Positions 1-64,000 of a DNA stretch of 64,000 bases are shown piece after piece. The position numbers and the translations under genes were made by a program. The DNA is from Verrucomicrobiia bacterium (GTDB taxonomy: Bacteria; Verrucomicrobiota; Verrucomicrobiia; Limisphaerales; JAEYXS01), in assembly GCA_036405135.1 (NCBI GenBank), contig DASWYF010000036.1, forward strand, positions 62,001-126,000, read 5' to 3'. The notes beneath the pieces were generated by a model, which saw only the letters and a list, made by a program, of their open reading frames with translations, did not search any database and had not been told where the DNA came from. How positions within the stretch are numbered: position 1 is the stretch's first letter; each line of letters begins with the position of its first letter.

Positions 1-535
1 TCTCGCGACCCATGATGCGCTCTTCCGCGAGCACCTCCGTGTCATGCTCCAACGCCGCTTTCAACGCCGTCGGCCACTGCTCTTTCGTATCCACGAATTG
101 CAAACCCACGCTTGATCCCTGCCGCACCGGCTTGATCACCAGCGGCGGTTGCAAATGCGCAGGCATCAGTTCACCGGCTGATTGGAACACCGCAAAAGCT
201 GCCGTCGGCACGCCCTTCTCCACGCACCGCTTCTTCGTCAGCACCTTGTCAAAAGCCAGCTTGCTCGCTTCCACACCGCAACCCGTGTAAGGCATTCCGA
301 GCTTCTCCAATTCCGCCTGCACCGTGCCGTCCTCACCGTAAGTCCCGTGCAACGCGAGGAACACCACCTGAGTGCCTTCGGCCAATTTCCAGCCCGGTGC
401 TTTCGGGTCCAACTCATCCACTTTGTGCCCCAGACTGCGCAATGCCTGCGCCACCGCCGCGCCTGTGCGCAACGACACTTCACGCTCGGCGGAAGGTCCG
501 CCCAACATCACCGTGATATGCAACTTCCCGCTCAT
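1..535 (-). CDS. ddl: D-alanine--D-alanine ligase, N-terminal part (cut by window edge)
   Basis: Cytoplasmic ATP-grasp ligase that makes D-Ala-D-Ala for the peptidoglycan stem peptide. Only the first 178 codons are present; the gene continues past the left edge. The ATG at 535 is chosen because it gives the family N-terminus directly: VMLGGPSAEREVSL (Gly-rich strand with the conserved Glu), then LALHGTYGEDG, and the start of the ATP-grasp domain with KPVRQGSSVGL. It begins 6 nt after the stop of the murC-murB fusion on the same strand, so it belongs to the dcw operon. Nothing in the visible part looks damaged. The identification is secure; full length and the catalytic C-terminal part cannot be judged. 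Confidence 0.95.
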   Translation of the reverse strand, partial: MSGKLHITVMLGGPSAEREVSLRTGAAVAQALRSLGHKVDELDPKAPGWKLAEGTQVVFLALHGTYGEDGTVQAELEKLGMPYTGCGVEASKLAFDKVLTKKRCVEKGVPTAAFAVFQSAGELMPAHLQPPLVIKPVRQGSSVGLQFVDTKEQWPTALKAALEHDTEVLAEERIMGRE

Positions 536-541
536 TTCAAA

Positions 542-2938
542 TTAATCTTCCCCGATGATCTGCACTTCCGTGCGCATCTCGATACCGCGCGCCTGCCGCA
601 CCTTTTGTTTGATGACTTCGATCAACGCCAACACGTCCTTCGCCGTCGCTGAACCATCGTTCACAATAAAATTTCCATGCTCGGCAGACACCACCGCGCC
701 ACCCACCCGCGTGCCCTTCAAGCCCAGTTCATCCACCAGCTTGCCCGCCGGGATCACCGCCGGATTCTTGAAGATGCAACCCGCACTCGGTTTGGCCGGT
801 TGCGATGCCCAACGCTTCTGGCTGTAGGCCTGCATCCGCCCGTCGATTGCCGTCGGTTCATCCGCTTTCCCGCACAAGACCACGCCAAGAGCGATATTGT
901 CATCGAACAACGCGCAATGCCGGTATTCCACCGGCACCTCGCTTGCCGGACGCTCATGAATGTTGCCCGCGCGATCCATGAACCGCACCGACTCCACCAC
1001 CGCGAACATCTCGGACTGCATTGCTCCCGCATTCATCCGCAAACCGCCGCCGATATTACCCGGAATGCCTTCCATGAATTCCATGCCTGCGATGCCGCGA
1101 CGCTTCGCTTCCTGCGCCACATTCTTCAAGCGTGCACCCGCACCGCACGTCAGACGCAATCCCTCGATCGCAATTCGACTAAAATGTTCATGCGCCAAAG
1201 AAATCACCACGCCCCGGATGCCGCCGTCCCGGATTAACAGATTCGAGCCGCGACCCAGCATGAAATACGGCACCTTGCGCGCCTGGCAAAACCGCACGAT
1301 CTCCGCCAACTCCGCTTCATTGCGCGGCTCGATGAACAAGTCCGCCTTGCCACCCACGCGCAAAGTCGTGCGCTTGGCCAAAGGTTCATCACGACGGCAC
1401 AGCGTTTCCGGTGACAGCTTCGTCACCAATTCATCCAACGCGCTGGACTCAAATCCGCTCATGCCCGTCTTCAATTCTACCGCAAATTCATGCGCCGCCT
1501 TCGTGATGTCTCCCGCACCTAAAAATAGAACCAAGTCACCCGGGCGAAGTACAGCTTTAATCTGCTTTTTCAGGTCACCCAGTGTTGGCGCGAATTCCAC
1601 CACCTGCCCCGTCTGCCGTACAGTATCCGCCAACAACTCGCCGCTCACACCGGGAATCGGCGGCTCGCTCGCCGCGTAAATCTCATTGATCCACAGGCAA
1701 TCCGCCCGCTTGAACGCCGTCGCAAACTTGCCCAGCAGATGTTGCGTGCGCGTGTAGCGATGCGGCTGGAACGCCACCAGCAACCGTCCCTTCGCCAATC
1801 CCTTCAACGCCCGCAATGTCGTCTCAATCTCTTCCGGGTGATGCCCGTAATCATCGAATACCCGCACCGCCTCATCCCGATAAAGCTCCTGCTGCCGCCG
1901 TGCCGCGCCCTTGAACGGAACCAACGCCTTCGCGATGTCTTCCATCGGATGCCCCAGCGTATGCAGCAATGCCGCCGCACCCGCCGCATTGGACACATTC
2001 TTCTCGCCAACGAGCGACAGATTGAACTCGCCCAACCGCTCTTCCCCGCGCCACAGCTCGAAAGCGTTACTGTAAGTCCCAGTCGGCTTGCGTTGCTCGA
2101 TGCGATACGTCGCCAGCGGATTGAATCCGAACGAAACGCTGTTCGGACGTTGAGCGAACATCGACACCAGCCGCGGATCATCCGCGCAATAAGCCACGAA
2201 ACCACGCGTCTGCCCAGCGAACCGGTTGAACTCCTCGCAGATCGCATCCAAGTTCGCGAAGTAATCCAAATGTTCCTCATCCACATTCAGGATGATCGCG
2301 TGCTCCGGATGAAACTCACGCAATGTGCCATCGCTCTCATCCGCCTCGATGACGAAATGCGGAGTGCTTTCCCGATCTTCCACCGCAAACCCACTCCGCG
2401 CACCATTGGCCGAACTCACCGCCAAGCCGTTCAACGAAAACATCGCGTGCCGTCCCAGTTGCGGCACCAAGGCACCGACTGCGTAACTCGGTTGCGCGTT
2501 CAATTGCTTGAGCGCGAAAGACAGCAACGATGCCGTCGTCGTCTTCCCATGCATTCCCGCCACACAAATCCCGCGCTGCTGATGCAACAATGCTGCCAGT
2601 AAAACCGCCCGACGTACAATCGGAATCTCCAAACGCTCCGCAGCGACCAATTCAGGATTATCCAGACGAACAGCCGATGTATAAACCGCCAGCACCGGAC
2701 GATGCTCTTCTACGATCCGTCCGGCGTGTCCCTCGTAGATGCGCGCACCCCGACCACGCAGTTGCCGCACTTCTTCGCCATCCGCCAGATCGGAACCGGA
2801 GACGCCGAAGCCGAGGTCCAGCAGGAGATGCCCGAGCCCGCTCATGCCGCACCCGCCTGCGCCCACGAGATGGACCGTCGCGCCCGCTGGTGCCGCCGCC
2901 AGCAATGCCGCCACTTCACTGGTTGTCAAACGCTTCAC
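542..2938 (-). CDS. murC-murB: MurC-MurB fusion: UDP-MurNAc--L-alanine ligase and UDP-GlcNAc-enolpyruvate reductase
   Basis: One 798-aa reading frame joins two cytoplasmic peptidoglycan precursor enzymes. Residues 1 to about 490 are MurC: nucleotide fold HLVGAGGCGMSG near residue 23, ATP P-loop GMHGKTTT at 128-135, then the central and C-terminal Mur ligase domains. A short linker (about 490-510) leads into a FAD-dependent MurB with GRGSNLLIRDGG, GIPGNIGG, a YRHC loop and PSAGCIFKNP. MurB reduces enolpyruvyl-UDP-GlcNAc to UDP-MurNAc, which MurC then ligates to L-Ala, so the fusion joins consecutive steps. The proton donor usually drawn as Ser in the GS/CxFK motif is Cys721 here. No stop or frameshift separates the halves. 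It lies 46 nt after murG and 6 nt before ddl. Fusions of neighbouring mur genes are known in other bacteria; the identification of both halves is secure. Confidence 0.95.
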   Translation of the reverse strand: MKRLTTSEVAALLAAAPAGATVHLVGAGGCGMSGLGHLLLDLGFGVSGSDLADGEEVRQLRGRGARIYEGHAGRIVEEHRPVLAVYTSAVRLDNPELVAAERLEIPIVRRAVLLAALLHQQRGICVAGMHGKTTTASLLSFALKQLNAQPSYAVGALVPQLGRHAMFSLNGLAVSSANGARSGFAVEDRESTPHFVIEADESDGTLREFHPEHAIILNVDEEHLDYFANLDAICEEFNRFAGQTRGFVAYCADDPRLVSMFAQRPNSVSFGFNPLATYRIEQRKPTGTYSNAFELWRGEERLGEFNLSLVGEKNVSNAAGAAALLHTLGHPMEDIAKALVPFKGAARRQQELYRDEAVRVFDDYGHHPEEIETTLRALKGLAKGRLLVAFQPHRYTRTQHLLGKFATAFKRADCLWINEIYAASEPPIPGVSGELLADTVRQTGQVVEFAPTLGDLKKQIKAVLRPGDLVLFLGAGDITKAAHEFAVELKTGMSGFESSALDELVTKLSPETLCRRDEPLAKRTTLRVGGKADLFIEPRNEAELAEIVRFCQARKVPYFMLGRGSNLLIRDGGIRGVVISLAHEHFSRIAIEGLRLTCGAGARLKNVAQEAKRRGIAGMEFMEGIPGNIGGGLRMNAGAMQSEMFAVVESVRFMDRAGNIHERPASEVPVEYRHCALFDDNIALGVVLCGKADEPTAIDGRMQAYSQKRWASQPAKPSAGCIFKNPAVIPAGKLVDELGLKGTRVGGAVVSAEHGNFIVNDGSATAKDVLALIEVIKQKVRQARGIEMRTEVQIIGED

Positions 2939-2952
2939 GCCTCTGCCTTATC

Positions 2953-2969
2953 ACTGACGCCCCGTCAGT
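2953..2969 (-). promoter_or_regulatory. Short hairpin between murG and murC-murB
   Basis: A perfect 7-bp inverted repeat, ACTGACG and CGTCAGT with a 3-nt loop, sits 15 nt upstream of the murC-murB start in the only noticeable gap of this part of the operon. It has no U-run, so it is not a typical terminator. It could affect mRNA stability or translation of the fusion; this is inference. Confidence 0.3.
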
Positions 2970-2984
2970 ATCCGTCGGTTTAAT

Positions 2985-4160
2985 TCAACGTCCTGCCACT
3001 GCATCCGCTGCTGCCGTCGCCCCAACGCCAGCACCGTTACTGAGCGCGCCACCACGCCTCAGCCGTATCGATTGCAAAATTGTTTCCGCCATGGTCGCCG
3101 CTGCCTGCGGTGTGTGCCATTTGGCCAACGCAAACCCGATCGCTTCACGCGTCGTGCGGTTCCCGATCAGTTCCAGCAACACCAGCTTCAACGCCTCAGG
3201 ATTGCCGTCCTTCTGCTCCATCAACCGCGCCGCATTGCTGTCCACGAACGCCCGCGCATTATGATACTGATGGTTGTCCGCCGCTTGCGGGAACGGCACC
3301 AGCACTGATGGCAACCGCATCGCCGCGATCTCAGCCAGCGAAGAAGCCCCGGCCCGGCTGATCGCCACCGAGGCCGCGCCCATCGCCATCTCCATCTCGC
3401 GGAAGAAAGGATACACCATCGCCTTCACCCTCTGCCCCGCATACGCCGCCTTCACCCGTTCAAAATCTTCCGTGCCCGTCAGGTGCAGGTATTGCAGGTC
3501 TGGCGACATCAGCGCCAAGTTCGGCAACGTCCGCATCACCAACTCATTCACTCCGCGTGCGCCCTGGCTGCCACCCATGATGAGCAGCAACGGTTTCTGC
3601 GAATTGAAACCCAACGCCGTCTTGCAACCCGCCGGGTCCAAAGGCTCGAACTGGTTCCGCACCGGCATCCCCACGCTCGTCACCTTGGGTGATTTCAAGT
3701 GCGCTTCCGTCTGCGGAAACCATGTGAACGATTGGTCTACTTTCGGAGCCAACCACCGATTCGCCCGACCGGGAATCGTGTTTGAATCGTGCAAGAACGT
3801 CTTCGCCTTAAAACCCTTGCCCGCCAGAATCGGAGCCACGCTCGTGAACCCGCCCATCGCCAGCACTGCATGCGGTGTCTGCTTGCGGAACCGCGCCATG
3901 CACAACTGCCGCGATTGCCAGAATTTCCAAAAGAACTGAAAACATTTCCCTCGTTGCAGACCGATGGCCGGGAGCGTGACGATTTCCATCCCTCGCACCG
4001 CTTTCACCGCTTGCTGATCAACGTCCTTCGGCGACACCATCAACGTCACCTGACAACGACGCATCAACAGTTCCTCGGCCACTGCGAGACCGGGAAAGAG
4101 GTGTCCCCCCGTGCCGCCACAGGCGATCACGATGGAGGGCGTTGGTGTTTTGGCGTCCAT
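2985..4160 (-). CDS. murG: MurG, UDP-GlcNAc:lipid I N-acetylglucosaminyltransferase
   Basis: Peripheral membrane GT-B glycosyltransferase (391 aa) that converts lipid I to lipid II on the cytoplasmic face. The N-terminal donor/acceptor loop is IACGGTGGHLFPG; later come GGFTSVAP, LLIMGGSQGARG and the UDP-GlcNAc site SRAGASSLAE with PFPQAADNHQ. The frame is open 100 codons further upstream, but that stretch lies inside ftsW and carries no family similarity. The ATG at 4160 shares one base with the ftsW stop (TGATG), a normal coupling arrangement, and puts the Gly-rich loop near residue 13 as in other MurGs. It has a slightly Ala/Gly-rich C-terminal tail after the last conserved helix. Identification is secure. 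Confidence 0.96.
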   Translation of the reverse strand: MDAKTPTPSIVIACGGTGGHLFPGLAVAEELLMRRCQVTLMVSPKDVDQQAVKAVRGMEIVTLPAIGLQRGKCFQFFWKFWQSRQLCMARFRKQTPHAVLAMGGFTSVAPILAGKGFKAKTFLHDSNTIPGRANRWLAPKVDQSFTWFPQTEAHLKSPKVTSVGMPVRNQFEPLDPAGCKTALGFNSQKPLLLIMGGSQGARGVNELVMRTLPNLALMSPDLQYLHLTGTEDFERVKAAYAGQRVKAMVYPFFREMEMAMGAASVAISRAGASSLAEIAAMRLPSVLVPFPQAADNHQYHNARAFVDSNAARLMEQKDGNPEALKLVLLELIGNRTTREAIGFALAKWHTPQAAATMAETILQSIRLRRGGALSNGAGVGATAAADAVAGR

Positions 4161-5299
4161 CAGGTAGTTTGAGGCGTGCCCAGCGCCTCGTTCGGCAAAT
4201 CGCTCGTACCTTTGATTTCCGCTTCCACCGGCGAAGGAGCTTGTCGCGCGACACTCAACAACAAGCCCACCGCCGTCAGCATCACCAGCAAATTGGAGCC
4301 GCCGTAACTGATGAACGGCAGAGAAATCCCCTTGTTTGGCAAGGCGCTTGTGACCACCCCGATGTTGATGAACGCCTGCAACCCGATCAAAAACGTGATA
4401 CCCGTCGCCAGCAACCGGCCAAACGTATCCTTGGCCTTGCTCGCGATATAAACACCACAAGCCACGATGCCCACAAACCCGATCACCACACCGATCGTAG
4501 CGATTAATCCCAATTCTTCACCGATGATTGAGAGGATGAAATCTGTATGATGCTCTGGTACAAAGCCGAGCTTCTGCCGCCCATTGCCCAAGCCCAATCC
4601 ACTCCAACCACCTGAGCCCAAGGCGATCATCGCCTGCCAGGCCTGATAACCCACGCCCTCTTTGTTCTCTTCCAGGTAGAGCCAACTGAAGACGCGCTTC
4701 ATGCGCATCGGATCATGCCAGATGGAAAATCCGAGAGCGACAATGCCGACCACCACTGGCGGAACAAAGAAACGCATGCGCACACCCGCCACCAGCAACA
4801 GCACACAGGTGATCGCCGAAAGCAAAATGGCCGTGCCGCGATCCGGTTCGATGAAGATCAAACCGATGAGAACTGCAGCAAAAGCACCAGGAATGACCAA
4901 ACCCTGTTTGAACCCCGGCATCTGCCGTTGAAAGCGCTCTCCATACCACGCGAGCATGAAGATGAGCGCGATCTTGGCGAACTCCGAAGGTTGCAGGCGC
5001 GCGACGCCGAGATCAAACCAGCGTCGCGCACCATTGATTTTCAGGCCGATGCCCGGGATGAGCACCAGCACCAGCATCACGGCTGCCAGAGCATAGAACC
5101 ACCACACATACTTCTTCAGCTTTTGATAGTCTTGCGACGCTACAAAGACACACCCGATCAGGCCTGCCACACACCAGATCAATTGCATCACCAGATAGCG
5201 CGCACCTACCTGCACCGTGCTGGAGGAGTACAGCATCACCATCCCCAGCGAGAGCAAGGCGCCCACGCAGAAGATTAATATGGTGATGGCAGTTCTCAT
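4160..5299 (-). CDS. ftsW: FtsW, SEDS-family lipid II polymerase of the divisome
   Basis: Polytopic inner-membrane protein (379 aa, about ten hydrophobic segments) of the SEDS family, the peptidoglycan glycosyltransferase that works with the class B PBP FtsI at the septum. Family signatures are GARRWFDLG followed by LQPSEFAKIA, the large periplasmic loop with HTDFILSIIGEELGL, and NKGISLPFISYGGSNLL near the end. RodA is the main alternative; the location in the dcw cluster between murD and murG favours FtsW. The start ATG at 5299 lies 11 nt after the stop of the LysM gene, with no clear Shine-Dalgarno sequence, and the stop overlaps the murG start. Confidence 0.94.
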   Translation of the reverse strand: MRTAITILIFCVGALLSLGMVMLYSSSTVQVGARYLVMQLIWCVAGLIGCVFVASQDYQKLKKYVWWFYALAAVMLVLVLIPGIGLKINGARRWFDLGVARLQPSEFAKIALIFMLAWYGERFQRQMPGFKQGLVIPGAFAAVLIGLIFIEPDRGTAILLSAITCVLLLVAGVRMRFFVPPVVVGIVALGFSIWHDPMRMKRVFSWLYLEENKEGVGYQAWQAMIALGSGGWSGLGLGNGRQKLGFVPEHHTDFILSIIGEELGLIATIGVVIGFVGIVACGVYIASKAKDTFGRLLATGITFLIGLQAFINIGVVTSALPNKGISLPFISYGGSNLLVMLTAVGLLLSVARQAPSPVEAEIKGTSDLPNEALGTPQTT

Positions 5300-5310
5300 A
5301 GAGTGTGCGA

Positions 5311-6216
5311 TCAGTTCGTGGCGGGAGGCAACGGGGTGATGGGGGATACCACTGGCACCGAGGCCGGAGCGGAGATCACAGGCTCTGGCGAGGGAGACGC
5401 AGCCAACTTGGAGACGACCTTGAGTTTCTGGCCCACATTGATGCGATCGGTCTTCAAACCATTGGAGGATTTGATGGCTTTGGCTGTTGTGCCGTATTTT
5501 TTGGCAATGCCGTAAAGCGTGTCACCTGACTTTACCTCATGTGTCACCGTAGTCGTTGAACCACCATTGGAGGACACCGCGACTGGTGCCGCCCCACCGG
5601 AAACCGTAGCGGGTGCCGGAGTCGAAGCAGAAACTGGCACATTGATTTTTTGGCCGATCTTTAGCTTGGCGGGATCCACGTTCGGATTCGCGTCTATGAT
5701 CTTCTTCGTCGTCGTGTTGTTCTTTTTCGCGATCGTGTAGAAATTGTCACCTTTGGCGATCGTATATTGCTGCAAAGAAGGTGCCGGGTCCAAGGTGGTT
5801 GGCGGCACAGGAGCAATCACATCGGGAGTCATAACGACGCCCGGCGTCGGAGCGCTCGGCGAAACAGCCATTGGCGATGCAGGAGTAGCAGGCGTGGAAA
5901 CAGCCGGCGCTCCCGGTTGAGCGAAAGGATCAACCGCAGGGGCAGGAGTGCTGCCGATCGGAGCATCCGTAGTGTTGGACGGGGCCAAGGCCGCCGGGTC
6001 CGTGTGGAACGGATCCGTAGGAGCAGTGGGTTGATCCGCCGTGATTTCGGGCTTCGGCTCGTCCTTCTTGCAGCCGCCTTGCATCAAGACGCCGACCAAG
6101 AGGACGACATGCACGGCGACGATGCTGAAAACGGCGACACGGACCTTGGACTTGGCCGTGCCAGACTGTTGTTGCAGGGAACCCTGCGGGACTAATGGGT
6201 TTGGGCTTGCTGACAT
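5311..6216 (-). CDS. Membrane-anchored protein with two LysM domains inside the dcw operon
   Basis: A 301-aa protein with a cytoplasmic N-terminus, one hydrophobic segment (about residues 25-46, ending QGGC), a long Pro/Ala/Thr-rich linker, and two LysM modules (about 150-194 and 225-268; cores YTIAKGDNFYTIAKK and HEVKSGDTLYGIAKK). LysM binds N-acetylglucosamine-containing glycans, so it probably sits in the periplasm on peptidoglycan. The Cys after the hydrophobic segment lacks a good lipobox, so a transmembrane anchor is as likely as a lipoprotein. The ATG at 6216 is preferred over a TTG at 6258. It lies between murD and ftsW, an unusual place, which suggests a role in septal wall synthesis or amidase recruitment; no catalytic domain is visible. 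Confidence 0.85.
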   Translation of the reverse strand: MSASPNPLVPQGSLQQQSGTAKSKVRVAVFSIVAVHVVLLVGVLMQGGCKKDEPKPEITADQPTAPTDPFHTDPAALAPSNTTDAPIGSTPAPAVDPFAQPGAPAVSTPATPASPMAVSPSAPTPGVVMTPDVIAPVPPTTLDPAPSLQQYTIAKGDNFYTIAKKNNTTTKKIIDANPNVDPAKLKIGQKINVPVSASTPAPATVSGGAAPVAVSSNGGSTTTVTHEVKSGDTLYGIAKKYGTTAKAIKSSNGLKTDRINVGQKLKVVSKLAASPSPEPVISAPASVPVVSPITPLPPATN

Positions 6217-6329
6217 AAGAGTTGGGCAGTTTTCGTTTTTTGGTGTTCGGGCTGGCAACCGGCGCGTTTTATTTCGATTTTCCTGCGCCAGGTGCCAAAT
6301 TGTTTAAAGTAAAGGTCTATCAGTTCAGT

Positions 6330-7757
6330 TTATTCTTTTTCGCCGCTACCACTAATTGGGCGGCATTCTGTCCCACTACCAGCCATTGTGCGCTCAACAT
6401 GCTCGACCGCTTGTCGAAACACGTCACCCCGGTGCTGATAGTTTTGAAACATGTCAAAGCTCGAGCAGGCCGGTGAAAGCAGAACAATGTCGCCAGAAGC
6501 TGCTTGTTTGGCAGCTTCAACAACCGCTTCTAACAGTGAATTTGTGAGCGTGCAAGGAGTAAACAGGCTCCACGAGGCACGAAGTTTTTCACGCGTCTCG
6601 CCGATCAAAAAAGCGTGCTTTACGCGCTTCGATAATTGAGGTCCGACGGAGTGATACTCGAACCCTTTATCGCGTCCTCCGGCGATCAGGAAAACGTTCT
6701 TATCGCTCGTCTTTCCGCCCGGCATCGTCTGGAGTGCTTTGTCCACCGCGTCGGGGTTTGTCGCCTTGGAATCGTTCACGTAACGCACTCCGTTGATTGC
6801 CGCCACCACCTCACATCGGTGCGGCGCAGGCACATAGCTCTTGAGTGACTTCAGGACCTCTTCCAACGGCAGCCGTAACACCCGGCTCACTGCCAACGTC
6901 GCCATCAGGTTTTCTGCATTGTGCGGTCCCATGAGGCGGCACTCTTCCATGTTCAGCAGCGGTCCGTTCCAGTTAGGCAACCGGCTGATGATCAGGCCAC
7001 GGTCTAGGTAAATATCCGCATTTTCGTCCGCAGCGCTGAAGGTGATGACCTTCGACGGGATCTTCACACCGATCGCCTTCAGCTGCGCCAATGCTTCACT
7101 TTGCACGATGGCCCAATCGAACACCTGCTGGTTCTCGAAAATCTTCGCCTTGGCCCGCGCATAATCTTCCATCCCGGAGTAACGGTCCAAATGATCTGGC
7201 GTGATGTTCATCAACACCGCGATGCTCGGACGGAAATATTGAATGGCCTCCAACTGGAATGAGCTGACTTCCAAGGTCACCAGATCCAGCTCCTTCGTCT
7301 GCTCCACCACTGCCGTCAATGGCGTGCCGATATTGCCCGCTGCTACCGTGCGTTTCTGGCAATGCGTCAAAACGCGCTCGACCAGTTCCGTCGTCGTCGT
7401 CTTACCATTCGTGCCCGTGATGGAAATATTCAGACACTTGGAGTGTTGGTAACCCAACTCCATCTCGCTGATGACGTGCAAACCGCTTTCGCGCACTTGC
7501 TTAACTAAAGGCAACGTCGGCGGCACTCCCGGGCTCAGCACACCCAGATCAAATTGTCCCGTTGGCGCAGTCTGCGCACGCAACTGCACTTCCACGCCGA
7601 TCGCGCGCAACTGGTCCGCCTGTTTCTCCAGGCTCTCCGAGGATGAGCTGTCCACCGCCGTGACCCGCGCGCCCGCCTTCTGCAGGAAATGCGCTGCCGC
7701 CAGCCCGCTCTTGCCCAGGCCGATCACCAAAACTGACTTGTCTGCCAGATCGTTCAT
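6330..7757 (-). CDS. murD: MurD, UDP-MurNAc-L-alanine--D-glutamate ligase
   Basis: Cytoplasmic Mur ligase (475 aa) that adds D-Glu to UDP-MurNAc-L-Ala. The N-terminal Rossmann motif is LVIGLGKSGLAAA, the ATP P-loop is TGTNGKTTTTELV, followed by NITPDHLDRY, the APHRCE turn and the C-terminal AGGRDKG. The frame extends 18 codons upstream into mraY, but the ATG at 7757 gives the usual short N-terminus and lies 5 nt after the mraY stop. A gap of 113 nt follows before the LysM gene. Identification is secure. Confidence 0.95.
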   Translation of the reverse strand: MNDLADKSVLVIGLGKSGLAAAHFLQKAGARVTAVDSSSSESLEKQADQLRAIGVEVQLRAQTAPTGQFDLGVLSPGVPPTLPLVKQVRESGLHVISEMELGYQHSKCLNISITGTNGKTTTTELVERVLTHCQKRTVAAGNIGTPLTAVVEQTKELDLVTLEVSSFQLEAIQYFRPSIAVLMNITPDHLDRYSGMEDYARAKAKIFENQQVFDWAIVQSEALAQLKAIGVKIPSKVITFSAADENADIYLDRGLIISRLPNWNGPLLNMEECRLMGPHNAENLMATLAVSRVLRLPLEEVLKSLKSYVPAPHRCEVVAAINGVRYVNDSKATNPDAVDKALQTMPGGKTSDKNVFLIAGGRDKGFEYHSVGPQLSKRVKHAFLIGETREKLRASWSLFTPCTLTNSLLEAVVEAAKQAASGDIVLLSPACSSFDMFQNYQHRGDVFRQAVEHVERTMAGSGTECRPISGSGEKE

Positions 7758-7762
7758 CTGCT

Positions 7763-8920
7763 TTAACGGATCTTCAATGTGCTCAACGCCACCACGGCGC
7801 AGAGGATGCACAAAATGTAAAAGCGCGTGGTCACCTGCGATTCATACCAGCCCTTGCGCTCGAAGTGATGGTGGATCGGCGCCATCAGAAACACACGCCG
7901 TCCTTCACCAAAACGCTTCTTCGTATACTTGAACCAGCCGCGCTGGATCATCACCGAAGCCGCTTCCACCACGAACACACCGCCCGCGATCACCAGCACA
8001 AACGGCTGATGGATCAGCACCGCGATGATCCCCAGCGCACCACCCAGTGCGAGTGATCCCGTATCGCCCATGAACACCTGCGCCGGATGGCAGTTGAACC
8101 ACAAAAAGCCCAAACCTGCGCCGAACATCGCCGCACAGAACACCGTCAATTCACCCGCGCCCGGCACATACGGCACTTGCAAGTAACCCGCGATCTTGAT
8201 GTTACCTGCGATATACGTCAGCACCACGAACACCACGGAAACGATCGTCGTGCAACCGATGGCCAAACCATCCAGACCATCGGTGAGATTCACTGCATTG
8301 GAGCTGCCAACGATCGTCAGCACAATGAGCACAATACCCACCACCGCCGCCGTCACCGTGAATGGATTCATGATAGGATACTTGTAGAACGGCACCATGA
8401 TCTCAGTGACCAGTCGTTTGGTATCCGGTAGCATGAACAGATACACTGCGATAAAAATGGCCAACCCGAATTGCACCACCAGCTTCACATGCTCCGCCGC
8501 ACCCTTGCTATTTTGTTGGGCAATCTTTGCGTAATCGTCGTAAAACCCAAGCCCCGCCAGCACCACTACGGAGAGAAGCGTCAGCAGGATATGCTCATTC
8601 ATCTGTGCCCAGAGCAGTGCGGAGATGTCTAGCGCCAGCACGATCATGAGGCCGCCCATCGTCGGCGTGCCCTTTTTGCTAAGACGCGATTTCAGGTCAC
8701 CGCCTTCTTCCGCTTTGTCCAAGTAATCCTGACCAAACTTCAACTGCTTCAACCAGCGGATGACTTTCGGCCCCAGCCAAAGGCTGAGCAGCAAAGCCGT
8801 GATCGCCGCACCCGCGCTGCGAAATGTGATGTAACGAAAAACGTTCAGGAACGAAACGTATCCTTCCCAGGATGTTCCGGCGCTCGCTTTAAGAATTTCT
8901 TGTGTCAGGTAATACAGCAT
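7763..8920 (-). CDS. mraY: MraY, phospho-MurNAc-pentapeptide transferase
   Basis: Integral membrane enzyme (385 aa, about ten transmembrane segments) that transfers phospho-MurNAc-pentapeptide to undecaprenyl phosphate, making lipid I. Visible signatures are KKGTPTMGG, the Asp pair in FYDDYAKI, NLTDGLDGLA, FMGDTGSLALGG and the His-rich loop PIHHHFE. The ATG at 8920 has a good Shine-Dalgarno sequence (AAGGG, 5 nt spacing) that overlaps the end of the preceding 61-codon ORF, which suggests coupling. The MurD start follows 5 nt after its stop. Confidence 0.97.
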   Translation of the reverse strand: MLYYLTQEILKASAGTSWEGYVSFLNVFRYITFRSAGAAITALLLSLWLGPKVIRWLKQLKFGQDYLDKAEEGGDLKSRLSKKGTPTMGGLMIVLALDISALLWAQMNEHILLTLLSVVVLAGLGFYDDYAKIAQQNSKGAAEHVKLVVQFGLAIFIAVYLFMLPDTKRLVTEIMVPFYKYPIMNPFTVTAAVVGIVLIVLTIVGSSNAVNLTDGLDGLAIGCTTIVSVVFVVLTYIAGNIKIAGYLQVPYVPGAGELTVFCAAMFGAGLGFLWFNCHPAQVFMGDTGSLALGGALGIIAVLIHQPFVLVIAGGVFVVEAASVMIQRGWFKYTKKRFGEGRRVFLMAPIHHHFERKGWYESQVTTRFYILCILCAVVALSTLKIR

Positions 8921-8929
8921 CCAAACCCT

Positions 8930-9115
8930 TTAACCCTTGCCCGTCATTTCCCGCGCCCGTCGCTCACCCAGCAGACGGATGGCGAAGCGTGGCAAACCCA
9001 ACCGGGCCGCCAGGCGCGCCTGTCGCTCACTGCGCTCCGCAAGTCCTGCATCACGCCACTCCTCACCTTCAGGCGAAGTATGCACATGACTGGCCACGAC
9101 TTTTGTTCTGCTCAT
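8930..9115 (-). CDS. Small basic protein of unknown function between murF and mraY
   Basis: A 61-codon frame fills the murF-mraY gap almost exactly: its ATG is 18 nt after the murF stop and its stop is 9 nt before the mraY ATG. The product is charged and Arg/Glu-rich, with a probably helical second half (AERSERQARLAARLGL) and no signal peptide or membrane segment. I do not recognise a family. No clear Shine-Dalgarno sequence precedes it. Its fit into an operon where all other gaps are tiny is the main support; without it the gap would be 213 nt. It could be a small accessory or leader peptide, or a chance frame. Confidence 0.5.
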   Translation of the reverse strand: MSRTKVVASHVHTSPEGEEWRDAGLAERSERQARLAARLGLPRFAIRLLGERRAREMTGKG

Positions 9116-9133
9116 AACGTATCTGTTTTAGAT

Positions 9134-10498
9134 TTAACCCAGCGCTTCCAGCACCCGCTCCACGCGGCTGCTGCGCGAGGCTTTAACCAGCAACAGATCT
9201 CCCGGTTGCAACCACTGCTTGAGCTCCGCTGCTGCCACTTCTGTATCCGCACATTCTTTCACCAAGGGAATCCCGCCCACCTTGGCCGCACTGGCCGTCA
9301 CCTGCCCCATTCGTCCCACGGTCAGCAATCCATCGATCTTCAAATCTGCCGCATGACGCCCCACCTCCGCGTGCGCTGCCGCAGCCGAGGAACCCAGTTC
9401 CGCCATGTCTCCGATCACCGCTACGCGACGTCCATGGCACGGCAAATCCACCAAGGTTTGCAGGGCTGCGAGCATGGAGTCCGCATTCGCGTTGTAACTA
9501 TCATCCAGCACCGTCACGCCTTTGCGTTCGGATACTTGCAAGCGCATCTTCGGTGCGGGACATGCCGCCAGACCCAGTTTCAATTCCGCGCGACTCAAGC
9601 CCAGCTCCGCACCCACTGCCAAAGCCAAAAGCGCATTCGTGATCTGATGCCGTCCCAGCAACGGAATCCGGTAAACGCCACTGTACTCTTCCTTCGGCGC
9701 CGTGACTTCGATCTCTGAACCGTTCAAATCCGAACGCACGAGTTTGCCGTTCCAATCACCTTTTTCCCGTTGGCTCACCATCACCACAGGGCACGTAGCA
9801 CGACGCAAGATGTGCTCCATCCACGGGCTGTCCACATTCACGAACAACCGTCCATCCGCTGGCAACAATTCCGCCAGTGAACCTTCTTCCTGCGCTACAC
9901 CGACCAGATCACCAAAAAACTCCAGATGCTCACGACCGATGCTCGTGATGACGCCGAACTTCGGTTGAATCAGTTTCACCAGCGGTGCCAACTCACCCGG
10001 ATGATTCGTGCCCACTTCCAGCACCGCCGCCTGATGCTTCACTGTCATCTTCAACATCGTGGCTGGCACTCCGATGTCATTATTGAAACTCGCCTCGCTC
10101 TTCAGCGTGGAAAACTTCTGCCCGAGCACCGAGGCGATCAGTTCCTTCGTCGTGGTTTTGCCATTCGAGCCCGCCACCGCCGTCACCGGAATGTTAAAGC
10201 TCTGACGATACGCCGCCGCGATTTGCCCGTAAGCAATGCGTGTATTCGACACGAGAATTAGCGGGCAACGATTCCACCCCGCTGCCACTTTCCCCTGCTC
10301 TGCCACGATGGCTGCAACACCTTTGCTCGCGACCTCATCCAGAAATTGATGCCCGTCAAACTTCTCACCCGCGATGGCTACAAAGACATCGCCCGCGCCC
10401 ACCGTGCGCGAATCCGTACTGACGCCTTTGGCGATTCCCTCCGCGTTTCCTTGGATTTTCGCGCCACAGTTTTCAGCGATTTTAATCAGTTTTTCCAT
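9134..10498 (-). CDS. murF: MurF, UDP-MurNAc-tripeptide--D-alanyl-D-alanine ligase
   Basis: Cytoplasmic Mur ligase (454 aa) that adds D-Ala-D-Ala to UDP-MurNAc-tripeptide. Domain order is the MurF N-terminal substrate domain with STDSRTVGAGDVFVA, the P-loop AGSNGKTTTKELI, GTNHPGEL, IGREHLEFFG, and the C-terminal domain with LDDSYNANADSM and VIGDMAELG. These last two motifs separate it from MurE. It starts 8 nt after the murE stop. The length is normal for the family. Confidence 0.96.
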   Translation of the reverse strand: MEKLIKIAENCGAKIQGNAEGIAKGVSTDSRTVGAGDVFVAIAGEKFDGHQFLDEVASKGVAAIVAEQGKVAAGWNRCPLILVSNTRIAYGQIAAAYRQSFNIPVTAVAGSNGKTTTKELIASVLGQKFSTLKSEASFNNDIGVPATMLKMTVKHQAAVLEVGTNHPGELAPLVKLIQPKFGVITSIGREHLEFFGDLVGVAQEEGSLAELLPADGRLFVNVDSPWMEHILRRATCPVVMVSQREKGDWNGKLVRSDLNGSEIEVTAPKEEYSGVYRIPLLGRHQITNALLALAVGAELGLSRAELKLGLAACPAPKMRLQVSERKGVTVLDDSYNANADSMLAALQTLVDLPCHGRRVAVIGDMAELGSSAAAAHAEVGRHAADLKIDGLLTVGRMGQVTASAAKVGGIPLVKECADTEVAAAELKQWLQPGDLLLVKASRSSRVERVLEALG

Positions 10499-10506
10499 CG
10501 TCTCAC

Positions 10507-11991
10507 TTAAGCGGCGGAATATCCCATCGCTTCCAATGTTTCCTGCGCATACACGCGGTCATCGAACGGCACCACCGTGTCCTCAAATTCCTGATACGTT
10601 TCGTGCCCCTTGCCCGCGATGAGCACCAGATCGCCCGGTTGTGCCATGCGAATAATCTCATCGATGGCCCGGCTGCGATCCAATTCCACCTGATATCCAT
10701 CAGCACGTACAGAACGAAATCCTTCCTCCACCATCGCAGCGATGGCTTCAGGCTTCTCTTTGCGCGGGTTGTCCGTGGTGATGAACGTAAAATCCGCCAG
10801 TTCAGCGGCCACCTTGCCCATCTTTGCACGTTTGCCCGTATCGCGACTGCCACCGCATCCGAACGCCAAGAGCAAACGGCCCTTGGTCAACTCACGCATC
10901 GTCGAAAGCACATTGCGCAAGGCATCGTCGGTATGCGCATAATCCACGAACACACCGAAAGGCTGCCCCATGTTCACTGCTTCCAAGCGACCCGGCACCG
11001 GAGGGATCGAGGCCAGTGCGTGCTGGATATCTTTCACCTTCACTTCCAGCGCGAGCGCCGCACCGATCGCAGCGAGTGCGTTGTAAACATTGTGTCGACC
11101 GATCAACGGCAACTTGATGTCAAAAGTCTGCGTGTCCGTCAGAACGGTAAAGTTCGTCTCCGCTGCACCCAGCTTCACATTCACCGCACGGAGCTTCGCG
11201 TTCTCTTTCATGCCGTAGCTGAGATTTATCTCCAGCTCGGATTCACGACCGAGGCGTTCGCCAAAAGCGTCATCGATATTGATGACCGCCGTGCTCTTCT
11301 TGTCACCGGAGAACATGGGACTGAACAGCTTCTTCTTGGCCTGATAATAGGCCTCCATGTCCGTGTGATAATCGAGGTGATCCTGTGTCAGGTTCGTGAA
11401 GATGCAGACATCGAAATCAACGCCTTGCACGCGATTTTGATCCAGCGCATGCGAACTCACTTCCATCACACAAGCACTGCAACCGGAGCGCAGCATCTGC
11501 GAAAGCATCTGCTGTGTTTCCAGCGCCTCCGGCGTGGTGCGATGCGCCGGGATCATGCGATCACCCACCTCATAGCGCACCGTGCCGATGAGTCCCGTCA
11601 TCTGTCCGGCCACTTCTAGAATCTTTTTGACGAGGAACGAAACCGTCGTCTTACCGTTCGTGCCCGTCACACCTACCATCTTCATCTTGCGGCTCGGGTG
11701 CTGGTAATAAGCCGCCGCCATGCGTGCGAGCGCTTCCCGCGTATCCGTCACCTTCACCTTCGCCGCCCGCAAAGAAGAAAATCCATTTTGTTCACAGACA
11801 ATCGCTGCCGCACCACGATCAATCGCGCTGGCGATGTAATCATGCCCGTCCACGTTCTGCCCGCGCACAGCCACGAACACCATGCCCGGCGTCACGCGAC
11901 GTGAATCATACGTGATGCCCAGCACTTCGCGTTGCAGGTTGCCCTCCACCCTCATGGGCTGAAGGTCGTTGATCAGTTCTTTGAGTTGCAT
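10507..11991 (-). CDS. murE: MurE, UDP-MurNAc-L-Ala-D-Glu--meso-diaminopimelate ligase
   Basis: Cytoplasmic Mur ligase (494 aa) that adds the third stem residue. It has TYDSRRVTPGMVFVA in the N-terminal domain, the P-loop TGTNGKTTVSFLV, EVSSHALDQNRV, LTQDHLDYH and the C-terminal DYAHTDDAL. The motif TTDNPRKEKP contains DNPR, which marks meso-diaminopimelate-specific MurE enzymes, so this cell should have A1-gamma type peptidoglycan. The start lies 12 nt after the ftsI stop. Identification is secure; substrate choice follows from the family motif. Confidence 0.96.
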   Translation of the reverse strand: MQLKELINDLQPMRVEGNLQREVLGITYDSRRVTPGMVFVAVRGQNVDGHDYIASAIDRGAAAIVCEQNGFSSLRAAKVKVTDTREALARMAAAYYQHPSRKMKMVGVTGTNGKTTVSFLVKKILEVAGQMTGLIGTVRYEVGDRMIPAHRTTPEALETQQMLSQMLRSGCSACVMEVSSHALDQNRVQGVDFDVCIFTNLTQDHLDYHTDMEAYYQAKKKLFSPMFSGDKKSTAVINIDDAFGERLGRESELEINLSYGMKENAKLRAVNVKLGAAETNFTVLTDTQTFDIKLPLIGRHNVYNALAAIGAALALEVKVKDIQHALASIPPVPGRLEAVNMGQPFGVFVDYAHTDDALRNVLSTMRELTKGRLLLAFGCGGSRDTGKRAKMGKVAAELADFTFITTDNPRKEKPEAIAAMVEEGFRSVRADGYQVELDRSRAIDEIIRMAQPGDLVLIAGKGHETYQEFEDTVVPFDDRVYAQETLEAMGYSAA

Positions 11992-12003
11992 GGCGGGTGC
12001 GTA

Positions 12004-13899
12004 TTAGTGGCGACGCGCGGCAAGCAAGCCCGGCTTCGATTTCTGTTTGCTATCGGTAAATTGCTGATCCGGCACCGGCTTCTCCGGACGGAGATTCAGA
12101 TAGCTGGCGCTACGCTCAGCGATGCCGTGGAAGAACGGCGCAGCCGTCGTTCCGCCGTAGTAACCGTTCTTCGGTTCATCCAGCACCACAGAGATGCACA
12201 GCTCCGGATTATCCGCCGGGAAGAACCCGATGAAGGAGGAGAAATACATACCCGGCGAGTAAGGCGGCTTCTGCGCCGTGCCCGTCTTACCGGCCACGGT
12301 GTAGTATTCCAAAATCGCTTTTGCTGCCGTGCCCTTTTCGGAGACTACGGTCTTCAAAGCAGTCACCATCTCACGTGCCGCCTCTTCACTTACCGCTTGG
12401 CGCACCATCTGCGGCTGATACTTCACCACCGCATGGCCTTGCGAATCTTCCAAGCGGTCAACCAGCATCGGACGCATCAGCTTACCTTTATTGGCGATCG
12501 CGGACATCGCCATCACCATCTGCAAAGGCGTGGAAGCAACTTCATGCCCCATCGGAATGCGCGAGATGGAAAGTTTGTTCCAATTCTTTACCGGATGCAC
12601 GATGCCGCGGGCCTCACCCGTCAGCGGAATGCCTGTGCGCTCGCCAAAGCCAAAGCCTTTGACGTAATCATACAGCCCTTGCTCACCCATCTTGAAGGCG
12701 ATCTTTGCGGAACCGATGTTTGAAGAGAATGTGATGATTTCCTCCACAGACAGCATGCCGTAACCGTGATGATCGCGGAGCAGCTTGCCGGCGTAATAGA
12801 AGCGGCCATTTTCACAATCGAACCGGTCATCCAAAGTCACCAGCCTTTCATTCAATGCTCCGCTCACCACCACAATCTTGAACGTGGAGCCAGGCTCGGA
12901 CATGTCCGTGATGACTCGGTTACGACGATGCGCTTCTTGCGATGCACCCGGATCATTGGGATTGAACGTCGGCAACGTTGCCATCGCCAGAATCTCCCCC
13001 GTTCTCGGACGCACCACGATGGCAGATGCGCTGATCGGCGTGTGCTTTTTCATCGCTTCAGCCAATTCCGTTTCAACGATATGCTGGATGCCAGCATCGA
13101 TTGTCAGCACAACGTTCAAACCATCCTTCGCTTGGATTTCCTGTTCACGGAAAGGAACCACTTCACGTCTGGCGCGATCCGTCTCCGTCATGCGCCAGCC
13201 ACGCACACCGGCGAGCTTGGTATTCAGCACGCGCTCAATGCCCTCAATGCCGGTAGTCTCGATAACCTTATCGCCGTCCACTTCACGTTCACCCGTGCCG
13301 ACGTAACCAAGGATATGTGATGCGAGAGTTTCATTAGGGTAGAAACGCAACTGATCATCCACCACATCCGGAAAAATCGCTTTGGAACGCAGGTTACGAT
13401 AAAAACCCTTTTCCAACTTGGTGAGCGCCTTTTCGTCGATACCCGCAAACTTCATGTCCGCCATGGTGTCCACGATGGACTGCCAAGTCTCCACCTTCAC
13501 CTTGCGCTTCAGAACGACGTAACGATTGGTCACCACGTTGCCTAGTTCGTTCGTGCGCAAGCGCGGTTGCAAACGTTGCAACAACTCAGACTCGTTTACC
13601 TCCAGCAAAGGAGCGATAGCGCGAGCGACTTCTGGGGCGTGTGTTCCGAGCAAGGTCGGATCGGCGCAGATGGTTTTGACGAAGACGCTACTGGCGAGAA
13701 GATTCCCCTTCACATCGCGGATCTCACCGCGACGGGGTTCAAGTAGGATACGGCGTTGCGTATTGTTCTTGGCCCAGTCACGCAGCTCATCGTGCCGCAT
13801 GACCTGAAGGTCAACGAGGCGGTAACCCAGCGCGCAAAAGGCCGTCACCAGCAGGACTGCCAGTGTCAGCAAACGGCGATATGGTACCGAGTTGCGCAT
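12004..13899 (-). CDS. ftsI: FtsI (PBP3-type), septal peptidoglycan DD-transpeptidase
   Basis: Class B penicillin-binding protein (631 aa) that crosslinks septal peptidoglycan. It has a short cytoplasmic tail, one membrane segment (about residues 10-28), a PBP dimerisation domain beginning with RRGEIRDVKGNLLASS, and a transpeptidase domain with the active-site SxxK in EPGSTFKIVVV, SSNIGSAK (SxN) and KTGTAQK (KTG). It is longer than the E. coli protein by about 40 residues and has no PASTA domains. The start ATG at 13899 follows ftsL after a 93-nt gap that holds nothing else recognisable. FtsW, its partner, is encoded in the same operon. Confidence 0.95.
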   Translation of the reverse strand: MRNSVPYRRLLTLAVLLVTAFCALGYRLVDLQVMRHDELRDWAKNNTQRRILLEPRRGEIRDVKGNLLASSVFVKTICADPTLLGTHAPEVARAIAPLLEVNESELLQRLQPRLRTNELGNVVTNRYVVLKRKVKVETWQSIVDTMADMKFAGIDEKALTKLEKGFYRNLRSKAIFPDVVDDQLRFYPNETLASHILGYVGTGEREVDGDKVIETTGIEGIERVLNTKLAGVRGWRMTETDRARREVVPFREQEIQAKDGLNVVLTIDAGIQHIVETELAEAMKKHTPISASAIVVRPRTGEILAMATLPTFNPNDPGASQEAHRRNRVITDMSEPGSTFKIVVVSGALNERLVTLDDRFDCENGRFYYAGKLLRDHHGYGMLSVEEIITFSSNIGSAKIAFKMGEQGLYDYVKGFGFGERTGIPLTGEARGIVHPVKNWNKLSISRIPMGHEVASTPLQMVMAMSAIANKGKLMRPMLVDRLEDSQGHAVVKYQPQMVRQAVSEEAAREMVTALKTVVSEKGTAAKAILEYYTVAGKTGTAQKPPYSPGMYFSSFIGFFPADNPELCISVVLDEPKNGYYGGTTAAPFFHGIAERSASYLNLRPEKPVPDQQFTDSKQKSKPGLLAARRH

Positions 13900-13992
13900 G
13901 ATATGGGATACTAAATTGATTGCCGCCTGAAGCCCCCGGCCTTGCCGGACACTCGCAGACCACTGCGGCGAAAATGGATTTGAATGGCAGCA

Positions 13993-14376
13993 CTATGGAT
14001 TGATCGGCCCACCCTTGACCGTGGAAGCCACCGGACGCTCCATGGTCACCTGTCCCGTTTCATACGGCAGCTCCACCATCCGTACGACTTGCGCCGGCTG
14101 CACCGGCACCAGACCGAGCTGCAATTCCCGCACGCGGGCATCGATCACCTGCGGCGAGCGCATCCAGCGCAACTGGTCGTTGCGCAACTGATTCTGGCGC
14201 TTCAATTCTGCAAGTTTCGTCTCGCGCTCCTTCATCTCCTTGCCCAAGGCCCCGATCTGGCTCTGCTGCCAGACGAACCCGATCGCCGCTGCGGCGATGA
14301 ACAGGCACAGCAGGACCGCTTTGATCGCTGGTCCAAACCGCACACCTGCCGCTTCATTTTTCCGATTCCGCGCCAT
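13993..14376 (-). CDS. ftsL: FtsL-like divisome protein
   Basis: A 127-aa bitopic membrane protein with a short basic cytoplasmic tail, one hydrophobic segment (AVLLCLFIAAAAIGFVW) and a periplasmic coiled-coil-like stretch (KEMKERETKLAELKRQNQ). This architecture, and the position between rsmH and ftsI, is that of FtsL, which with FtsQ and FtsB controls FtsWI activity; FtsL sequences are poorly conserved, so the call rests on layout and synteny. The ATG at 14376 is preferred to a TTG at 14388 that would overlap rsmH. The start is 8 nt after the rsmH stop. Confidence 0.82.
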   Translation of the reverse strand: MARNRKNEAAGVRFGPAIKAVLLCLFIAAAAIGFVWQQSQIGALGKEMKERETKLAELKRQNQLRNDQLRWMRSPQVIDARVRELQLGLVPVQPAQVVRMVELPYETGQVTMERPVASTVKGGPINP

Positions 14377-14384
14377 CTTAAACC

Positions 14385-15305
14385 TCAAACTTTCTCCAGC
14401 ACCCGCAGTTGCGCGCTTCGCGCCCTGGGGTTTTGGGCGAGCTCTTGCTCACCCGGTAAAATCGCCTTGCGGCTGACCCAACGCATCTTGGGCACACAAT
14501 CCTGCCGCAGCTCGGGCACGTCTACATCCCCTGGAAACGTGTAATCCCGCGCCATTTCCCGGCCCCACAGTTTCACCGTCCGGTCTTCCAACGAGTGGAA
14601 AGTGATCACCGCCAGACGGCCACCCGGCTTCAACACTTCAAAGGCCGCCTGCAATCCCCGCTCCACGCAACCGATCTCGTCATTCACCGCTATCCGCAGG
14701 GCTTGAAAAATCTTTGTGGCTGGATGCGCCTTCCGCCCTGCCCGGGGCGACACACGCTCAATCAGATCCGCCAACTGCTTCGTCGTCGTGAACGGCCGGT
14801 CTTCCGTGATCACCCGCGCAAACCGTCTCGCCTGCGGCTCATCACCATATTCCCGAAAGATCCGCATCAACTCATCCGCCGACCATTCATTCACGATATT
14901 CGCAGCCGTCACCGGCTGCCGCGTATCCATCCGCATATCGAGCGGACCATCCGCCTGAAAACTGAACCCCCGCTCAGCCATATCCAACTGGGGCGAACTC
15001 ACCCCCAAGTCAAAGAGCACACCATCACAACTACCCGGCGCCAACCACTTGCCCAACTGATCAAACGTCCCCCGCTGGATTTCCCAGCGCCCCGAAAATT
15101 CTGCCAATCTCGTCTTGGCCACCTCAACGGCGACGCCATCTCGATCGCAACCAAACAGCCATCCATTCGGGTTGCTGGCTCTCAATATGGCTGCTGCGTG
15201 TCCAGCCCCACCGAGCGTCCCGTCCACGTACCGGCCGTCCGTCCTGGGCTGGAGTGCCGATAGCACCTCCGCCAGCATCACCGGAATGTGGATGAAGTCG
15301 GTCAC
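14385..15305 (-). CDS. rsmH: RsmH, 16S rRNA (cytosine-1402-N4)-methyltransferase
   Basis: SAM-dependent methyltransferase (306 aa with this start; old name MraW) that makes N4-methyl-C1402 in the ribosomal P site. The N-terminus FIHIPVMLAEVL, the SAM site DGTLGGAGHA, FDLGVSSPQLD, ERGFSFQADGPLDMRMD and the C-terminal SLEDRTVK are family signatures. Two GTG starts are possible. The one at 15305 has a Shine-Dalgarno AAGG 9 nt upstream and puts the conserved HIPVM at the usual distance, while the one at 15326 would overlap the previous gene by 10 nt. The position after mraZ and before ftsL is the classical one. Confidence 0.94.
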   Translation of the reverse strand: MTDFIHIPVMLAEVLSALQPRTDGRYVDGTLGGAGHAAAILRASNPNGWLFGCDRDGVAVEVAKTRLAEFSGRWEIQRGTFDQLGKWLAPGSCDGVLFDLGVSSPQLDMAERGFSFQADGPLDMRMDTRQPVTAANIVNEWSADELMRIFREYGDEPQARRFARVITEDRPFTTTKQLADLIERVSPRAGRKAHPATKIFQALRIAVNDEIGCVERGLQAAFEVLKPGGRLAVITFHSLEDRTVKLWGREMARDYTFPGDVDVPELRQDCVPKMRWVSRKAILPGEQELAQNPRARSAQLRVLEKV

Positions 15306-15316
15306 GTTGCATCGCC

Positions 15317-15817
15317 TTATTTCCACTTGCGACCCAAGCTAAACATTTTCGCAGTCAACCAGCTCCACGCGGCTGCACCCTTACCCTGCGGCTCCACCTT
15401 TGCCGCCGAGTTAAGAACCGTCGGAGCTTTTGGCGCCGCCAGTTCGAAATCCGTCTCGCTCAGGTCGTTCCGCATCACCTTCACCTGATCGAGTTTCAGT
15501 TCCCCCTGCTGCATGGCACCGCCGAACTGCGCCGCCGCCTTCTCAGCCCGCGCTTTCGTACGCTGACCAAACAACGTCTCACGCAACGTTCGTTGAGGCT
15601 GCGCAACAGAGGAGGCATGCGGCTCCAAGCCCGAAGACTCCGAAGCCGCACCGGTTCCTCCCCCGGGTGCATCCGGGAAAAGTGTTTTTTCTTCCGTCGC
15701 GCGGGACGGAGCGTCAAAGCGCGGCAAACGCTTCTTCTCATCCACCCGGAACGGACTGGGTTCATCGGATGCCCGCCGGACCGTCTTCGATGCAGCTAAC
15801 AACGAACCTGTTTCCAT
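15317..15817 (-). CDS. Uncharacterised 166-aa protein between mraZ and rsmH
   Basis: No family recognised. The ATG at 15817 has a strong Shine-Dalgarno (AAGGAA about 8 nt upstream) and lies 13 nt after the mraZ stop; the frame ends 11 nt before rsmH, so expression with the dcw operon is very likely. The protein is soluble-looking, rich in Pro, Arg, Lys and Glu in its first half (probably disordered), has a Gln/Arg-rich middle (QRTLRETLFGQRTK), and ends with a basic, aromatic tail (WSWLTAKMFSLGRKWK) that might form a membrane-binding amphipathic helix. The neighbourhood suggests a lineage-specific division or wall factor. The longer frame upstream to 15934 overlaps mraZ and is not favoured. 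Confidence 0.8.
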   Translation of the reverse strand: METGSLLAASKTVRRASDEPSPFRVDEKKRLPRFDAPSRATEEKTLFPDAPGGGTGAASESSGLEPHASSVAQPQRTLRETLFGQRTKARAEKAAAQFGGAMQQGELKLDQVKVMRNDLSETDFELAAPKAPTVLNSAAKVEPQGKGAAAWSWLTAKMFSLGRKWK

Positions 15818-15830
15818 AAGTTCAGTTCCT

Positions 15831-16295
15831 TTAGATAAGCTTGAACGCTTCCGACTGGAGCGCATCGTCCACCTTGGATGCCTGCTCCCAACGGTCCGGA
15901 TTCCAGATCTCGAACCGGTCCACCAACCCGACAAAAATCGCTTCCTTCACAATCCCCGTCGCCTTCGCCATGTCTTCCGGCACACAGATACGACCGGACT
16001 TATCTAACGTAGCCGAGGCCGACTTTCGACCGAGCAACCGCCGCAACGACTCCGCTTTAGGATCCGCGAACGGCATAGCCTTCAACTTCACCACCAACTG
16101 CGCCATCTCTTCCGGGGGCAGGACCAACAAACACGCATCCGCCATCCCAGCACTGGGCCACAAGATCAAGGTCAACTCCACATCCGGCTGATGAGGACGC
16201 CACTTCGCCGGGACCTGAACGCGACGCTTTTCATCCACCCCATGACGAAAGGTCGAACTGTAATAGATCGGCGCTATGGTTTCGGTTGATGACAT
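15831..16295 (-). CDS. mraZ: MraZ, transcriptional regulator of the dcw operon
   Basis: DNA-binding protein (154 aa) of the AbrB/SpoVT superfamily with two repeats, seen around DEKRRVQVPAKW and LDKSGRICVPEDMAKATGI. MraZ oligomers form rings that bind direct repeats in front of their own gene and regulate the dcw operon. It is the first gene of the operon and is preceded by four such repeats. The start ATG at 16295 has no clear Shine-Dalgarno. Identification is secure. Confidence 0.95.
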   Translation of the reverse strand: MSSTETIAPIYYSSTFRHGVDEKRRVQVPAKWRPHQPDVELTLILWPSAGMADACLLVLPPEEMAQLVVKLKAMPFADPKAESLRRLLGRKSASATLDKSGRICVPEDMAKATGIVKEAIFVGLVDRFEIWNPDRWEQASKVDDALQSEAFKLI

Positions 16296-16336
16296 TGAAC
16301 TAGAACACGAAGTCTGGGCCCATCATCCATCGCGTT

Positions 16337-16380
16337 CCCACTGCGCCCCACTATATCCCACTTTCCCCCACTTTAGTCAA
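16337..16380 (-). promoter_or_regulatory. dcw promoter with four-repeat MraZ operator
   Basis: On the minus strand four AGTGGG hexamers start exactly 10 bp apart (plus-strand CCCACT at 16337-16342, 16347-16352, 16357-16362 and 16367-16372). They interleave with a sigma-70-like promoter: TTGACT (16375-16380) and TATAGT (16350-16355), spacer 19 nt, or 18 nt to ATATAG. Two repeats lie between the -35 and -10, one spans the -10 and one lies just after it. Repeats of GTGG/TGGG type at 10-bp steps are the known MraZ binding site, so bound MraZ should block this promoter. The predicted 5' leader is roughly 45-50 nt. Confidence 0.85.
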
Positions 16381-16696
16381 CTTTTAACTCACCCTAATTT
16401 TGCTCACCAGTTATTCACAATCAGCTTTATCGTGAGAGTAGGCCAAATAACTGCGCTTTCAGAAAGATACGGGGCTGAAAATTTTTAAAATTAAGTCACA
16501 GATAAAGAAGATTTAGCCCAAATTAGGATTCAAGTTACCGATAACGCAACAAATAGAGCCGTATTTTTTCGAAGTCGAAAACCCATCACTCACGCCCCAC
16601 TGAAGTCCTAAATGTCGTTTTTAGGATACGTTTCGCCCCACTTTGCTCCCCAAAGATTCTCTTTTCCCCACCCCTATATTCCTGCTTCATTGCGCC
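16381..16696. other. AT-rich divergent intergenic region between mraZ and queA
   Basis: About 315 bp with no credible gene. It is visibly richer in A and T than the flanking genes. Two further CCCCACT sequences, the core of the MraZ repeat in the same orientation, occur at 16595-16601 and 16636-16642, 41 bp apart. A possible -10 (TATATT, near 16675) lies just upstream of the queA start, which would give a very short queA leader. No riboswitch fold was recognised. Confidence 0.5.
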
Positions 16697-17788
16697 GTGC
16701 CTGAGACAAATTTGCGCACTTTGGACTTTGATTACGAGTTGCCGCCGGAGCTGATTGCCCAACAACCAGCCCCGCAACGCGATCAATCGCGTTTGCTCGT
16801 TTTGGATCGCGCCACCGGTCAAAGAACCCATCGCCAGTTTCCCGATTTGCTCGAATACCTCCGTCCCGGCGATACCTTGGTGCTAAATAACTCACGCGTC
16901 ATACCCGCCCGGTTGCGCGGAGTGAAACGCGGCAGCGGTGGACAAATCGAGATATTGCTGGTCGATGAGACAGCAATAAATGACTGGTGGGTGATGTTGC
17001 GTCCCGGCAAACGCGTGCGTCCTGGCACCCAGATTGATTTCACACAGCACGATGGTTCCCCTGCTCCACTGAGCGCCGAAGTGCTGGGAAAAAATGAAGA
17101 AGGCCACTGCCTCTTGCGTTTCACCTGTACTGGCAATGTCTTCGATGTGATCGATTCACTCGGGGAAATTCCGCTGCCGCCATATATCGCACGTGAAGCG
17201 GGTGCTTCGAGCGCAGCAGACCTTGAACGCTATCAAACCGTTTACGCACAAGCGCGCGGCTCTGTCGCAGCGCCGACAGCAGGGCTTCATTTCACACCTG
17301 AGCTTTTGGAAAAAATAAGATCGCTCGGAGTGAATGTTCATTACGTCACACTGCACGTTGGGCTCGGCACTTTCTCTCCGCTTAAAGTGGAAAAGATCGC
17401 CGAACACAACATGCACACAGAGCGTTTCGAGATCAGTGCCGAAACAGTAAGTGCGATCGAGAAAACAAAAGCGAATGGTGGACGTGTCGTAGCCATCGGC
17501 ACAACTACTGTGCGTGTGCTGGAATCTGTCGCGGCACAAAATGGCGGCAAGCTCATTGCGATGTGCGGCACCACGCGCATCTTCATCTATCCGCCGTATT
17601 CATTCCGCGTGGTGGATGTGCTCGTCACCAATTTCCATCTGCCACAATCCACACTGCTCATGCTGGTGAGCGCCTTTGCAGCACCGAGAGAAATGCGCGG
17701 GCGCGATCTGATCTTGGAGACTTACAATGAAGCCGTGCGTGAAAAATACCGTTTCTTCAGCTATGGTGATGCGATGCTGATTGTTTGA
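16697..17788 (+). CDS. queA: QueA, S-adenosylmethionine:tRNA ribosyltransferase-isomerase
   Basis: Enzyme (363 aa) that transfers and isomerises the ribosyl moiety of SAM onto 7-aminomethyl-7-deazaguanine in tRNA, making epoxyqueuosine. The N-terminus LDFDYELPPELIAQ, LVLNNSRVIPARL, PPYI, AAPTAGLHFTPELL, LHVGLGTF and TNFHLPQSTLLMLV are family signatures across its whole length. The start is uncertain: a GTG at 16697 gives a normal N-terminus, while a TTG at 16643 would add 18 unconserved residues. It is transcribed away from the dcw operon. Confidence 0.94.
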   Translation: MPETNLRTLDFDYELPPELIAQQPAPQRDQSRLLVLDRATGQRTHRQFPDLLEYLRPGDTLVLNNSRVIPARLRGVKRGSGGQIEILLVDETAINDWWVMLRPGKRVRPGTQIDFTQHDGSPAPLSAEVLGKNEEGHCLLRFTCTGNVFDVIDSLGEIPLPPYIAREAGASSAADLERYQTVYAQARGSVAAPTAGLHFTPELLEKIRSLGVNVHYVTLHVGLGTFSPLKVEKIAEHNMHTERFEISAETVSAIEKTKANGGRVVAIGTTTVRVLESVAAQNGGKLIAMCGTTRIFIYPPYSFRVVDVLVTNFHLPQSTLLMLVSAFAAPREMRGRDLILETYNEAVREKYRFFSYGDAMLIV

Positions 17789-17796
17789 AAGCAAGA

Positions 17797-17870
17797 AGAC
17801 ACGAATTGAAGAAAGACATACAAATGGCTGTTTTCAAATCTGTGTTTCTTCCGTGCAAATCTGTGGCTAA
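17797..17870. repeat. Intergenic repeat modules (agacacgaatt; ctgtgtt..ccgtg..atctgtggcta)
   Basis: The queA to RibD-like gap contains a degenerate copy of two modules seen in other gaps. AGACACGAATT (17797-17807) recurs at 48908-48918. The stretch 17838-17869 matches the ATCYGTG..ATCYGTGGCTA module found at 31160-31190 and 38255-38285. No gene is visible here. Confidence 0.6.
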
Positions 17871-17885
17871 AATTTCCCCGTAACG

Positions 17886-18590
17886 ATGCCCGCGAAATCA
17901 AAACGCCCGTTCGTGTATCTGAATCTCGCCATGACGGCGGATGGCAAGATCGCGACGGCGAACCGCGCCATTACCACGTTTGGCTCGGATAAAGATTCAG
18001 ACCAGTTCTACAAACTGCGCTCCACTGCGGATGCCATCATGTCTGGCGCACGCACCGTGGATACCTTGCCTGTCACGCTCGGCAATGGTGGTGAAAAATA
18101 TCGCAAGCAGCGCGTGAAGAACGGAATGGGCGATCATGCGCTCCGGGTCATCGTTAGTGGCTCAGCGAGTTTGAATCCTGACGCTGAAATTTTTAAACAC
18201 CGCTTCTCCCCCATCATTTTACTAACCAGCAACAGTGCCCCGAAGAGCCGTCTCAAAAAACTTTTCCCCCTCGTGGATGACATCGGCCAATTCGGCGCGA
18301 ATGAGCTCGATATCGTCGCGGCTCTGCAATGGCTGCACCAAAAATGGGAAGTGAACCGTTTCCTGTGCGAAGGCGGAGCTGATGTGAATGACCTGCTCTT
18401 CCGTGCGGATGTGGTGGATGAAATTAATCTCACTATTTGCCCCTTCGTCTTCGGTGGCCGCACAGCGCCTACATTGTCTGAAGGTATCGGCTTGCCCAAA
18501 CTGGCAGAGGCGCGACAGTTCGAATTGAAGTCGATGAATCAAGCAGGCGACGAACTATTCGCCGTGTTTCGCCGGAAAAAATCCTCGTAA
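17886..18590 (+). CDS. RibD C-terminal (DHFR-like) reductase family protein
   Basis: A 234-aa cytoplasmic protein made only of the RibD C-terminal domain: N-terminal strand VYLNLAMTADGKIA, SDKDSDQFYKLRSTADAIMSG (substrate helix and SGART turn), a central nucleotide-binding part, FLCEGGADVNDLLFRADVV and the C-terminal strand pair with LTICPFVFGG. Family members reduce the ribosyl group of the riboflavin precursor with NADPH. There is no N-terminal deaminase domain and no riboflavin gene nearby, so it could be the stand-alone reductase of a split pathway or a related reductase. The ATG at 17886 follows a repeat-containing gap; the kinase gene begins 31 nt after its stop. Confidence 0.82.
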   Translation: MPAKSKRPFVYLNLAMTADGKIATANRAITTFGSDKDSDQFYKLRSTADAIMSGARTVDTLPVTLGNGGEKYRKQRVKNGMGDHALRVIVSGSASLNPDAEIFKHRFSPIILLTSNSAPKSRLKKLFPLVDDIGQFGANELDIVAALQWLHQKWEVNRFLCEGGADVNDLLFRADVVDEINLTICPFVFGGRTAPTLSEGIGLPKLAEARQFELKSMNQAGDELFAVFRRKKSS

Positions 18591-18621
18591 TCAACTGGGC
18601 AGAAATCCAAGTTTCACTTCG

Positions 18622-19665
18622 ATGCAGTCCGACGTACCGCCAGCCCAACCCACAGGGAACCAGCCAATACCGCTGGAGCCGGGACAGCTTGTGGGCCACG
18701 GTCGTTACAAGCTTATCAACATGCTGGCCAAAGGTGGCAGCAGCAAAGTGTGGCTGGCGGAAGATTCCCGACAAAGCGAAAAGGTCGCCCTGAAATTTCT
18801 TCCCGCTGAGCTGCTGAATGACGCAGCCACATTTCAGATGATGCAGCGGGAAACAGATAAGATCCGCAAATTCTCCCACCCAAATATCGTACGCATCTAT
18901 GATCTGCATACGTCGCCCGTAGAACCCTCTTTCCTCGCGATGGAATTCATTGATGGCGACAATCTGCACAATCTGAGCGGGTACCAGCCTCATGGCATCT
19001 ACACTTGGGAAGCTATCAAACACTGGGTGAAGCAATTGTGCAATGCGCTCACCTATGCGCATGAACAAGGCGTGATCCATCGAGATATCAAGCCGTCCAA
19101 CCTCATGATCGATGCTCAAGGCCGGTTGAAACTGACTGACTTTGACATCTCAAAAACAGCAGGCGATCCCAAGCAGCACAATCACACGGGGCCGATCACC
19201 GGCACACCTGGTTACATGAGCCCACAACAACTGAGTGGCCATCCTCCGCATGTCACGGATGACATCCATGCATTGGGTGCCACGCTGTATGAACTACTAA
19301 CCGGCCGCCGCCCCTTTCATTCCGGCGATATCCATGCGCAAGTGTTCAGCACCAAGCCAAAGCCATTGAACGAAACGCTGTGGGATCAGGGACTGACTAA
19401 TAATATCCCATCAGACGTCAGCGCCTTGATCATGGCCTGTCTCGCGAAAGATCCCTCGATGAGACCAGCCAGCACCAAGCTCGTTGCTCAATGGCTTGAT
19501 CTGGGCACGAGCAACTCTGCCAGCCTGGTTTCCGATGAACAATCACCCAGCACTACGTTTTTTACTATGGCGCGTACAGAAAAGATCATGTCTCACCTGA
19601 TCACCGGTATCGCCGCCATAGCGGTTGCCTTGCTCGTGCTGGTGGTATGGTTGCTTGCACGCTGA
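18622..19665 (+). CDS. Membrane-anchored Ser/Thr protein kinase with DFD motif
   Basis: A 347-aa Hanks-type kinase: glycine-rich loop AKGGSSKV (36-43), VALK with Lys58, helix-C Glu77, catalytic HRDIKPSN (153-160), then LTDFDISK with Asp173 and Asp175 where DFG is usual, an activation segment rich in His, GTPGYMSPQQ, and DDIHALGATLYELLTGRRPF. A single C-terminal membrane segment (about 321-343) anchors it with the kinase domain in the cytoplasm and almost no periplasmic part. Metal- and ATP-binding residues are kept, so it is probably active despite the Gly-to-Asp change. The EEP-family gene starts 32 nt downstream on the same strand. The substrate is unknown. Confidence 0.92.
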   Translation: MQSDVPPAQPTGNQPIPLEPGQLVGHGRYKLINMLAKGGSSKVWLAEDSRQSEKVALKFLPAELLNDAATFQMMQRETDKIRKFSHPNIVRIYDLHTSPVEPSFLAMEFIDGDNLHNLSGYQPHGIYTWEAIKHWVKQLCNALTYAHEQGVIHRDIKPSNLMIDAQGRLKLTDFDISKTAGDPKQHNHTGPITGTPGYMSPQQLSGHPPHVTDDIHALGATLYELLTGRRPFHSGDIHAQVFSTKPKPLNETLWDQGLTNNIPSDVSALIMACLAKDPSMRPASTKLVAQWLDLGTSNSASLVSDEQSPSTTFFTMARTEKIMSHLITGIAAIAVALLVLVVWLLAR

Positions 19666-19697
19666 TTGAAATGAAATACTCGCACCCCATTTCAACC

Positions 19698-20621
19698 ATG
19701 AAACGCTACGGGTTACTGTTCACGCTCCACTTCGTAATCCTGGCTCTGGCTCATCGCAGTCAAGCAGCCGATCTGCGCCTCGCCACCTACAATGTGGAAA
19801 ATTACATCGACCATTCCACATCCGGTCGCGATGTGAAATCCGTCGAATCCAAAGCCAAGGTCCGTGAATCGATCAAAGCATTGAAGGCAGATGTCATCGC
19901 CGTGCAGGAGATCGGGCTTGAGTCGGCCTTGCTGGAACTCCGCTCGTCCCTGAAGGCTGATGGTGTAGACTATCCTTACTGGGAGCACGTGAAGGGTTTC
20001 GACACAAATATATTTGTGGCCGTGCTAAGCAAGTATCCCTTCACCGCCAAACGCCATCATACGAACGCAAATTACCTGCTGAACGGACGCCGCTTGCAGA
20101 TGAGTCGTGGCATCGCGGAAGTGGATATCAAGGTGAACCACACCTACACATTCACCCTTCTCACCACGCATCTGAAAGCCAAACGCGCCGTTAGCGTGGC
20201 CGATGAATCTGACATGCGCGAAGAGGAAGCCAAACTATTGCGAGGTGTCATTGATGAACGGTTGAAGGCCAATCCCAATGCGAATCTGGTCATCATGGGA
20301 GACTTCAACGACACGAAGGATTCAAAGCCCATCAAGAACCTCATGGGACGAGGCAGAGTCAAACTCACTGATACACGCCCCGCAGAACGCAATGGAGACA
20401 CTCTCCCACCAGAGAAACCTAGCTACGACCCGCGCAATGTCGCGTGGACACATTTTTACGGCGCTGAGGACAGCTATAGCCGTATCGACTACATCCTCCT
20501 CAGCCCCGGCATGGCGCGTGAATGGAATGCGAAAGAAAGTTACGTCCTCGCTTCGCCCAATTGGGGACTCGCCTCCGACCATCGACCTTTGGTCATCACC
20601 GTCACAGATGAAGACCGTTAG
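19698..20621 (+). CDS. Secreted endonuclease/exonuclease/phosphatase (EEP) family protein
   Basis: A 307-aa protein with an N-terminal signal peptide (MKRYGLLFTLHFVILALA, cleavage probably after SQA) and a DNase I-like metallophosphodiesterase fold. Catalytic signatures are TYNVENY (Asn), AVQEIG (Glu), TTHLKAKR (His), IMGDFNDTK (Asp/Asn), SRIDYILL and the terminal SDHRPLV. Members cleave nucleic acids or phosphoesters of lipids and small molecules, so the substrate is open. Upstream in-frame starts at 19647 and 19671 exist; the ATG at 19698 gives the best signal peptide. It follows the kinase gene closely and faces the convergent ceramidase-like gene, only 6 nt away. Confidence 0.88.
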   Translation: MKRYGLLFTLHFVILALAHRSQAADLRLATYNVENYIDHSTSGRDVKSVESKAKVRESIKALKADVIAVQEIGLESALLELRSSLKADGVDYPYWEHVKGFDTNIFVAVLSKYPFTAKRHHTNANYLLNGRRLQMSRGIAEVDIKVNHTYTFTLLTTHLKAKRAVSVADESDMREEEAKLLRGVIDERLKANPNANLVIMGDFNDTKDSKPIKNLMGRGRVKLTDTRPAERNGDTLPPEKPSYDPRNVAWTHFYGAEDSYSRIDYILLSPGMAREWNAKESYVLASPNWGLASDHRPLVITVTDEDR

Positions 20622-20627
20622 CCGTGT

Positions 20628-22127
20628 TCAATCGATCTGCTTGAGCAACTCCAAGGCTTTTGATTCAAACACCGCCTGCCATTCGGGTGCCACGATACAA
20701 TCGCAATCTTCCTGTGCGTAACCACGATTGCTGCGTTGCTCCACGGTAGGCAGATAGTAGATATAGCCATTGGAATAGCCCGCCACAAAAGTGAACGGCG
20801 ATGACGCCTTTTGCTTGATGCCAAGCCCCACTTCAACCGTCAGTTCCCCAGGAAATGTCACCAGTCGAAAATCACCGATCCGCAGCGCTGACATCTCTAC
20901 TTCGACCGTCTTCGAGCCCACCGCCAGATTCTCTGCATGATGCTTCCTAAGCAGTGCCAGATTCACATTCAACCGCGTCAGGCGTTCCATCACCCGGATA
21001 TTATCTTCATACGCTGCGAGCTGTTTGCGATTGCTCTCATCCAATTTCAGCAAATCATCACGACCGAGGGCTTTTTCATGCAGATAGCCTTGAGAATAAT
21101 ATGAAGGATATTCCGGCGACACCTTGTGCTGGATGTAAAGCGGCAGAAAAGTTTTGAAATTGATGTCCGTCGGTTTCAAGCCCTGCAGCAATTTCGTTTG
21201 TTCAGCCTGAATCAACCCCATCCGCCGCTCCAAATCCGCCCCACGAGGCAACTGCACTTTGATATTCACTGTTTTGAGCGCCCCATCACGCTTCGTTTCA
21301 ATTTTCCTGACACCATCGAGCACGCTCAATCCAAGCATATTGCCTAAAGATTCCGCATTGGGCTGGCGTTGGATATCTTTGTAACGCACGGGATTGATAT
21401 CCCCTCCGCAACCCTGCACGAAGAACGCCACCGCACCTCCACCTAATTGTTCCTCAATCAGTTTCGATGCAAAACCTGGATAGTCCGCCGTATTCCCCAC
21501 ATTCGGCGGATGCATGATCGGATGACATGCGAAATTGTATAATACCGCCAATGGATGCCCATCTTCTCGATCCACTCGCAAAAGACCGATCTGCGGATCA
21601 ATCGGCCCCACACTGGCCACCTCTTCATCTCGCGGCATGGAATACGCGCGACGCATATCCACCACGCTGCCATCCTTCAGCTTCAACCGCCGGTTCTCGC
21701 TGATGCGCTTTTCCTCTCCCACTCCGGCACCGATCTTTACCGGCACCAAGTTCTTCATCGCTGTCATCACCGCTTCCACCGTCAATTGTTCGATGTCCGT
21801 GCGCACCACTCCATGACAATGGCTCGCATTGATCACCACACTGGCGGGCGGAATACCTAATTCTTGCTGCAGACGGGCACGAACCTTCGGCAGGAAATCA
21901 TTTTTTATACGCCCGATTTCACCGATGGCAACCGCATCAATCGTGATGAGCACGACAGTCGTGCTCTCGCTCTTTACCACCAAAGCCTTCGAATAGAGCG
22001 GGTCATTGACTGGACCAGCAGCACGATCCGTGATGTCGACCTTGGCGACCCCAGCCCGAATTTCAGCTGCATGACTATGTAGCGCACAGAAGAAACAGAG
22101 AATGATTCCTGCAATGAAACGCCTCAT
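20628..22127 (-). CDS. Neutral/alkaline ceramidase-like secreted protein
   Basis: A 499-aa exported protein: signal peptide (MRRFIAGIILCFFCALHSHA), then the ceramidase-family start IRAGVAKVDITDRAAGPV, metal-binding SHCHG, the stretch YNFACHPIMH, and QGCGGDINPV. Neutral ceramidases are Zn-dependent amidases that hydrolyse the N-acyl bond of ceramides; many bacterial relatives have no proven substrate. Its ATG overlaps the stop of the upstream DUF1501 gene by 4 nt (ATGA), so the two are translationally coupled and it is the last gene of the PSD1-DUF1501-ceramidase operon. It is shorter than the classical enzyme and may lack the C-terminal domain. Confidence 0.85.
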   Translation of the reverse strand: MRRFIAGIILCFFCALHSHAAEIRAGVAKVDITDRAAGPVNDPLYSKALVVKSESTTVVLITIDAVAIGEIGRIKNDFLPKVRARLQQELGIPPASVVINASHCHGVVRTDIEQLTVEAVMTAMKNLVPVKIGAGVGEEKRISENRRLKLKDGSVVDMRRAYSMPRDEEVASVGPIDPQIGLLRVDREDGHPLAVLYNFACHPIMHPPNVGNTADYPGFASKLIEEQLGGGAVAFFVQGCGGDINPVRYKDIQRQPNAESLGNMLGLSVLDGVRKIETKRDGALKTVNIKVQLPRGADLERRMGLIQAEQTKLLQGLKPTDINFKTFLPLYIQHKVSPEYPSYYSQGYLHEKALGRDDLLKLDESNRKQLAAYEDNIRVMERLTRLNVNLALLRKHHAENLAVGSKTVEVEMSALRIGDFRLVTFPGELTVEVGLGIKQKASSPFTFVAGYSNGYIYYLPTVEQRSNRGYAQEDCDCIVAPEWQAVFESKALELLKQID

Positions 22128-23563
22128 GCCAGCAACTCCTTCACCACATGCCCATGCACATCCGTCAAACGGAAGTCGCGTCCCGAATGTCGGTACACCA
22201 GTTTTTCATGATCCATCCCCAGCAGATGCAACACCGTCGCCTGCAGGTCATGCACATGCACCTTGTCTTTCACCGCACCAAATCCGAAATCATCCGTGGC
22301 ACCATGGATCACTCCACCCTTCGCACCACCACCCGCCATCCACATCGTGAATCCATGATTATTATGATCGCGACCAGCGGTCGGCTTTAACGCCGCATCC
22401 TGCGTCAGCTCCACAGTCGGTGTGCGACCAAACTCTCCGCCCCAGATCACCAGCGTCTCATCCAGTAACCCGCGCGCCTCCAAATCCGTCAGCAACGCCG
22501 TGATGCCTTGGCAACAATCATTCGCCAGCTTCCGGTGATCCCCCTCGATATTGTTATGGCTGTCCCACGGCTGCAACGTGCCATGCCACACTTGCACGAA
22601 ACGCACGCCACGCTCCACCAATCGCCGCGCCACCAGCATCTGCTTCGCCTGCGGCGTCTCGCCATACATCGTGCGGATGTGCTGCGGCTCACGCCCGATA
22701 TCGAACGCATCCGTCGCCGCATTCTGCATGCGGAACGCCATCTCAAACGAATGGATGCGCGCTTCCAGCGCCGCCTCATTCCGCACACTCTGATGCTTGC
22801 GATTCAACTGCTCCACGAACGACAACTGCGCCCTTTGCTCGTCTGCCGAAAGAAACGGATTCTTGAGATTCTCGATGAGATCCTGCGGTGCCTTGTCCTG
22901 CGTCTCGATGTAAGTCCCTTGATACGTTCCCGGCAAAAACGATGACTGCCAGTTATCTGCGCCCGCAACTGGCATCCCCTTCGGCACTAGCACCACGAAG
23001 CCCGGCAGATTCTGATTCTCCGTGCCCAATCCATACGTCACCCATGCGCCGATACTTGGCCGCGCCATGATGCTCGCGCCGCAATTCATCAACCGCAATG
23101 AACTCTCATGGATCGGCACATCCGTGTGCATCGAGCGGATTACGCACAACTTGTCCGCATGTTGCTCTGCTAGCGGTGAAAAGATCTCGCTCACCTCCAA
23201 ACCGCTCTGCCCATACTGCTTGAACTTGAACGGCGAACCCAAAGCCGCACCCGTCGGTCGTTCCGTGGCAAAGTGCAGCGGTAGCCGTTGCCCGTGATAC
23301 TTGTTCAGCATCGGCTTCGGATCGAACGTGTCCATCTGCGAAGGCCCGCCATTCGCTAAGATCTGGATCACATACTTCGCCTTCGCCGGAAAATGCGAGG
23401 GCTTCACCGCCAGCGGATGCGCCGTAGTCGCCACTTCACCCGCCAGCAAATCCCTCCCCCACATCGCCGCCAACCCCACCAAGCCAAAACCCGCACCGCA
23501 CCGGCGCAACATCTCGCGCCGCGTCATGAACGCCTCCGGTTTCAATAATGGGTTCGGCTTCAT
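22124..23563 (-). CDS. DUF1501 family Tat-exported protein
   Basis: A 479-aa protein with a twin-arginine type leader (TRREMLRRCGAGFGLVGLAA) and the DUF1501 (sulfatase/alkaline phosphatase-like fold) signatures LANGGPSQMDTFDPKP, TYGLGTENQNLPGFVVL, WGGEFGRTP and GRDHNNHGFTMWMAGGG. The molecular function is unknown; genes of this family are very often paired with PSD1 (DUF1549/DUF1553) genes in planctomycetes and verrucomicrobia. The ATG at 23563 begins 1 nt before the stop of the PSD1 gene ends (TGATATG), and the stop overlaps the ceramidase-like start, so all three are coupled. Confidence 0.9.
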   Translation of the reverse strand: MKPNPLLKPEAFMTRREMLRRCGAGFGLVGLAAMWGRDLLAGEVATTAHPLAVKPSHFPAKAKYVIQILANGGPSQMDTFDPKPMLNKYHGQRLPLHFATERPTGAALGSPFKFKQYGQSGLEVSEIFSPLAEQHADKLCVIRSMHTDVPIHESSLRLMNCGASIMARPSIGAWVTYGLGTENQNLPGFVVLVPKGMPVAGADNWQSSFLPGTYQGTYIETQDKAPQDLIENLKNPFLSADEQRAQLSFVEQLNRKHQSVRNEAALEARIHSFEMAFRMQNAATDAFDIGREPQHIRTMYGETPQAKQMLVARRLVERGVRFVQVWHGTLQPWDSHNNIEGDHRKLANDCCQGITALLTDLEARGLLDETLVIWGGEFGRTPTVELTQDAALKPTAGRDHNNHGFTMWMAGGGAKGGVIHGATDDFGFGAVKDKVHVHDLQATVLHLLGMDHEKLVYRHSGRDFRLTDVHGHVVKELLA

Positions 23564-23564
23564 A

Positions 23565-26030
23565 TCAATCCACAAAAACAAATTCGTTCGCGATCAACAG
23601 GCCCTGCACCAGATTAACCCAGCGCTTGTTGCCCGCCTCATCCGTCGCGATCGGCCCCGCATACTCTTGTGCCAGTTTCAGTTCCTCGCGAGTCGGCTGA
23701 CGTGAATACACCAGACGAAATGCCGTCTTCACTTTCTCCTCCGCACTGGCAGCTTTCACCATCTCCGGTCGTTTCAACACCGCTTCCGCCTGTTGCCTCG
23801 CAAACCCGCTATTCATCAGGTAGAGCGCCTGCAACGGCACCGTCGTCTCACTCCGCCGTGCGATGGATGTATCCGGATTCGCCACATCGAAATTACGCAA
23901 CAATGCCGGAATGCGGAATCGGTCCGTGTGTCCATAGACTGCACGCCGCACATTCTTTTCATCCAATGCCGCACCACGTCCACCTATGCTCGTGTCCAGC
24001 TTGCCCGCCACTTGCAGGAGCGAATCCCGCAACGGCTCGAACTCCAATCGTCTCGGTGACATGCGCCAGAGCAATTTGTTACCTGGATCTTTCAGTAACG
24101 CCCGCTCATTGCCGGCGCTGCTCTGCTGCCACGTCGCCGAACTCAGGATGTAGCGATGCAACGCCTTCACCGACCACCCATGCTCCATGAACCACGACGC
24201 CAGGTGATCCAGCAACTGCGGATGCGATGGCTCCTGTCCCATCACGCCAAAGTCATCCGTCGTCGGCACCAACCCCTGCCCGAAGTGCTGTTGCCACACG
24301 CGATTCACGATCACCCGTGCTACCAGCGGATTCTCTTTGCTCGCGATCGCTTCCGCTAGTTGCAGCCGCCCGTCATCCGCATATGTGCGCCCATCCACCT
24401 TCGCCAGCACTTGGAGGAAACGCCGCGGCACCTGCGTGCCTACATTCTTCATCTCACCCCGTATGAGGATGTGCGGATCCAACGGCTGCATCGTCGCCTT
24501 CACCGCCATGGGGCGTTCGACAGGCGCCGTCGCTTCCAGCACCGCTAATTGCGTGCGCAAGCCATCGCCGCGCTCGCCATCGCCCCGGTTCACCAGTTCT
24601 TTCTCCGTAAGAAACCGGTGGATATCCTTGATCATCTCCTGTCGGTCACGGGGAGGCACTGGTGATTGCGCTCCAAAGATGATATTCGTGACATAACGCG
24701 CCTCCGGTGTATCCGCTTTAACCGCTGCTTGAACGATGCCTCCATACATCTCAGCCACCTGCAGCATCGTTTGCGGCTTGCGACCTTGGAAAGCAGCCAC
24801 CACCGAAACGTGATAATCCCGCGGATGCCTCCCCATTTCCGACAAGACTTCCTGTGCTTTCTCAGCAAAACCTTCTCGCGGCAATATCATCAACTGATGC
24901 CATAACTTGAAGAACGGCTCTTTATTCTCTGCAGTTTGTCTTAACAAAGCCTGCCACCGCGTCCACGCCTGGTAATGCATCAATCCCTTGGGCGTATCCA
25001 TCGGTACATAGCCTTCAGTAGTCCGATGATTGGGAGAAATGCGCACCTGATACTGCAAATATTCTGAGGCCAAATCGCGGAAATGCTGATTAGCTCGAGC
25101 CATGCATGTATCTACATGCGCATCGTATTCTTTCAGAATACGCGTCCGTTCTTTCTCGTATTTCTCCAGTGCCGCCGCATCCCCCGTGCGCTTCAGCTCC
25201 GGCAGATCCATCGGTTCCTGCACACTGCCGAGAATACCGTAGAGCGAGTAATAATCCGCCGTCGGCACGGGATCGAACTTGTGATCGTGACACCGCGCAC
25301 ACGAAACCGTCAGCCCCAGAAATCCGCGCGTGATCGTATCAATGCGATCATCAATCACCAGATTCGGCCCATCCTCATTGGAGCGAAATTGCCGGCCCAC
25401 CGTCAAAAAACCCAACGCGCGCAAGTCCGCCTTGTTCTTTTCCGGCAACCGATCCGCCGCGATCTGTTCGCGGATGAATTGATCGAACGGCTTGTCCGCA
25501 TTGAACGCATCGATGACATAATCCCGATACGTATGCGCAAAGGGAATGCGCCGCTCACCATCCACCGATTGCTCGATCGTGTCCGCATATCGCGCCACAT
25601 CCAGCCAATGCCGCCCCCAGCGCTGTCCATACTCCGGCCGCGACAGCAACTTATCCACCAACTGCTCAAATGCCTTCGGTGACTTATCCGCCACGAACGC
25701 TTCCACTTCCTCATACGTCGGCGGCAATCCGACGAGATCAAAATATGCCCGCCGAATCAGCACCCGCTTCTCCGCTGGCAGACTTGGCTTCAACCCTTCC
25801 TTTTCCAACTTCGCCAAAATGAAACTGTCCAACTCCGTCTGCAACCACCGCTTGTTCTTTACCGAAGCGGGTGCCGGATTCTGCACTGGCTGATACGACC
25901 AATGCTTCCGCCCCTGCTCCATATCAATGGACTTCCCCTTGCCCAGCGGCTTGATCTCGGCAGCGAAAAGCCCGCCCATCGCGAGCATACTCCCCGCGAC
26001 CAGACCGGCTATGATGCGCTTTCTCTCCAT
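23565..26030 (-). CDS. PSD1 family protein (DUF1549 and DUF1553)
   Basis: An 821-aa secreted protein: signal peptide (about 1-24), DUF1549 (about 60-280) with RRAYFDLVGLPPTYEE, GRHWLDVARYADT and the cysteine motif CARCHDHKFDPVP, then DUF1553 (about 540-790) with ANPLVAR-like NPLVARVIVNRVWQQHFG, PSHPQLLDHLASW and PLQALYLMNS. Unlike its relative at 31255-35037 it has no N-terminal PSCyt1 cytochrome module. CARCH is a CxxCH motif common to DUF1549, but heme attachment is unproven. It is the first gene of a three-gene operon with DUF1501 and ceramidase-like genes; a REP-like repeat lies downstream of its upstream neighbour. Confidence 0.92.
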   Translation of the reverse strand: MERKRIIAGLVAGSMLAMGGLFAAEIKPLGKGKSIDMEQGRKHWSYQPVQNPAPASVKNKRWLQTELDSFILAKLEKEGLKPSLPAEKRVLIRRAYFDLVGLPPTYEEVEAFVADKSPKAFEQLVDKLLSRPEYGQRWGRHWLDVARYADTIEQSVDGERRIPFAHTYRDYVIDAFNADKPFDQFIREQIAADRLPEKNKADLRALGFLTVGRQFRSNEDGPNLVIDDRIDTITRGFLGLTVSCARCHDHKFDPVPTADYYSLYGILGSVQEPMDLPELKRTGDAAALEKYEKERTRILKEYDAHVDTCMARANQHFRDLASEYLQYQVRISPNHRTTEGYVPMDTPKGLMHYQAWTRWQALLRQTAENKEPFFKLWHQLMILPREGFAEKAQEVLSEMGRHPRDYHVSVVAAFQGRKPQTMLQVAEMYGGIVQAAVKADTPEARYVTNIIFGAQSPVPPRDRQEMIKDIHRFLTEKELVNRGDGERGDGLRTQLAVLEATAPVERPMAVKATMQPLDPHILIRGEMKNVGTQVPRRFLQVLAKVDGRTYADDGRLQLAEAIASKENPLVARVIVNRVWQQHFGQGLVPTTDDFGVMGQEPSHPQLLDHLASWFMEHGWSVKALHRYILSSATWQQSSAGNERALLKDPGNKLLWRMSPRRLEFEPLRDSLLQVAGKLDTSIGGRGAALDEKNVRRAVYGHTDRFRIPALLRNFDVANPDTSIARRSETTVPLQALYLMNSGFARQQAEAVLKRPEMVKAASAEEKVKTAFRLVYSRQPTREELKLAQEYAGPIATDEAGNKRWVNLVQGLLIANEFVFVD

Positions 26031-26118
26031 GCGAATTACTTAGACTTCAAACTGCATCGAAAAATTCATTCACAACACCGAATAACCATCAGCTATAAAC
26101 AACACTTACGGCTCCATC

Positions 26119-26157
26119 ACCCTCGCCCCTAGGAGGGGAGAGGGCCGGGGTGAGGGG
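26119..26157. repeat. REP-like palindromic repeat, copy 1
   Basis: A GC-rich inverted repeat (CCTCGCCCCT facing AGGGGAGAGG) followed by GCCGGGGTGAGGGG. The same element recurs at 30351-30389 and 58475-58510, always in gaps. Similar CCCTCTCC..GGAGAGGGCCGGGGTGAGGG sequences are widespread in bacterial genomes. Confidence 0.75.
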
Positions 26158-26180
26158 CACCCGATTTAACCACAATCAGT

Positions 26181-26648
26181 TCATACCTTCTTAAATTTCA
26201 CAATCCTCACTTCCCCCTCAAACTCACACATACTCAAACTCTCCTGCATGATCCGCAACGCCGCCTCTTGATCAAACCCACCCGTCCCTGCGCCAATCAA
26301 TGGAAACGCCACCGATTTGTATCCCTTCTCCTTCGCGATCTTCATCGCATTCACCACGCAGTCCCGGATGATCTGATCCGAGGACCGCCACAGCATATTG
26401 ATCCCCGCCACATGGATGATCGCCTTGAACGGCAACCGCCCCGGCCCCGTCACCACCGCTCCACCCGCCGGTATCGCCCCCATCTTCCCCAACTCTTTGA
26501 ACGGCGCATAACCGCCCCGCTTCTTGATCGCCCCCGAAACACCCTGCGGCAGGAGCAACCACCACGGGATGATATTCCGATTCCACGCATTGACGATTAC
26601 CTCGACTGACTGGTCGAGCAAATCGCCATCTATGACCTGCACTTTCAT
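26181..26648 (-). CDS. Macro domain protein
   Basis: A 155-aa stand-alone macro domain. It opens with VQVIDGDLLDQSVEVIVNAWN, has the ligand loop around KKRGGYAPFKELGKMG, an AIPAGGAVVT strand, IIHVAGI, and the second ligand loop VAFPLIGAGTGGFDQE. Macro domains bind or hydrolyse ADP-ribose and its esters. The first loop reads NAWN where many hydrolases read NAAN, so the exact activity is open. It lies 30 nt downstream of the sugar-binding lipoprotein gene on the same strand, probably by chance. No toxin or DarT-like partner is near. Confidence 0.9.
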   Translation of the reverse strand: MKVQVIDGDLLDQSVEVIVNAWNRNIIPWWLLLPQGVSGAIKKRGGYAPFKELGKMGAIPAGGAVVTGPGRLPFKAIIHVAGINMLWRSSDQIIRDCVVNAMKIAKEKGYKSVAFPLIGAGTGGFDQEAALRIMQESLSMCEFEGEVRIVKFKKV

Positions 26649-26678
26649 AACTTCTTGGTCAGGTCAGCAGCTAATGCC

Positions 26679-27746
26679 TTACATCCCCGTCTTCTTCTTC
26701 AGATCCGCCCAAAACTCATCCACGTTATCCTTCCGGATCTGCCGCGCCGGAATGTCGATGAACTTGTTCGCCGGAATCACCTCAGTCTTGCCGTTCAGGA
26801 TATCCTTCAACACCTCCACCGATTTGTAGCCATACATATACGGATTCTGCACCACCGTCCCGTGCACGTAACCCTTCTGGATACCCGCCAGCGTTTCATC
26901 CGCTTCATCAAACGCGATCACCTTCACCTTGCCCAATTTACCCGCACGATCCAACGCCTCCAGCATCAGAGGCGGATTGTATGCGAACAGTCCCACCATA
27001 CCGTCGATCTCAGGATAACGCGCCAACGTATCCTCCACATTCGCCTTCCCCTTCGCGCGATCAAACTGGTCCGTCAACGTGCCGAGAATCGTGAAACCAT
27101 TTCCCGTCAGCACCTTGTCCGGCGCATCGAAATTGTTCGGATTCTCTGGGCGCCCCAGCACCTCATCGATCATCCCTTGCCGACGACGCTTCGCGTTGTC
27201 CTGCTCCATGCGCCCGATGTAGATCATGATCTTGCCACCCTTCGGCAACGCCTCTTTCACCAGCGCACCGCACAAGCGACCCGCCTTGTAATTATCCATG
27301 CCCAGATACAGCAGACGATTCGCCTTCGGCGCATCCGAGTCCGCCGTGATGACCTTCGTATGCTCCGCCGCCTTGCTGATCATCTCCGTCTGGTTATCCG
27401 CATCGATCGGGCTGATCGAAATGCCATCAATGCCTCGCGTCAGCAAATCTTCAATGATCCGTTTCTGATCCCCGATGCCCTCCGCCGGCATATACATGGA
27501 ACTGTCCACGCCCAAGTCTTTCCCCGCCGCCTTCACCCCCGCCTCGCAAATCGTCCAGAACGACGCCACCCCATTGCTCACAAACGCGATCTTATGCTTC
27601 TTTCCCGCAGCCGCCGGAGCCGCTGAACCACCACTCGCACTTGGAGAAGCGCCCTGCTGCGGTGCCGGTTGACTCGGCTTGCAAGCGCTCAAGACCAATA
27701 CACAAGCCAACGCCAAAGCGTTCGCGAAAAACTTCGGTGAATTCAT
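26679..27746 (-). CDS. Sugar-binding periplasmic lipoprotein (type 1 periplasmic binding protein)
   Basis: A 355-aa lipoprotein: leader MNSPKFFANALALACVLVLS with a perfect lipobox LSAC, a short Ser/Pro/Ala-rich tether, then a ribose/galactose-binding-type fold (KHKIAFVSNGVASFWTICEA, ISPIDADNQTEMISKAAE, GMDNYKAGRLCG, VKVIAFDEADETLAGIQKG). Relatives bring sugars to ABC importers. No permease or ATPase gene of a sugar importer is in the window, so its partner is elsewhere or it acts as a sensor. Two ATGs (27746 and 27764) both have GGAG Shine-Dalgarno sequences; the shorter form gives a better lipoprotein signal. Confidence 0.9.
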   Translation of the reverse strand: MNSPKFFANALALACVLVLSACKPSQPAPQQGASPSASGGSAAPAAAGKKHKIAFVSNGVASFWTICEAGVKAAGKDLGVDSSMYMPAEGIGDQKRIIEDLLTRGIDGISISPIDADNQTEMISKAAEHTKVITADSDAPKANRLLYLGMDNYKAGRLCGALVKEALPKGGKIMIYIGRMEQDNAKRRRQGMIDEVLGRPENPNNFDAPDKVLTGNGFTILGTLTDQFDRAKGKANVEDTLARYPEIDGMVGLFAYNPPLMLEALDRAGKLGKVKVIAFDEADETLAGIQKGYVHGTVVQNPYMYGYKSVEVLKDILNGKTEVIPANKFIDIPARQIRKDNVDEFWADLKKKTGM

Positions 27747-27863
27747 ACGCAACTCCATAATCATTTCATCTCCATTTGGCGACTAAGAAACTCTTCAGAT
27801 CTTCAATTTTGCAAGCAAGGTCCACAATTTCTCTTTTCCTTTATAGGCAGGCCGAGCTTCGGC

Positions 27864-28631
27864 TCACGCCACCGTCATCCCCCCATTCACATGCAGATTC
27901 TGCCCCGTGATGAACGATGCCGCATCACTCGCCAAGAACACCACCGCTCCCGCCACATCCTGCGGCACACCCCAGCGATTCGCCGGGATCAGTGCGCGAT
28001 AACCATCCTTCAATTCCTGCGGATCATTCTCATGCCGCTCCACTGGAATCCACCCCGGCGCGATCATGTTCACCGTGATCCCATGCGGCGCGAGTTCACC
28101 CGACATGCTCCGCGTCCACCCGTTCTGCCCACCCTTCGCCGCCACATACGCACTGAAATTCGGCACCCCCCGCGCCACCACTTCCGAACCGATATTGATG
28201 ATGCGCCCCCACTTCTGCTCCTTCAAATGCGGCAAACACGCCCGCGTCAGCAGAAACGGACTCTTGATAAAGAAATCCAGCATCGACTGATAAAACGCCC
28301 AATCATACTCCTCGATCGATTTCTGCGGCTGCGCCGGCGTCGCATTGAAAACCAAAATATCGATCGCCCCCAACGTCTTCGCCACCTCATCGACCAACCG
28401 CTTCACCTCCCCCTCATCCACCACACTCCCCCGAAACAAAGCCCCCTCGCCACCCGCCGCCCTGAACTCCACGAACGCCTGCTCCGCCCGCGCCTGATTA
28501 TTCGCATAATTCAAAGCCACCCTCGCCCCCGCCTGCCCCAGAGCAATCGCCATAGCCTTCCCCAGCCCAGTAGTACTCCCCGTCACCAAAGCCACCCGCC
28601 CCGTCAGATCAAATCCTTTATTCGCATTCAT
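27864..28631 (-). CDS. Short-chain dehydrogenase/reductase (SDR)
   Basis: A 255-aa classical SDR: cofactor motif VTGSTTGLGKAMA, acidic/NAD(P) discrimination region after VALNYAN, FNATPAQPQ in place of the usual NNAG, catalytic Ser in NIGSEVV, YVAAK as YxxxK, and the C-terminal ITGQNLHVNGGMTVA typical of FabG-like enzymes. It probably oxidises or reduces a secondary alcohol with NAD(P)H; the substrate is unknown. The NNAG-to-FNAT change is unusual but occurs in divergent SDRs. The gene is flanked by gaps of about 117 and 160 nt, the upstream one filled with repeats. Confidence 0.9.
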   Translation of the reverse strand: MNANKGFDLTGRVALVTGSTTGLGKAMAIALGQAGARVALNYANNQARAEQAFVEFRAAGGEGALFRGSVVDEGEVKRLVDEVAKTLGAIDILVFNATPAQPQKSIEEYDWAFYQSMLDFFIKSPFLLTRACLPHLKEQKWGRIINIGSEVVARGVPNFSAYVAAKGGQNGWTRSMSGELAPHGITVNMIAPGWIPVERHENDPQELKDGYRALIPANRWGVPQDVAGAVVFLASDAASFITGQNLHVNGGMTVA

Positions 28632-28639
28632 ATTAAAAA

Positions 28640-28790
28640 ATCTTCGTAATCGTCCTCGAACCCCTCATCCCGTAACCGCGGACGTCAGTCCGCGCTAACC
28701 TCTCTCTCGATGTTCGATGTTCGATGTTTCCTTTCATTAGCCCGCCGGTGCAACCGGCTCCTTCGTCATTCGGATTTCGTCACTGGTCAT
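28640..28790. repeat. Composite of intergenic repeat modules
   Basis: The SDR to DUF1501 gap has no gene and is made of shared modules. CGTAATCGTCCTCGA (about 28645-28659) resembles 38097-38120. GTAACCGCGGACGTCAGTCC and its continuation through TCTCGATGTTCG (28672-28730) matches 35113-35188. The 26-nt stretch 28745-28770 (CCGGTGCAACCGG then CTCCTTCGTCATT) matches 31219-31244 with one difference, and a TCACTGGTCATTT tail follows. Confidence 0.7.
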
Positions 28791-30227
28791 TTACGCCAGT
28801 ATCTCCTTCACCACATGCCCATGCACATCCGTCAGCCGCATATCCCTGCCCCCGAACCGATACGTCACTCGCGTATGATCCAGCCCCAGCAGATGCAGCA
28901 TCGTCGCGTGCAGATCATACATCTCCAGTTTATTCTCCACCGCTTTGTAGCCGTATTCATCCGTCGCACCGTAGCTCATCCCGCCCTTCACTCCACCGCC
29001 CGCCATCCACACCGTGAACCCAAACGGATTATGATCCCGCCCATTCGTCCCCTGCGCGAACGGCGTCCGCCCAAACTCACCCGCCCAAATCACCAGCGTC
29101 TCCTCCAGCAACCCGCGTGATTTCAAATCATGTAAGAGCGCGCCGATCGGCTGATCCACCGCGCGCGAATTATTCTCATGCCCATCCTTCAAGTTCCCGT
29201 GCTGATCCCACCGATCTCCCGCCACCTTCGGACACGTCAGCTCGATGAACCGCACCCCGCGCTCGATCAATCGCCGCGCCGTCAAACATTGCCGCGCAAA
29301 GATCCGCGTCTGCTCAAATGGATGATCAAACCCATAAAGTTTTTTCAGCGTCTCACTCTCGCGCTGCAACTCCATCAACTCCGGCACTGCTGATTGCATC
29401 CGAAACGCCAGTTCGTAATTCGCGATCGCGGACTCGATGGGGTCCAGCTTCCCCATCCGCTCCACCACGCCGCCGTCCAGTTGCTTCAGCAACGCCAGCT
29501 TGTTCTCCTGCAATTTCGGCGTGGCTTCCGTCGGCAGAATATTCGCCACCGGCTTGTCCGCCGCGCGAAAGATCGAGCCCTGATACGTCGCCGGTAAAAA
29601 GCCGTTCGCAAAATTATCCAACCCACCCGGCGGAATCAGCCCGCCATTCAACACCACAAACCCCGGCAGATTCTGATTCTCTGTCCCGAGACCATAATTC
29701 ACCCACGCCCCCATGCTCGGCCGTCCCGCGAGTCCCAACCCCGTGTGCAAAAAATAATTCGCATTCGTATGCTCGGAAAACTCCGACGTCATCGATCGGA
29801 TCACACAGATATCATCCATGTGCCGCGCCACATGCGGAAACAGCGCACTCACCGGCAACCCGCTGCGCCCGTGCTGTTTGAATTCCCACAGACTCCCCAG
29901 CGTGTTCCCGTTGTCGTTGAACTGCGTGGGCTCCATCTTCATCTTGAATGGCTGCCCGCTCTCCGCCTGCAACCGCGGCTTCGGATCAAACGTATCCACC
30001 TGCGATGGCCCGCCATCCATGTAGAGAAAAATCACATTCTTCGCCCGCGCCTTGAAATGCGGCGCCAACACCCCACCACCCGCCTTGCCCGCATCCGGTG
30101 ACGACACCACCCCGAAGGCCTTGTCCCCCAGCAACGCCGTAAGCGCCACCGCCCCAAAGCCATTCGCACAACGCGCCAACATCGTGCGCCGCGTCATCGC
30201 CCCCGCCATGTATCTTCCACAATGCAT
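28791..30227 (-). CDS. DUF1501 family Tat-exported protein
   Basis: A 478-aa paralogue of the protein at 22124-23563. It has a twin-arginine type leader (TRRTMLARCANGFGAVALTA), YMDGGPSQVDTFDPKP, NYGLGTENQNLPGFVVLNGG, WAGEFGRTPFAQ and GRDHNPFGFTVWMAGGG. The function is unknown. It is the partner of the large PSD1 gene at 31255-35037, but here the two are separated by an unrelated 190-aa gene and two gaps with repeats. An alternative ATG at 30209 would shorten it by six residues and leave the Tat motif intact. Confidence 0.9.
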   Translation of the reverse strand: MHCGRYMAGAMTRRTMLARCANGFGAVALTALLGDKAFGVVSSPDAGKAGGGVLAPHFKARAKNVIFLYMDGGPSQVDTFDPKPRLQAESGQPFKMKMEPTQFNDNGNTLGSLWEFKQHGRSGLPVSALFPHVARHMDDICVIRSMTSEFSEHTNANYFLHTGLGLAGRPSMGAWVNYGLGTENQNLPGFVVLNGGLIPPGGLDNFANGFLPATYQGSIFRAADKPVANILPTEATPKLQENKLALLKQLDGGVVERMGKLDPIESAIANYELAFRMQSAVPELMELQRESETLKKLYGFDHPFEQTRIFARQCLTARRLIERGVRFIELTCPKVAGDRWDQHGNLKDGHENNSRAVDQPIGALLHDLKSRGLLEETLVIWAGEFGRTPFAQGTNGRDHNPFGFTVWMAGGGVKGGMSYGATDEYGYKAVENKLEMYDLHATMLHLLGLDHTRVTYRFGGRDMRLTDVHGHVVKEILA

Positions 30228-30350
30228 ACAAAATCGTCGTCGTTCTCGTTCTCGCTTCGTTGGTAGGGCTGGCTGTCCTCAGCCGGCCGCCGCCGAAGCA
30301 TCTGCACTTGCTAATTGCATCAGCCCTTTATTACGACTACCGCTCAACTT

Positions 30351-30389
30351 CCCTCTCCTCTCAACGAGGAGAGGGACGGAGGGTGAGGA
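30351..30389. repeat. REP-like palindromic repeat, copy 2
   Basis: CCCTCTCCTCTC facing GAGGAGAGGG, followed by ACGGAGGGTGAGG. This is a diverged copy of the elements at 26119-26157 and 58475-58510, located in the gap between the DUF1501 gene and the 190-aa gene. Confidence 0.7.
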
Positions 30390-30416
30390 GTGAGCACGCC
30401 TATCGCTCTCACGCCA

Positions 30417-30989
30417 TCACTTCCCCTGCATCTCCTTCCTCGGCACCGGAATACGCCCCCGCATACTCATCACCTCAGTCTTCAATTCACTCACCTTCAC
30501 CAGATTACCCGTCCCCTTCTCAGCCTTGACTGTCGCCTTCCCCATCGCCTCCGGCAGATCCAATCCCACCGGCAAACCCGCATACCACATCCCCTGATGA
30601 CTCTGCACCGGCAACCGTCCCCGCCCTGCATAACTGATCGTCATCACCTCCGCGAACGCCGTCTCCTTGCTGAACAAAATGATCGTCTCCCCTTCCAGGC
30701 CCGTCGTCAGATCACAATCACCAAATTCCTTGTTCGCCTGAAACCTCACCGTCTTGGTCTCATCCCCTTTCCAAGTCGCCAGAATCTTCCCGACGGCCAC
30801 CACCTTGCCACTCTCATTCGTCGAAAGACTCTGCACCTTCACCATTCCGATAAACCCGCTATCCCGCACCAACTGTTCCAACGAAACATTGGCCACCTTG
30901 GCCTGAGCCGAATCTGTTGAAAGCAACAGACACAGAACCGCGAGCACCATGCTCACACTCTTCCAAGTCTTTCTTTCACCACTATTCAT
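30417..30989 (-). CDS. Secreted protein of unknown function, 190 aa
   Basis: No family recognised. The protein starts with a clear signal peptide (SVSMVLAVLCLLLSTDSAQA, cleavage near residue 30), so it is exported. The mature part has a small beta-rich look: VANVSLEQLVRDSGFIGMVKV, VVAVGKILATWKGDETKTVR and EGETIILFSKE, a pattern like proteins that carry a short hydrophobic-strand domain, then a Lys-rich tail. It lies between the large PSD1 gene and the DUF1501 gene on the same strand (gaps 265 and 189 nt), so co-expression is possible but not shown. Confidence 0.75.
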   Translation of the reverse strand: MNSGERKTWKSVSMVLAVLCLLLSTDSAQAKVANVSLEQLVRDSGFIGMVKVQSLSTNESGKVVAVGKILATWKGDETKTVRFQANKEFGDCDLTTGLEGETIILFSKETAFAEVMTISYAGRGRLPVQSHQGMWYAGLPVGLDLPEAMGKATVKAEKGTGNLVKVSELKTEVMSMRGRIPVPRKEMQGK

Positions 30990-31159
30990 AGCCTCACCAT
31001 CTCAGGTTAAAGTTTCCCGCGTTATCCTTATTCTCGCTATATCACGTACAACTAAACAAAATTCACCTTTCACACCCTCATCCAACCATCTTTCCTCTCA
31101 CCCCGTTAGCCCTATATGCGCTATCTGCGCTACTTGGAGACAAAATCTCAAACTCTTCC

Positions 31160-31253
31160 ATCCGTGTGATCCGTGTTCCATCCGTGGCTACCTATTTGAT
31201 CATTTGTCATTGTGGCCTCCGGTGCAACCGGTTCCTTCGTCATTGGTCATTTT
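31160..31253. repeat. Composite of intergenic repeat modules
   Basis: 31160-31190 (ATCCGTGTGATCCGTG then TTCCATCCGTGGCTA) is identical at 29 of 31 positions to 38255-38285 and resembles 17838-17869. It is itself three near-copies of ATCCGTG. 31219-31244 matches 28745-28770 at 25 of 26 positions. The rest of the 265-nt gap (30990-31254) shows no gene. Confidence 0.75.
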
Positions 31254-31254
31254 C

Positions 31255-34200
31255 TCAATTATTAAACACAAACTCCTTCACATTAAACACCACATGACAC
31301 AGATCCGCCCACACCCGCACATCCTTCAATCCCGCCTCCCCGCTCACCCCATACTCACCCGCCTGCACCCGTAAAAACTCCATCGCTCTCTTCAATTCCT
31401 CAACCGTGGCCCCGCGCCCAAAAGCCCTCCGATAAATCTTCTCCACGCGCGCTTCCGCTGACATCTCTTCCTTCAACAACCGCTCCGCCCACACCTTCGC
31501 CTGCTGCACCACGAACGGATCATTCATCAAGATGAGCGCCTGCGCCGGTACATTGGAGACCGTTCTGCGCCCCACCGTCGTCGCCGCATTCGGCGCATCA
31601 AACGCCAGCATCATTGGTGACAGAAAATTCCGCCTCACCTCAGTGTAGATGCTCCGCCGCCCATCCCCATCCAACGGCCCGCTCTTGCCTGGCCGCCCTC
31701 GCCCATCCATGAACTCCGTCAAATGGATCGCCACCGATGGCCCGAACATTTTCCTATCCAGACTGCCCGACACCGCCAGCACCGCATCCCGGATCGCCTC
31801 GCCCTCCAACCGCTTCACGTTCATGCGATGCCACCACTCGTTGTTCGGATCTTTCGCCTCCGCCGCTGCATCATTCGGTTGGCTCGCCATCTGATACGTC
31901 CGCGAAAGAACGACCTGTTTGATCAATCGCTTCACCGACCAATCACCAGTCGTGCGAAAATCCTCAGCCAGCCAGTCCAGCAATTCCGGATGCGACGGCA
32001 CCTGTCCCAGCACCCCGAAGTTATCCACCGTCGGCACGATTCCCCGCCCCATCAGATGATGCCACACCTTGTTCACCAACACCCGCGCCAGCAGCGGATT
32101 CCCCTGCGAAGTCCAGTCCTCCGCCAGTTGCATCCGCCCGCTACCTTCTTCATAAATCGCGCTCACCTCACCGCCCAAGGCCTCCAAGTTACGTCGCTTC
32201 ACCACCTCACCCAAACGCCTTGGACTCCCGCGCAAAAATACCTTCTCATCATACGGCGTCCCCTCCGTCAAAGCTGGCACCGTCACCAGCTCCCGAATCC
32301 CCGCCTCCACCTTCGCATACTCCTCCAGCAATCCTTTCAACTCCGCATCATCCCGCTTGCCCAAGGTGATCAGTTGATTGCTGAGCAATTGGTTGATTCT
32401 CCGCTGCCCTTTCAGAAAAGTGGTCCTCCCTTCCAACCAGTGCATCACCAAGTCATTGATTTCCTTTGCTACCGTTTCCATACCATTCTCTTCCGTCCCC
32501 TTCACTTGCGGCATCGGCACAGGCGCATCCGCGCTATTGCTGAAGAAGACTTGCTCCACCGCAAACCAATCATTCACCTGCCCGCCACCCGCCGCCGAAT
32601 CAGCCGGTGACCGGTCCACAAATTCCAAAAACGCTCGATGCCCCTTCCACATCCGCACATCCATGCGATACCACTTCGGCGCTTCACTATTCAGCGTCTG
32701 CCGCAGATTCCCATAGATCGGATTACGGATCAGCGTGAACCCATCCACCACCAAACTCACCCGACTACCCGTTCCCGCAATTAGCAAATGAATGAAATCC
32801 TTCTCAATCGTGAACGCAGGCGATTGCAATGTCCCCTCCAGCCGTGGCGACACCTGCCCACTCGCCAAGACACCGCGATCCTCCACATACTTCACCGGTT
32901 GCTCCACCGTCCCCACTCGGAAATTATCCTGAGCAGTCGCCCTGATCTCAAACGCAGCCCCATTGGCCGACCAGCCTGTCGGCACTTGGTTTCGCGCGAA
33001 TGCGAACTGGACATCAACCGGAGGAATAATCCAAAGCGCTTTATCTACCTGCAACAAACTGCTGTGGTCACCAGGCAACTGAACTTTCTCCTTACCCGTT
33101 TGCACCGCGATCCACCGCTTCAAAACCTTCGCATCCAATCCCCGCGCCTTCGCCACCACTCCCACCAAATCCGCTTGCAACAACGGCTGATTGTCCGCTC
33201 CAAAAAATTCCGTGCGATCTGACATCACCACATGATCCAGCCCGATGTTTCCCCAACTCCCCTTCACATCATCCACTACTTCGATCCGCGCCGTCTTCCC
33301 TTGAAATTCACTCACCTCAAATTTCGCTGCGCTCATGCGATTACTTTCTTTGCCCGTCACACTGCGCACCACCTTGCCCTCCAAGATCAGATTCACACAC
33401 GTCTTGCCCGCATGCGCCCCACCTCCGACGAGAAAGTGGATATGATTACGTGTGATCGTGAACTCCGGCCCTGTCAGTTTGCCCGTGAAACTATCACTCT
33501 GGATCACCTTCCCCTCCCGCCGCGCATTGTGTGAATTGATGAACCCCTTGCCCACCGCACCCACATCACCCTGATACGTACCGATTTCCTTTTGCGCCAC
33601 CGGCCCTTCACCAAACGCATCCCCAATCACGACCCATTTCCCAAAACCGCTCCACTCAAAATCAGCCAACACTACATCACCTGACTCCTTCGCCTTAACA
33701 TCTGCCGGAACTTTCCCGCTCAGCACTTCATTCACAGCCAATAAATACTCCTTCACCTTCCAATCCGCCGTCACCGTCGTCTCTTTCAGCCGTGCTTTGA
33801 TCTGCTGCTTGATGCCCTGCAACCGTTTCGCCTGCTCCAGCGTCGTCGTCAATGGCTCCACTTCCGCCAGCCGATACCGCGAACTCTCGATGATGCCGTA
33901 CAGCGAGTAATAATCCTCATCTGAGATCGCATCGAACTTGTGATCATGACACCGCGCACACGACACCGTCATGCCGAGGAACGTCTTGCTGATCACATCG
34001 ATCTGGTTGTCGATCAGCTCCGCCTGATGCAGCCGCACATCTACCGGCGAATGCACTTGTTGCGAGAGCCAGAACGCCGTCGTGCCGATGACCGATTCAT
34101 TGAACCCATCCGCCGGATTGATGCGCGGCTGCTTCAGCAGATCACCCGCCAGATGCTCCTTCACGAACTGGTTGTACGGCACATCCGCATTGAACGCCCG

Positions 34201-35037
34201 GATCACATAATCCCGATACCGCCACGCATTGTGGATGGGATAATCGAACTCATGCCCCATCGTCTCCGCATAACGCATCATGTCCAACCAGTGCCGCCCC
34301 CAGCGCTCCCCGAAGTGCGGTGATGCCAGTAACTCATCCACCAACTTCTCCACCGCCTTCGGTGATTTATGCGCCACAAACGCCTCCACTTGTTCCGGCG
34401 TAGGCGGCAATCCCAGCAGATCAAAATACAACCGCCGCACCAATGTGCGTTTCTCCGCCGCCGGTGCCGGCTTCAACCCCTCTGCCTCCAACTTCGCGAG
34501 AATCAATCGATCAATCGGCAACTGTCCCCACTGCGCATCCTTCACCGTCGGCAACGTCGGCTTCTTGATCGCTTGCCACGCCCAATGCGCTTGCTTCCGC
34601 GCCTCCAAGTCGAACACCTCCACCTTACCCGCCGCTTTCGGAGCTGCCTCCTGCGGCCATGGCAAACCGAGCCGCACCCACTGCTTCAGGTCCTCCACTT
34701 GCGCCGAAGTCAGCCGCGTCTTCGGCGGCATCTGCAGTTCGGGGTCCGAGTATTCCACCGCCTTGATCAGCAAACTCTTCTCCGGACTCTCCGGCACCAC
34801 CACCTTTCCCGCATCCCCACCGTTTAAAACCGCCTCGCGCGAATCCAGATACAATCCGCCTTTCACCTTGGCTGCCGAAACGCTGTGACATTCAAAACAA
34901 CTTTCTACCAGCACCGGACGCACCTTTTTCTCAAAGAAATCCAACTGCTCCGCCGTGAACTCCGCCGCCGATAACGAAAGCCCCGCACTCCATCCTGCAA
35001 TGGAAAGACACATCACGAATTTCGTCCAAACTCTCAT
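31255..35037 (-). CDS. Large PSD1 family protein with cytochrome-like module and two inserted jelly-roll-like modules
   Basis: A 1260-aa secreted protein. Order: signal peptide (1-24); PSCyt1 cytochrome-like module with the heme motif CFECH at 47-51 and LQMPPK (possible Met ligand 103); DUF1549 (about 165-390) with RRLYFDLLGLPPTPEQ and CARCH at 360-364; an insertion of about 400 residues; then DUF1553 (about 960-1230) with NPLLARVLVNKVWHHLMG and PAQALILMND. The insertion holds two related modules, about 455-610 and 690-835, each with a GPEFTITRNHIHFLVGGG / SPAFTIEKDFIHLLIAG core. The first resembles the module attached to GH32 levanases, so glycan binding is likely. The function of PSD1 proteins is unknown. 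Confidence 0.9.
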   Translation of the reverse strand: MRVWTKFVMCLSIAGWSAGLSLSAAEFTAEQLDFFEKKVRPVLVESCFECHSVSAAKVKGGLYLDSREAVLNGGDAGKVVVPESPEKSLLIKAVEYSDPELQMPPKTRLTSAQVEDLKQWVRLGLPWPQEAAPKAAGKVEVFDLEARKQAHWAWQAIKKPTLPTVKDAQWGQLPIDRLILAKLEAEGLKPAPAAEKRTLVRRLYFDLLGLPPTPEQVEAFVAHKSPKAVEKLVDELLASPHFGERWGRHWLDMMRYAETMGHEFDYPIHNAWRYRDYVIRAFNADVPYNQFVKEHLAGDLLKQPRINPADGFNESVIGTTAFWLSQQVHSPVDVRLHQAELIDNQIDVISKTFLGMTVSCARCHDHKFDAISDEDYYSLYGIIESSRYRLAEVEPLTTTLEQAKRLQGIKQQIKARLKETTVTADWKVKEYLLAVNEVLSGKVPADVKAKESGDVVLADFEWSGFGKWVVIGDAFGEGPVAQKEIGTYQGDVGAVGKGFINSHNARREGKVIQSDSFTGKLTGPEFTITRNHIHFLVGGGAHAGKTCVNLILEGKVVRSVTGKESNRMSAAKFEVSEFQGKTARIEVVDDVKGSWGNIGLDHVVMSDRTEFFGADNQPLLQADLVGVVAKARGLDAKVLKRWIAVQTGKEKVQLPGDHSSLLQVDKALWIIPPVDVQFAFARNQVPTGWSANGAAFEIRATAQDNFRVGTVEQPVKYVEDRGVLASGQVSPRLEGTLQSPAFTIEKDFIHLLIAGTGSRVSLVVDGFTLIRNPIYGNLRQTLNSEAPKWYRMDVRMWKGHRAFLEFVDRSPADSAAGGGQVNDWFAVEQVFFSNSADAPVPMPQVKGTEENGMETVAKEINDLVMHWLEGRTTFLKGQRRINQLLSNQLITLGKRDDAELKGLLEEYAKVEAGIRELVTVPALTEGTPYDEKVFLRGSPRRLGEVVKRRNLEALGGEVSAIYEEGSGRMQLAEDWTSQGNPLLARVLVNKVWHHLMGRGIVPTVDNFGVLGQVPSHPELLDWLAEDFRTTGDWSVKRLIKQVVLSRTYQMASQPNDAAAEAKDPNNEWWHRMNVKRLEGEAIRDAVLAVSGSLDRKMFGPSVAIHLTEFMDGRGRPGKSGPLDGDGRRSIYTEVRRNFLSPMMLAFDAPNAATTVGRRTVSNVPAQALILMNDPFVVQQAKVWAERLLKEEMSAEARVEKIYRRAFGRGATVEELKRAMEFLRVQAGEYGVSGEAGLKDVRVWADLCHVVFNVKEFVFNN

Positions 35038-35112
35038 CGGGCTTTCACAAATCTTAAAACCTCTGCTTTACAGCAATCAAGGCCACACTCCGTTTTCTAT
35101 CATTCTTTTCCA

Positions 35113-35188
35113 GTAGCCGTGGACATCAGTCCGCGCTAACCCATCTCTCGATGTTCGGAGTTCGATGTTGGATGTTCGATGTTTTCCT
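35113..35188. repeat. Intergenic repeat module (ccgyggacrtcagtccgcgctaacc, gttcgatgtt)
   Basis: GTAGCCGTGGACATCAGTCC, its continuation CGCGCTAACC, and a run of GATGTTCG words match 28672-28730 closely. It fills the 199-nt gap (35038-35236) between two divergent genes, where no other gene is visible. Confidence 0.7.
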
Positions 35189-35236
35189 AATTCACATTTG
35201 CTCCTCTCGCCGCTCCTCGTCATCATTTCTCTATCC

Positions 35237-36136
35237 ATGAACCGCCGCCAATTCCTACATCGCACCGCTGCTCTCACCGCCTTGGCCGCTCTTCCGAAAC
35301 TCAATGCCGCTCCGCCCTCTCCCCCCGGCCCCCTCGTCGGCACTCAACTCTACGGCTGGGGCCAATATTACCAGCGCGATGGCAAGAAACCCGCCGAGCA
35401 CACGGAGGAGATCCTCTCCGCTGTTCGTGATTGCGGCTATGATTACGCCGAGACTTCCCTTGATTCCGCACAACCCGAGAACAACCAAAAGCTCGCCGAT
35501 CAGATGAAGGCCAAGGGCCTCAAACCCTTCTCCCTCTACACCAACGCCGTCGTGTACGAGGACGACAAGTGGGAAACCAACACGCAGAAACTAATCAAAG
35601 CCGCCCAAGCCGCTCGCGAAGCTGGCTTCACCTCACTCACCTGCGATCCCGGCTTAGGCAAAGACGAAAAGACCGAGGCTCAACTCAAGACTCAGGCAAA
35701 AGCGCTCGAACTCCTCGGCACAGAACTTCGCAAAGTCGGCATGAGCCTGGGCATCCATCATCACACGCCCGCAATGCGCAGTAGTGCCCGTGAGTATCAC
35801 TCCAACTTCAAACTCACCGCGCCGAACAAAGTCGGCTTCTGTTACGATGTCCACTGGGTTTTCCGCGGCGGCGTGAAACCGGATGCCGCTCTGAAAGACT
35901 ACGGCTCACGCATCGTCTCCTGGCACCTGCGCCAAAGCCGCGAAGCCATCTGGTGGGAAGACCTCGATTCCGGTGATCTCGACTATTCCGCCATCGCCGC
36001 TTACGCCAAGAAAAACAACCTCGCCCCCTTCTACACTGTCGAACTCGCGCTGGAAAACGGCACGAAAATAACCCGGTCCGTCGTGGCGAACCACCAACGG
36101 AGCCGGGCTTATGTGAAAACCATCTTTGGTTGCTGA
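35237..36136 (+). CDS. Tat-exported xylose isomerase-like TIM-barrel protein
   Basis: A 299-aa protein with a twin-arginine leader (MNRRQFLHRTAALTALAALP) and a sugar phosphate isomerase/epimerase-like (AP endonuclease 2 superfamily) barrel: LVGTQLYGWGQYY, CGYDYAETSLD, GLKPFSLYTN, LGIHHHTPAMR, VGFCYDVHWVFRGG and FYTVELALENG. His, Asp and Glu residues at strand ends fit a metal site. Exported members are common in this phylum and are thought to act on sugars, but none of the specificity can be read here. The ATG at 35237 is preferred over an open extension to 35165, which lies in repeat sequence. Confidence 0.88.
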   Translation: MNRRQFLHRTAALTALAALPKLNAAPPSPPGPLVGTQLYGWGQYYQRDGKKPAEHTEEILSAVRDCGYDYAETSLDSAQPENNQKLADQMKAKGLKPFSLYTNAVVYEDDKWETNTQKLIKAAQAAREAGFTSLTCDPGLGKDEKTEAQLKTQAKALELLGTELRKVGMSLGIHHHTPAMRSSAREYHSNFKLTAPNKVGFCYDVHWVFRGGVKPDAALKDYGSRIVSWHLRQSREAIWWEDLDSGDLDYSAIAAYAKKNNLAPFYTVELALENGTKITRSVVANHQRSRAYVKTIFGC

Positions 36137-36163
36137 CCCTCAGGTCAACGCCATCAAAATATC

Positions 36164-36307
36164 TTAGTGATGCGAGTGACCGGAATCGTTATTCCCGCCT
36201 TCTTTCTCGCTGTCCGAGATGAAGCGGTGCACGCCGAACATATACGCGGTCACCAAGGCAAACGAAATCACCACGATCACAATGCATGTCAGACTGATCA
36301 TCAGCAT
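36164..36307 (-). CDS. Small membrane protein with His-rich tail (47 aa)
   Basis: A short frame starting at ATG 36307 encodes one transmembrane segment (ISLTCIVIVVISFALVTAYM), then FGVHRFISDSEKE, and ends NDSGHSHH before TAA at 36164. The hydrophobic segment, charged linker and non-random His tail argue that it is real, though no Shine-Dalgarno is obvious. It lies 151 nt downstream of the metal ABC permease gene on the same strand and just beyond the end of the convergent TIM-barrel gene. The His tail may bind Zn, Mn or Fe, which would fit the neighbouring transporter; this is inference. A second ATG at 36301 would give 45 residues. Confidence 0.6.
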   Translation of the reverse strand: MLMISLTCIVIVVISFALVTAYMFGVHRFISDSEKEGGNNDSGHSHH

Positions 36308-36458
36308 AATATAAGTTTTGTTATAAGGATTTTCCGCCGCCTGACAACCCTCTTTTTGCCACTTTAGAACCTTCCTTTTTCCAAGATGGACCTCGGGGGA
36401 CGAAGGAGTGTTTGCAGATCAGCCTCGGTCAACTCTGTCTTCACTGAGAACTTGGCAC

Positions 36459-37322
36459 TCACCTGCTCATTAGCTTTTTTCCCACTAACGCCACCAAATA
36501 AATTCCGCCCAACAAAACCACATCCGTCGGCCCCACCGGCAGATCCTTCACATACGCCAGCCAAAATCCGAGAAACGCCACCACGCCACCCAGGATGGAC
36601 GACGCCACCGCGAACTGCTTCATGTTCTTCGCGAACGGATGCACAATGAGTGGCGGCAACAACAGAAACGCGAACGTGATCAACGGCCCCACCGTTAGCA
36701 CCGCAATGGAGATCGTGAGCCCGATCAACAGATAGATCAGCACATCCCACAACAGCACATTCTTCTTCAGCGTGATCGCCATCTCACGATCAAACGACAC
36801 CAACAAAAACTCGCGCCGGAAGAGATGCAGCACAAGCACCACCACAGCCATCACCGTCCCTGTCAGCCACAGATCCCCATTGCTCACAGCGATGATCTGC
36901 CCCTTGAATAACTCCAGCCATCCCTTCTCCGCCGAAGGACATTTTGAAAGCAGCAACAAACTCACCGCCAGAGATACCACATAGAGCGCCCCAATCTGTC
37001 CCTCCATCGAGCCACGACCTTTCCGCTCCATAAATGCCAACCCAAAGATCGCCGCCAACGAGAAAATGATGGAACCTAAAATCGCCGAAATCTTCTCCTC
37101 CTCCCCATGAGCACTCCCGAAATGCCCGAACCACACATGCAAGGAAAGCGCCAACGCCACACCTGTCGAAGATATTTGCGGCAACGCCACCCCGAGGAAC
37201 ACCAGTCGCCGCAACACCAGAAAAACACCCACCAGCGGACACGCCAGCCCCACCATCAAGCTCACGTAAACCGAATTACGCAGCAGGAAATTTGGATCCA
37301 GTATTTCGCGTAAGGCTTCCAT
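36459..37322 (-). CDS. Metal ABC transporter permease (ABC-3 / ZnuB-like)
   Basis: A 287-aa integral membrane protein with about eight hydrophobic segments. It has the ABC-3 family features LVGVFLVLRRLVFLGVALPQ, ISSTGVALALSLHVWFG, the coupling region LVSFDREMAITLKKN, ISIAVLTVGPLITFAFLLLPP and a conserved C-terminal segment. This family imports Zn, Mn or Fe. It starts 4 nt after the ATPase gene stop. No metal-binding lipoprotein gene (ZnuA type) is adjacent, and no Fur/Zur box was identified by eye, so the metal is not known. Confidence 0.9.
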   Translation of the reverse strand: MEALREILDPNFLLRNSVYVSLMVGLACPLVGVFLVLRRLVFLGVALPQISSTGVALALSLHVWFGHFGSAHGEEEKISAILGSIIFSLAAIFGLAFMERKGRGSMEGQIGALYVVSLAVSLLLLSKCPSAEKGWLELFKGQIIAVSNGDLWLTGTVMAVVVLVLHLFRREFLLVSFDREMAITLKKNVLLWDVLIYLLIGLTISIAVLTVGPLITFAFLLLPPLIVHPFAKNMKQFAVASSILGGVVAFLGFWLAYVKDLPVGPTDVVLLGGIYLVALVGKKLMSR

Positions 37323-37326
37323 GGCT

Positions 37327-38040
37327 TCAATGGCTACCTGCCAGCAATCCCATCATCCGCTCCGCGCTCAGCAAATCGTTCACCGGTCCGAAGTGCGCCT
37401 TCCCCTCCGCCAACCACACCACCTGCTGCGCCAGTTCCCTCACCACCGGCAAATCATGATTCACCATCAAGATCGTCATCCCACTTTGGCTCAACTTGCG
37501 AAGCAGCTCCACGATCGCCCGGCTCGCCGCCGCATCCACCCCCGCCGTCGGCTCATCCAGCACTAAAAGGTCCGGGTTCGTCGCCAACGCCCGAGCGATC
37601 AAGATACGCTGCTTCTGCCCGCCCGAGAGATGCGAGAACCGCTCATCACAAAACCCCAGCGCATCCACTTCCTTCAAGCACTCGTTCACCCGCTCCTTCT
37701 CCTGCCTCGGCACACCCTTACCTGCCGCCACTCGCGCCGAGACACCCATCTCCGCCACCTCACGCCCAGAAAAAAGATAGATCGGGTCCAGCGAATCCCG
37801 CTGCGGCACATACCCGATCACCGGCACCTTGCCCGCTTGCGCCTCCCAAGTGAATTTCCCGCCCAAAGCCGGAATGATCCCGAGAATCGTCTTCAATAAA
37901 GTAGATTTCCCCGCCCCATTACTCCCCAGAAGCCCAGTGAAACTCCCCTTGTTCAGCACGAACGAAACATCTGCCACAACGACACTCCGCCCATAACCAG
38001 CCGAGAGCCGGTCTAAAGTGAGCAAAGCATTCGCAGACAT
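37327..38040 (-). CDS. Metal ABC transporter ATP-binding protein (ZnuC-like)
   Basis: A 237-aa ABC ATPase: Walker A LGSNGAGKSTLLKTIL, Q-loop in GYVPQRDSLDP, signature HLSGGQKQRILIARALA, Walker B LLVLDEPTAGVD and the H-loop in MVNHDLPVV. GYVPQR and TAGVD are usual in the Zn/Mn subfamily. The ATG at 38040 (MSANALLTLDRL) is chosen; a longer open frame to 38190 runs into repeat sequence. It is the first gene of the transporter pair and is followed by the permease with a 4-nt gap. Confidence 0.93.
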   Translation of the reverse strand: MSANALLTLDRLSAGYGRSVVVADVSFVLNKGSFTGLLGSNGAGKSTLLKTILGIIPALGGKFTWEAQAGKVPVIGYVPQRDSLDPIYLFSGREVAEMGVSARVAAGKGVPRQEKERVNECLKEVDALGFCDERFSHLSGGQKQRILIARALATNPDLLVLDEPTAGVDAAASRAIVELLRKLSQSGMTILMVNHDLPVVRELAQQVVWLAEGKAHFGPVNDLLSAERMMGLLAGSH

Positions 38041-38084
38041 GTCCGAGCAGTATGGGAATGAAAGCGTAAGCGTCCAACCAAAAG

Positions 38085-38287
38085 AAAAACCACCCCTCGT
38101 AATCGTTCTCGTCCTCGATTCAATCCCCATCAGCCGCCCTCGGCTGCAACCTGTAGTGGGACAGGTGCCTCGCCTGTCCAGCCTCCCCATTCAATCATTC
38201 GACATTGCTCATTCCTTCGTCATTCAAGCTTGGTCATTCATCATTCCGTCCCCCATCTGTGTGATCCGTGTTCCATCTGTGGCTAAA
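38085..38287. repeat. Composite of intergenic repeat modules
   Basis: The 254-nt gap upstream of the ABC ATPase gene is almost wholly repeat-like: CTCGTAATCGTTCTCGTCC (from 38097), a hairpin ACAGGTGCCTCGCCTGT (about 38161-38177), several (G)TCATTC words (38192-38246) as at 28767, 31241 and 48986, and the 31-nt module 38255-38285 shared with 31160-31190. No gene is visible. Confidence 0.7.
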
Positions 38288-38294
38288 TAATCCC

Positions 38295-39521
38295 CTATCC
38301 CTTTAGCAATCTCTTCAACTCCCCCGCCGGATCATCCACCAGCTTCGCCGTCACCGCGAACCGCTTCACCTTTCTCGTCGGCAGCTTGAACTTCAGATCA
38401 CGGAACACCCGCTCACACACCGTCATCAGCCCACGCGCACCCGTATTCTCCTCGGATGCTTTCAACGCCAGTCTGCGCAACCCGTCATCCTTAAACTCCA
38501 CCTCGATGCCATAGGCCGCAAACGCCCGTTCGTATTGATGGATGAGACTGCTCTCGCTCTTCCGCAACACATCGAAAAGATCATCGCTATCCAGCCCATG
38601 GCACGCCACACGCACCGGCAAGCGTCCGATGAACTCCGGCTCCAAACCATAATGAACCAAGTCCGATGTCGCCGCCTGCGTGTAGAGATCATCCACACTC
38701 ATCCGCGCCACTTTCGCCGGCTTCTCCGTCTGCATGAGGCGATGCTTGATAATCTGGTCCATCCCCGAAAAAGCTCCGCTCACGATGAACAGGATGTGCC
38801 GCGTATTGATCGTCTCTGCCTGCGGCACACCGCCACCACGCATCGCCTGCATGGCATTCTGAAGTTGCCCCGTCATGTCATTCGGCGACACCACCGGCAC
38901 ATCGCCATCCTCCATGAGCTTGAGCAGATTCGTCTGCACCCCGCGACCCGACACATCGCGTCCGCCGCTCTCGCCACGCGTCGCCAGCTTGTCCACCTCA
39001 TCCAGATAGATGATGCCATGCTCCGCCTTCTTCACATCACCACCCACACGACGCAGAAGGTCGCGCACCAGATCATCCACATCCCCGCCCACATAACCCG
39101 TCTCGGAAAACTTCGTCGCATCCGCCTTCACGAACGGCACACCGATCAACTCCGCTGCTGAGCGGATCAGATGCGTCTTGCCCACCCCCGTTGGCCCCAA
39201 GAGCAACACGTTCTGCTTCTGATAAAACGGCGCGACATTCCCCTCCAACGTCATCCGCACATGCTGGAAATGATCGCACAACGCCACGCTCAAAACCTTC
39301 TTCGCCTCCGTCTGCCCGATGACGAACCGGTTCAGATGCTTCGCGATCTCATTCGGCTTGAGATTGAAACTGAACTCCGCCTTCGGTGCCGCTGCCGTCT
39401 CTGCGACACCATGCTTCGCCACCACCTCATGCTTGGTGCCACGCTTCCCTCGCACCCGTTTCGGAATCCCCGCCGTGATCGGCCCCAAAGCCTCCTGCTG
39501 CCCTGACTGAATATTCGCCAT
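38295..39521 (-). CDS. ClpX-like AAA+ ATPase lacking ClpP-docking loop and zinc domain
   Basis: A 408-aa AAA+ protein whose core is closest to ClpX: Walker A GPTGVGKT (109-116), pore loop GYVG (142-145), Walker B IIYLDEVDK (169-177), sensor and box VII region EPEFIGRLPV (294-303), and the ClpX-type C-terminal small domain with ENTGARGLM. Three ClpX parts are missing. There is no N-terminal Cys4 zinc-binding domain (instead about 45 basic, flexible residues). There is no RKH loop. The segment after IIKHRL reads MQTEKPAKVARMS, with no IGF-type tripeptide for docking ClpP. It is probably an unfoldase or remodeller that works without ClpP. The start at 39521 (AGGA 7 nt upstream) is preferred to ATGs at 39539 and 39542. 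Confidence 0.88.
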   Translation of the reverse strand: MANIQSGQQEALGPITAGIPKRVRGKRGTKHEVVAKHGVAETAAAPKAEFSFNLKPNEIAKHLNRFVIGQTEAKKVLSVALCDHFQHVRMTLEGNVAPFYQKQNVLLLGPTGVGKTHLIRSAAELIGVPFVKADATKFSETGYVGGDVDDLVRDLLRRVGGDVKKAEHGIIYLDEVDKLATRGESGGRDVSGRGVQTNLLKLMEDGDVPVVSPNDMTGQLQNAMQAMRGGGVPQAETINTRHILFIVSGAFSGMDQIIKHRLMQTEKPAKVARMSVDDLYTQAATSDLVHYGLEPEFIGRLPVRVACHGLDSDDLFDVLRKSESSLIHQYERAFAAYGIEVEFKDDGLRRLALKASEENTGARGLMTVCERVFRDLKFKLPTRKVKRFAVTAKLVDDPAGELKRLLKG

Positions 39522-39633
39522 AAAATTTTCCTGATCCATCATCTCGTCGTCCACGAATGCTAGATTACGTCCGATTACATTACCCGCAAATATTTCACCA
39601 ACCCTTCCCATCGTCCTCGATTCCCAGACAAAC

Positions 39634-39668
39634 AAAAAAGGACGGCCCTCAATGGACCGCCCTTTTCT
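39634..39668 (-). terminator. Rho-independent terminator after the DUF1080 gene
   Basis: AAAAGGACGG pairs with CCGCCCTTTT (one mismatch) around a loop with CCCTCAATGGA. It has A and T runs on both sides, so it could act in both directions. It lies 20 nt beyond the stop of the DUF1080 gene and before the ClpX-like gene, ending the ECF sigma/FecR unit. Confidence 0.75.
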
Positions 39669-39686
39669 TAAACTCTTATCCCCCGC

Positions 39687-40559
39687 TTACGGCTTGTCAT
39701 ACTCCCCGATCGAACGGATCCAGATGTTCCGGAAGCGCATCGGGTTGTTATGATCCTGTAACTGGATGAACATCTCCGGCGCATGCGCCTTGTCATAGGT
39801 GCCGTTTCGTTTATGCGGCGTGTTCCCTTGATATTCCTTGCGATGATGCAGCACCACACCGTTATGGATCACCGTCACCGCCGCCTTCTTCTCGATCTTC
39901 CCGTCCTTGTCCCAGCGCGGCGATTCGAAAATGATGTCGTAGCTCTGCCACTCGCCTGGCGGCTTGCTCGCATTCACCAACGGGGGAGTCTGCCCATAAA
40001 GCGCGCCCGCCTGGCCATCCGGATACGTGGGGTTGTTGTAAGAATCCAACACCTGTATCTCGTACACACCATTCATCAATATCCCGCTGTTACCTCGGCC
40101 CTGGCTGTTGCCCTCCACCTTGGATGGCGTGGCGAACTCGATGTGCAATTGAAAATCCGCGAACTTCTCCTTCGTCTGGATGCTGCCGGACTTCGGCGCC
40201 ACCTCCATGTAACCGTTTTCCACCTTCCACTTCGCCTCGCCACCATTGCCCGCCTGCCATTGCGACAGGTTCTTGCCGTCAAACAGCACCTTCGCATCCG
40301 TCGGTGCCGGAGCCAGATGGCTGAATGTCGCACCCGGCGTCACCACGCGCGGTTGCGCGCGCTCACCATCATGCACATGCCATTTTGTTCCCGGGATGAT
40401 CGGCGTATCCTGATAACCGATGGGTGCTGCCGGCTTGGCCGGTACTGCAGGTTTCGTCACTTCCGCCGGTTTCACGGCATTGACCGGCTTCGCCGGTTTC
40501 GTTGCGCACGCGGTCATCGCTGCCGCCACTGCCAGGAGCAGAACAGATTTCTTCAACAT
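39687..40559 (-). CDS. DUF1080 (3-keto-disaccharide hydrolase-type) lipoprotein
   Basis: A 290-aa lipoprotein: leader MLKKSVLLLAVAAAMTAC with lipobox MTAC, a low-complexity Lys/Pro/Ala/Val tether (about 20-46), and a DUF1080 concanavalin-like domain with LFDGKNLSQWQAGNGGEAKW, NSGILMNGVYEIQVLDSY, GQAGALYGQTPPLVNASKPP, EWQSYDIIFESPRWD and RFRNIWIRSI. The family includes 3-keto-glycoside hydrolases that act on extracellular oligosaccharides. It is the last gene before a terminator and follows the propeller gene by 82 nt. Confidence 0.9.
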   Translation of the reverse strand: MLKKSVLLLAVAAAMTACATKPAKPVNAVKPAEVTKPAVPAKPAAPIGYQDTPIIPGTKWHVHDGERAQPRVVTPGATFSHLAPAPTDAKVLFDGKNLSQWQAGNGGEAKWKVENGYMEVAPKSGSIQTKEKFADFQLHIEFATPSKVEGNSQGRGNSGILMNGVYEIQVLDSYNNPTYPDGQAGALYGQTPPLVNASKPPGEWQSYDIIFESPRWDKDGKIEKKAAVTVIHNGVVLHHRKEYQGNTPHKRNGTYDKAHAPEMFIQLQDHNNPMRFRNIWIRSIGEYDKP

Positions 40560-40641
40560 ACGTTTCGTCGTTAGTTAAAACAATTTGGGTGAGCGATTGT
40601 TTACTCCGTTCTCAGACGGCGCGCACGCAAAATCAATTCGG

Positions 40642-43005
40642 TCATTTCTCCGCCAGCTTGCCCGCCGTCGCGTAGATCTCCTGCGCCACGCTGGAGCCAT
40701 CCGCGCCATCAAGGTTGAATTTCAGCTTGATCTGGTCCGCCGGCTTCATGTCCTTGATGGCCAGCACTACCGTTCTACCATCTGCTTGCAGCTTCGCGCC
40801 CGTGACCTCCAGCTTGTCATGCTTGCTCTGCTCAGGATTACTGACCGAAACCTCCGGCGAACCATACCCCCCCGTCCAGCGGTAGTTCCACCGCTCTACA
40901 TTATAATTCTCCGCATCATTCGCAGACTTAGCATCCAAGGGCAGCGTGAACGTCACCGCGAGTCCTTCCGTCGTCACCTTGAACGCCACCGGCAACTGCA
41001 CTGCCTTCCCCGTATAACGCACGCGATAAAACCCGCCATCCCGCGTCGCACTGCTCTGCCACCCCTTGAGGCCGCACAGGTAGAGCTGCCCATCCTTCGG
41101 ATTGATGCGACCGCGCATGATGCCGCTGTTGAATTTCAACGGCAGTTGCACCATGGCCGCCTGCTTCGTCGTGTCCACATCGTTCAGCATCACTTCGAAG
41201 AGCGTGCACTTGCCATAGCTCATGAAGAGCAGTTTGTCCTTCAGAGGGCCGAACTTGTTTCCCGTCACCCACACCTGCCCGCCACTGGAATTATCCATGT
41301 TCATCGGCAACCACGCCACCGGATGATCATATCCTTCTGCCATCGGGGCGACCTTATCCCAAGCCTTGAAGCCCAAATCCTTTCGCACCTGCGGAATGCT
41401 CGGGTTCGCAATGAAGTTCGTTCCGTTACGTGTGAACTTCATTTCCTTCTGCGCCGCTGGCACCATGCCGTAAAATCCATCCTGCTTGATCCAGTTCAAT
41501 TTGCTCGAGGGCATCCAGTGCCCCTGATTGTCGCTCACAGTGATCTCGTTGCGCGGTCCCACCGTCATGCCGTTCGGCGCGCGTAATCCCGTCGCGATGA
41601 CCTCCAGCTTCGAGCCATCCTTCGAGACGCGGATCATGCAGCCCTGATGCGGCGATACCACCTCCGGTTCCCAGGGCGAACCTTTCGCGAAATAAAAATT
41701 CCGCTTCGAATCCGTATGCAGATCCAGGCAATACTCGTGGTAATTCGCCGTCACCACCGTGTCGTTGTTGAAGTTCTCATAAAAGTCCGCTTCGCCATCC
41801 TTGTTCAGATCGCGCAGACGCGTGATCTGGTCGCGGCCCAGCACGTACACCTGATCCTTCACGATCTTCAATCCCAACGGTTGGAACAATCCCGTGGCAT
41901 AACGCTTCCATGTCAACTCCTCCATGTTGCCAGTGATGCCGGAGACCACCCACACATCTCCGTGGAATGTGCCGATCGCTGCGCGGCCATCGGAGAAGAA
42001 ATCGAACCCACCGAAGAAATTCCTCACGTTGTAAGGATTCGTCGATGGCTCCGTGATCGTATCCACCACATACGCACCTTTGTCGTCTCCTTTTACGCCC
42101 TTGGTCTTGACCGTCTCCGTCCATGTGGCTGCTCCGCCTTTGATCAGATTGGGGATGTCAAAGCGCGTGGGCGGCAGCTTCGGTAACACCTCTGTATTTT
42201 TGTTGTCCTCCAGCTTTATCGTAGCGATCGCGATCCGCATCGGGCGATTCCCCGTCACCTTGCCCACCTTTAAGGCGACCAATCCATTCGTAGTACTCCA
42301 TTCCACCCCCACCGCTCCGTCCGCCGTCAGCAGATGCTTCCGTTTCGTCTTTTCATCCGTCACGATCAAAGTCGTCCCCTTACGTTCCACCTTGGGATTT
42401 TCCACCGCCAGCAGATTGATGATCAGATTCCTCGCTGTCCTCGTAAACTGCAACGTCCGCGTGAAGATGTCGTAACCCTCTGATTGCGCGTAACCTGGCA
42501 ATTCCAGCACTTCCATGTTTCCCACCGAATACTTGAATACCACCTCCCGCCCGTTCACATACATTCCTTTATAGTGCGCCCAGCTCTTGGGCAGCGGACC
42601 TTGCTGATTGGTGCGGGGATCACCGAATGTGCCTTTGCCATCCCACACTCCCGGCAAGGGTTTCATGGCAAACACCGCTTCCCCCTTCACCTGCGGCGGT
42701 GGCGGCCAGGCGATCTGCGTGAGCGTGTTGCCGAACTCCAGAAAATCACCCTTCCACGCCAGTGAAACGCGCATCAGATCCATGTCGTAGCACATGAACG
42801 CATCGCGCTTCTCGCCCAGCGTCACCACCATGCCCCGCATCGCGATGGCATCGCCGCCACTCGATTTAGGTCCGCGCACCGTCCCAGAAAAGACCGGTCC
42901 GCGCACCTGATCATTGGTATTCGTTTGGGCGTGAAGAGAAGCAGCCTGAAAAACTGAAAGGCAAATTCCGACGACAGCAAAACAGCGGCGTAGCGATATG
43001 TGCAT
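40642..43005 (-). CDS. Large secreted protein with beta-propeller (sorbosone dehydrogenase-like) region
   Basis: A 787-aa exported protein (signal peptide with MHISLRRCFAVVGICL). Residues about 35-300 form an N-terminal domain, with GMVVTLGEKRDAFMCYD and WPPPPQVKGE, typical of large verrucomicrobial proteins (possibly DUF6797; recalled, not searched). Residues about 320-650 resemble the six-bladed propeller of sorbosone/glucose dehydrogenases (FQPLGLKIVKDQVYVLGRD, APNGMTVGPRNEITVSDNQG). A Ca-binding-like loop DLNKDGEADF is present. A C-terminal beta domain follows. It may oxidise sugars in the periplasm or only bind ligands. It sits between FecR-LamG and DUF1080 on the same strand. Confidence 0.82.
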   Translation of the reverse strand: MHISLRRCFAVVGICLSVFQAASLHAQTNTNDQVRGPVFSGTVRGPKSSGGDAIAMRGMVVTLGEKRDAFMCYDMDLMRVSLAWKGDFLEFGNTLTQIAWPPPPQVKGEAVFAMKPLPGVWDGKGTFGDPRTNQQGPLPKSWAHYKGMYVNGREVVFKYSVGNMEVLELPGYAQSEGYDIFTRTLQFTRTARNLIINLLAVENPKVERKGTTLIVTDEKTKRKHLLTADGAVGVEWSTTNGLVALKVGKVTGNRPMRIAIATIKLEDNKNTEVLPKLPPTRFDIPNLIKGGAATWTETVKTKGVKGDDKGAYVVDTITEPSTNPYNVRNFFGGFDFFSDGRAAIGTFHGDVWVVSGITGNMEELTWKRYATGLFQPLGLKIVKDQVYVLGRDQITRLRDLNKDGEADFYENFNNDTVVTANYHEYCLDLHTDSKRNFYFAKGSPWEPEVVSPHQGCMIRVSKDGSKLEVIATGLRAPNGMTVGPRNEITVSDNQGHWMPSSKLNWIKQDGFYGMVPAAQKEMKFTRNGTNFIANPSIPQVRKDLGFKAWDKVAPMAEGYDHPVAWLPMNMDNSSGGQVWVTGNKFGPLKDKLLFMSYGKCTLFEVMLNDVDTTKQAAMVQLPLKFNSGIMRGRINPKDGQLYLCGLKGWQSSATRDGGFYRVRYTGKAVQLPVAFKVTTEGLAVTFTLPLDAKSANDAENYNVERWNYRWTGGYGSPEVSVSNPEQSKHDKLEVTGAKLQADGRTVVLAIKDMKPADQIKLKFNLDGADGSSVAQEIYATAGKLAEK

Positions 43006-43143
43006 ATAGAGTGACGCCCCCTTTCATCCACGAAGCCCCTCTTTCCTACAAGCTGATTTCTTTCGTTAAATCGTCAAAACCGTTAAATAGTTAAACCAAT
43101 GCACCCTTTCACGATTCAACGCTTTTAACAAATCACCGCTTCT

Positions 43144-44787
43144 TTACTTCTTCACCACCTGCACTGCCTGCTTGTTTCCGGCCCGGTAAAGCTCCTGCAC
43201 CTCATCTGCCGTCAGAGCGCGGTCAAACATCGCGAACTCGTCCATGCGCCCGTTCCAGTTACGGAAATTTGCTCCGGAGCCGTAACCCACCGTGTTCCAG
43301 TTCGCGATCTCCATGTCCCCGATCTTCAAGGGCGATTTCACACCCGCCGACATCTCGTTCACCTGCACGCCATCCACGTAGAAGCGCACCTTCTTTTTCT
43401 CGCCATCAAACACTGAAGTGATCTGTGTCCATTGCCCGAACCGTTCCCGAGTGAAGATCACCGGGCTGCGATACGTCTGCTCATCGGTGCCCTTGATGCA
43501 CAAGATCACCTTGCCGTCCTGATGGATTTGCCAATGCACTCTTCCGTCATCGAACCCGTCACCCATCATCAGCGAATTGTAGGAACGCTTCAGCCCGTCC
43601 ACGCGGATCCACGCGTGCAAGGTCAGTGACTTGAACTCACCGGGAATGCGCGCACGCACGCGATCGCCAAGCGCCTTGAATTCCAAGGCGCGCTTCATCG
43701 GCCAACGTCCTTCCGTCCAGCGTGCGCCGATCACGGCGCCGTCTGATTCATGCGGTCCAGTGCTGCTCACATTGCGCAAGGTCCGTTCCTGCTCGGACGG
43801 CGGTTGAAAATCATAATACACCAGCAATCCCGGCCATGAGCGCCAGCGCTGGCTCGTCTGCTTCCACTCGGCGAACTGCCGCGTCTGCACGATCGCCTCC
43901 TTGGAATCCAGCTCACCGGGGGTCGCAAATGCCATAGGGTTCACCGGAATCGGTTCGATGCTGCCCAAGGTGTTCACCGCTACTGCTTCGCCTTTGATCA
44001 TGTCGCGCGCTACAGACATCCCTTTGGGAGTCACTTGCACATGGCCTTCGAAGACGTGTGCCTCCGTGCGTTCTGAGGTTACATCCACGCCAAACGCCGT
44101 GCCGATATCCACGACTTTCAGATTCGGCGTCTGCACGGTGAAGCCGCGTGCCTGCGATGGCACATGCGCGCTCAAACGACCCTGATGACAATTCACTTCC
44201 GTGACCGAGATCAGATCGATCTCTGCCGGGCCTTCCACCACCACGCGTGCGCCGGAGTAAAATTCCAGTTCCGCGAACCCTTGTTTCAACTTCAGCCTGC
44301 CGGGTTCCAGCGGAGCTCCGACCGTGAACACCACATCTCCCGTCTCCCACTCCACATCGATGGCGCGGGATAACACCGCGATGCCGGTGGGCGCGATCTC
44401 TTCCACGTAATCCGGTTCGTCCGGCAACTCTGCGGTCGTGACCTTGGGAGCGAAAACACCACTCATCCAAAGCGCTGCGACGATCAAAGCCACCATCGCA
44501 AAACCTGCCAAAGCCCGGTGCCAGCCGGTCCATAGAGCGAACCAGCCCGTTGACGTTTCTTCTTGGGATGCCTTTTCCGCAGGAGTGACTGACGCCGTTG
44601 CGAGTTTGCGGCCCCATTCCTCTTCACCGAAGCGGCGCACTAATGCATTGAAGCGCGCATGTTCCCAGAAGATCTGGCGCGCTTGCGGCGATGAGAGCAG
44701 CATGCGCTCCAGCTCGGATTTCTCTTCCGGCGTTATCGCGCCATCCACGAAGCGGTCTAAAAGTTTTTCGAGGCGTTGCTTGTCCAT
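43144..44787 (-). CDS. FecR-type anti-sigma regulator fused to a LamG domain
   Basis: A 547-aa bitopic protein: a cytoplasmic anti-sigma-like N-terminus (EKLLDRFVDGAITPEEKSEL), one membrane segment (91-113), a periplasmic FecR domain (about 150-290, with YSGARVVVEGPAEIDL and VVDIGTAFGVDV), and a LamG/concanavalin-like domain (about 320-540) with LHAWIRVDGL, WTQITSVFDGEKKKVRFYVDG and NWNGRMDEFAMFDRAL. It starts 4 nt after the ECF sigma gene stop, so the pair is a sigma/anti-sigma switch. The LamG part is a plausible sensor of an extracytoplasmic glycan. Such fusions occur in planctomycetes and verrucomicrobia; the ligand is not known. Confidence 0.9.
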   Translation of the reverse strand: MDKQRLEKLLDRFVDGAITPEEKSELERMLLSSPQARQIFWEHARFNALVRRFGEEEWGRKLATASVTPAEKASQEETSTGWFALWTGWHRALAGFAMVALIVAALWMSGVFAPKVTTAELPDEPDYVEEIAPTGIAVLSRAIDVEWETGDVVFTVGAPLEPGRLKLKQGFAELEFYSGARVVVEGPAEIDLISVTEVNCHQGRLSAHVPSQARGFTVQTPNLKVVDIGTAFGVDVTSERTEAHVFEGHVQVTPKGMSVARDMIKGEAVAVNTLGSIEPIPVNPMAFATPGELDSKEAIVQTRQFAEWKQTSQRWRSWPGLLVYYDFQPPSEQERTLRNVSSTGPHESDGAVIGARWTEGRWPMKRALEFKALGDRVRARIPGEFKSLTLHAWIRVDGLKRSYNSLMMGDGFDDGRVHWQIHQDGKVILCIKGTDEQTYRSPVIFTRERFGQWTQITSVFDGEKKKVRFYVDGVQVNEMSAGVKSPLKIGDMEIANWNTVGYGSGANFRNWNGRMDEFAMFDRALTADEVQELYRAGNKQAVQVVKK

Positions 44788-44791
44788 ACGA

Positions 44792-45316
44792 TCACCCTGC
44801 TTTCGCCACTTTCCGGCTCACACATTCCCGCAACACCACCCGGGCGCGGGATAAAGCCACATACACCGCCTCGGCCGACCAGCCCATGATCTGCGCGATC
44901 TCCGCGGGCTTATGCGCCTGTTGATAGCGCAGCTCGACCGCACGACGTGCCTGTGGTGCGAGTTGCTCCAGGCATTCCGAAAGATGTTTCAAGCGATCTT
45001 CGCCTTCCTCCGGCTCCGGCTGACACGCGCAGAGGGATTCCAATACCTCATCCGAAAGGGCGGTCGGCGCGTTTGGGTTCTGCCGTGTGGCTTCCAACAC
45101 CTTGAACCGGGCGATGGCACAGACCCAGCCCATGAAATTGCTGCCCGGCTGGAAATCCGCCGCCTTTTTCGTCACCGTGAGGAAAGTTTCCTGCAAAACA
45201 TCATCCACCCGCCCGAAATCGGGCATGAGTGAGAGGATGAAACCGCGCAAAGCGGGCGAATGCTGCACAAACAGCATCTGCACCTGCGCCACCTGTTCTG
45301 GACCGGTTTTGGCCAT
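44792..45316 (-). CDS. ECF RNA polymerase sigma factor (Rhodopirellula/Verrucomicrobium type)
   Basis: A 174-aa sigma factor with region 2 (ALRGFILSLMPDFGRVDDVL, QETFLTVTKKAADF, NFMGWVCAIARFKVLE) and region 4 (LAPQARRAVELRYQQ, KPAEIAQIMGWSAEAVYVAL). The pattern fits the family defined from Rhodopirellula and Verrucomicrobium that is encoded next to FecR-like genes. The ATG at 45316 has no Shine-Dalgarno; instead a perfect inverted repeat lies 5 nt upstream. It probably directs transcription of its own operon and of other genes; no target promoter was identified by eye. Confidence 0.93.
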   Translation of the reverse strand: MAKTGPEQVAQVQMLFVQHSPALRGFILSLMPDFGRVDDVLQETFLTVTKKAADFQPGSNFMGWVCAIARFKVLEATRQNPNAPTALSDEVLESLCACQPEPEEGEDRLKHLSECLEQLAPQARRAVELRYQQAHKPAEIAQIMGWSAEAVYVALSRARVVLRECVSRKVAKAG

Positions 45317-45320
45317 GGAT

Positions 45321-45337
45321 AGCTAGATTCTCTAGCT
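45321..45337 (-). promoter_or_regulatory. Inverted repeat directly upstream of the ECF sigma gene
   Basis: AGCTAGATTCTCTAGCT is a perfect 7-bp inverted repeat with a 3-nt centre that ends 5 nt before the sigma factor start codon. In mRNA it would form a hairpin over the ribosome-binding region; as DNA it could be an operator. The rest of 45338-45524 has no visible gene. Confidence 0.45.
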
Positions 45338-45524
45338 GGAGATGTTGGAAACGGGGGTGACCTTAGCAATAAATCCCCTGACCGCCAGCCCCTTTCACCA
45401 GCCATAAATTGCCCGAACGCTCCGGCAGTCTCCCTGTTCAACAAGTTCAGCCATGGATACTTACCTTGGTAACCTGACCGCTTTGCCACTTGAACAGCCA
45501 TCCGTCTTCCGGCTAAATGACCTC

Positions 45525-47015
45525 ATGTTCTTCCAAGGGGCGCGTAGTTTTTTACCACTGATGTTGGTCATCTGTCTTTTCGCATTTTCATACCCATCGA
45601 GTTCGCCTGCCGCAGTAGGTACTTACATCCCGCCGAAACCGGAATGCGTGGACTTTGCTCAAAGGGTGGAACGCGCGATGCAGACGGAGGGGTTGAGCGC
45701 CCTCTACCGTCACATCAGCTTCACTGCCATTGCGGAACGGGCGGTCCCCGGCTCAGACATAACTCCACGCAATGCCAATGCGCTCTTTTCCAAATACATC
45801 GCGGACATGAACAGCTACGCGGCCAAGATGAAAGGTCAGCAGGCTGAAGTGGCCTTCATGAATTATCGTCTCAACCGCACGTATCCAGAGCTGACGTTTC
45901 GAGTCGTTTACGCAGATGGCCACTTTGAATTCTACATCGCCACCATGGGTTATGAAGCCGGGCGGCTGGTCATCATCGATCTCTTTGATACCTACCAGAT
46001 CGAACCGCTCACGGATCTCGTCCGCCGTCTGGCTGCTCCGCAGATCAAAGCCTCCAATCTCTCCCGCTGGAACAAGCTCTTCCGTCAACCTCCGGCGGCT
46101 GATTCCGATCCGTTCGATACCTGGCGGCTGGTCATCGCAGCGGCCAATGGCAACAATTACGAAGCCCTGCTCAAGCATCACGAGCAATTGCTGCCGGAAC
46201 TGAAAGAGACGCCCACCATGCGCGCCCTGCATCTGCTGGCTGTTTCCAAGGTGCGCAAAGACCAATACCGCGCGACATGGGATGCATGCTTCCGCGATCT
46301 CAGCGATCAGACCGGCATGGTGTGCATGCTCCTGGATGCCTCCATGAAGGCGAAAAATGCGAAGGACGGCATCGCTGCCATCACCGCTTTGGAGAAACTT
46401 CTCGGTGAAGATCGTTTCTTCCATTTCTTACGCGCAGATTTCTTTGTGAAAGTCGGTGCTCTGGATGCAGCCTTTACCAGCACAGGTCAGTCTCTCGCCC
46501 AGTTCCGACGCTATGACTACCGCAGCCGCAGCTACCTGTATCTCTGCATGAACATGGAGAAATGGCAGGAAGCAGCGGTATTTTTGCGCGAACTGGAACG
46601 CGATACCGGCAAAGAATCCGTGGCCTTCCTCGCGGAGAACCCTCAATTCGCCAGCATCGCCAATAGCGACGCTTTTAAGTCATGGCTACGCAGTCCCATC
46701 AAACGCCGTTATGATCCAGAGTTGCTCGCTCGCGTGCAGAGCCAAAGTGGAACTGCTGCCGCCTACCCAGCTCGCCCAGTCCCGGTGTCCACTGGCACAG
46801 CACCAGTCCAAACCACCCCGTCAGCTCCTGCTGCTCCCTACACCTTAAAAGGTATCATCTATTCCAGCCGCCCCAGCGCCACCATCAACAACAAGTTCGT
46901 CATGGTCGGAGATAAAGTGGGTGCCGCCAAAGTCCTCACCATTGAGACCAACTACGTCGTAATCGAAGTGGATGGAAAACAGGAAAAACTGACACTGACA
47001 ACCGACACTCCTTAG
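45525..47015 (+). CDS. Secreted repeat protein with PilP/GspC-like C-terminal domain
   Basis: A 496-aa protein with a signal peptide (SFLPLMLVICLFAFSYP) and about 380 residues of mostly helical, TPR-like sequence (WDACFRDLSDQTGMVCMLLD, KDGIAAITALEKLLGED, DAAFTSTGQSLAQFRRY). A Pro/Thr/Ala linker follows, then a small beta domain YTLKGIIYSSRPSATINNKF, VMVGDKV, VVIEVDGKQEKLTL. That last pattern is the one used by PilP and GspC/GspB-type periplasmic proteins of pilus and type II secretion systems. No other such gene is nearby. An earlier ATG (45453) would put 24 extra residues before the signal peptide. Confidence 0.7.
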   Translation: MFFQGARSFLPLMLVICLFAFSYPSSSPAAVGTYIPPKPECVDFAQRVERAMQTEGLSALYRHISFTAIAERAVPGSDITPRNANALFSKYIADMNSYAAKMKGQQAEVAFMNYRLNRTYPELTFRVVYADGHFEFYIATMGYEAGRLVIIDLFDTYQIEPLTDLVRRLAAPQIKASNLSRWNKLFRQPPAADSDPFDTWRLVIAAANGNNYEALLKHHEQLLPELKETPTMRALHLLAVSKVRKDQYRATWDACFRDLSDQTGMVCMLLDASMKAKNAKDGIAAITALEKLLGEDRFFHFLRADFFVKVGALDAAFTSTGQSLAQFRRYDYRSRSYLYLCMNMEKWQEAAVFLRELERDTGKESVAFLAENPQFASIANSDAFKSWLRSPIKRRYDPELLARVQSQSGTAAAYPARPVPVSTGTAPVQTTPSAPAAPYTLKGIIYSSRPSATINNKFVMVGDKVGAAKVLTIETNYVVIEVDGKQEKLTLTTDTP

Positions 47016-47040
47016 CTCTCGATATAAACAGTAACTGTTC

Positions 47041-47598
47041 ATGAGCACATCCATCCGCTCTATCGACCAGCTCAATGCCGAATTGGCCAAGGGTGCAAGG
47101 CCGAAGTATCTCTACTTTTGGGGCCACACTCCTGCCAACGATGGCAGTGTCACCAAGTCCTGTTTCAGCCAATGGTGGGTCTCGCCCTTTGTCATTGATG
47201 GCATCACTTACCCGACAGCCGAGCATTACATGATGGCTTCCAAAGCCCGTCTCTTCGATGACCAAGAGGCTTGCGAACGCGTCCTGACTGCCAAGCATCC
47301 TAAACAGGCAAAAGAGATCGGTCGGCAGGTGAAAGGTTTCGATGACGCCGTTTGGAAGGAAGAACGATTCGGATTCGTGGTCACCGGCAACCACGCCAAA
47401 TTCTCCCAACACGCCGACCTGCGCTATTTCCTCTTAAACACAGGCGATAAAGTGCTCATAGAAGCCAGCCCCTACGATCGCATCTGGGGCATCGGCCTCT
47501 CCGCCAGTGATGAACGTGCGGAAAAGCCTTCTCAATGGCGCGGACTCAATCTTCTGGGCTTCGCGCTGATGGAAGTGCGTGAGCGTTTGAAAGTTTAA
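47041..47598 (+). CDS. NADAR family protein (YbiA-like)
   Basis: A 185-aa cytoplasmic protein covering one NADAR domain: YFWGHTPANDG, CFSQWWVSPFVIDG, YPTAEHYMMASKARLF, GNHAKFSQHADLRYFLLNTG and EASPYDRIWGIGL. The fold cleaves N-glycosidic bonds of phosphorylated riboflavin intermediates (YbiA) or ADP-ribose adducts in related proteins. There is no DarT-like ADP-ribosyltransferase or phage-defence partner beside it, so a housekeeping role is more likely. It starts 25 nt after the preceding secreted protein gene. Confidence 0.93.
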   Translation: MSTSIRSIDQLNAELAKGARPKYLYFWGHTPANDGSVTKSCFSQWWVSPFVIDGITYPTAEHYMMASKARLFDDQEACERVLTAKHPKQAKEIGRQVKGFDDAVWKEERFGFVVTGNHAKFSQHADLRYFLLNTGDKVLIEASPYDRIWGIGLSASDERAEKPSQWRGLNLLGFALMEVRERLKV

Positions 47599-47638
47599 TG
47601 CCAGGTTTGCCGGTTCTGACAATCATTTCCCTCCGCCT

Positions 47639-47983
47639 CTAGTTATCACAAAGTTTGTTTGTGCTAATGGAAAAATCGATCTTCCACAGCGGAGGCGGCA
47701 CATCTCCATGCTTCATTTTTAGGGGACGCGATAAAAAAGCATAAGCATTTTCTTCATGGTAAAAATCCAATGTCCCTCCGAAAATCTTCTGTAATTCATC
47801 CGTACTCATCCCGCGTCGAATACGCCCAGATTCGATCTCGCTAATGCACCACAAAAGCCTCTCAACTGATACCCCTTGTGAAGATTGAATTTCAGGAGCA
47901 GTCCGGCATCCCATCCCGGGAAGAATTACGAGCAAAGCACACACAATAATCCAGAAGCGCTTGGTATTTTTCACTTTGAACAT
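47639..47983 (-). CDS. Small exported protein, probable lipoprotein (BamE/SmpA-like layout)
   Basis: A 114-aa protein with a basic start and hydrophobic leader (RFWIIVCALLVILPGMGC); the Cys could be lipidated although the lipobox is weak. The mature part has SVERLLWCISEIESGRIRRG followed by MSTDELQKIFGG, which resembles the short helix-turn of SmpA/BamE-like and DUF-type small lipoproteins (a glycine followed by Met-Ser/Thr and a helix). No definite family. It is convergent with the NADAR gene, 40 nt away. The gap upstream (47984-48223) shows no gene. Confidence 0.7.
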   Translation of the reverse strand: MFKVKNTKRFWIIVCALLVILPGMGCRTAPEIQSSQGVSVERLLWCISEIESGRIRRGMSTDELQKIFGGTLDFYHEENAYAFLSRPLKMKHGDVPPPLWKIDFSISTNKLCDN

Positions 47984-48223
47984 ATCCCGGAGCTTCCAAC
48001 TTTGGTCTCTATTGTCGTGAATTGACTGGCTGTGGCTTATTCAGAACCTCTGTCATTTCTCTTCCATCGGCAAGCCGGCCAAAATCACCGCAGCCTTGTC
48101 CAGAACCCGGCATAAACTTTTGATTCATGGGACGTGGGCCTATGCTGCTATGAAGCGGTTCGGGTAAAAGACACGGAAAAACCGTCGCGTTTTTTGATTT
48201 CGCGGGGATTTTTCCGAAGAAGA

Positions 48224-48300
48224 TGGAGCGAGCGAAGGGATTCGAACCCTCGACATTCACCTTGGCAAGGTGACGCTCTACCAGACTGAGCTACGCTCGC
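48224..48300 (-). tRNA. tRNA-Gly (anticodon GCC)
   Basis: The minus strand folds into a cloverleaf: acceptor GCGAGCG paired with CGCTCGC, D arm GCTC..GAGC, anticodon arm CACCT-TGCCAAG-type loop with GCC, T arm with GGTTCGAATCC (variant of TTCGAATC), discriminator T and an encoded CCA at 48224-48226. The anticodon GCC reads glycine GGY codons. Confidence 0.97.
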
Positions 48301-48480
48301 TTCCGTTCCGTAAAGCGGGGCAGATTAAGCGGCAGACCGTCCAAGATTGCAAGTCCTCTTTTAAAAGTTTTTTTACCCCCTTGGAGCGCGGCCTTCAGGC
48401 CGCCTAAATATCCTTAAGCAAATGAGGCTCTGATTCTTCCCTAAAGCATTCACCAGCAAGACTTCACCCAAATCCGGTTG
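48301..48480. other. Non-coding gap upstream of tRNA-Gly with a GC hairpin
   Basis: No gene is seen. It contains GCGGCCTTCAGGCCGC (48390-48405), a 6-bp hairpin with a TTCA loop similar in style to the one at 59431-59450, and poly-T (48369-48377) that may form part of a promoter or leader for the tRNA. Confidence 0.5.
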
Positions 48481-48481
48481 A

Positions 48482-48512
48482 AAACAAAAAAGCGGCAGCT
48501 TCCGCTGCCGCT
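48482..48512 (-). terminator. Rho-independent terminator of the Dabb gene
   Basis: AGCGGCAGC (48491-48499) and GCTGCCGCT (48504-48512) form a perfect 9-bp stem with a TTCC loop; on the minus strand it is followed by TTTTTTG. It lies 26 nt beyond the stop of the Dabb protein gene. Confidence 0.85.
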
Positions 48513-48537
48513 TTCTAAAATATCCAGAATCAACGAC

Positions 48538-48837
48538 TTACTCGAAGTCGTAGATGTTCACCTTCTTGCACACCCGCTTGAACACCTTCTCCACGAAGTC
48601 GATGTGCAAGGGATGCACTTGGTAATCGTCCTGCGCCTTCTTGTCCGGGAAAACGAGGTTCAGGGCGACTTGATAGGTCTGATCCACCACGGGGCGATGG
48701 CTGCCGACCATCTTGCCAACGTGGAAATGGAGCACGCCAGGAATGGGGCGGAGATACTTCTCAGCGCCTTCGATGAGTTCATCCGCTGCCTTGGGATTGG
48801 CAGGGTCCGTCCAAAAGATCACAACATGTGAAAACAT
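48538..48837 (-). CDS. Dabb (stress-responsive A/B barrel) domain protein
   Basis: A 99-aa protein beginning MFSHVVIFWTDPAN, with KYLRPIPGVLHFHVGK, YQVALNLVFPDKKAQDDYQV and HPLHIDFVEK, the usual pattern of a dimeric alpha/beta barrel (Dabb, PF07876). Function is not known for most bacterial members. The ATG at 48837 is the family start; a longer frame to 48906 adds unconserved residues. A good terminator follows the gene. Confidence 0.9.
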   Translation of the reverse strand: MFSHVVIFWTDPANPKAADELIEGAEKYLRPIPGVLHFHVGKMVGSHRPVVDQTYQVALNLVFPDKKAQDDYQVHPLHIDFVEKVFKRVCKKVNIYDFE

Positions 48838-48907
48838 GGGGCGAAGCCTAGCGAAGACCTTTTTCCCTGCAATCGAAAAGCGGGCCAAGAAATCGGGGAC
48901 CGTCAAA

Positions 48908-49004
48908 AGACACGAATTTCACGAATCCACACGAATTGACTCTTGAGATTTCTCTAGAGCTTGGAGCTTTGGACTTGGGATTTTCGCTCATTCCTTGGTC
49001 ATTC
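48908..49004. repeat. Intergenic repeat modules (cacgaattt; cattccttggtcattc)
   Basis: CACGAATTTCACGAATCCAC and the following ACGAAT (48911-48936) agree at about 20 of 26 positions with 52749-52774 and share AGACACGAATT with 17797-17807. GCTCATTCCTTGGTCATTC (48986-49004) resembles 38209-38240 and 31241-31253. The hpnA stop lies right at its end. Confidence 0.65.
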
Positions 49005-50007
49005 ACTTCACGTAGCCATTCGCGCGGAACCATTCGACGGCGTCGGCGAGGGCTTGGCGCGGAGGGGTCTGGGGGAGGCCGAGTTCGCGGACGGCTTTCG
49101 CGGGGCTGAAGAACATCTTGTACTTCGCCATGCGGACGCCAGCGAGGGGGGCCTTGGGCGGTTTGCCGGTGAACTTGGCGAAGAATTCATCGAAGTGCGC
49201 GGCGGTGTGAGCCACGAAGTAAGGCACTTGAAACTTCGGAGCGGGCACGTCGGTAATCTCCTGAAGAACGGCAAAGGCGTCTTTCATGGTCCAATTGCCA
49301 TCCATGCTGCCGAGGATGTAGCGCTCGCCCACCCTGCCCTTTTCCGCAGCAAGGATGTGGCCGATGGCGACATCGCGGACGTGGGCCCAGTTCAGGCCGG
49401 TGTCCAGGTAAGCCGGCATCTGGCGGTTCACGAAGTCCACGATAACCTTCCCTGTGGGCGTCGGCTTCACATCGCGAGGGCCGATGGGGGCGCTGGGGTT
49501 CACGATGACGATGGGCAGGCCCTTCGCGGCGAGTTCGCGCGCGACCACTTCAGCCTTCCACTTGGAGAGCTTGTAGTGATTGCTCATCTGGGACTCGGCG
49601 ACGGGCGTGGCTTCATCGGTGGGTTGCACCTGACCGTTCACTTCCTTCGGCAAGCCGATGCAACCCACGGTGCTGGTGTAAACGATGCGCGAGCAGCCCG
49701 CCTGATGCGCGGCGGTGAGGACGTTCCGTGTGCCGTCAACATTCGCGGCATACATGGGCGCGTAATCCGGCAGCCACAGGTGATAACTGGCCGCCACGTG
49801 AAAGGCCCAGTCGCAGCCTTGCAAGCCCTTGCGGAGCGACTCCACATCACCGACATCGCCCAGAACTGCCTCGTAATCAGCGGCCTGCAAGCCGCGCACA
49901 TCCGCTCCCGGTCGCAACAGGCAGCGCACCGAATGCCCGCGCGCATTCAATTCATGAACGAGATTGGCGCCGATAAAGCCCGAGCCGCCCGTGACGAAAC
50001 ATTTCAT
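49003..50007 (-). CDS. hpnA: HpnA, hopanoid-associated sugar epimerase
   Basis: A 334-aa extended SDR/NAD-dependent epimerase: cofactor motif VTGGSGFIGANLV, LRPGADVRGLQ, FHVAASYHLWLPD, YTSTVGCIGLP, the HYKLSKW catalytic pair (YxxxK), and the very typical HpnA stretch VIVNPSAPIGPRDVKPTPTG with PAYLDTGLNWAHVRDVA. HpnA enzymes occur with hopanoid genes and are thought to act in side-chain sugar modification; some annotations call them dihydroflavonol reductases. No squalene-hopene cyclase or other hpn gene is in the window. The start ATG at 50007 is clear. Confidence 0.88.
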   Translation of the reverse strand: MKCFVTGGSGFIGANLVHELNARGHSVRCLLRPGADVRGLQAADYEAVLGDVGDVESLRKGLQGCDWAFHVAASYHLWLPDYAPMYAANVDGTRNVLTAAHQAGCSRIVYTSTVGCIGLPKEVNGQVQPTDEATPVAESQMSNHYKLSKWKAEVVARELAAKGLPIVIVNPSAPIGPRDVKPTPTGKVIVDFVNRQMPAYLDTGLNWAHVRDVAIGHILAAEKGRVGERYILGSMDGNWTMKDAFAVLQEITDVPAPKFQVPYFVAHTAAHFDEFFAKFTGKPPKAPLAGVRMAKYKMFFSPAKAVRELGLPQTPPRQALADAVEWFRANGYVK

Positions 50008-50195
50008 TGGCGGGAGATGATTCGGGTTTGGGCGAGTAATTCAACCACGGATTCATCTGCATTCCCGTGGCAATCCTTGAAGTTATGGAATGGTTTAGAG
50101 CGGTTTCGAATTTAGCGTCATTCTGATCGGCGCATCGGACATCGGGAGAATACCCGGCTTGCCCTGGACGCGTTCTCACGCCACCTTGTCCGCAC

Positions 50196-51170
50196 ATGGC
50201 CCTGCATCGTCTCGTCATCGTGAGCGACATTCACTACGCCGGAGCCGCCGAACAGGCGCGCGGCAATGATTACGAGATGCAGGCCATCACCTCAGGTTTC
50301 CGCCGGTGGATGGTGCGGATGTGGCGGCATCATCTGTGGTTACGCGATCCCTTCGGACACAACCAGAAGCTCGATCACTTTCTCTCCGAATGCCCGCAGG
50401 CGGATTATGTCATTGCGAATGGGGATTACTCGTGCGATTCCGCGTTCATCGGAGTGAGCGATGAGGCGGCTTGCGCGAGCGCGGTGGAGTGTCTGGGCAA
50501 GTTAAGGGATAAATTTAACAGCGAGTTGCGCACAACTATCGGCGATCACGAGTTCGGCAAAAAGAGTCTCGGCTCTGGCAGTGGCGGCATGAAGCTGGCG
50601 AGCCTGAAGACGACGCGGGACACCTTGAAACTGCCGACGAGCTGGCGGATGGAGCTGGATAAGTATGTGGTCATCGGCATGACGTCATCGCTGGCGGCTT
50701 CGCCTTCATTGATCGGTGATCAAGCTGAGGATGAGCAAGAGGGCTGGCAGGCGGAACATCAGCAGCACATGTCGGAGGTGCGGGAATTGTTTCGCGGCAT
50801 TGATTCCACACGGCGCATCATCCTCTTCTGTCATGATCCCACCGCCCTGCCCTTTTTATGGGAAGATGCGGAGGTGCGCCGGTTCATACCACAGATCGAG
50901 CGCACGATCATCGGTCATCTGCACTCGAACCTCATCTTCCGGCAGGCGACGCTCATGGCGGGATTACCCGCGATCCGCTTTCTAGGACCAACCATCACGC
51001 GCAACACGCAGGCGGTGAATCGCGCGCGTCTATGGAAACCTTTCAACGTGCAGCTCTGCCCATCACTGGCGGGCATGCAGCTCTTGCGCGATGGCGGCTA
51101 CCTCACGATGGAACTGGATGGAAACGCAGGCGCTCCGGCGACAAGCCAGTTCCACAGCGTGCCGTGGTAA
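50196..51170 (+). CDS. Calcineurin-like metallophosphoesterase
   Basis: A 324-aa cytoplasmic protein with the two-metal phosphoesterase motifs: VIVSDIHYAG (DxH), IANGDYSCD (GDxxxD), GDHEFG in place of GNHE, FCHDP and IGHLHSN (GHxH). The Asn-to-Asp change in GDHE removes the usual metal-bridging Asn but is tolerated in some branches. The insertion with WRHHLWLRDPFGHNQKL is not recognised. The substrate is unknown. It is divergent from hpnA (188-nt gap with nothing visible) and convergent with gatB. Confidence 0.85.
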   Translation: MALHRLVIVSDIHYAGAAEQARGNDYEMQAITSGFRRWMVRMWRHHLWLRDPFGHNQKLDHFLSECPQADYVIANGDYSCDSAFIGVSDEAACASAVECLGKLRDKFNSELRTTIGDHEFGKKSLGSGSGGMKLASLKTTRDTLKLPTSWRMELDKYVVIGMTSSLAASPSLIGDQAEDEQEGWQAEHQQHMSEVRELFRGIDSTRRIILFCHDPTALPFLWEDAEVRRFIPQIERTIIGHLHSNLIFRQATLMAGLPAIRFLGPTITRNTQAVNRARLWKPFNVQLCPSLAGMQLLRDGGYLTMELDGNAGAPATSQFHSVPW

Positions 51171-51185
51171 GTGAGTGAAGGCGGT

Positions 51186-52667
51186 TTATGTCTTCAGCTT
51201 TTTCTCGAGAATCTCGCCGACGAGTGCCGGGTTCGCCTTGCCTTTGCTCAGCTTCATCACCTGGCCCTTGAGAGAATTGATCGCGGCGACTTTGCCACTG
51301 CGATAATCCTCAACAATCTTTGGATTCGCGGCGATGACTTCATCGCAGAATTTCTCCAGAGCGCCGGTGTCGCTGACCTGTATCCACCCATTTTTCTCAA
51401 CGATGGTCATCGGAGCAGCGCCTGTCGCGAACATCTCGGCGAACACATCTTGCGCGATCTTGTTGCTGATCTTGCCGGAGTCCACGAGATCCACGAGTTC
51501 TGCGAAGGAATCGGGAGCGAACTTCAGATCTTTCACCGTCAGGAGCGTCATGTCCGCGGAGTCGATGCCCATGGCGGACTGCTCGGCCATGGAGGCTTCA
51601 TTCGCCTCGGTGAGTTTGGCGCGCAGGTTGTTGATGACCCAGTTCGCCACGCCTTTCGGATTCTTCGACTTCTTGGCGATGGGTTCAAAGTAATCGCCCA
51701 AGGCCACATCGTTTTTGAAGATCTCAGCGTCACCGGCGGGCAACTGATAATCCGTGATGAAGCGGTGTTTGCGCGCAAGCGGGAGTTCCACGACGCGCTT
51801 CTGCACTTCGAGGAGCCACGCTTCAGTGGGTTCGAACGGCATCAGGTCGGGATCGGGGAAATAGCGGTAATCGTGGGCGTCTTCCTTGCTGCGCATCTCT
51901 TCAGTGATGCACGCGACGTCATCCCAGCGGACGGTGGATTGCGTCAGCTTGCGACCGGCTTTGACTTCAGCGATCTGGCGGGGGATCTCATGCTCCAGCG
52001 CCTTGCGGGCACCGCTGAAGGTGTTCATGTTCTTGATCTCGATCTTCACGCCGAGCTCTTTGCTGCCCTTGGGGCGCACGCTGACATTCACATCGCAGCG
52101 CACCATGCCCTTCTCCATGTCGCAATCACTCACACCGCCGTAGGACAGGATGTCTTTCAAAGCGTTCAAGTAAGCGTAGGCCATGTCCGGGCTGGTGATG
52201 TCCGGCTCGGAAACGATCTCGAGCAACGGCACACCGGCGCGGTTGCAATCCACACCACTGCGGTTATCCAAATGAGAATTCTTGCTGACGTCCTCCTCCA
52301 AGTGCGCGCGGGTGATGCGGACACGTTTGAGCTCGCCCTCGTGTTCGAATTCCACATAACCACTCTGCGTGGAGGGCTGCGCGTACTGCGTGATCTGGTA
52401 ATTTTTCGGGACGTCCGGGTAGAAGTAATTCTTGCGATCGAACTTCGCACGGCCAGGGATCTGGCAGTTCAGCAGGTAACCGGTAAGCACGGTGAGCTTC
52501 AGCGCTTCCTCGTTCGCCACGGGCAGGACGCCGGGCATGCCGAGGCAGACGGGGCAGACGTTGGTATTGGGTTCTGCGCCGAACGAGTTCGCGCAACCGC
52601 ACCACATCTTCGATTTCGTTTTGAGCTGGACGTGTGTTTCCAACCCGATGACCGCTTCGTATTCCAT
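51186..52667 (-). CDS. gatB: GatB, Asp/Glu-tRNA(Asn/Gln) amidotransferase subunit B
   Basis: A 493-aa subunit that, with GatA and GatC, amidates misacylated Glu-tRNA(Gln) or Asp-tRNA(Asn). Signatures are YEAVIGLETHVQLKTKSK, the zinc-site cysteines in WCGCAN and CPVCLGMPG, KNYFYPDVPKNYQITQY, IHLEED-type AHLEEDVSK, NRAGVPLLEIVSEPD, MRCDVNVS-type VRCDVNVSV, and the C-terminal GatB/YqeY tail. The ATG at 52667 starts MEYEAVIGLE, while a GTG two codons earlier is possible. GatA and GatC are not adjacent, which is common. Confidence 0.96.
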   Translation of the reverse strand: MEYEAVIGLETHVQLKTKSKMWCGCANSFGAEPNTNVCPVCLGMPGVLPVANEEALKLTVLTGYLLNCQIPGRAKFDRKNYFYPDVPKNYQITQYAQPSTQSGYVEFEHEGELKRVRITRAHLEEDVSKNSHLDNRSGVDCNRAGVPLLEIVSEPDITSPDMAYAYLNALKDILSYGGVSDCDMEKGMVRCDVNVSVRPKGSKELGVKIEIKNMNTFSGARKALEHEIPRQIAEVKAGRKLTQSTVRWDDVACITEEMRSKEDAHDYRYFPDPDLMPFEPTEAWLLEVQKRVVELPLARKHRFITDYQLPAGDAEIFKNDVALGDYFEPIAKKSKNPKGVANWVINNLRAKLTEANEASMAEQSAMGIDSADMTLLTVKDLKFAPDSFAELVDLVDSGKISNKIAQDVFAEMFATGAAPMTIVEKNGWIQVSDTGALEKFCDEVIAANPKIVEDYRSGKVAAINSLKGQVMKLSKGKANPALVGEILEKKLKT

Positions 52668-52748
52668 AGGCACTTACTGCTTAATGCGCCGTGACTATGG
52701 CGAAAACGGGGCGGGTGTGCACATGAAATTTTTCAGGGAAAAGTGTAA

Positions 52749-52890
52749 CGCGAATTTCGCGAATTAGCGCGAATATCCGAGGTTGCGTTTGGAGCGTGGC
52801 TTGAGCATTTGATGTTCATAGCGCGGAAAAGGTTACGGCAAAGCGGCAGCTTTGCCCCACCTTGATTGGCAGGACGGAGCTGCCGCTCCG
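52749..52890. repeat. Repeat module and two hairpins with a shared CGGCAG loop
   Basis: 52749-52774 is a (C)GCGAATT-type module related to 48911-48936. GGCAAAG-CGGCAG-CTTTGCC (52837-52856) and, on the other strand, CGGAG-CGGCAG-CTCCG (within 52875-52890) are hairpins with the same loop but different, compensating stems. The 248-nt gap 52668-52915 has no gene. Confidence 0.6.
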
Positions 52891-52915
52891 GTATTGCTTT
52901 CGACCGCCCTTAGGT

Positions 52916-55228
52916 TTACGGCACTTTCAGGAGCATGAAGGAGTCGAGTTCGGTACCGCCTTCCCTGCCCTTCACATCGATGTTCAGGGTGCCGGTGGTG
53001 AGGGGCATGTTCGTGCCTACGGCGCGCCAGGTCCAGAGGTTCGTGGTGTGGGGGACAGACCAGAGGTAGTTCGAGCCGCCGTTGATGGAGAGGAAGAAGC
53101 TGTCGGAATTACCATTCTGCGCGCGGGTACGACCGAGCAGGAGGTAGTTGCCGTTCGCGTAGATAGGAATCTGGTAGTTCGCGATGTTCGTGGCTTGGTT
53201 GCTGCCGAAGGGTGAGGTGAGCGAATTACCGGTGACAGCGTTCACGTTGTTCGTGAGGACAAAGCCTGAATAAGACTCGGGCGAGAGCGAGGGTGCTTTC
53301 GCGGTGCTCGGGCGGTTCAGCCAGAGGTAATCGAGCTTGGCATTAGCCTCGCGAGCGTAGAGGCGCAAGGTGTGAGTGCCGGGGGTGAGATAGAAGCGGA
53401 TCATCGGGCGCAAAGGACCGAAGGTGACGGGCTGAAATTCCCAACGGCCGCGCACATGCCAATCCACCATGGTGCCGCCATCGAGCTGCACATAGAAGCT
53501 GTCATCCGTGCCCGCGACGGAATGCGTGGAGCCGCCGAGGGCGTAGTCGGAAGCGTAGTCTACATTGAAGGTCCATTGCGCGTAGTTCGTGCTGCCGGTG
53601 ATGACGGAGCTGGAGAGATAGGAGCCGAACGGGCGCTTGGCATCGGTGGTCAAGGCCATCGCACCGGAGCGTGTGGCGGTGGCGGGCTTGAACATGAGGC
53701 CGGTCATCTTGAGCGCGCCATCGAGTGTCGGGGTGTTGAACTCGCATTGCGTGCGATAGAGGCGCAGCGTGGATGGTGGCGGGTTGATGGGATTGCCGTT
53801 CGCATCCAAGCGTGGGGCATCGCGATAGGCGGGCAAGGTTTCCCAGCGCAGATAGTAATGTTGATCCGCGTAAGCCAAACCGCCGGAGCGCAGGCGCCGC
53901 ACGCCCATGGAATCACCGTCATGCGTGTAATTGATCTCGGGTGTGCTGCTGTCGAAGTAGGCGTTCGGCGAGGTGGGCGTGTTCGCAGATGTGTAGGAGG
54001 CGGTGTTCGGGAAGGTGATCAGGACTTTGCGCAGGAGCATTTCATCCAACACATAGGGGCCACTGTTCGTATCGGTGACGCCTGCGGCGGTGACCATGGA
54101 GACGCTGACGGTAGCAAGGCCATCGAGAGGATCATCCGCGCTGAAGGTATTCCCCACGCTGCCGCCGGGCGGCAGGCTGCCACCGCCAGTGAACTCCCAA
54201 CGCATGGAGGACGTAGTGAGTTTCACGATGTTCCATACATTCGATCCGGCGATGGGTCGCGCGGCATAGACCTGTGATTTCCCGGCGCTGTCGTACTTGT
54301 GATACGCCACGAGCGGCACGCCATCGCGATCAAAGGAGAGTTTCGGCTGGCCATTCAAGAGACCACCGAGCTGCGGGACGTTATCAATCGTCGTGAGCGA
54401 CTGGCTGGGCGTCACAGGCAAGGTCACGGCGCGACCAAAGGCATCCGTCCAGTTCGTGAAGTTTGAGGTGCGCATGTAGGAGAGGCGATAGTTGCTGTCC
54501 GCACTCGTCGTGCCGCGCCACACCCAGAGGCAATGCACGTAACCGCCGTTCACCACGAAGTTCGGATACACGCTGTAATTGCCCGTCCAGTTGAACACGG
54601 CGGCACCACCCGTCGCATGGGCGAAGGTCTTGGGTGATGGAGAATATCTGAGCAGATGCCAGTTGCCCGATGCGTTACCCGTATGATTGCGATAGGAGAA
54701 GATGAACTCTTCTTTCGGTCCGAGGAAGAACCCGGGATACGTGGTGTCATTCTCCGTGGACGTGTTCACGAGCGTGGTGAGCTTGGTCATGAAGCCGTTG
54801 GTGAATTGCGAGGCTGATGTGACCGGCGAACTGGAGCGCCAGTAATTCATCGGGTTACGATGAAGGTTGCCGGAGAGGTGCAGGTAGCCGAGCGAATCCG
54901 TGGTGAGCGTGAGGTAATTGTGACTGTCCCAGCCCACGGTGGAGTTCAGCGCCACCTTGTACCATTGCAGGGAATTCATGTTCCGCGCGGCGAGCGTCAC
55001 CTGTCGATACTGGTTGTAGTAAGCGGCGATCTGCACATCCTTCAAGGTGAGGAAGGAAAACCCGACAGAATGCCCCGACCACGCGGGATCGATATCCAAC
55101 GCCGCACCTTTCGCCAAGGGATCGTTAGGGAAATCGTCATTAGCGGCACCGTGGGTGATGCGCGGGATGACGAGAGCAAAAAGCAATGATGCGAGGCCAA
55201 AGTAGCGGGAAACACAAGGAATCGTCAT
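52916..55228 (-). CDS. Large secreted BNR-repeat protein with two C-terminal binding-like modules
   Basis: A 770-aa exported protein (signal peptide MTIPCVSRYFGLASLLFALV). The first about 510 residues resemble BNR_4-type seven-bladed propellers: GYLHLSGNLHRNPMNYWRSS, PEFIFSYR-like EEFIFSYRNHTGNASGNWHL, GGYVHCLWVWRG, PKLSFDRDGVPLVAYHKYD. Some relatives are polysaccharide lyases (PL24/PL25-type) or sialidase-like proteins. Two tandem jelly-roll-like modules follow (about 530-645 and 650-770), each with a FYVQLDGG or FFLSINGG core near its middle, likely carbohydrate binding. Catalytic residues cannot be assigned. It stands alone on the minus strand. Confidence 0.75.
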   Translation of the reverse strand: MTIPCVSRYFGLASLLFALVIPRITHGAANDDFPNDPLAKGAALDIDPAWSGHSVGFSFLTLKDVQIAAYYNQYRQVTLAARNMNSLQWYKVALNSTVGWDSHNYLTLTTDSLGYLHLSGNLHRNPMNYWRSSSPVTSASQFTNGFMTKLTTLVNTSTENDTTYPGFFLGPKEEFIFSYRNHTGNASGNWHLLRYSPSPKTFAHATGGAAVFNWTGNYSVYPNFVVNGGYVHCLWVWRGTTSADSNYRLSYMRTSNFTNWTDAFGRAVTLPVTPSQSLTTIDNVPQLGGLLNGQPKLSFDRDGVPLVAYHKYDSAGKSQVYAARPIAGSNVWNIVKLTTSSMRWEFTGGGSLPPGGSVGNTFSADDPLDGLATVSVSMVTAAGVTDTNSGPYVLDEMLLRKVLITFPNTASYTSANTPTSPNAYFDSSTPEINYTHDGDSMGVRRLRSGGLAYADQHYYLRWETLPAYRDAPRLDANGNPINPPPSTLRLYRTQCEFNTPTLDGALKMTGLMFKPATATRSGAMALTTDAKRPFGSYLSSSVITGSTNYAQWTFNVDYASDYALGGSTHSVAGTDDSFYVQLDGGTMVDWHVRGRWEFQPVTFGPLRPMIRFYLTPGTHTLRLYAREANAKLDYLWLNRPSTAKAPSLSPESYSGFVLTNNVNAVTGNSLTSPFGSNQATNIANYQIPIYANGNYLLLGRTRAQNGNSDSFFLSINGGSNYLWSVPHTTNLWTWRAVGTNMPLTTGTLNIDVKGREGGTELDSFMLLKVP

Positions 55229-55544
55229 AATCAGCAGTTAGGTTTACTGTGGTTAACGCCCCATCATTTCAAATGATGCGACGGCACGACGTCGGCTGGC
55301 CAAGATTCGAAGAGATAAACGACGATCTTCCGAGCCAGGATAGCCGATAGATAAACTACAAGTGGTTACGGCAGGAAGGTAGCAGAGGTTCGAGAAAAAG
55401 CCAGACCGACACCCAACTTGGGAGCATCAACATGCGCCCTCACCAAAAGGGCCCGCGTTTCCCTTCTTGCGTCGGTTTTGAGACGTTGCTATCCATCGTC
55501 TCTTAATTGAGACGGTTGCAACCCCGTCCAGACTTTTACGTAAG
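55229..55544. other. 316-nt gap upstream of the lipid-head-group-like operon
   Basis: No gene is seen. It divides the minus-strand BNR gene from the plus-strand operon and contains the palindrome at 55497-55514. No clear sigma-70 promoter stands out. Confidence 0.5.
55480..55519 (+). promoter_or_regulatory. Palindrome/operator-like GAGACG repeats upstream of the 2OG oxygenase operon
   Basis: CGTCTCTTAATTGAGACG (55497-55514) is a perfect 18-nt palindrome 30 nt before the first start codon of the operon. A further GAGACGTTGC (55480-55489) repeats its right half GAGACGGTTGC (55509-55519). This looks like a repressor site or a leader hairpin. Confidence 0.45.
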
Positions 55545-56288
55545 ATGAACGACATCGGTTCCTTGATCGATCAGGCCTGCGCGAAGCAGGACATGAACAA
55601 GCTGCGTCAGGCCTATCTGGCCCAGGACGAATTCGTGGTGGTGGAAAACTTCCTGCCGCCCGAGGCGATGCAGCTTTGGGATGCGCAGCTCGATCCGCTG
55701 AAACCGCTGATCCATCGTAACTACATCCCGAAGCACAAAAAAGGTGGCAGCGTCTCCTACGGTCAGGTGGCGGAGAAGGCTCCGGCGATGACCGCGATCT
55801 ATCATCAGCCGAAGTTCATCGAGTTCCTGCAAAAGCTCGTCAACGAGAAGATCAAGGAATGTCCTGAATCTGACCCGCATCGTTGCGCGCTCTACTCTTA
55901 CACGGAGGAAGGCGATCACATCGGCTGGCATTACGACACGTCGTATTACAAGGACCGTCGCTGGACGATTCTCGTAGGTTTCCAAGACACGTCCACTTCC
56001 CGCCTGCTCTGCCACTTGCACACGCGGAACAAGGGTCATGAAGTCGAGAAGCTGGAGTTGCAGGTGAAGCCCGGCACCCTCGTAGTCTTCAACGGTGACA
56101 AAGTCTGGCACTCGGTGACGCCGATCAAGGCGAACGAGCATCGCTACATCATCTCCATGCAATACGTGACGAATGGCGACATGAATCCGTTCATGCGCTT
56201 CGTCTCGAACATGAAGGACGCGATCGCTTACTTCGGCTTCAAGGGCGTCTTCGCCGGGAAGTCTGCGGGTAACACCGCCCGTAATTGA
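55545..56288 (+). CDS. 2-oxoglutarate/Fe(II)-dependent dioxygenase
   Basis: A 247-aa cytoplasmic oxygenase with the double-stranded beta-helix fold: iron ligands HxD in GWHYDTSYY (His129, Asp131) and distal His189 in VWHSVTP, and 2OG-binding Arg200 in EHRYIISMQY. The prolyl-4-hydroxylase-like sequence VVVENFLPPEAM is typical of the N-terminal part. The substrate is unknown. It is the first gene of an operon: its stop overlaps the next start (TTGA), so the product may act on the same compound as the CDP-alcohol phosphotransferase. Confidence 0.9.
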   Translation: MNDIGSLIDQACAKQDMNKLRQAYLAQDEFVVVENFLPPEAMQLWDAQLDPLKPLIHRNYIPKHKKGGSVSYGQVAEKAPAMTAIYHQPKFIEFLQKLVNEKIKECPESDPHRCALYSYTEEGDHIGWHYDTSYYKDRRWTILVGFQDTSTSRLLCHLHTRNKGHEVEKLELQVKPGTLVVFNGDKVWHSVTPIKANEHRYIISMQYVTNGDMNPFMRFVSNMKDAIAYFGFKGVFAGKSAGNTARN

Positions 56289-57394
56289 GCACGCCCTCAC
56301 CCATCAAGTTTCCGGCCCTGCTGATCTGCGAACCGCAGACGGCCGGGCTGAAAATCGCCGCCCTCACGCTGCTGGACCGCCTCGTCGTAGCCACGCATCG
56401 TGCGGGTGCGGGACCGATCACCATTGTGTGCGCTGGTGAAGTGCCTGCTTTGAAACGCGCGAAGGCGTTGGATATTCCCGTGACGGTGGTAAAAGAAATC
56501 CCCGAGGTGCGAACAACCTCGCTCGTCGCCACGACCTCACTCCATGTGCAAACCGCGGATGTGAAACGCCTCATCCAAGAAGGCGGACACCTCCTCACGA
56601 AAGACGGGACGCCGTTGCCGATTGGATTGTTACCCGCGCTCAGGCAATCGCTACCTGAGGAGTTGAACAAGCTCACGCGCATTACCGCGCAAGGTGTGGC
56701 GTATGCGGTGACGGATGATACGAGTGCAAAGGTGGCCGAGAAAGCACTCTGGGCCTCACTGACGAGTTCCGCAGATGGTTTGGTGGATAAGTTCTTCAAT
56801 CGCCCGTGTGGCCGACCGCTCTCGAAGCTGCTCATCCACACGCCCATCACGCCGAACATGGTTTCGATCATATCGATCCTCACCGGTGTGATCGCCGCTC
56901 TGTTCTTCGCGCAGGGAGACAGCCGCTCCATCATCATCGGCGCAATCCTCTTCCAGATCTCCGCCATCATCGATTGTGTGGATGGCGATATCGCGCGCAG
57001 TGTTTTCAAGGAATCACCGCTCGGCAAGTGGCTGGATCTCGCGGGTGATCAGGTGGTGCACATCTCGGTCTTCGCGTGCATCGCCATCGGCCTCATCCGC
57101 ACGGAGCAAACGGCTTATGGGACATGGCTCGGTTTAAGTGCGGTGCTAGGGGCGATTCTGTCCTTCGTAGTGATCGTGCGTGGCATGCGTTATCCGCCGG
57201 AAGATCGCAATCAGATGCTCCAGAAGCTCATCGACTCCGCCACGAACCGTGATTTCTCCGTGCTCGTATTCATCCTCGCGTGTTTCCAAGGGCTGGAATG
57301 GTTCCTGTGGATGACCGCCATCGGCAGTCATGTGTTCTGGATAGTCGCCCTCGCGCTGCAACCTTCGCGTCCGCTCCAGCCTGCTTCGCGATGA
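56285..57394 (+). CDS. CDP-alcohol phosphotransferase with N-terminal nucleotidyltransferase-like part
   Basis: A 369-aa membrane protein. The C-terminal half has the complete family motif in order: Asp230, Asp233-Gly, Ala237-Arg238, Gly247, Asp251 and Asp255, with several membrane segments. It transfers a phospho-alcohol from a CDP-alcohol to an acceptor. Residues 1 to about 150 (ALLICEPQTAGLKIAALTLL, ITIVCAGEVPAL) look like a degraded nucleotidyltransferase domain, and LVDKFFNRPCGRPLSKLL with TPITPNMVSIISI follows, an arrangement like the IPCT-DIPPS fusion of di-inositol phosphate synthesis. The start is TTG at 56285, overlapping the upstream stop. The acceptor is unknown. Confidence 0.88.
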   Translation: MSTPSPIKFPALLICEPQTAGLKIAALTLLDRLVVATHRAGAGPITIVCAGEVPALKRAKALDIPVTVVKEIPEVRTTSLVATTSLHVQTADVKRLIQEGGHLLTKDGTPLPIGLLPALRQSLPEELNKLTRITAQGVAYAVTDDTSAKVAEKALWASLTSSADGLVDKFFNRPCGRPLSKLLIHTPITPNMVSIISILTGVIAALFFAQGDSRSIIIGAILFQISAIIDCVDGDIARSVFKESPLGKWLDLAGDQVVHISVFACIAIGLIRTEQTAYGTWLGLSAVLGAILSFVVIVRGMRYPPEDRNQMLQKLIDSATNRDFSVLVFILACFQGLEWFLWMTAIGSHVFWIVALALQPSRPLQPASR

Positions 57395-58404
57395 AAGCGC
57401 TCTGGAAAACGCTGGCCCTGATCCTCGGCCTCGCCTTTCTCGGGTGGTATCTTTCCAAGACGGATCTGAACGCCGTCTGGACTTCACTCAAGACACTCGG
57501 CTGGCTGGCTCCGATCGCGCTCGTTCCGTATTTCATCGTCTATATTTTCGATTGCTACGGCTGGCGTTTCACCTTTCCGAAAGAATTGAAGGTGCCGTTC
57601 TGGACACTCTTCCGCGTGCGCTGGACCGGTGAAGCGATGAACAACATCGTCCCCTCCGCCTATGTCGGTGGTGAAGCTCTGAAGATTTATCTGCTCAAGA
57701 AACATGGCGTGACGGGCAATGCCGCCACCTCCAGCGCAGTGGTATCGAAAACCGCACAAACCGTCGCGCAAGTCCTCTTCATCACGCTCGCCGCCATCGC
57801 CTTCATGTATGTGGGCGGTGACAATCCGGGCTTACGCGCCGGCATGATGGTCGTGCTTATCGGTGGTGTGCTGGTGGTTGCCGGACTGCTCTGGGTTCAA
57901 CGGCGCGGCATCTTCAGCACGGCCTTGCTCATCACAAACACCTTGGGTCTGAAACTCGCCGTCATCGAAAAGAACCGTGAGAAGATCCAAGCCGTTGATG
58001 GCACCATCACCACGTTCTATCGCGAACATCGCCCGCGTTTCTACGCTTCCACCACGTCCTATCTCGGCGGTTGGCTCATGGATACGATGGAGATTTATCT
58101 CGTCGCGCATCTGCTCGGCATGCCAATCACCATTCCGCAAGCCATCGCTGTGGAAGCCTTCACCAGCGTAGCGAAAATGCTCGGCATGTGGGTGCCGGGG
58201 TCCATTGGCGTGCAGGAGTCCGGCATCATCATGCTCGGCAAGATGGCGGGCTTGCCGGAGACCTTGTGCATCGCCTACGCCCTGCTCCGCCGCGCCCGTG
58301 AAGTCATCTTCGTCCTCATCGGCTGGCTCCTCTTTTATACGGAAGAAGCGAGTCTCAAAGCCTTGAAAGAACGAGCAGAAGCCGACCCCACTTCCACCCC
58401 ATGA
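57391..58404 (+). CDS. Flippase-like membrane protein (lysylphosphatidylglycerol synthase transmembrane family)
   Basis: A 337-aa integral membrane protein of the UPF0104/LPG-synthase-TM family, with about seven to eight membrane segments: ALILGLAFLGWYLS, LAPIALVPYFIVYIFDCYGW, EAMNNIVPSAYVGGEALKIY (the conserved helix-loop), MVVLIGGVLVVAGLLW, MLGMWVPGSIGVQESGI and EVIFVLIGWLLFY. Members move lipid-linked molecules across membranes or lack a known substrate. The ATG at 57391 overlaps the previous stop (ATGA), so the two genes are coupled; longer frames upstream lie inside the previous gene. Confidence 0.88.
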   Translation: MKALWKTLALILGLAFLGWYLSKTDLNAVWTSLKTLGWLAPIALVPYFIVYIFDCYGWRFTFPKELKVPFWTLFRVRWTGEAMNNIVPSAYVGGEALKIYLLKKHGVTGNAATSSAVVSKTAQTVAQVLFITLAAIAFMYVGGDNPGLRAGMMVVLIGGVLVVAGLLWVQRRGIFSTALLITNTLGLKLAVIEKNREKIQAVDGTITTFYREHRPRFYASTTSYLGGWLMDTMEIYLVAHLLGMPITIPQAIAVEAFTSVAKMLGMWVPGSIGVQESGIIMLGKMAGLPETLCIAYALLRRAREVIFVLIGWLLFYTEEASLKALKERAEADPTSTP

Positions 58405-58474
58405 TTTGCTTATCCATGAGATTCCACTCCCGCAAATCAAGACCGCATCATATGCAAATTGAGCGGCAAATGTT

Positions 58475-58510
58475 CCCCCTCTCCCCAAGGGAGAGGGCCG
58501 GGGTGAGGGG
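58475..58510. repeat. REP-like palindromic repeat, copy 3
   Basis: CCCCCTCTCCCC facing GGGAGAGGG, followed by CCGGGGTGAGGGG. It is nearly identical to the copy at 26119-26157 and lies in the 156-nt gap between the flippase-like and nucleotidyltransferase genes. Confidence 0.8.
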
Positions 58511-58560
58511 AAAGGAACCTCACAAAAACCAATAGCCTGCCCTTCGATCTAAGTAATACC

Positions 58561-59304
58561 ATGAACGCAATCCTCTACGTTGCCGGTCGTGCTGCCCGTC
58601 TCGGAGCCGCTACAGGTGGCCGTCATAAAGTGCTGTTGGAGTTCGGCGGCAAGAGCCTGCTGGAACGCCACATCATGCACCTCGCACAACTCGGCGTGCC
58701 ACAACTCACCATCGTGACCGGTCATAATCGCGAGCAGCTTCAAGCCTCGTTCCCTGCTCTGCAAAAGAAATACGGTGTGGAGATCACCGAGTATTACAAT
58801 GCCGCCTTCCTCGAAGGCAGCGCGCTCAGCATGCACGCTTCCCTACCCGCTCTCGAAGCCGTGAAGGATCGCGTACTCATCATGGATGGCGATGTGCTCT
58901 ATGACATCCGCATGTTGCAAGCGCTCGTGAACTCACCAGAACGCACCGCGCTGCTCGTAGATCGCAACTATTCCACCGCCGACGATGATCCGGTGCTGGT
59001 GCCCATGCGCAAAGGTCGCCCGTTTGATTTCGTGAAAAAGTGGACCGGTGAAGCCGACACCATCGGCGAATCCATCGGCTTCTTTAAGATCGCTGCCGCC
59101 GATCTCCCCGCGCTCATCCGCGAAACCAAAGGCCGCGAGACCGGTCCCAGTCGCGCTGATTCCTACGATGACGTCCTGCGCGTCCTCGTGAAAGCGGGCC
59201 AGTTCGGAGCCGTCGATGTCACCGGCATCCCGTGGACCGAAGTCGATTTCCCGCAAGACTTGGAATACGCGAGGGACACGATCTTGCCGAAGTTGGTGGC
59301 GTAA
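58561..59304 (+). CDS. Nucleotidyltransferase (phosphocholine/inositol-phosphate cytidylyltransferase type)
   Basis: A 247-aa GT-A-like nucleotidyltransferase: start MNAILYVAGRAARLG, HKVLLEFGGKSLLERHI (Lys signature), LTIVTGHNREQL, ITEYYNAAFLEGSALSMHAS, VLIMDGDVLYD (metal Asp), and IPWTEVDFPQDLEYAR near the end, with the Asp-Phe motif of sugar/alcohol phosphate cytidylyltransferases. It should make a CDP- or similar nucleotide-activated head group. A repeat-containing 156-nt gap separates it from the upstream coupled genes, so it might have its own promoter. It fits as the enzyme that supplies substrate to the CDP-alcohol phosphotransferase; that link is inference. Confidence 0.85.
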   Translation: MNAILYVAGRAARLGAATGGRHKVLLEFGGKSLLERHIMHLAQLGVPQLTIVTGHNREQLQASFPALQKKYGVEITEYYNAAFLEGSALSMHASLPALEAVKDRVLIMDGDVLYDIRMLQALVNSPERTALLVDRNYSTADDDPVLVPMRKGRPFDFVKKWTGEADTIGESIGFFKIAAADLPALIRETKGRETGPSRADSYDDVLRVLVKAGQFGAVDVTGIPWTEVDFPQDLEYARDTILPKLVA

Positions 59305-59312
59305 AGCCCGTG

Positions 59313-59594
59313 CTGCCGGCATCTTGCCGGCAGTAAGTTGCGGTCCCTACGCAAACCGGTTCCAAAAATGCAGCGGTATAGCCCCCTCCTATCGCTATTC
59401 CCCGTGCCATTAGGCACGAAAGATTCTTAGCGGCGGCTTTCAAGCCGCCGTGGGCTTCCCATTATTCCCCGTCACGCAGTGACGGAAGATTCACCCTCCA
59501 CGGAAACTCCTCCGTCACGACGCGACGGTGAACATTCATCAACATAACAGCGGCTTAAAAGCCGCTGCTATGAATCTTTCCTCGCTAACGCGAG
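59313..59594. repeat. Array of seven hairpins with recurring GAAAGATTC tails
   Basis: The 316-nt gap 59305-59620 has no gene but carries seven hairpins: CTGCCGGC..GCCGGCAG (59313-59333), GTGCC..GGCAC (59404-59417), CGGCGGCTT..AAGCCGCCG (59431-59450), CGTCAC..GTGACG (59470-59484), CCGTC..GACGG (59512-59528), AGCGGCTT..AAGCCGCT (59549-59566) and CTCGC..GCGAG (59581-59594). Three have the tail GAAAGATTC or near-variants (one inverted: GAATCTTTC before 59581), and two are preceded by ATTCCCC. Stem sequences differ while pairing is kept. Confidence 0.8.
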
Positions 59595-59620
59595 TTGCAG
59601 AAACGTTGAACTAACTGCCA

Positions 59621-60064
59621 TCACACCGCCACCTCATAATACTCCAGCGCCCACTCCTGCATGTACCGCACCTGCTTCGGCGTAATGCGGTAAACGATAA
59701 GTGCCGGATTATCGATTGAGCCGAGATACTTCCGCATAAGCGGATTGCTGTCCCAGATCTCCTGTAACAAAGCACGGTCCGTCAGCACCTCCGCCACCCC
59801 CGTGAGACGCACCTGGTTGTGTCCCTCATCCAGATAGCACAGTTCCACCTTGGGATTCGCCGCGATCTCAGCCGTCTTGTGATACATTCTCAGGTTCGCG
59901 ACATATACCGTGAGGCCATCCGTGCGCACGGGCGATACCGGTCTCACCCGCGCCTGATCGCCATCCATTGATGCCAGGTGCGGGAAGCGGCTTTCATTCA
60001 CCACTTTGGTTGCACGTTCCAAAACCTCGGCAGGTGTCAGCTTGATGATGATAGGTGGAGCCAT
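59621..60064 (-). CDS. PPOX-type FMN-binding split-barrel protein
   Basis: A 147-aa cytoplasmic protein of the pyridoxamine 5'-phosphate oxidase-like/general stress family: FPHLASMDGDQARVRPVSPV, LTVYVANLRMYHKTAEIAAN, KVELCYLDEGHNQVRLTGVA and a C-terminal region RYMQEWALEYYEVAV. These bind FMN or F420/heme and do electron-transfer or stress roles; specificity cannot be read. The ATG at 60064 gives the family N-terminus; a TTG upstream at 60076 is unlikely. Confidence 0.87.
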   Translation of the reverse strand: MAPPIIIKLTPAEVLERATKVVNESRFPHLASMDGDQARVRPVSPVRTDGLTVYVANLRMYHKTAEIAANPKVELCYLDEGHNQVRLTGVAEVLTDRALLQEIWDSNPLMRKYLGSIDNPALIVYRITPKQVRYMQEWALEYYEVAV

Positions 60065-60157
60065 TCGGATAGCCAATCCTCAGCATGACATCTCAAGCAA
60101 GAGAAAACGATGCCGTTGCCCTCTCTAAATTGAAGAACATCGCTCATGCAGTCTGAA

Positions 60158-62764
60158 TCACTTCGGTTCAAACACCAACTCATCCCCGTCCGCCCCAACT
60201 TTGATCCGGTCACCCGGCTTGAATTCCCCGTCGAGCAATTTGATGGAGAGCGGATTCAGCAACTTGTCCTGAATGGTACGTTTCAACGGCCGTGCACCGA
60301 ACTGCGGATCATATCCCTCACGCCCCAGTAATTCCTTCGCCGCCTTCTCCACCTGCAACGTTAGCTGTTGTTGCGCCAAACGCCTGTGCAGACGCTCCAG
60401 TTGGATGTCCACGATGGCCAATATCTGGTCCGCCTTCAAGCTGTGGAACAGGATGATGTCATCCACACGGTTCAGGAACTCCGGCCGGAAGTGACCGCGC
60501 AGTTCCATCTTCACCACACGCTCCAGCTCCTCATGATCCGCCGCGCTCGATTTGCCAGCGTTGAAGAATTCCTGGATGAGTGGCGAACCGATGTTACTCG
60601 TCATGATGATGATGGTATTGCGGAAATCTACTGTCCGCCCCTGCCCATCCGTCAGACGTCCGTCATCCAGCACTTGCAACAGGATGTTGAACACATCGTG
60701 ATGGGCCTTCTCGATCTCATCGAACAACACCACGGAATACGGACGCCGCCGCACCGCTTCGCTCAACTGCCCGCCTTCTTCATAACCGACGTAGCCTGGC
60801 GGTGCACCGATCAGCCGCGCCACAGAGTGCTTCTCCATGTACTCGCTCATGTCGATGCGCACCGTCGCGTTCTCATCATCGAAGAGAAACTCCGCGAGCG
60901 CGCGGGCCAGTTCCGTTTTCCCCACGCCTGTCGGCCCGAGGAAAATGAACGAGCCCACGGGCCGGTTCGGATCTTGCAAGCCACTGCGCGCCCGCCGCAC
61001 CGCATTGGCGACCGCCTCTATGGGTTCCTGCTGGCCGATGACCCTTTTACCCAGCCGCTCCTCCATCTTGATGAGCTTCTGTTTCTCACCTTCCAGCATC
61101 TTCGTGACCGGGATGCCCGTCCAGGCAGCCACCACGCGGGCGACATCTTCATCCGTCACCTCTTCATTGAGCAAACGCTTGCCTTTCGATGACTCATGCA
61201 CTGCTTTCTCTGTGTCCGCGAGTTTGCGTTGCAACTCTGGGATGCGCCCATACTGCAACTCACCCGCCAGCTGCAGATTCCCTTGTCGTTGTGCTTTCTC
61301 CAGTTCACCTTTCGCCTCTTCGAGCTGGCTGTTCACTATGCTCACGGCGTTGATCGCTGCCTTTTCGTTCTGCCACTGAGCTTTCAGCTGTGAAGCATTC
61401 TCTTTGAGATTCGCCAAATCTTTCTCCAACTTCTGCAAACGCTCCTTCGAAGCAGTGTCTTTCTCCTTCTTCAAAGCCGTCTGTTCGATCTCCAACTGCA
61501 TGATCTGCCGGTCGATCTGGTCGATCTCCGTGGGCATGGAATCCAGTTCCATGCGCAGGCGCGAGGCAGATTCATCCACCAGGTCCACTGCCTTGTCCGG
61601 CAGGAAACGATCTGTGATGTAGCGATGTGACAACGTCGCCGCCGCGACCAAGGCGGCATCCTGGATACGAATGCCATGATGAACCTCATAGCGTTCCTTC
61701 AATCCGCGCAAGATCGCAATGGTCGCTTCCACGCTTGGCTCCGCCACCATCGTCGGTTGGAAGCGCCGTTCCAGCGCTGCATCCTTCTCGATATGCTTGC
61801 GATATTCATCCAGCGTCGTAGCACCGATGCAGCGCAACTCCCCGCGTGCCAGTTGTGGCTTCAACATGTTCGCCGCATCCGCCGCGCCTTCAGCCGCACC
61901 TGCACCGACGAGCGTGTGCAATTCATCGATGAACAAGATGACCTGTCCTTCGCTCGCCGTGACTTCCTTCAAGAACGCTTTCAGACGATCCTCAAACTCA
62001 CCGCGATACTTCGCACCCGCGATCATCGCGCCCAAATCCATCGCGATGAGTTTTTTGTTCTTCAACGATTCCGGCACATCTCCACTCACGATACGGCGTG
62101 CCAAGCCTTCCACGATCGCCGTTTTGCCCACACCCGGCTCACCGATAAGAACTGGATTATTCTTCGTGCGTCGCGTAAGCACTTGCATCACGCGCCGAAT
62201 CTCATCATCACGCCCGATCACGGGATCAATCTTTCCCGCGCGCGCAGCCGCAGTCAGATCGCGCCCATACTTTTCCAACGCTTGAAATTTGTCCTCCGGG
62301 TTCTGATCCGTCACCCGCTGATTGCCGCGCAACTCCACCAGCGCTTTTAACACCGCGTCTGGTTTTAGGGCATGCTTCTGGAAAATGCGCTTCAACCCCA
62401 GACTCGCCGACTCCATCAAACCGAGCAGCAGGTGCTCGGTACTGATATAGTCATCCTTGAGCTTGCTTGCCTGTTTCTCGGCCGCATCCAGTGCGCGCTT
62501 CAGGTCTTGGCTCAAGAAAGTATCGGTGGAGCTTGTCCCCTGAACCTTTACCCGGCGGCCCAACTCAGTGCCAATATCGCTCGCCAATTGCGGCAATGCC
62601 ACGCCCAGCTTCTGCATCAGCGGATGAATGAGTCCATCGGGCTGCTCGATCAGAGCAGCCAGCAGATGCTCGCCATCGATCTCCTGGTGCGAGCGTTCAT
62701 GCGCGATCTTCTGCGCGGCTTGCAAGGCTTCCTGTGCCTTGATCGTCAATTTATCCATTTGCAT
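60158..62764 (-). CDS. clpB: ClpB, ATP-dependent disaggregase
   Basis: An 868-aa Hsp100 chaperone that works with DnaK to dissolve aggregates. Order: N-terminal repeat domain ([22 protein letters not shown]), first AAA+ with [15 protein letters not shown] and pore loop [12 protein letters not shown], middle coiled-coil domain (about 405-530), second AAA+ with [19 protein letters not shown] and pore loop GYVGYEEGG, and the C-terminal D2 small domain. The middle domain and absence of a ClpP loop mark it as ClpB, not ClpA/C. The ATG at 62764 has GAGG 4 nt upstream. No CIRCE site was seen. Confidence 0.97.
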
Positions 62765-62883
62765 ACGTCCTCAATTTCTTTCGTGTGAAATGGCATTCAG
62801 TGGGCTCACTGCAATCTAACACCCATCCCCCGCCTGTCACACTTTTCATCTATCTAGGACTTATCATGCAAAAAGCGCGCCAA

Positions 62884-62917
62884 AGAAAAAACGCCGCCCG
62901 ATTTTTCAGGCGGCGTT
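62884..62917 (-). terminator. Rho-independent terminator of the bamA-skp unit
   Basis: AACGCCGCC (62890-62898) and GGCGGCGTT (62909-62917) form a perfect 9-bp stem with a 10-nt loop; on the minus strand it is followed by a T-rich run (TTTTTCTTTG). It lies 27 nt beyond the skp stop. The remaining 62765-62883 has no visible gene. Confidence 0.88.
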
Positions 62918-62943
62918 TGCACAAGTTGTTGAAAAATAAATAC

Positions 62944-63573
62944 TTACTTCTTCTTTTCAGCAGGAGCTGCTGCTGGAACAGCGATTGTTTCCGCCGGGGC
63001 ATTGGCGTTCAAGTGGGACAAAATGGCATCCGTGATGTCACCTGTGCCATTCCAGAACATCACCATCGGCGTGCCGTTGGCCGTTTCCGCAGCAGAGTCC
63101 ACCACCATGTCAAATCCCGCAGTCTTGGCCTTGGCATTGACGGCTTCCTTGATCTCTTTCAGGATGTTGTCACGCATCTGGCGCTGCTTTTCCATCAATT
63201 GTGTCCGTGCGGTGCGGTCGAACTGCTGCACACTCTGCTCCACTTCACGCATCTCCATCAACTTCGCCTCTGCGGTCTTCTTGCGCTTCTCGCGCTCATC
63301 CGCTGAGACGGCCTGATCGTTCACAGTGCCTTCCACCTTCTTATATTCGCCGCTAAGTTTCTCGTAAGCATCGAGCATGCCCTTGCGCTGCTTGTCCAGT
63401 TCGCCTGCCTGGGTCTTCAGGTTGGCATCTGCCTGTTTGGTTTTCCAATAGCCATCGAACACTTTCTTAAGGTCGATCGCTCCGACTTTAACCGGGGTCT
63501 GGGCCAGCGCCGTCGTTGAAGAAACGGCCACCAACGCTGTGGTCACCAACAATGCTGCAAACAACTTTTTCAT
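62944..63573 (-). CDS. skp: Skp/OmpH-family periplasmic chaperone
   Basis: A 209-aa exported protein: signal peptide (MKKLFAALLVTTALVAVSST), mature start VKVGAIDLKKVFDGYWK, a long charged coiled-coil arm (KLMEMREVEQSVQQFDRTAR, LMEKQRQMRDNILKEIKEAV), and a C-terminal strand GFDMVVDSAAET. Skp trimers carry unfolded outer-membrane proteins to the BAM complex. The C-terminal extension of about 40 residues, rich in Ala and Pro and ending KKK, is unlike E. coli Skp. It is 23 nt downstream of bamA, its functional partner, and ends in a strong terminator. Confidence 0.92.
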   Translation of the reverse strand: MKKLFAALLVTTALVAVSSTTALAQTPVKVGAIDLKKVFDGYWKTKQADANLKTQAGELDKQRKGMLDAYEKLSGEYKKVEGTVNDQAVSADEREKRKKTAEAKLMEMREVEQSVQQFDRTARTQLMEKQRQMRDNILKEIKEAVNAKAKTAGFDMVVDSAAETANGTPMVMFWNGTGDITDAILSHLNANAPAETIAVPAAAPAEKKK

Positions 63574-63596
63574 GAGTTTATTATCCACCAACAATC

Positions 63597-64000
63597 TTAG
63601 AAGTCACGGGTATAACCGACACCGAACTGGAACTTGCCGGAGCTGTCATTCTGAGGATCAGACGTGAGCGGGATGCCGTAGTCCAGACGCAACGGCCCGA
63701 TAGGCAGATTCAGGCGGAAGCCGATACCCACGTTGTCATTATAGAAACCGGAGTTAAAGGTCGAGTGCGAGAAGCTGAACGCGCTCGCATACACCATGCC
63801 GGCGTCATAGAAGAACGCCATACGCAGACGGTCGATGATCGGGATGCTATACTCAGCAGAGCCGAACCAGTATGTCTCGCCCCCCAAAGGCTCGCCCAAG
63901 ACATCTTTCGGACCGACTTCACGATAATCGAAACCGCGCAAGGAATACATGCCGCCCAAGAACCAGCGGTCAAACAGCGGCACTGACGGTGAATCACCGT
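63597..64000 (-). CDS. bamA: BamA (Omp85), C-terminal part (cut by window edge)
   Basis: The last 134 codons of the outer-membrane beta-barrel assembly protein; the gene continues beyond the right edge. The visible part is the end of the barrel: the loop-6 signature MYSLRGFDYREVGP (RGF), strands FYDAGMVYASAF, GIGFRLNLPIGPLRLDYGIP, and a final strand ending in Phe (GVGYTRDF), the beta-signal. The gene order bamA-skp is the common one. POTRA domains are outside the window. Confidence 0.94.
   Translation of the reverse strand, partial: GDSPSVPLFDRWFLGGMYSLRGFDYREVGPKDVLGEPLGGETYWFGSAEYSIPIIDRLRMAFFYDAGMVYASAFSFSHSTFNSGFYNDNVGIGFRLNLPIGPLRLDYGIPLTSDPQNDSSGKFQFGVGYTRDF

Follow-up and report, generated by a model that had tools for sequence, protein, structure and literature searches.

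An oxygenase-led operon in a Verrucomicrobiia bacterium as a candidate tailoring end of an aminoethylphosphonate lipid pathway

Described phosphonate systems and the layout of the locus

2-Aminoethylphosphonate (AEP) is a small carbon-phosphorus compound. The hydroxylated form, hydroxy-AEP, is thought to be common enough in nature for many bacteria to carry genes degrading it, yet little is known of what produces it beyond an amoeba, a predatory bacterium, an intermediate in Streptomyces and some genome-based suggestions (PMC8154272, PMC12366243). One bacterial lipid has the head group that we predict here, the 1-hydroxy-2-aminoethylphosphonate sphingolipid of Bdellovibrio stolpii (Watanabe 2001, cited in PMC8154272 and PMC12366243), although it is a sphingolipid of another organism and these two papers name no gene for it. 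In Roseomonas, hybrid clusters of hopanoid and phosphoenolpyruvate mutase genes were reported in a survey of Acetobacteraceae, whose authors suggest an undiscovered terpene-phosphonate (PMC8776678). There a hopene cyclase is linked to a mutase gene, as in the distant clusters discussed below, but the taxa are different and the passages on these clusters name no hydroxylase, transferase or mechanism.

The closest described gene sets are the Pnt clusters (Rice et al. 2019, PMC6697681), in which a mutase (Ppm) carrying the motif EDKXXXXXNS is fused to an NTP transferase and is accompanied by a phosphonopyruvate decarboxylase (Ppd), an AEP transaminase (AEPT) and a second, separate NTP transferase, the AEP cytidylyltransferase PntC. 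The steps leading on to phosphonyl modifications were called unknown in that work. The genome studied here shares the fused Ppm, Ppd, AEPT and a second NTP transferase; in it, unlike in the Pnt clusters, a BesD-family hydroxylase, a CDP-alcohol phosphotransferase and an HpnL-like flippase are added and the AEP genes lie on a separate contig; hopanoid genes are found nearby in other phyla.

The window, which is the whole stretch of 64,000 nucleotides analysed, contains four intact open reading frames, here called A to D and read directly from the sequence (Table 1). The A/B and B/C junctions are 4-nt overlaps (TTGA and ATGA) and D follows after a gap of 156 nt, confirming the operon proposed in an earlier sequence-only reading; in one relative (G001), unlike the window, D overlaps C by 4 nt.

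Table 1. Features of the locus (positions in the window)
Feature	Position	Strand	Size and start	Assignment
Gene A	55545..56288	+	247 aa, ATG start	BesD/HalD-family Fe(II)/2OG oxygenase, HxD type, predicted hydroxylase of AEP or a conjugate
Gene B	56285..57394	+	369 aa, TTG start	CDP-alcohol phosphotransferase, truncated nucleotidyltransferase-like N-domain and six-helix membrane core
Gene C	57391..58404	+	337 aa, ATG start	HpnL-like / LPG_synthase_TM flippase-like membrane protein
Gene D	58561..59304	+	247 aa, ATG start	LicC/PntC/IPCT-like cytidylyltransferase
Upstream stretch	55465..55514	+		Promoter-proximal, partly kept in G002 (alignment and chance estimate)

Predicted functions of the four products

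The product of A belongs to the superfamily of Pfam HalD (PF23169; E 4.9e-16, 59.3 bits against a cut-off of 26; also 2OG-FeII_Oxy_3). It is of the HxD type (H129, D131, H189, R200), and the pattern HxD...H...R is invariant in an alignment of 15 homologues, together with a basic motif, HR..IPKHKKGGS, whose IPKHKKGGS part is not seen in the BesD, HalB and HalD alignments. The best Foldseek matches to the AF2 model (pLDDT 88.7) were HalB, HalD and BesD (probability 1.00, TM 0.65-0.71), and the hydroxylase homologue 7jsd was recovered too. With the solved structures of BesD, HalB, HalD, HalA and the lysine hydroxylase homologue (6nie, 7u6i, 7u6h, 9oer, 7jsd) A shares the fold over most of the chain, at about 13-18% identity in structural alignments. 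A BesD-type halogenase, for which we asked for an HxG metal site with room for chloride and an equivalog score, was rejected: the site of A is HxD, and with NF042920 it scores 30 bits where the cut-off is 450. Its phosphonate gene context also sets A apart from these solved family members. As judged from the model, A has a BesD-family fold with a hydroxylase-type HxD site. Other 2OG oxygenases, TmpA (NCBIfam description) and PhnY* (PMC8154272), hydroxylate an aminoethylphosphonate, as is predicted for A, but these act in degradation routes, whereas A is of the BesD/HalD family and stands beside synthesis genes.

Concerning B, the match to CDP-OH_P_transf (E 2.2e-13) is accompanied by the complete motif D1xxD2G1xxAR...G2xxxD3xxxD4 (PF01066), in the form DCVDGDIAR-x8-GKWLDLAGD, so that the DGxxAR motif is intact as first described; D230, D233, G234, A237, R238, G247, D251 and D255 are invariant among homologues. 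Sequence comparison with PDB entries 4mnd and 4o6m gave E values of about 3e-13, and the AF2 model (pLDDT 87) shows a six-helix core and no extra CEPT-type helices. The likeness of its N-terminal part to IPCT-DIPPS, noted earlier from sequence, was borne out by model comparison: over the full length Z is 27.8 with AF2299 and 26.4 with IPCT-DIPPS (4mnd), and the N-domain (about residues 6-143) matches IPCT at Z 13.4. Like B, AF2299 and IPCT-DIPPS (4o6n, 4mnd; PMC4634129) join a nucleotidyltransferase-like N-domain to a six-helix CDP-alcohol phosphotransferase, an architecture which suggests for B a small hydrophilic CMP- or CDP-linked donor and not CDP-diacylglycerol. Unlike that of IPCT-DIPPS, the N-domain of B is truncated (about 140 aa) and shows no GxGxR/K nucleotidyltransferase motif, and a full bifunctional IPCT-DIPPS was rejected (NF041135, 82 bits against 580, in the transferase half only). 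Activation must therefore come from separate genes, D and/or the domain fused to the mutase.

C matches PF03706 at E 1.6e-35 and scores 178.1 bits with the HpnL model TIGR03476, under the cut-off of 195.65; by sequence it is a close HpnL relative below the membership threshold. D matches NTP_transf_3 (E 6.1e-12), its best PDB match by sequence is PntC-AEPT (6pd1, E 2.6e-9), and the expected catalytic residues R13, K23, D109, D111, K159, E227 and D229 are invariant over 20 homologues. With the family match, the triphosphate Arg/Lys and the metal Asp/Glu all found, D is an intact cytidylyltransferase nearest to PntC, LicC and IPCT. Its amine-binding positions, D109 and D203 in the alignment, form an Asp/Asp pair as in LicC and not the Glu/Glu of Tde-PntC (PMC6697681); since Ari-PntC is also LicC-like, this pair speaks neither for nor against a preference for AEP.

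Gene order and the link to AEP synthesis

Across the source order, 30 genomes contain full-length B, and in 27 of them C is its neighbour; of the remaining three, one is interrupted by a contig end. D comes next at 50% identity or more in 16 genomes and in divergent form in 3 more. The pairing of B and C is more than chance. Survey of relatives, as the sequence-only reading had advised, thus upheld the order B-C-D, but showed A to be an inconstant partner, present in 5 of 146 genomes whereas full-length B occurs in about 31; in a sample of 387 genomes of the wider phylum A was found only in the window's own genome. In each tested A-bearing genome the A gene itself is the one HalD-family match, except in G152, which has none over threshold; in G001 the A gene is without its HxD stretch.

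What the earlier reading did not contain is the AEP connection: the oxygenase occurs with phosphoenolpyruvate mutase genes. The source genome encodes, on a contig other than that of the operon, a Ppm-cytidylyltransferase fusion (391 bits, cut-off 320; motif EDKLFPKTNS), Ppd (432 bits, cut-off 312.5) and AEPT (469 bits, cut-off 401), and with a cytidylyltransferase it holds the full Pnt set at genome level; the fused cytidylyltransferase domain is without the usual GxGxR arginine. A mutase is present in both sister genomes. Among source-order genomes with B, a mutase over cut-off was found in 5/5 with A against 5/25 lacking it, and overall in 13 of 16 A-bearing genomes (G001 included), compared with 22 of the 387 genomes sampled across the phylum; A occurs with no mutase in G147, and the mutase homologues of G148 and G149 have EDNxFPKKCS in place of EDKxxxxxNS. 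Tailoring genes on separate contigs in the source genome are clustered with ppm in proteobacteria and in G019 and G129, where D-C-B-A diverges from ppm-ppd-aept. At three further loci (L104-L106) A and D share a 4-nt overlap, and ppm comes immediately downstream of D. In G026 a TauD-family 2OG oxygenase, whose closest NCBIfam model is TmpA, which acts on trimethyl-AEP, stands between C and a divergent D beside ppm-ppd-aept. With this linkage, the HxD site and the BesD-like fold, the predicted role of A as the Fe/2OG hydroxylase leading a head-group pathway is supported.

B-C-D predates the connection with AEP, since many relatives carry it without a mutase (G031, G053, G037, G119 and G090, all >90% complete), and the B and D trees interleave both kinds of genome, which rejects a separate clade of mutase bearers; D and B therefore need not use AEP.

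Distant A genes adjoin the same AEP genes in proteobacteria, and in Rokubacteria they often adjoin a divergent version of them. Within one gammaproteobacterial order, 14 loci have sufficient flanking sequence, and every one of them combines mutase and CDP-OH_P genes in one cluster, with HpnA in 13 and A in 11. A is missing from three gammaproteobacterial clusters that retain D, ppm, ppd, aept and CDP-OH_P. The CDP-OH_P genes of proteobacterial clusters are about 27% identical to B and have no N-domain. In four Rokubacteria the distance between A and a hopene cyclase is about 5 to 15 kb. The distant clusters are thus found within groups of hopanoid genes or close to them, which makes a hopanoid a possible lipid acceptor. 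Around the A-B-C-D genes of Verrucomicrobiota no hopanoid cluster was found, and an acceptor read from co-occurrence in the source order was rejected: HpnH and hopene cyclase are each found in 24/30 genomes with B and 8/10 without, so that the hopanoid reading depends on cluster position in other phyla. The HpnH match of the source genome is 31% identical to true HpnH and lies outside any hopanoid cluster, which makes its hopene cyclase (680 bits) the better marker.

A proposed pathway and its alternatives

On balance we consider it probable that the operon is the tailoring end of an AEP lipid pathway. The source genome would make AEP from phosphoenolpyruvate through the Ppm fusion, Ppd and AEPT; A would hydroxylate AEP or a conjugate of it, C1 being the simplest site, giving hydroxy-AEP; D and/or the Ppm-fused domain, by analogy with PntC, would activate the phosphonate with CTP to a CMP ester; B would pass it from its small hydrophilic donor to a lipid alcohol; and C may help to move the product across or along the membrane. 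The pathway would be a variant of known phosphonyl-tailoring logic. Homologous genes in or near hopanoid clusters of two other lineages make a hopanoid polyol the leading candidate acceptor. The wider reading, that a conserved gene set found in three or more bacterial lineages directs the synthesis of phosphonohopanoids (hopanoid polyols that carry, as an ester, AEP hydroxylated by the BesD-family enzyme), with the window as its verrucomicrobial tailoring operon, is put forward tentatively, as possible but short of probable.

The mutase-free relatives with B-C-D, the LicC-like pair of D and an inositol-phosphate synthase gene near A in Rokubacteria would also suit a Kennedy-like module for an ordinary phospho-alcohol (phosphoethanolamine, phosphocholine or inositol phosphate), with A hydroxylating this head group or the lipid bearing it, and with another use for AEP in the cell. 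We regard this as somewhat unlikely, as within the source order A is found only in genomes that also have a mutase, several lineages have it in physical linkage with ppm-ppd-aept, and in L104-L106 it is joined to D and ppm. A product other than a lipid, namely a phosphodiester that is soluble or at the surface (a solute or glycan bearing AEP), appears unlikely: the proteins closest to B do not process lipids (PMC4634129) and its model has no added CEPT-type helices, yet the flippase-like C adjoins B almost throughout, other lineages show the hopanoid context, and the fold gives no reading of acceptor preference.

That A instead hydroxylates the lipid acceptor, on a hopanoid side chain or an acyl chain, leaving the AEP head group unhydroxylated, would fit the hopanoid surroundings and the gammaproteobacterial clusters lacking A, as if A were optional tailoring; we hold it quite unlikely, because the structures with the nearest folds (BesD, HalB, HalD, HalA) were determined with small free amino acids and not lipids, and the conserved basic motif would suit an anionic phosphonate. 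As to regulation, the inverted repeat at 55497-55514 (exact 6-bp arms, 6-nt loop), 30 bp upstream of the start codon of A, had been suggested to control the operon. The sister genome G002 keeps part of this region (TTTCCCTTCTTGCGTC...GTTGCTAT.CATCGT) with the flanks but not the repeat, and such a site, allowing up to 1 mismatch, arose in 20 of 100 shuffled versions of the window, so an operator here is very improbable. Of the earlier interpretation, the hydroxylase-led head-group pathway, the IPCT-DIPPS likeness and the B-C-D order stood; control by the palindrome did not.

For the preferred AEP lipid pathway, B is a concrete candidate transferase for phosphonyl modification. If the acceptor is indeed a hopanoid, the product would be a lipid class with a C-P bond of which no description was found in the literature searched. 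The operon would offer a gene-level lead on bacteria making hydroxylated AEP lipids, and a named oxygenase family would give a gene marker that makes the question of hydroxy-AEP producers testable.

Operon layout and predicted gene functions

The positions that the sequence-only reading had claimed for the four ORFs were confirmed. The A/B and B/C junctions are 4-nt overlaps (TTGA and ATGA, respectively), and C and D, separated by 156 nt in the window, overlap by 4 nt in the sister genome G001; D is therefore part of the operon. The C-D gap of the window holds a GC-rich inverted repeat, CCTCTCCCCAAGGGAGAGG, which occurs once in the window and is missing from G001. Upstream lies a divergent gene for a 770-residue BNR_4 repeat protein, for which no relation to the pathway was seen.

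Coordinates of the features discussed
Feature	Location	Strand
A, Fe(II)/2OG oxygenase	window 55545-56288	+
B, CDP-alcohol phosphotransferase	window 56285-57394	+
C, HpnL-like flippase-like protein	window 57391-58404	+
D, cytidylyltransferase	window 58561-59304	+
Inverted repeat	window 58478-58496	
BNR_4 repeat protein	window 52916-55228	
A with deletion, G001	L094:1-675	
A remnants, Candidatus Udaeobacter AEW3	L108:7836-8156; L109:2592-2912	
Ppm fusion and Ppd, G022	L092:657-3487	
TauD-family oxygenase, G026	L055:4994-5998	
Rokubacterial mutase homologues	L137:5279-6154; L097:10980-11822	

A domain search placed A among HalD/BesD-family 2OG enzymes, and its AF2 model (pLDDT 88.7) matches HalB, HalD, BesD and a BesD-like lysine hydroxylase. 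Alignment showed that H129-x-D131, H189 and R200 are common to 15 A homologues, as is a basic stretch, HR..IPKHKKGGS. In this family an HxD site instead of HxG indicates hydroxylation, which points to A as a predicted hydroxylase. HalD-family matches in 29 genomes were the A gene itself and no others. In G001 an in-frame 30-residue deletion, near the end of contig C39, takes out the HxD motif of A and may be either a real loss or an assembly error. Candidatus Udaeobacter AEW3 keeps a 106-residue remnant of A without the catalytic core, beside which C, D and phosphoenolpyruvate mutase (ppm) are still present; B is apparently complete in L108 and broken in L109, and the transaminase gene aept was seen in L108 only, L109 stopping inside the decarboxylase gene ppd.

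B has a complete CDP-alcohol phosphotransferase motif, and its model (pLDDT 87) aligns over the full length with AF2299 at Z 27.8 and with IPCT-DIPPS at Z 26.4; by model and sequence, its N-domain is a shortened nucleotidyltransferase fold without the nucleotidyltransferase motif. C is near HpnL (178 bits, below the cut-off of 195.65). Alignment of D with homologues revealed every expected catalytic residue, and its best match among solved structures is PntC, a 2-aminoethylphosphonate (AEP) cytidylyltransferase.

Conservation and phosphonate linkage within the order

Full-length B occurs in about 31 of the 146 genomes of the order. Among the 30 whose neighbourhoods were read, C adjoins B in 27 and D comes next in 16, with a divergent D in three more. 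A is found in 5/146 genomes, spanning three genera, and is therefore an optional addition to B-C-D, an older module.

B genes adjoin a mutase-NTP transferase fusion in G019, G129, G045, G026, G087 and G111, and in all but G111 phosphonopyruvate decarboxylase (Ppd) and AEP transaminase (AEPT) lie next to it. The window genome carries these three AEP genes together on contig C35, the sister genome G002 has them on a separate contig of its own, and G001 possesses the mutase. A mutase above the cut-off was present in all five A-bearing genomes versus 5 of the 25 other B-bearing ones (Fisher P about 0.002 by genomes and 0.03 by genera, calculated by hand and ignoring kinship); the base rate in the phylum sample is 22/387. 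The B-C-D of mutase-free genomes must have another donor. In G022 the Ppm fusion and Ppd have no AEPT adjoining, so the phosphonate there may be other than AEP.

In the G026 cluster, which lacks A and adjoins ppm-ppd-aept, a TauD-family 2OG oxygenase (closest NCBIfam model, TmpA) lies between C and a divergent D. That two distinct oxygenase families occupy the same place argues for an oxidation step belonging to this pathway.

Loci in other lineages and hopanoid context

Searching GTDB contigs turned up A or its remnant at 17 loci, among them loci of Rokubacteria, Gammaproteobacteria and marine proteobacteria. Around A, most of these loci hold the AEP genes and D together with a CDP-OH_P gene and, frequently, an HpnL-like gene. 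As the proteobacterial CDP-OH_P genes are distant from B, they were compared by family and position, not orthology. The mutase exceeds the cut-off in 13 of 16 A-bearing genomes (G001, with its damaged A, included); G148 and G149 have homologues of 275-284 bits with a variant motif, and G147 has A and no mutase. The A-bearing genomes are draft assemblies, and a missing mutase in incomplete ones counts little. All mutases examined contain EDKxxxxxNS except two Rokubacterial ones, which have EDNxFPKKCS; next to these two lie NTP transferase domains and a homologue of Ppd. A gammaproteobacterial cluster (G565, L174) has A and a ppm-CyTase fusion with no match to D, a hint that no cytidylyltransferase beyond the fused domain may be needed.

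At the proteobacterial loci, A and its surrounding set lie amid squalene synthase-like, HpnG-like, HpnN, HpnA, HpnL-like and DXS genes, with HpnH where the contig extends far enough. Of the 14 loci with enough flank in one gammaproteobacterial order, every one has the mutase, 13 have HpnA and 11 have A. Hopanoid-AEP clusters of G554, G550 and G551 (L166, L167, L168) gave no matches to A or HpnL-like C and still hold D, ppm, ppd, aept and CDP-OH_P. Four Rokubacteria carry hopene cyclase on the same contig as A, about 5 to 15 kb off. In Verrucomicrobiota no hopanoid cluster was seen around the genes; hopene cyclase is present in 5/5 A-bearing genomes. An earlier survey of Acetobacteraceae reported mutase genes in linkage with hopene cyclase and suggested a terpene-phosphonate (PMC8776678).

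Proposed pathway

From the genes, motifs, predicted folds and linkage we infer pathway steps in which phosphoenolpyruvate would be converted to AEP, A would hydroxylate AEP or an AEP conjugate, and D and/or the mutase-fused domain would form the CMP ester. The AF2299 donor pocket is small and hydrophilic, and neither AF2299 nor DIPPS processes lipids (PMC4634129); a small donor for B would be in keeping with CMP-AEP. B would then transfer the CMP-activated phosphonate, and C would move the product.
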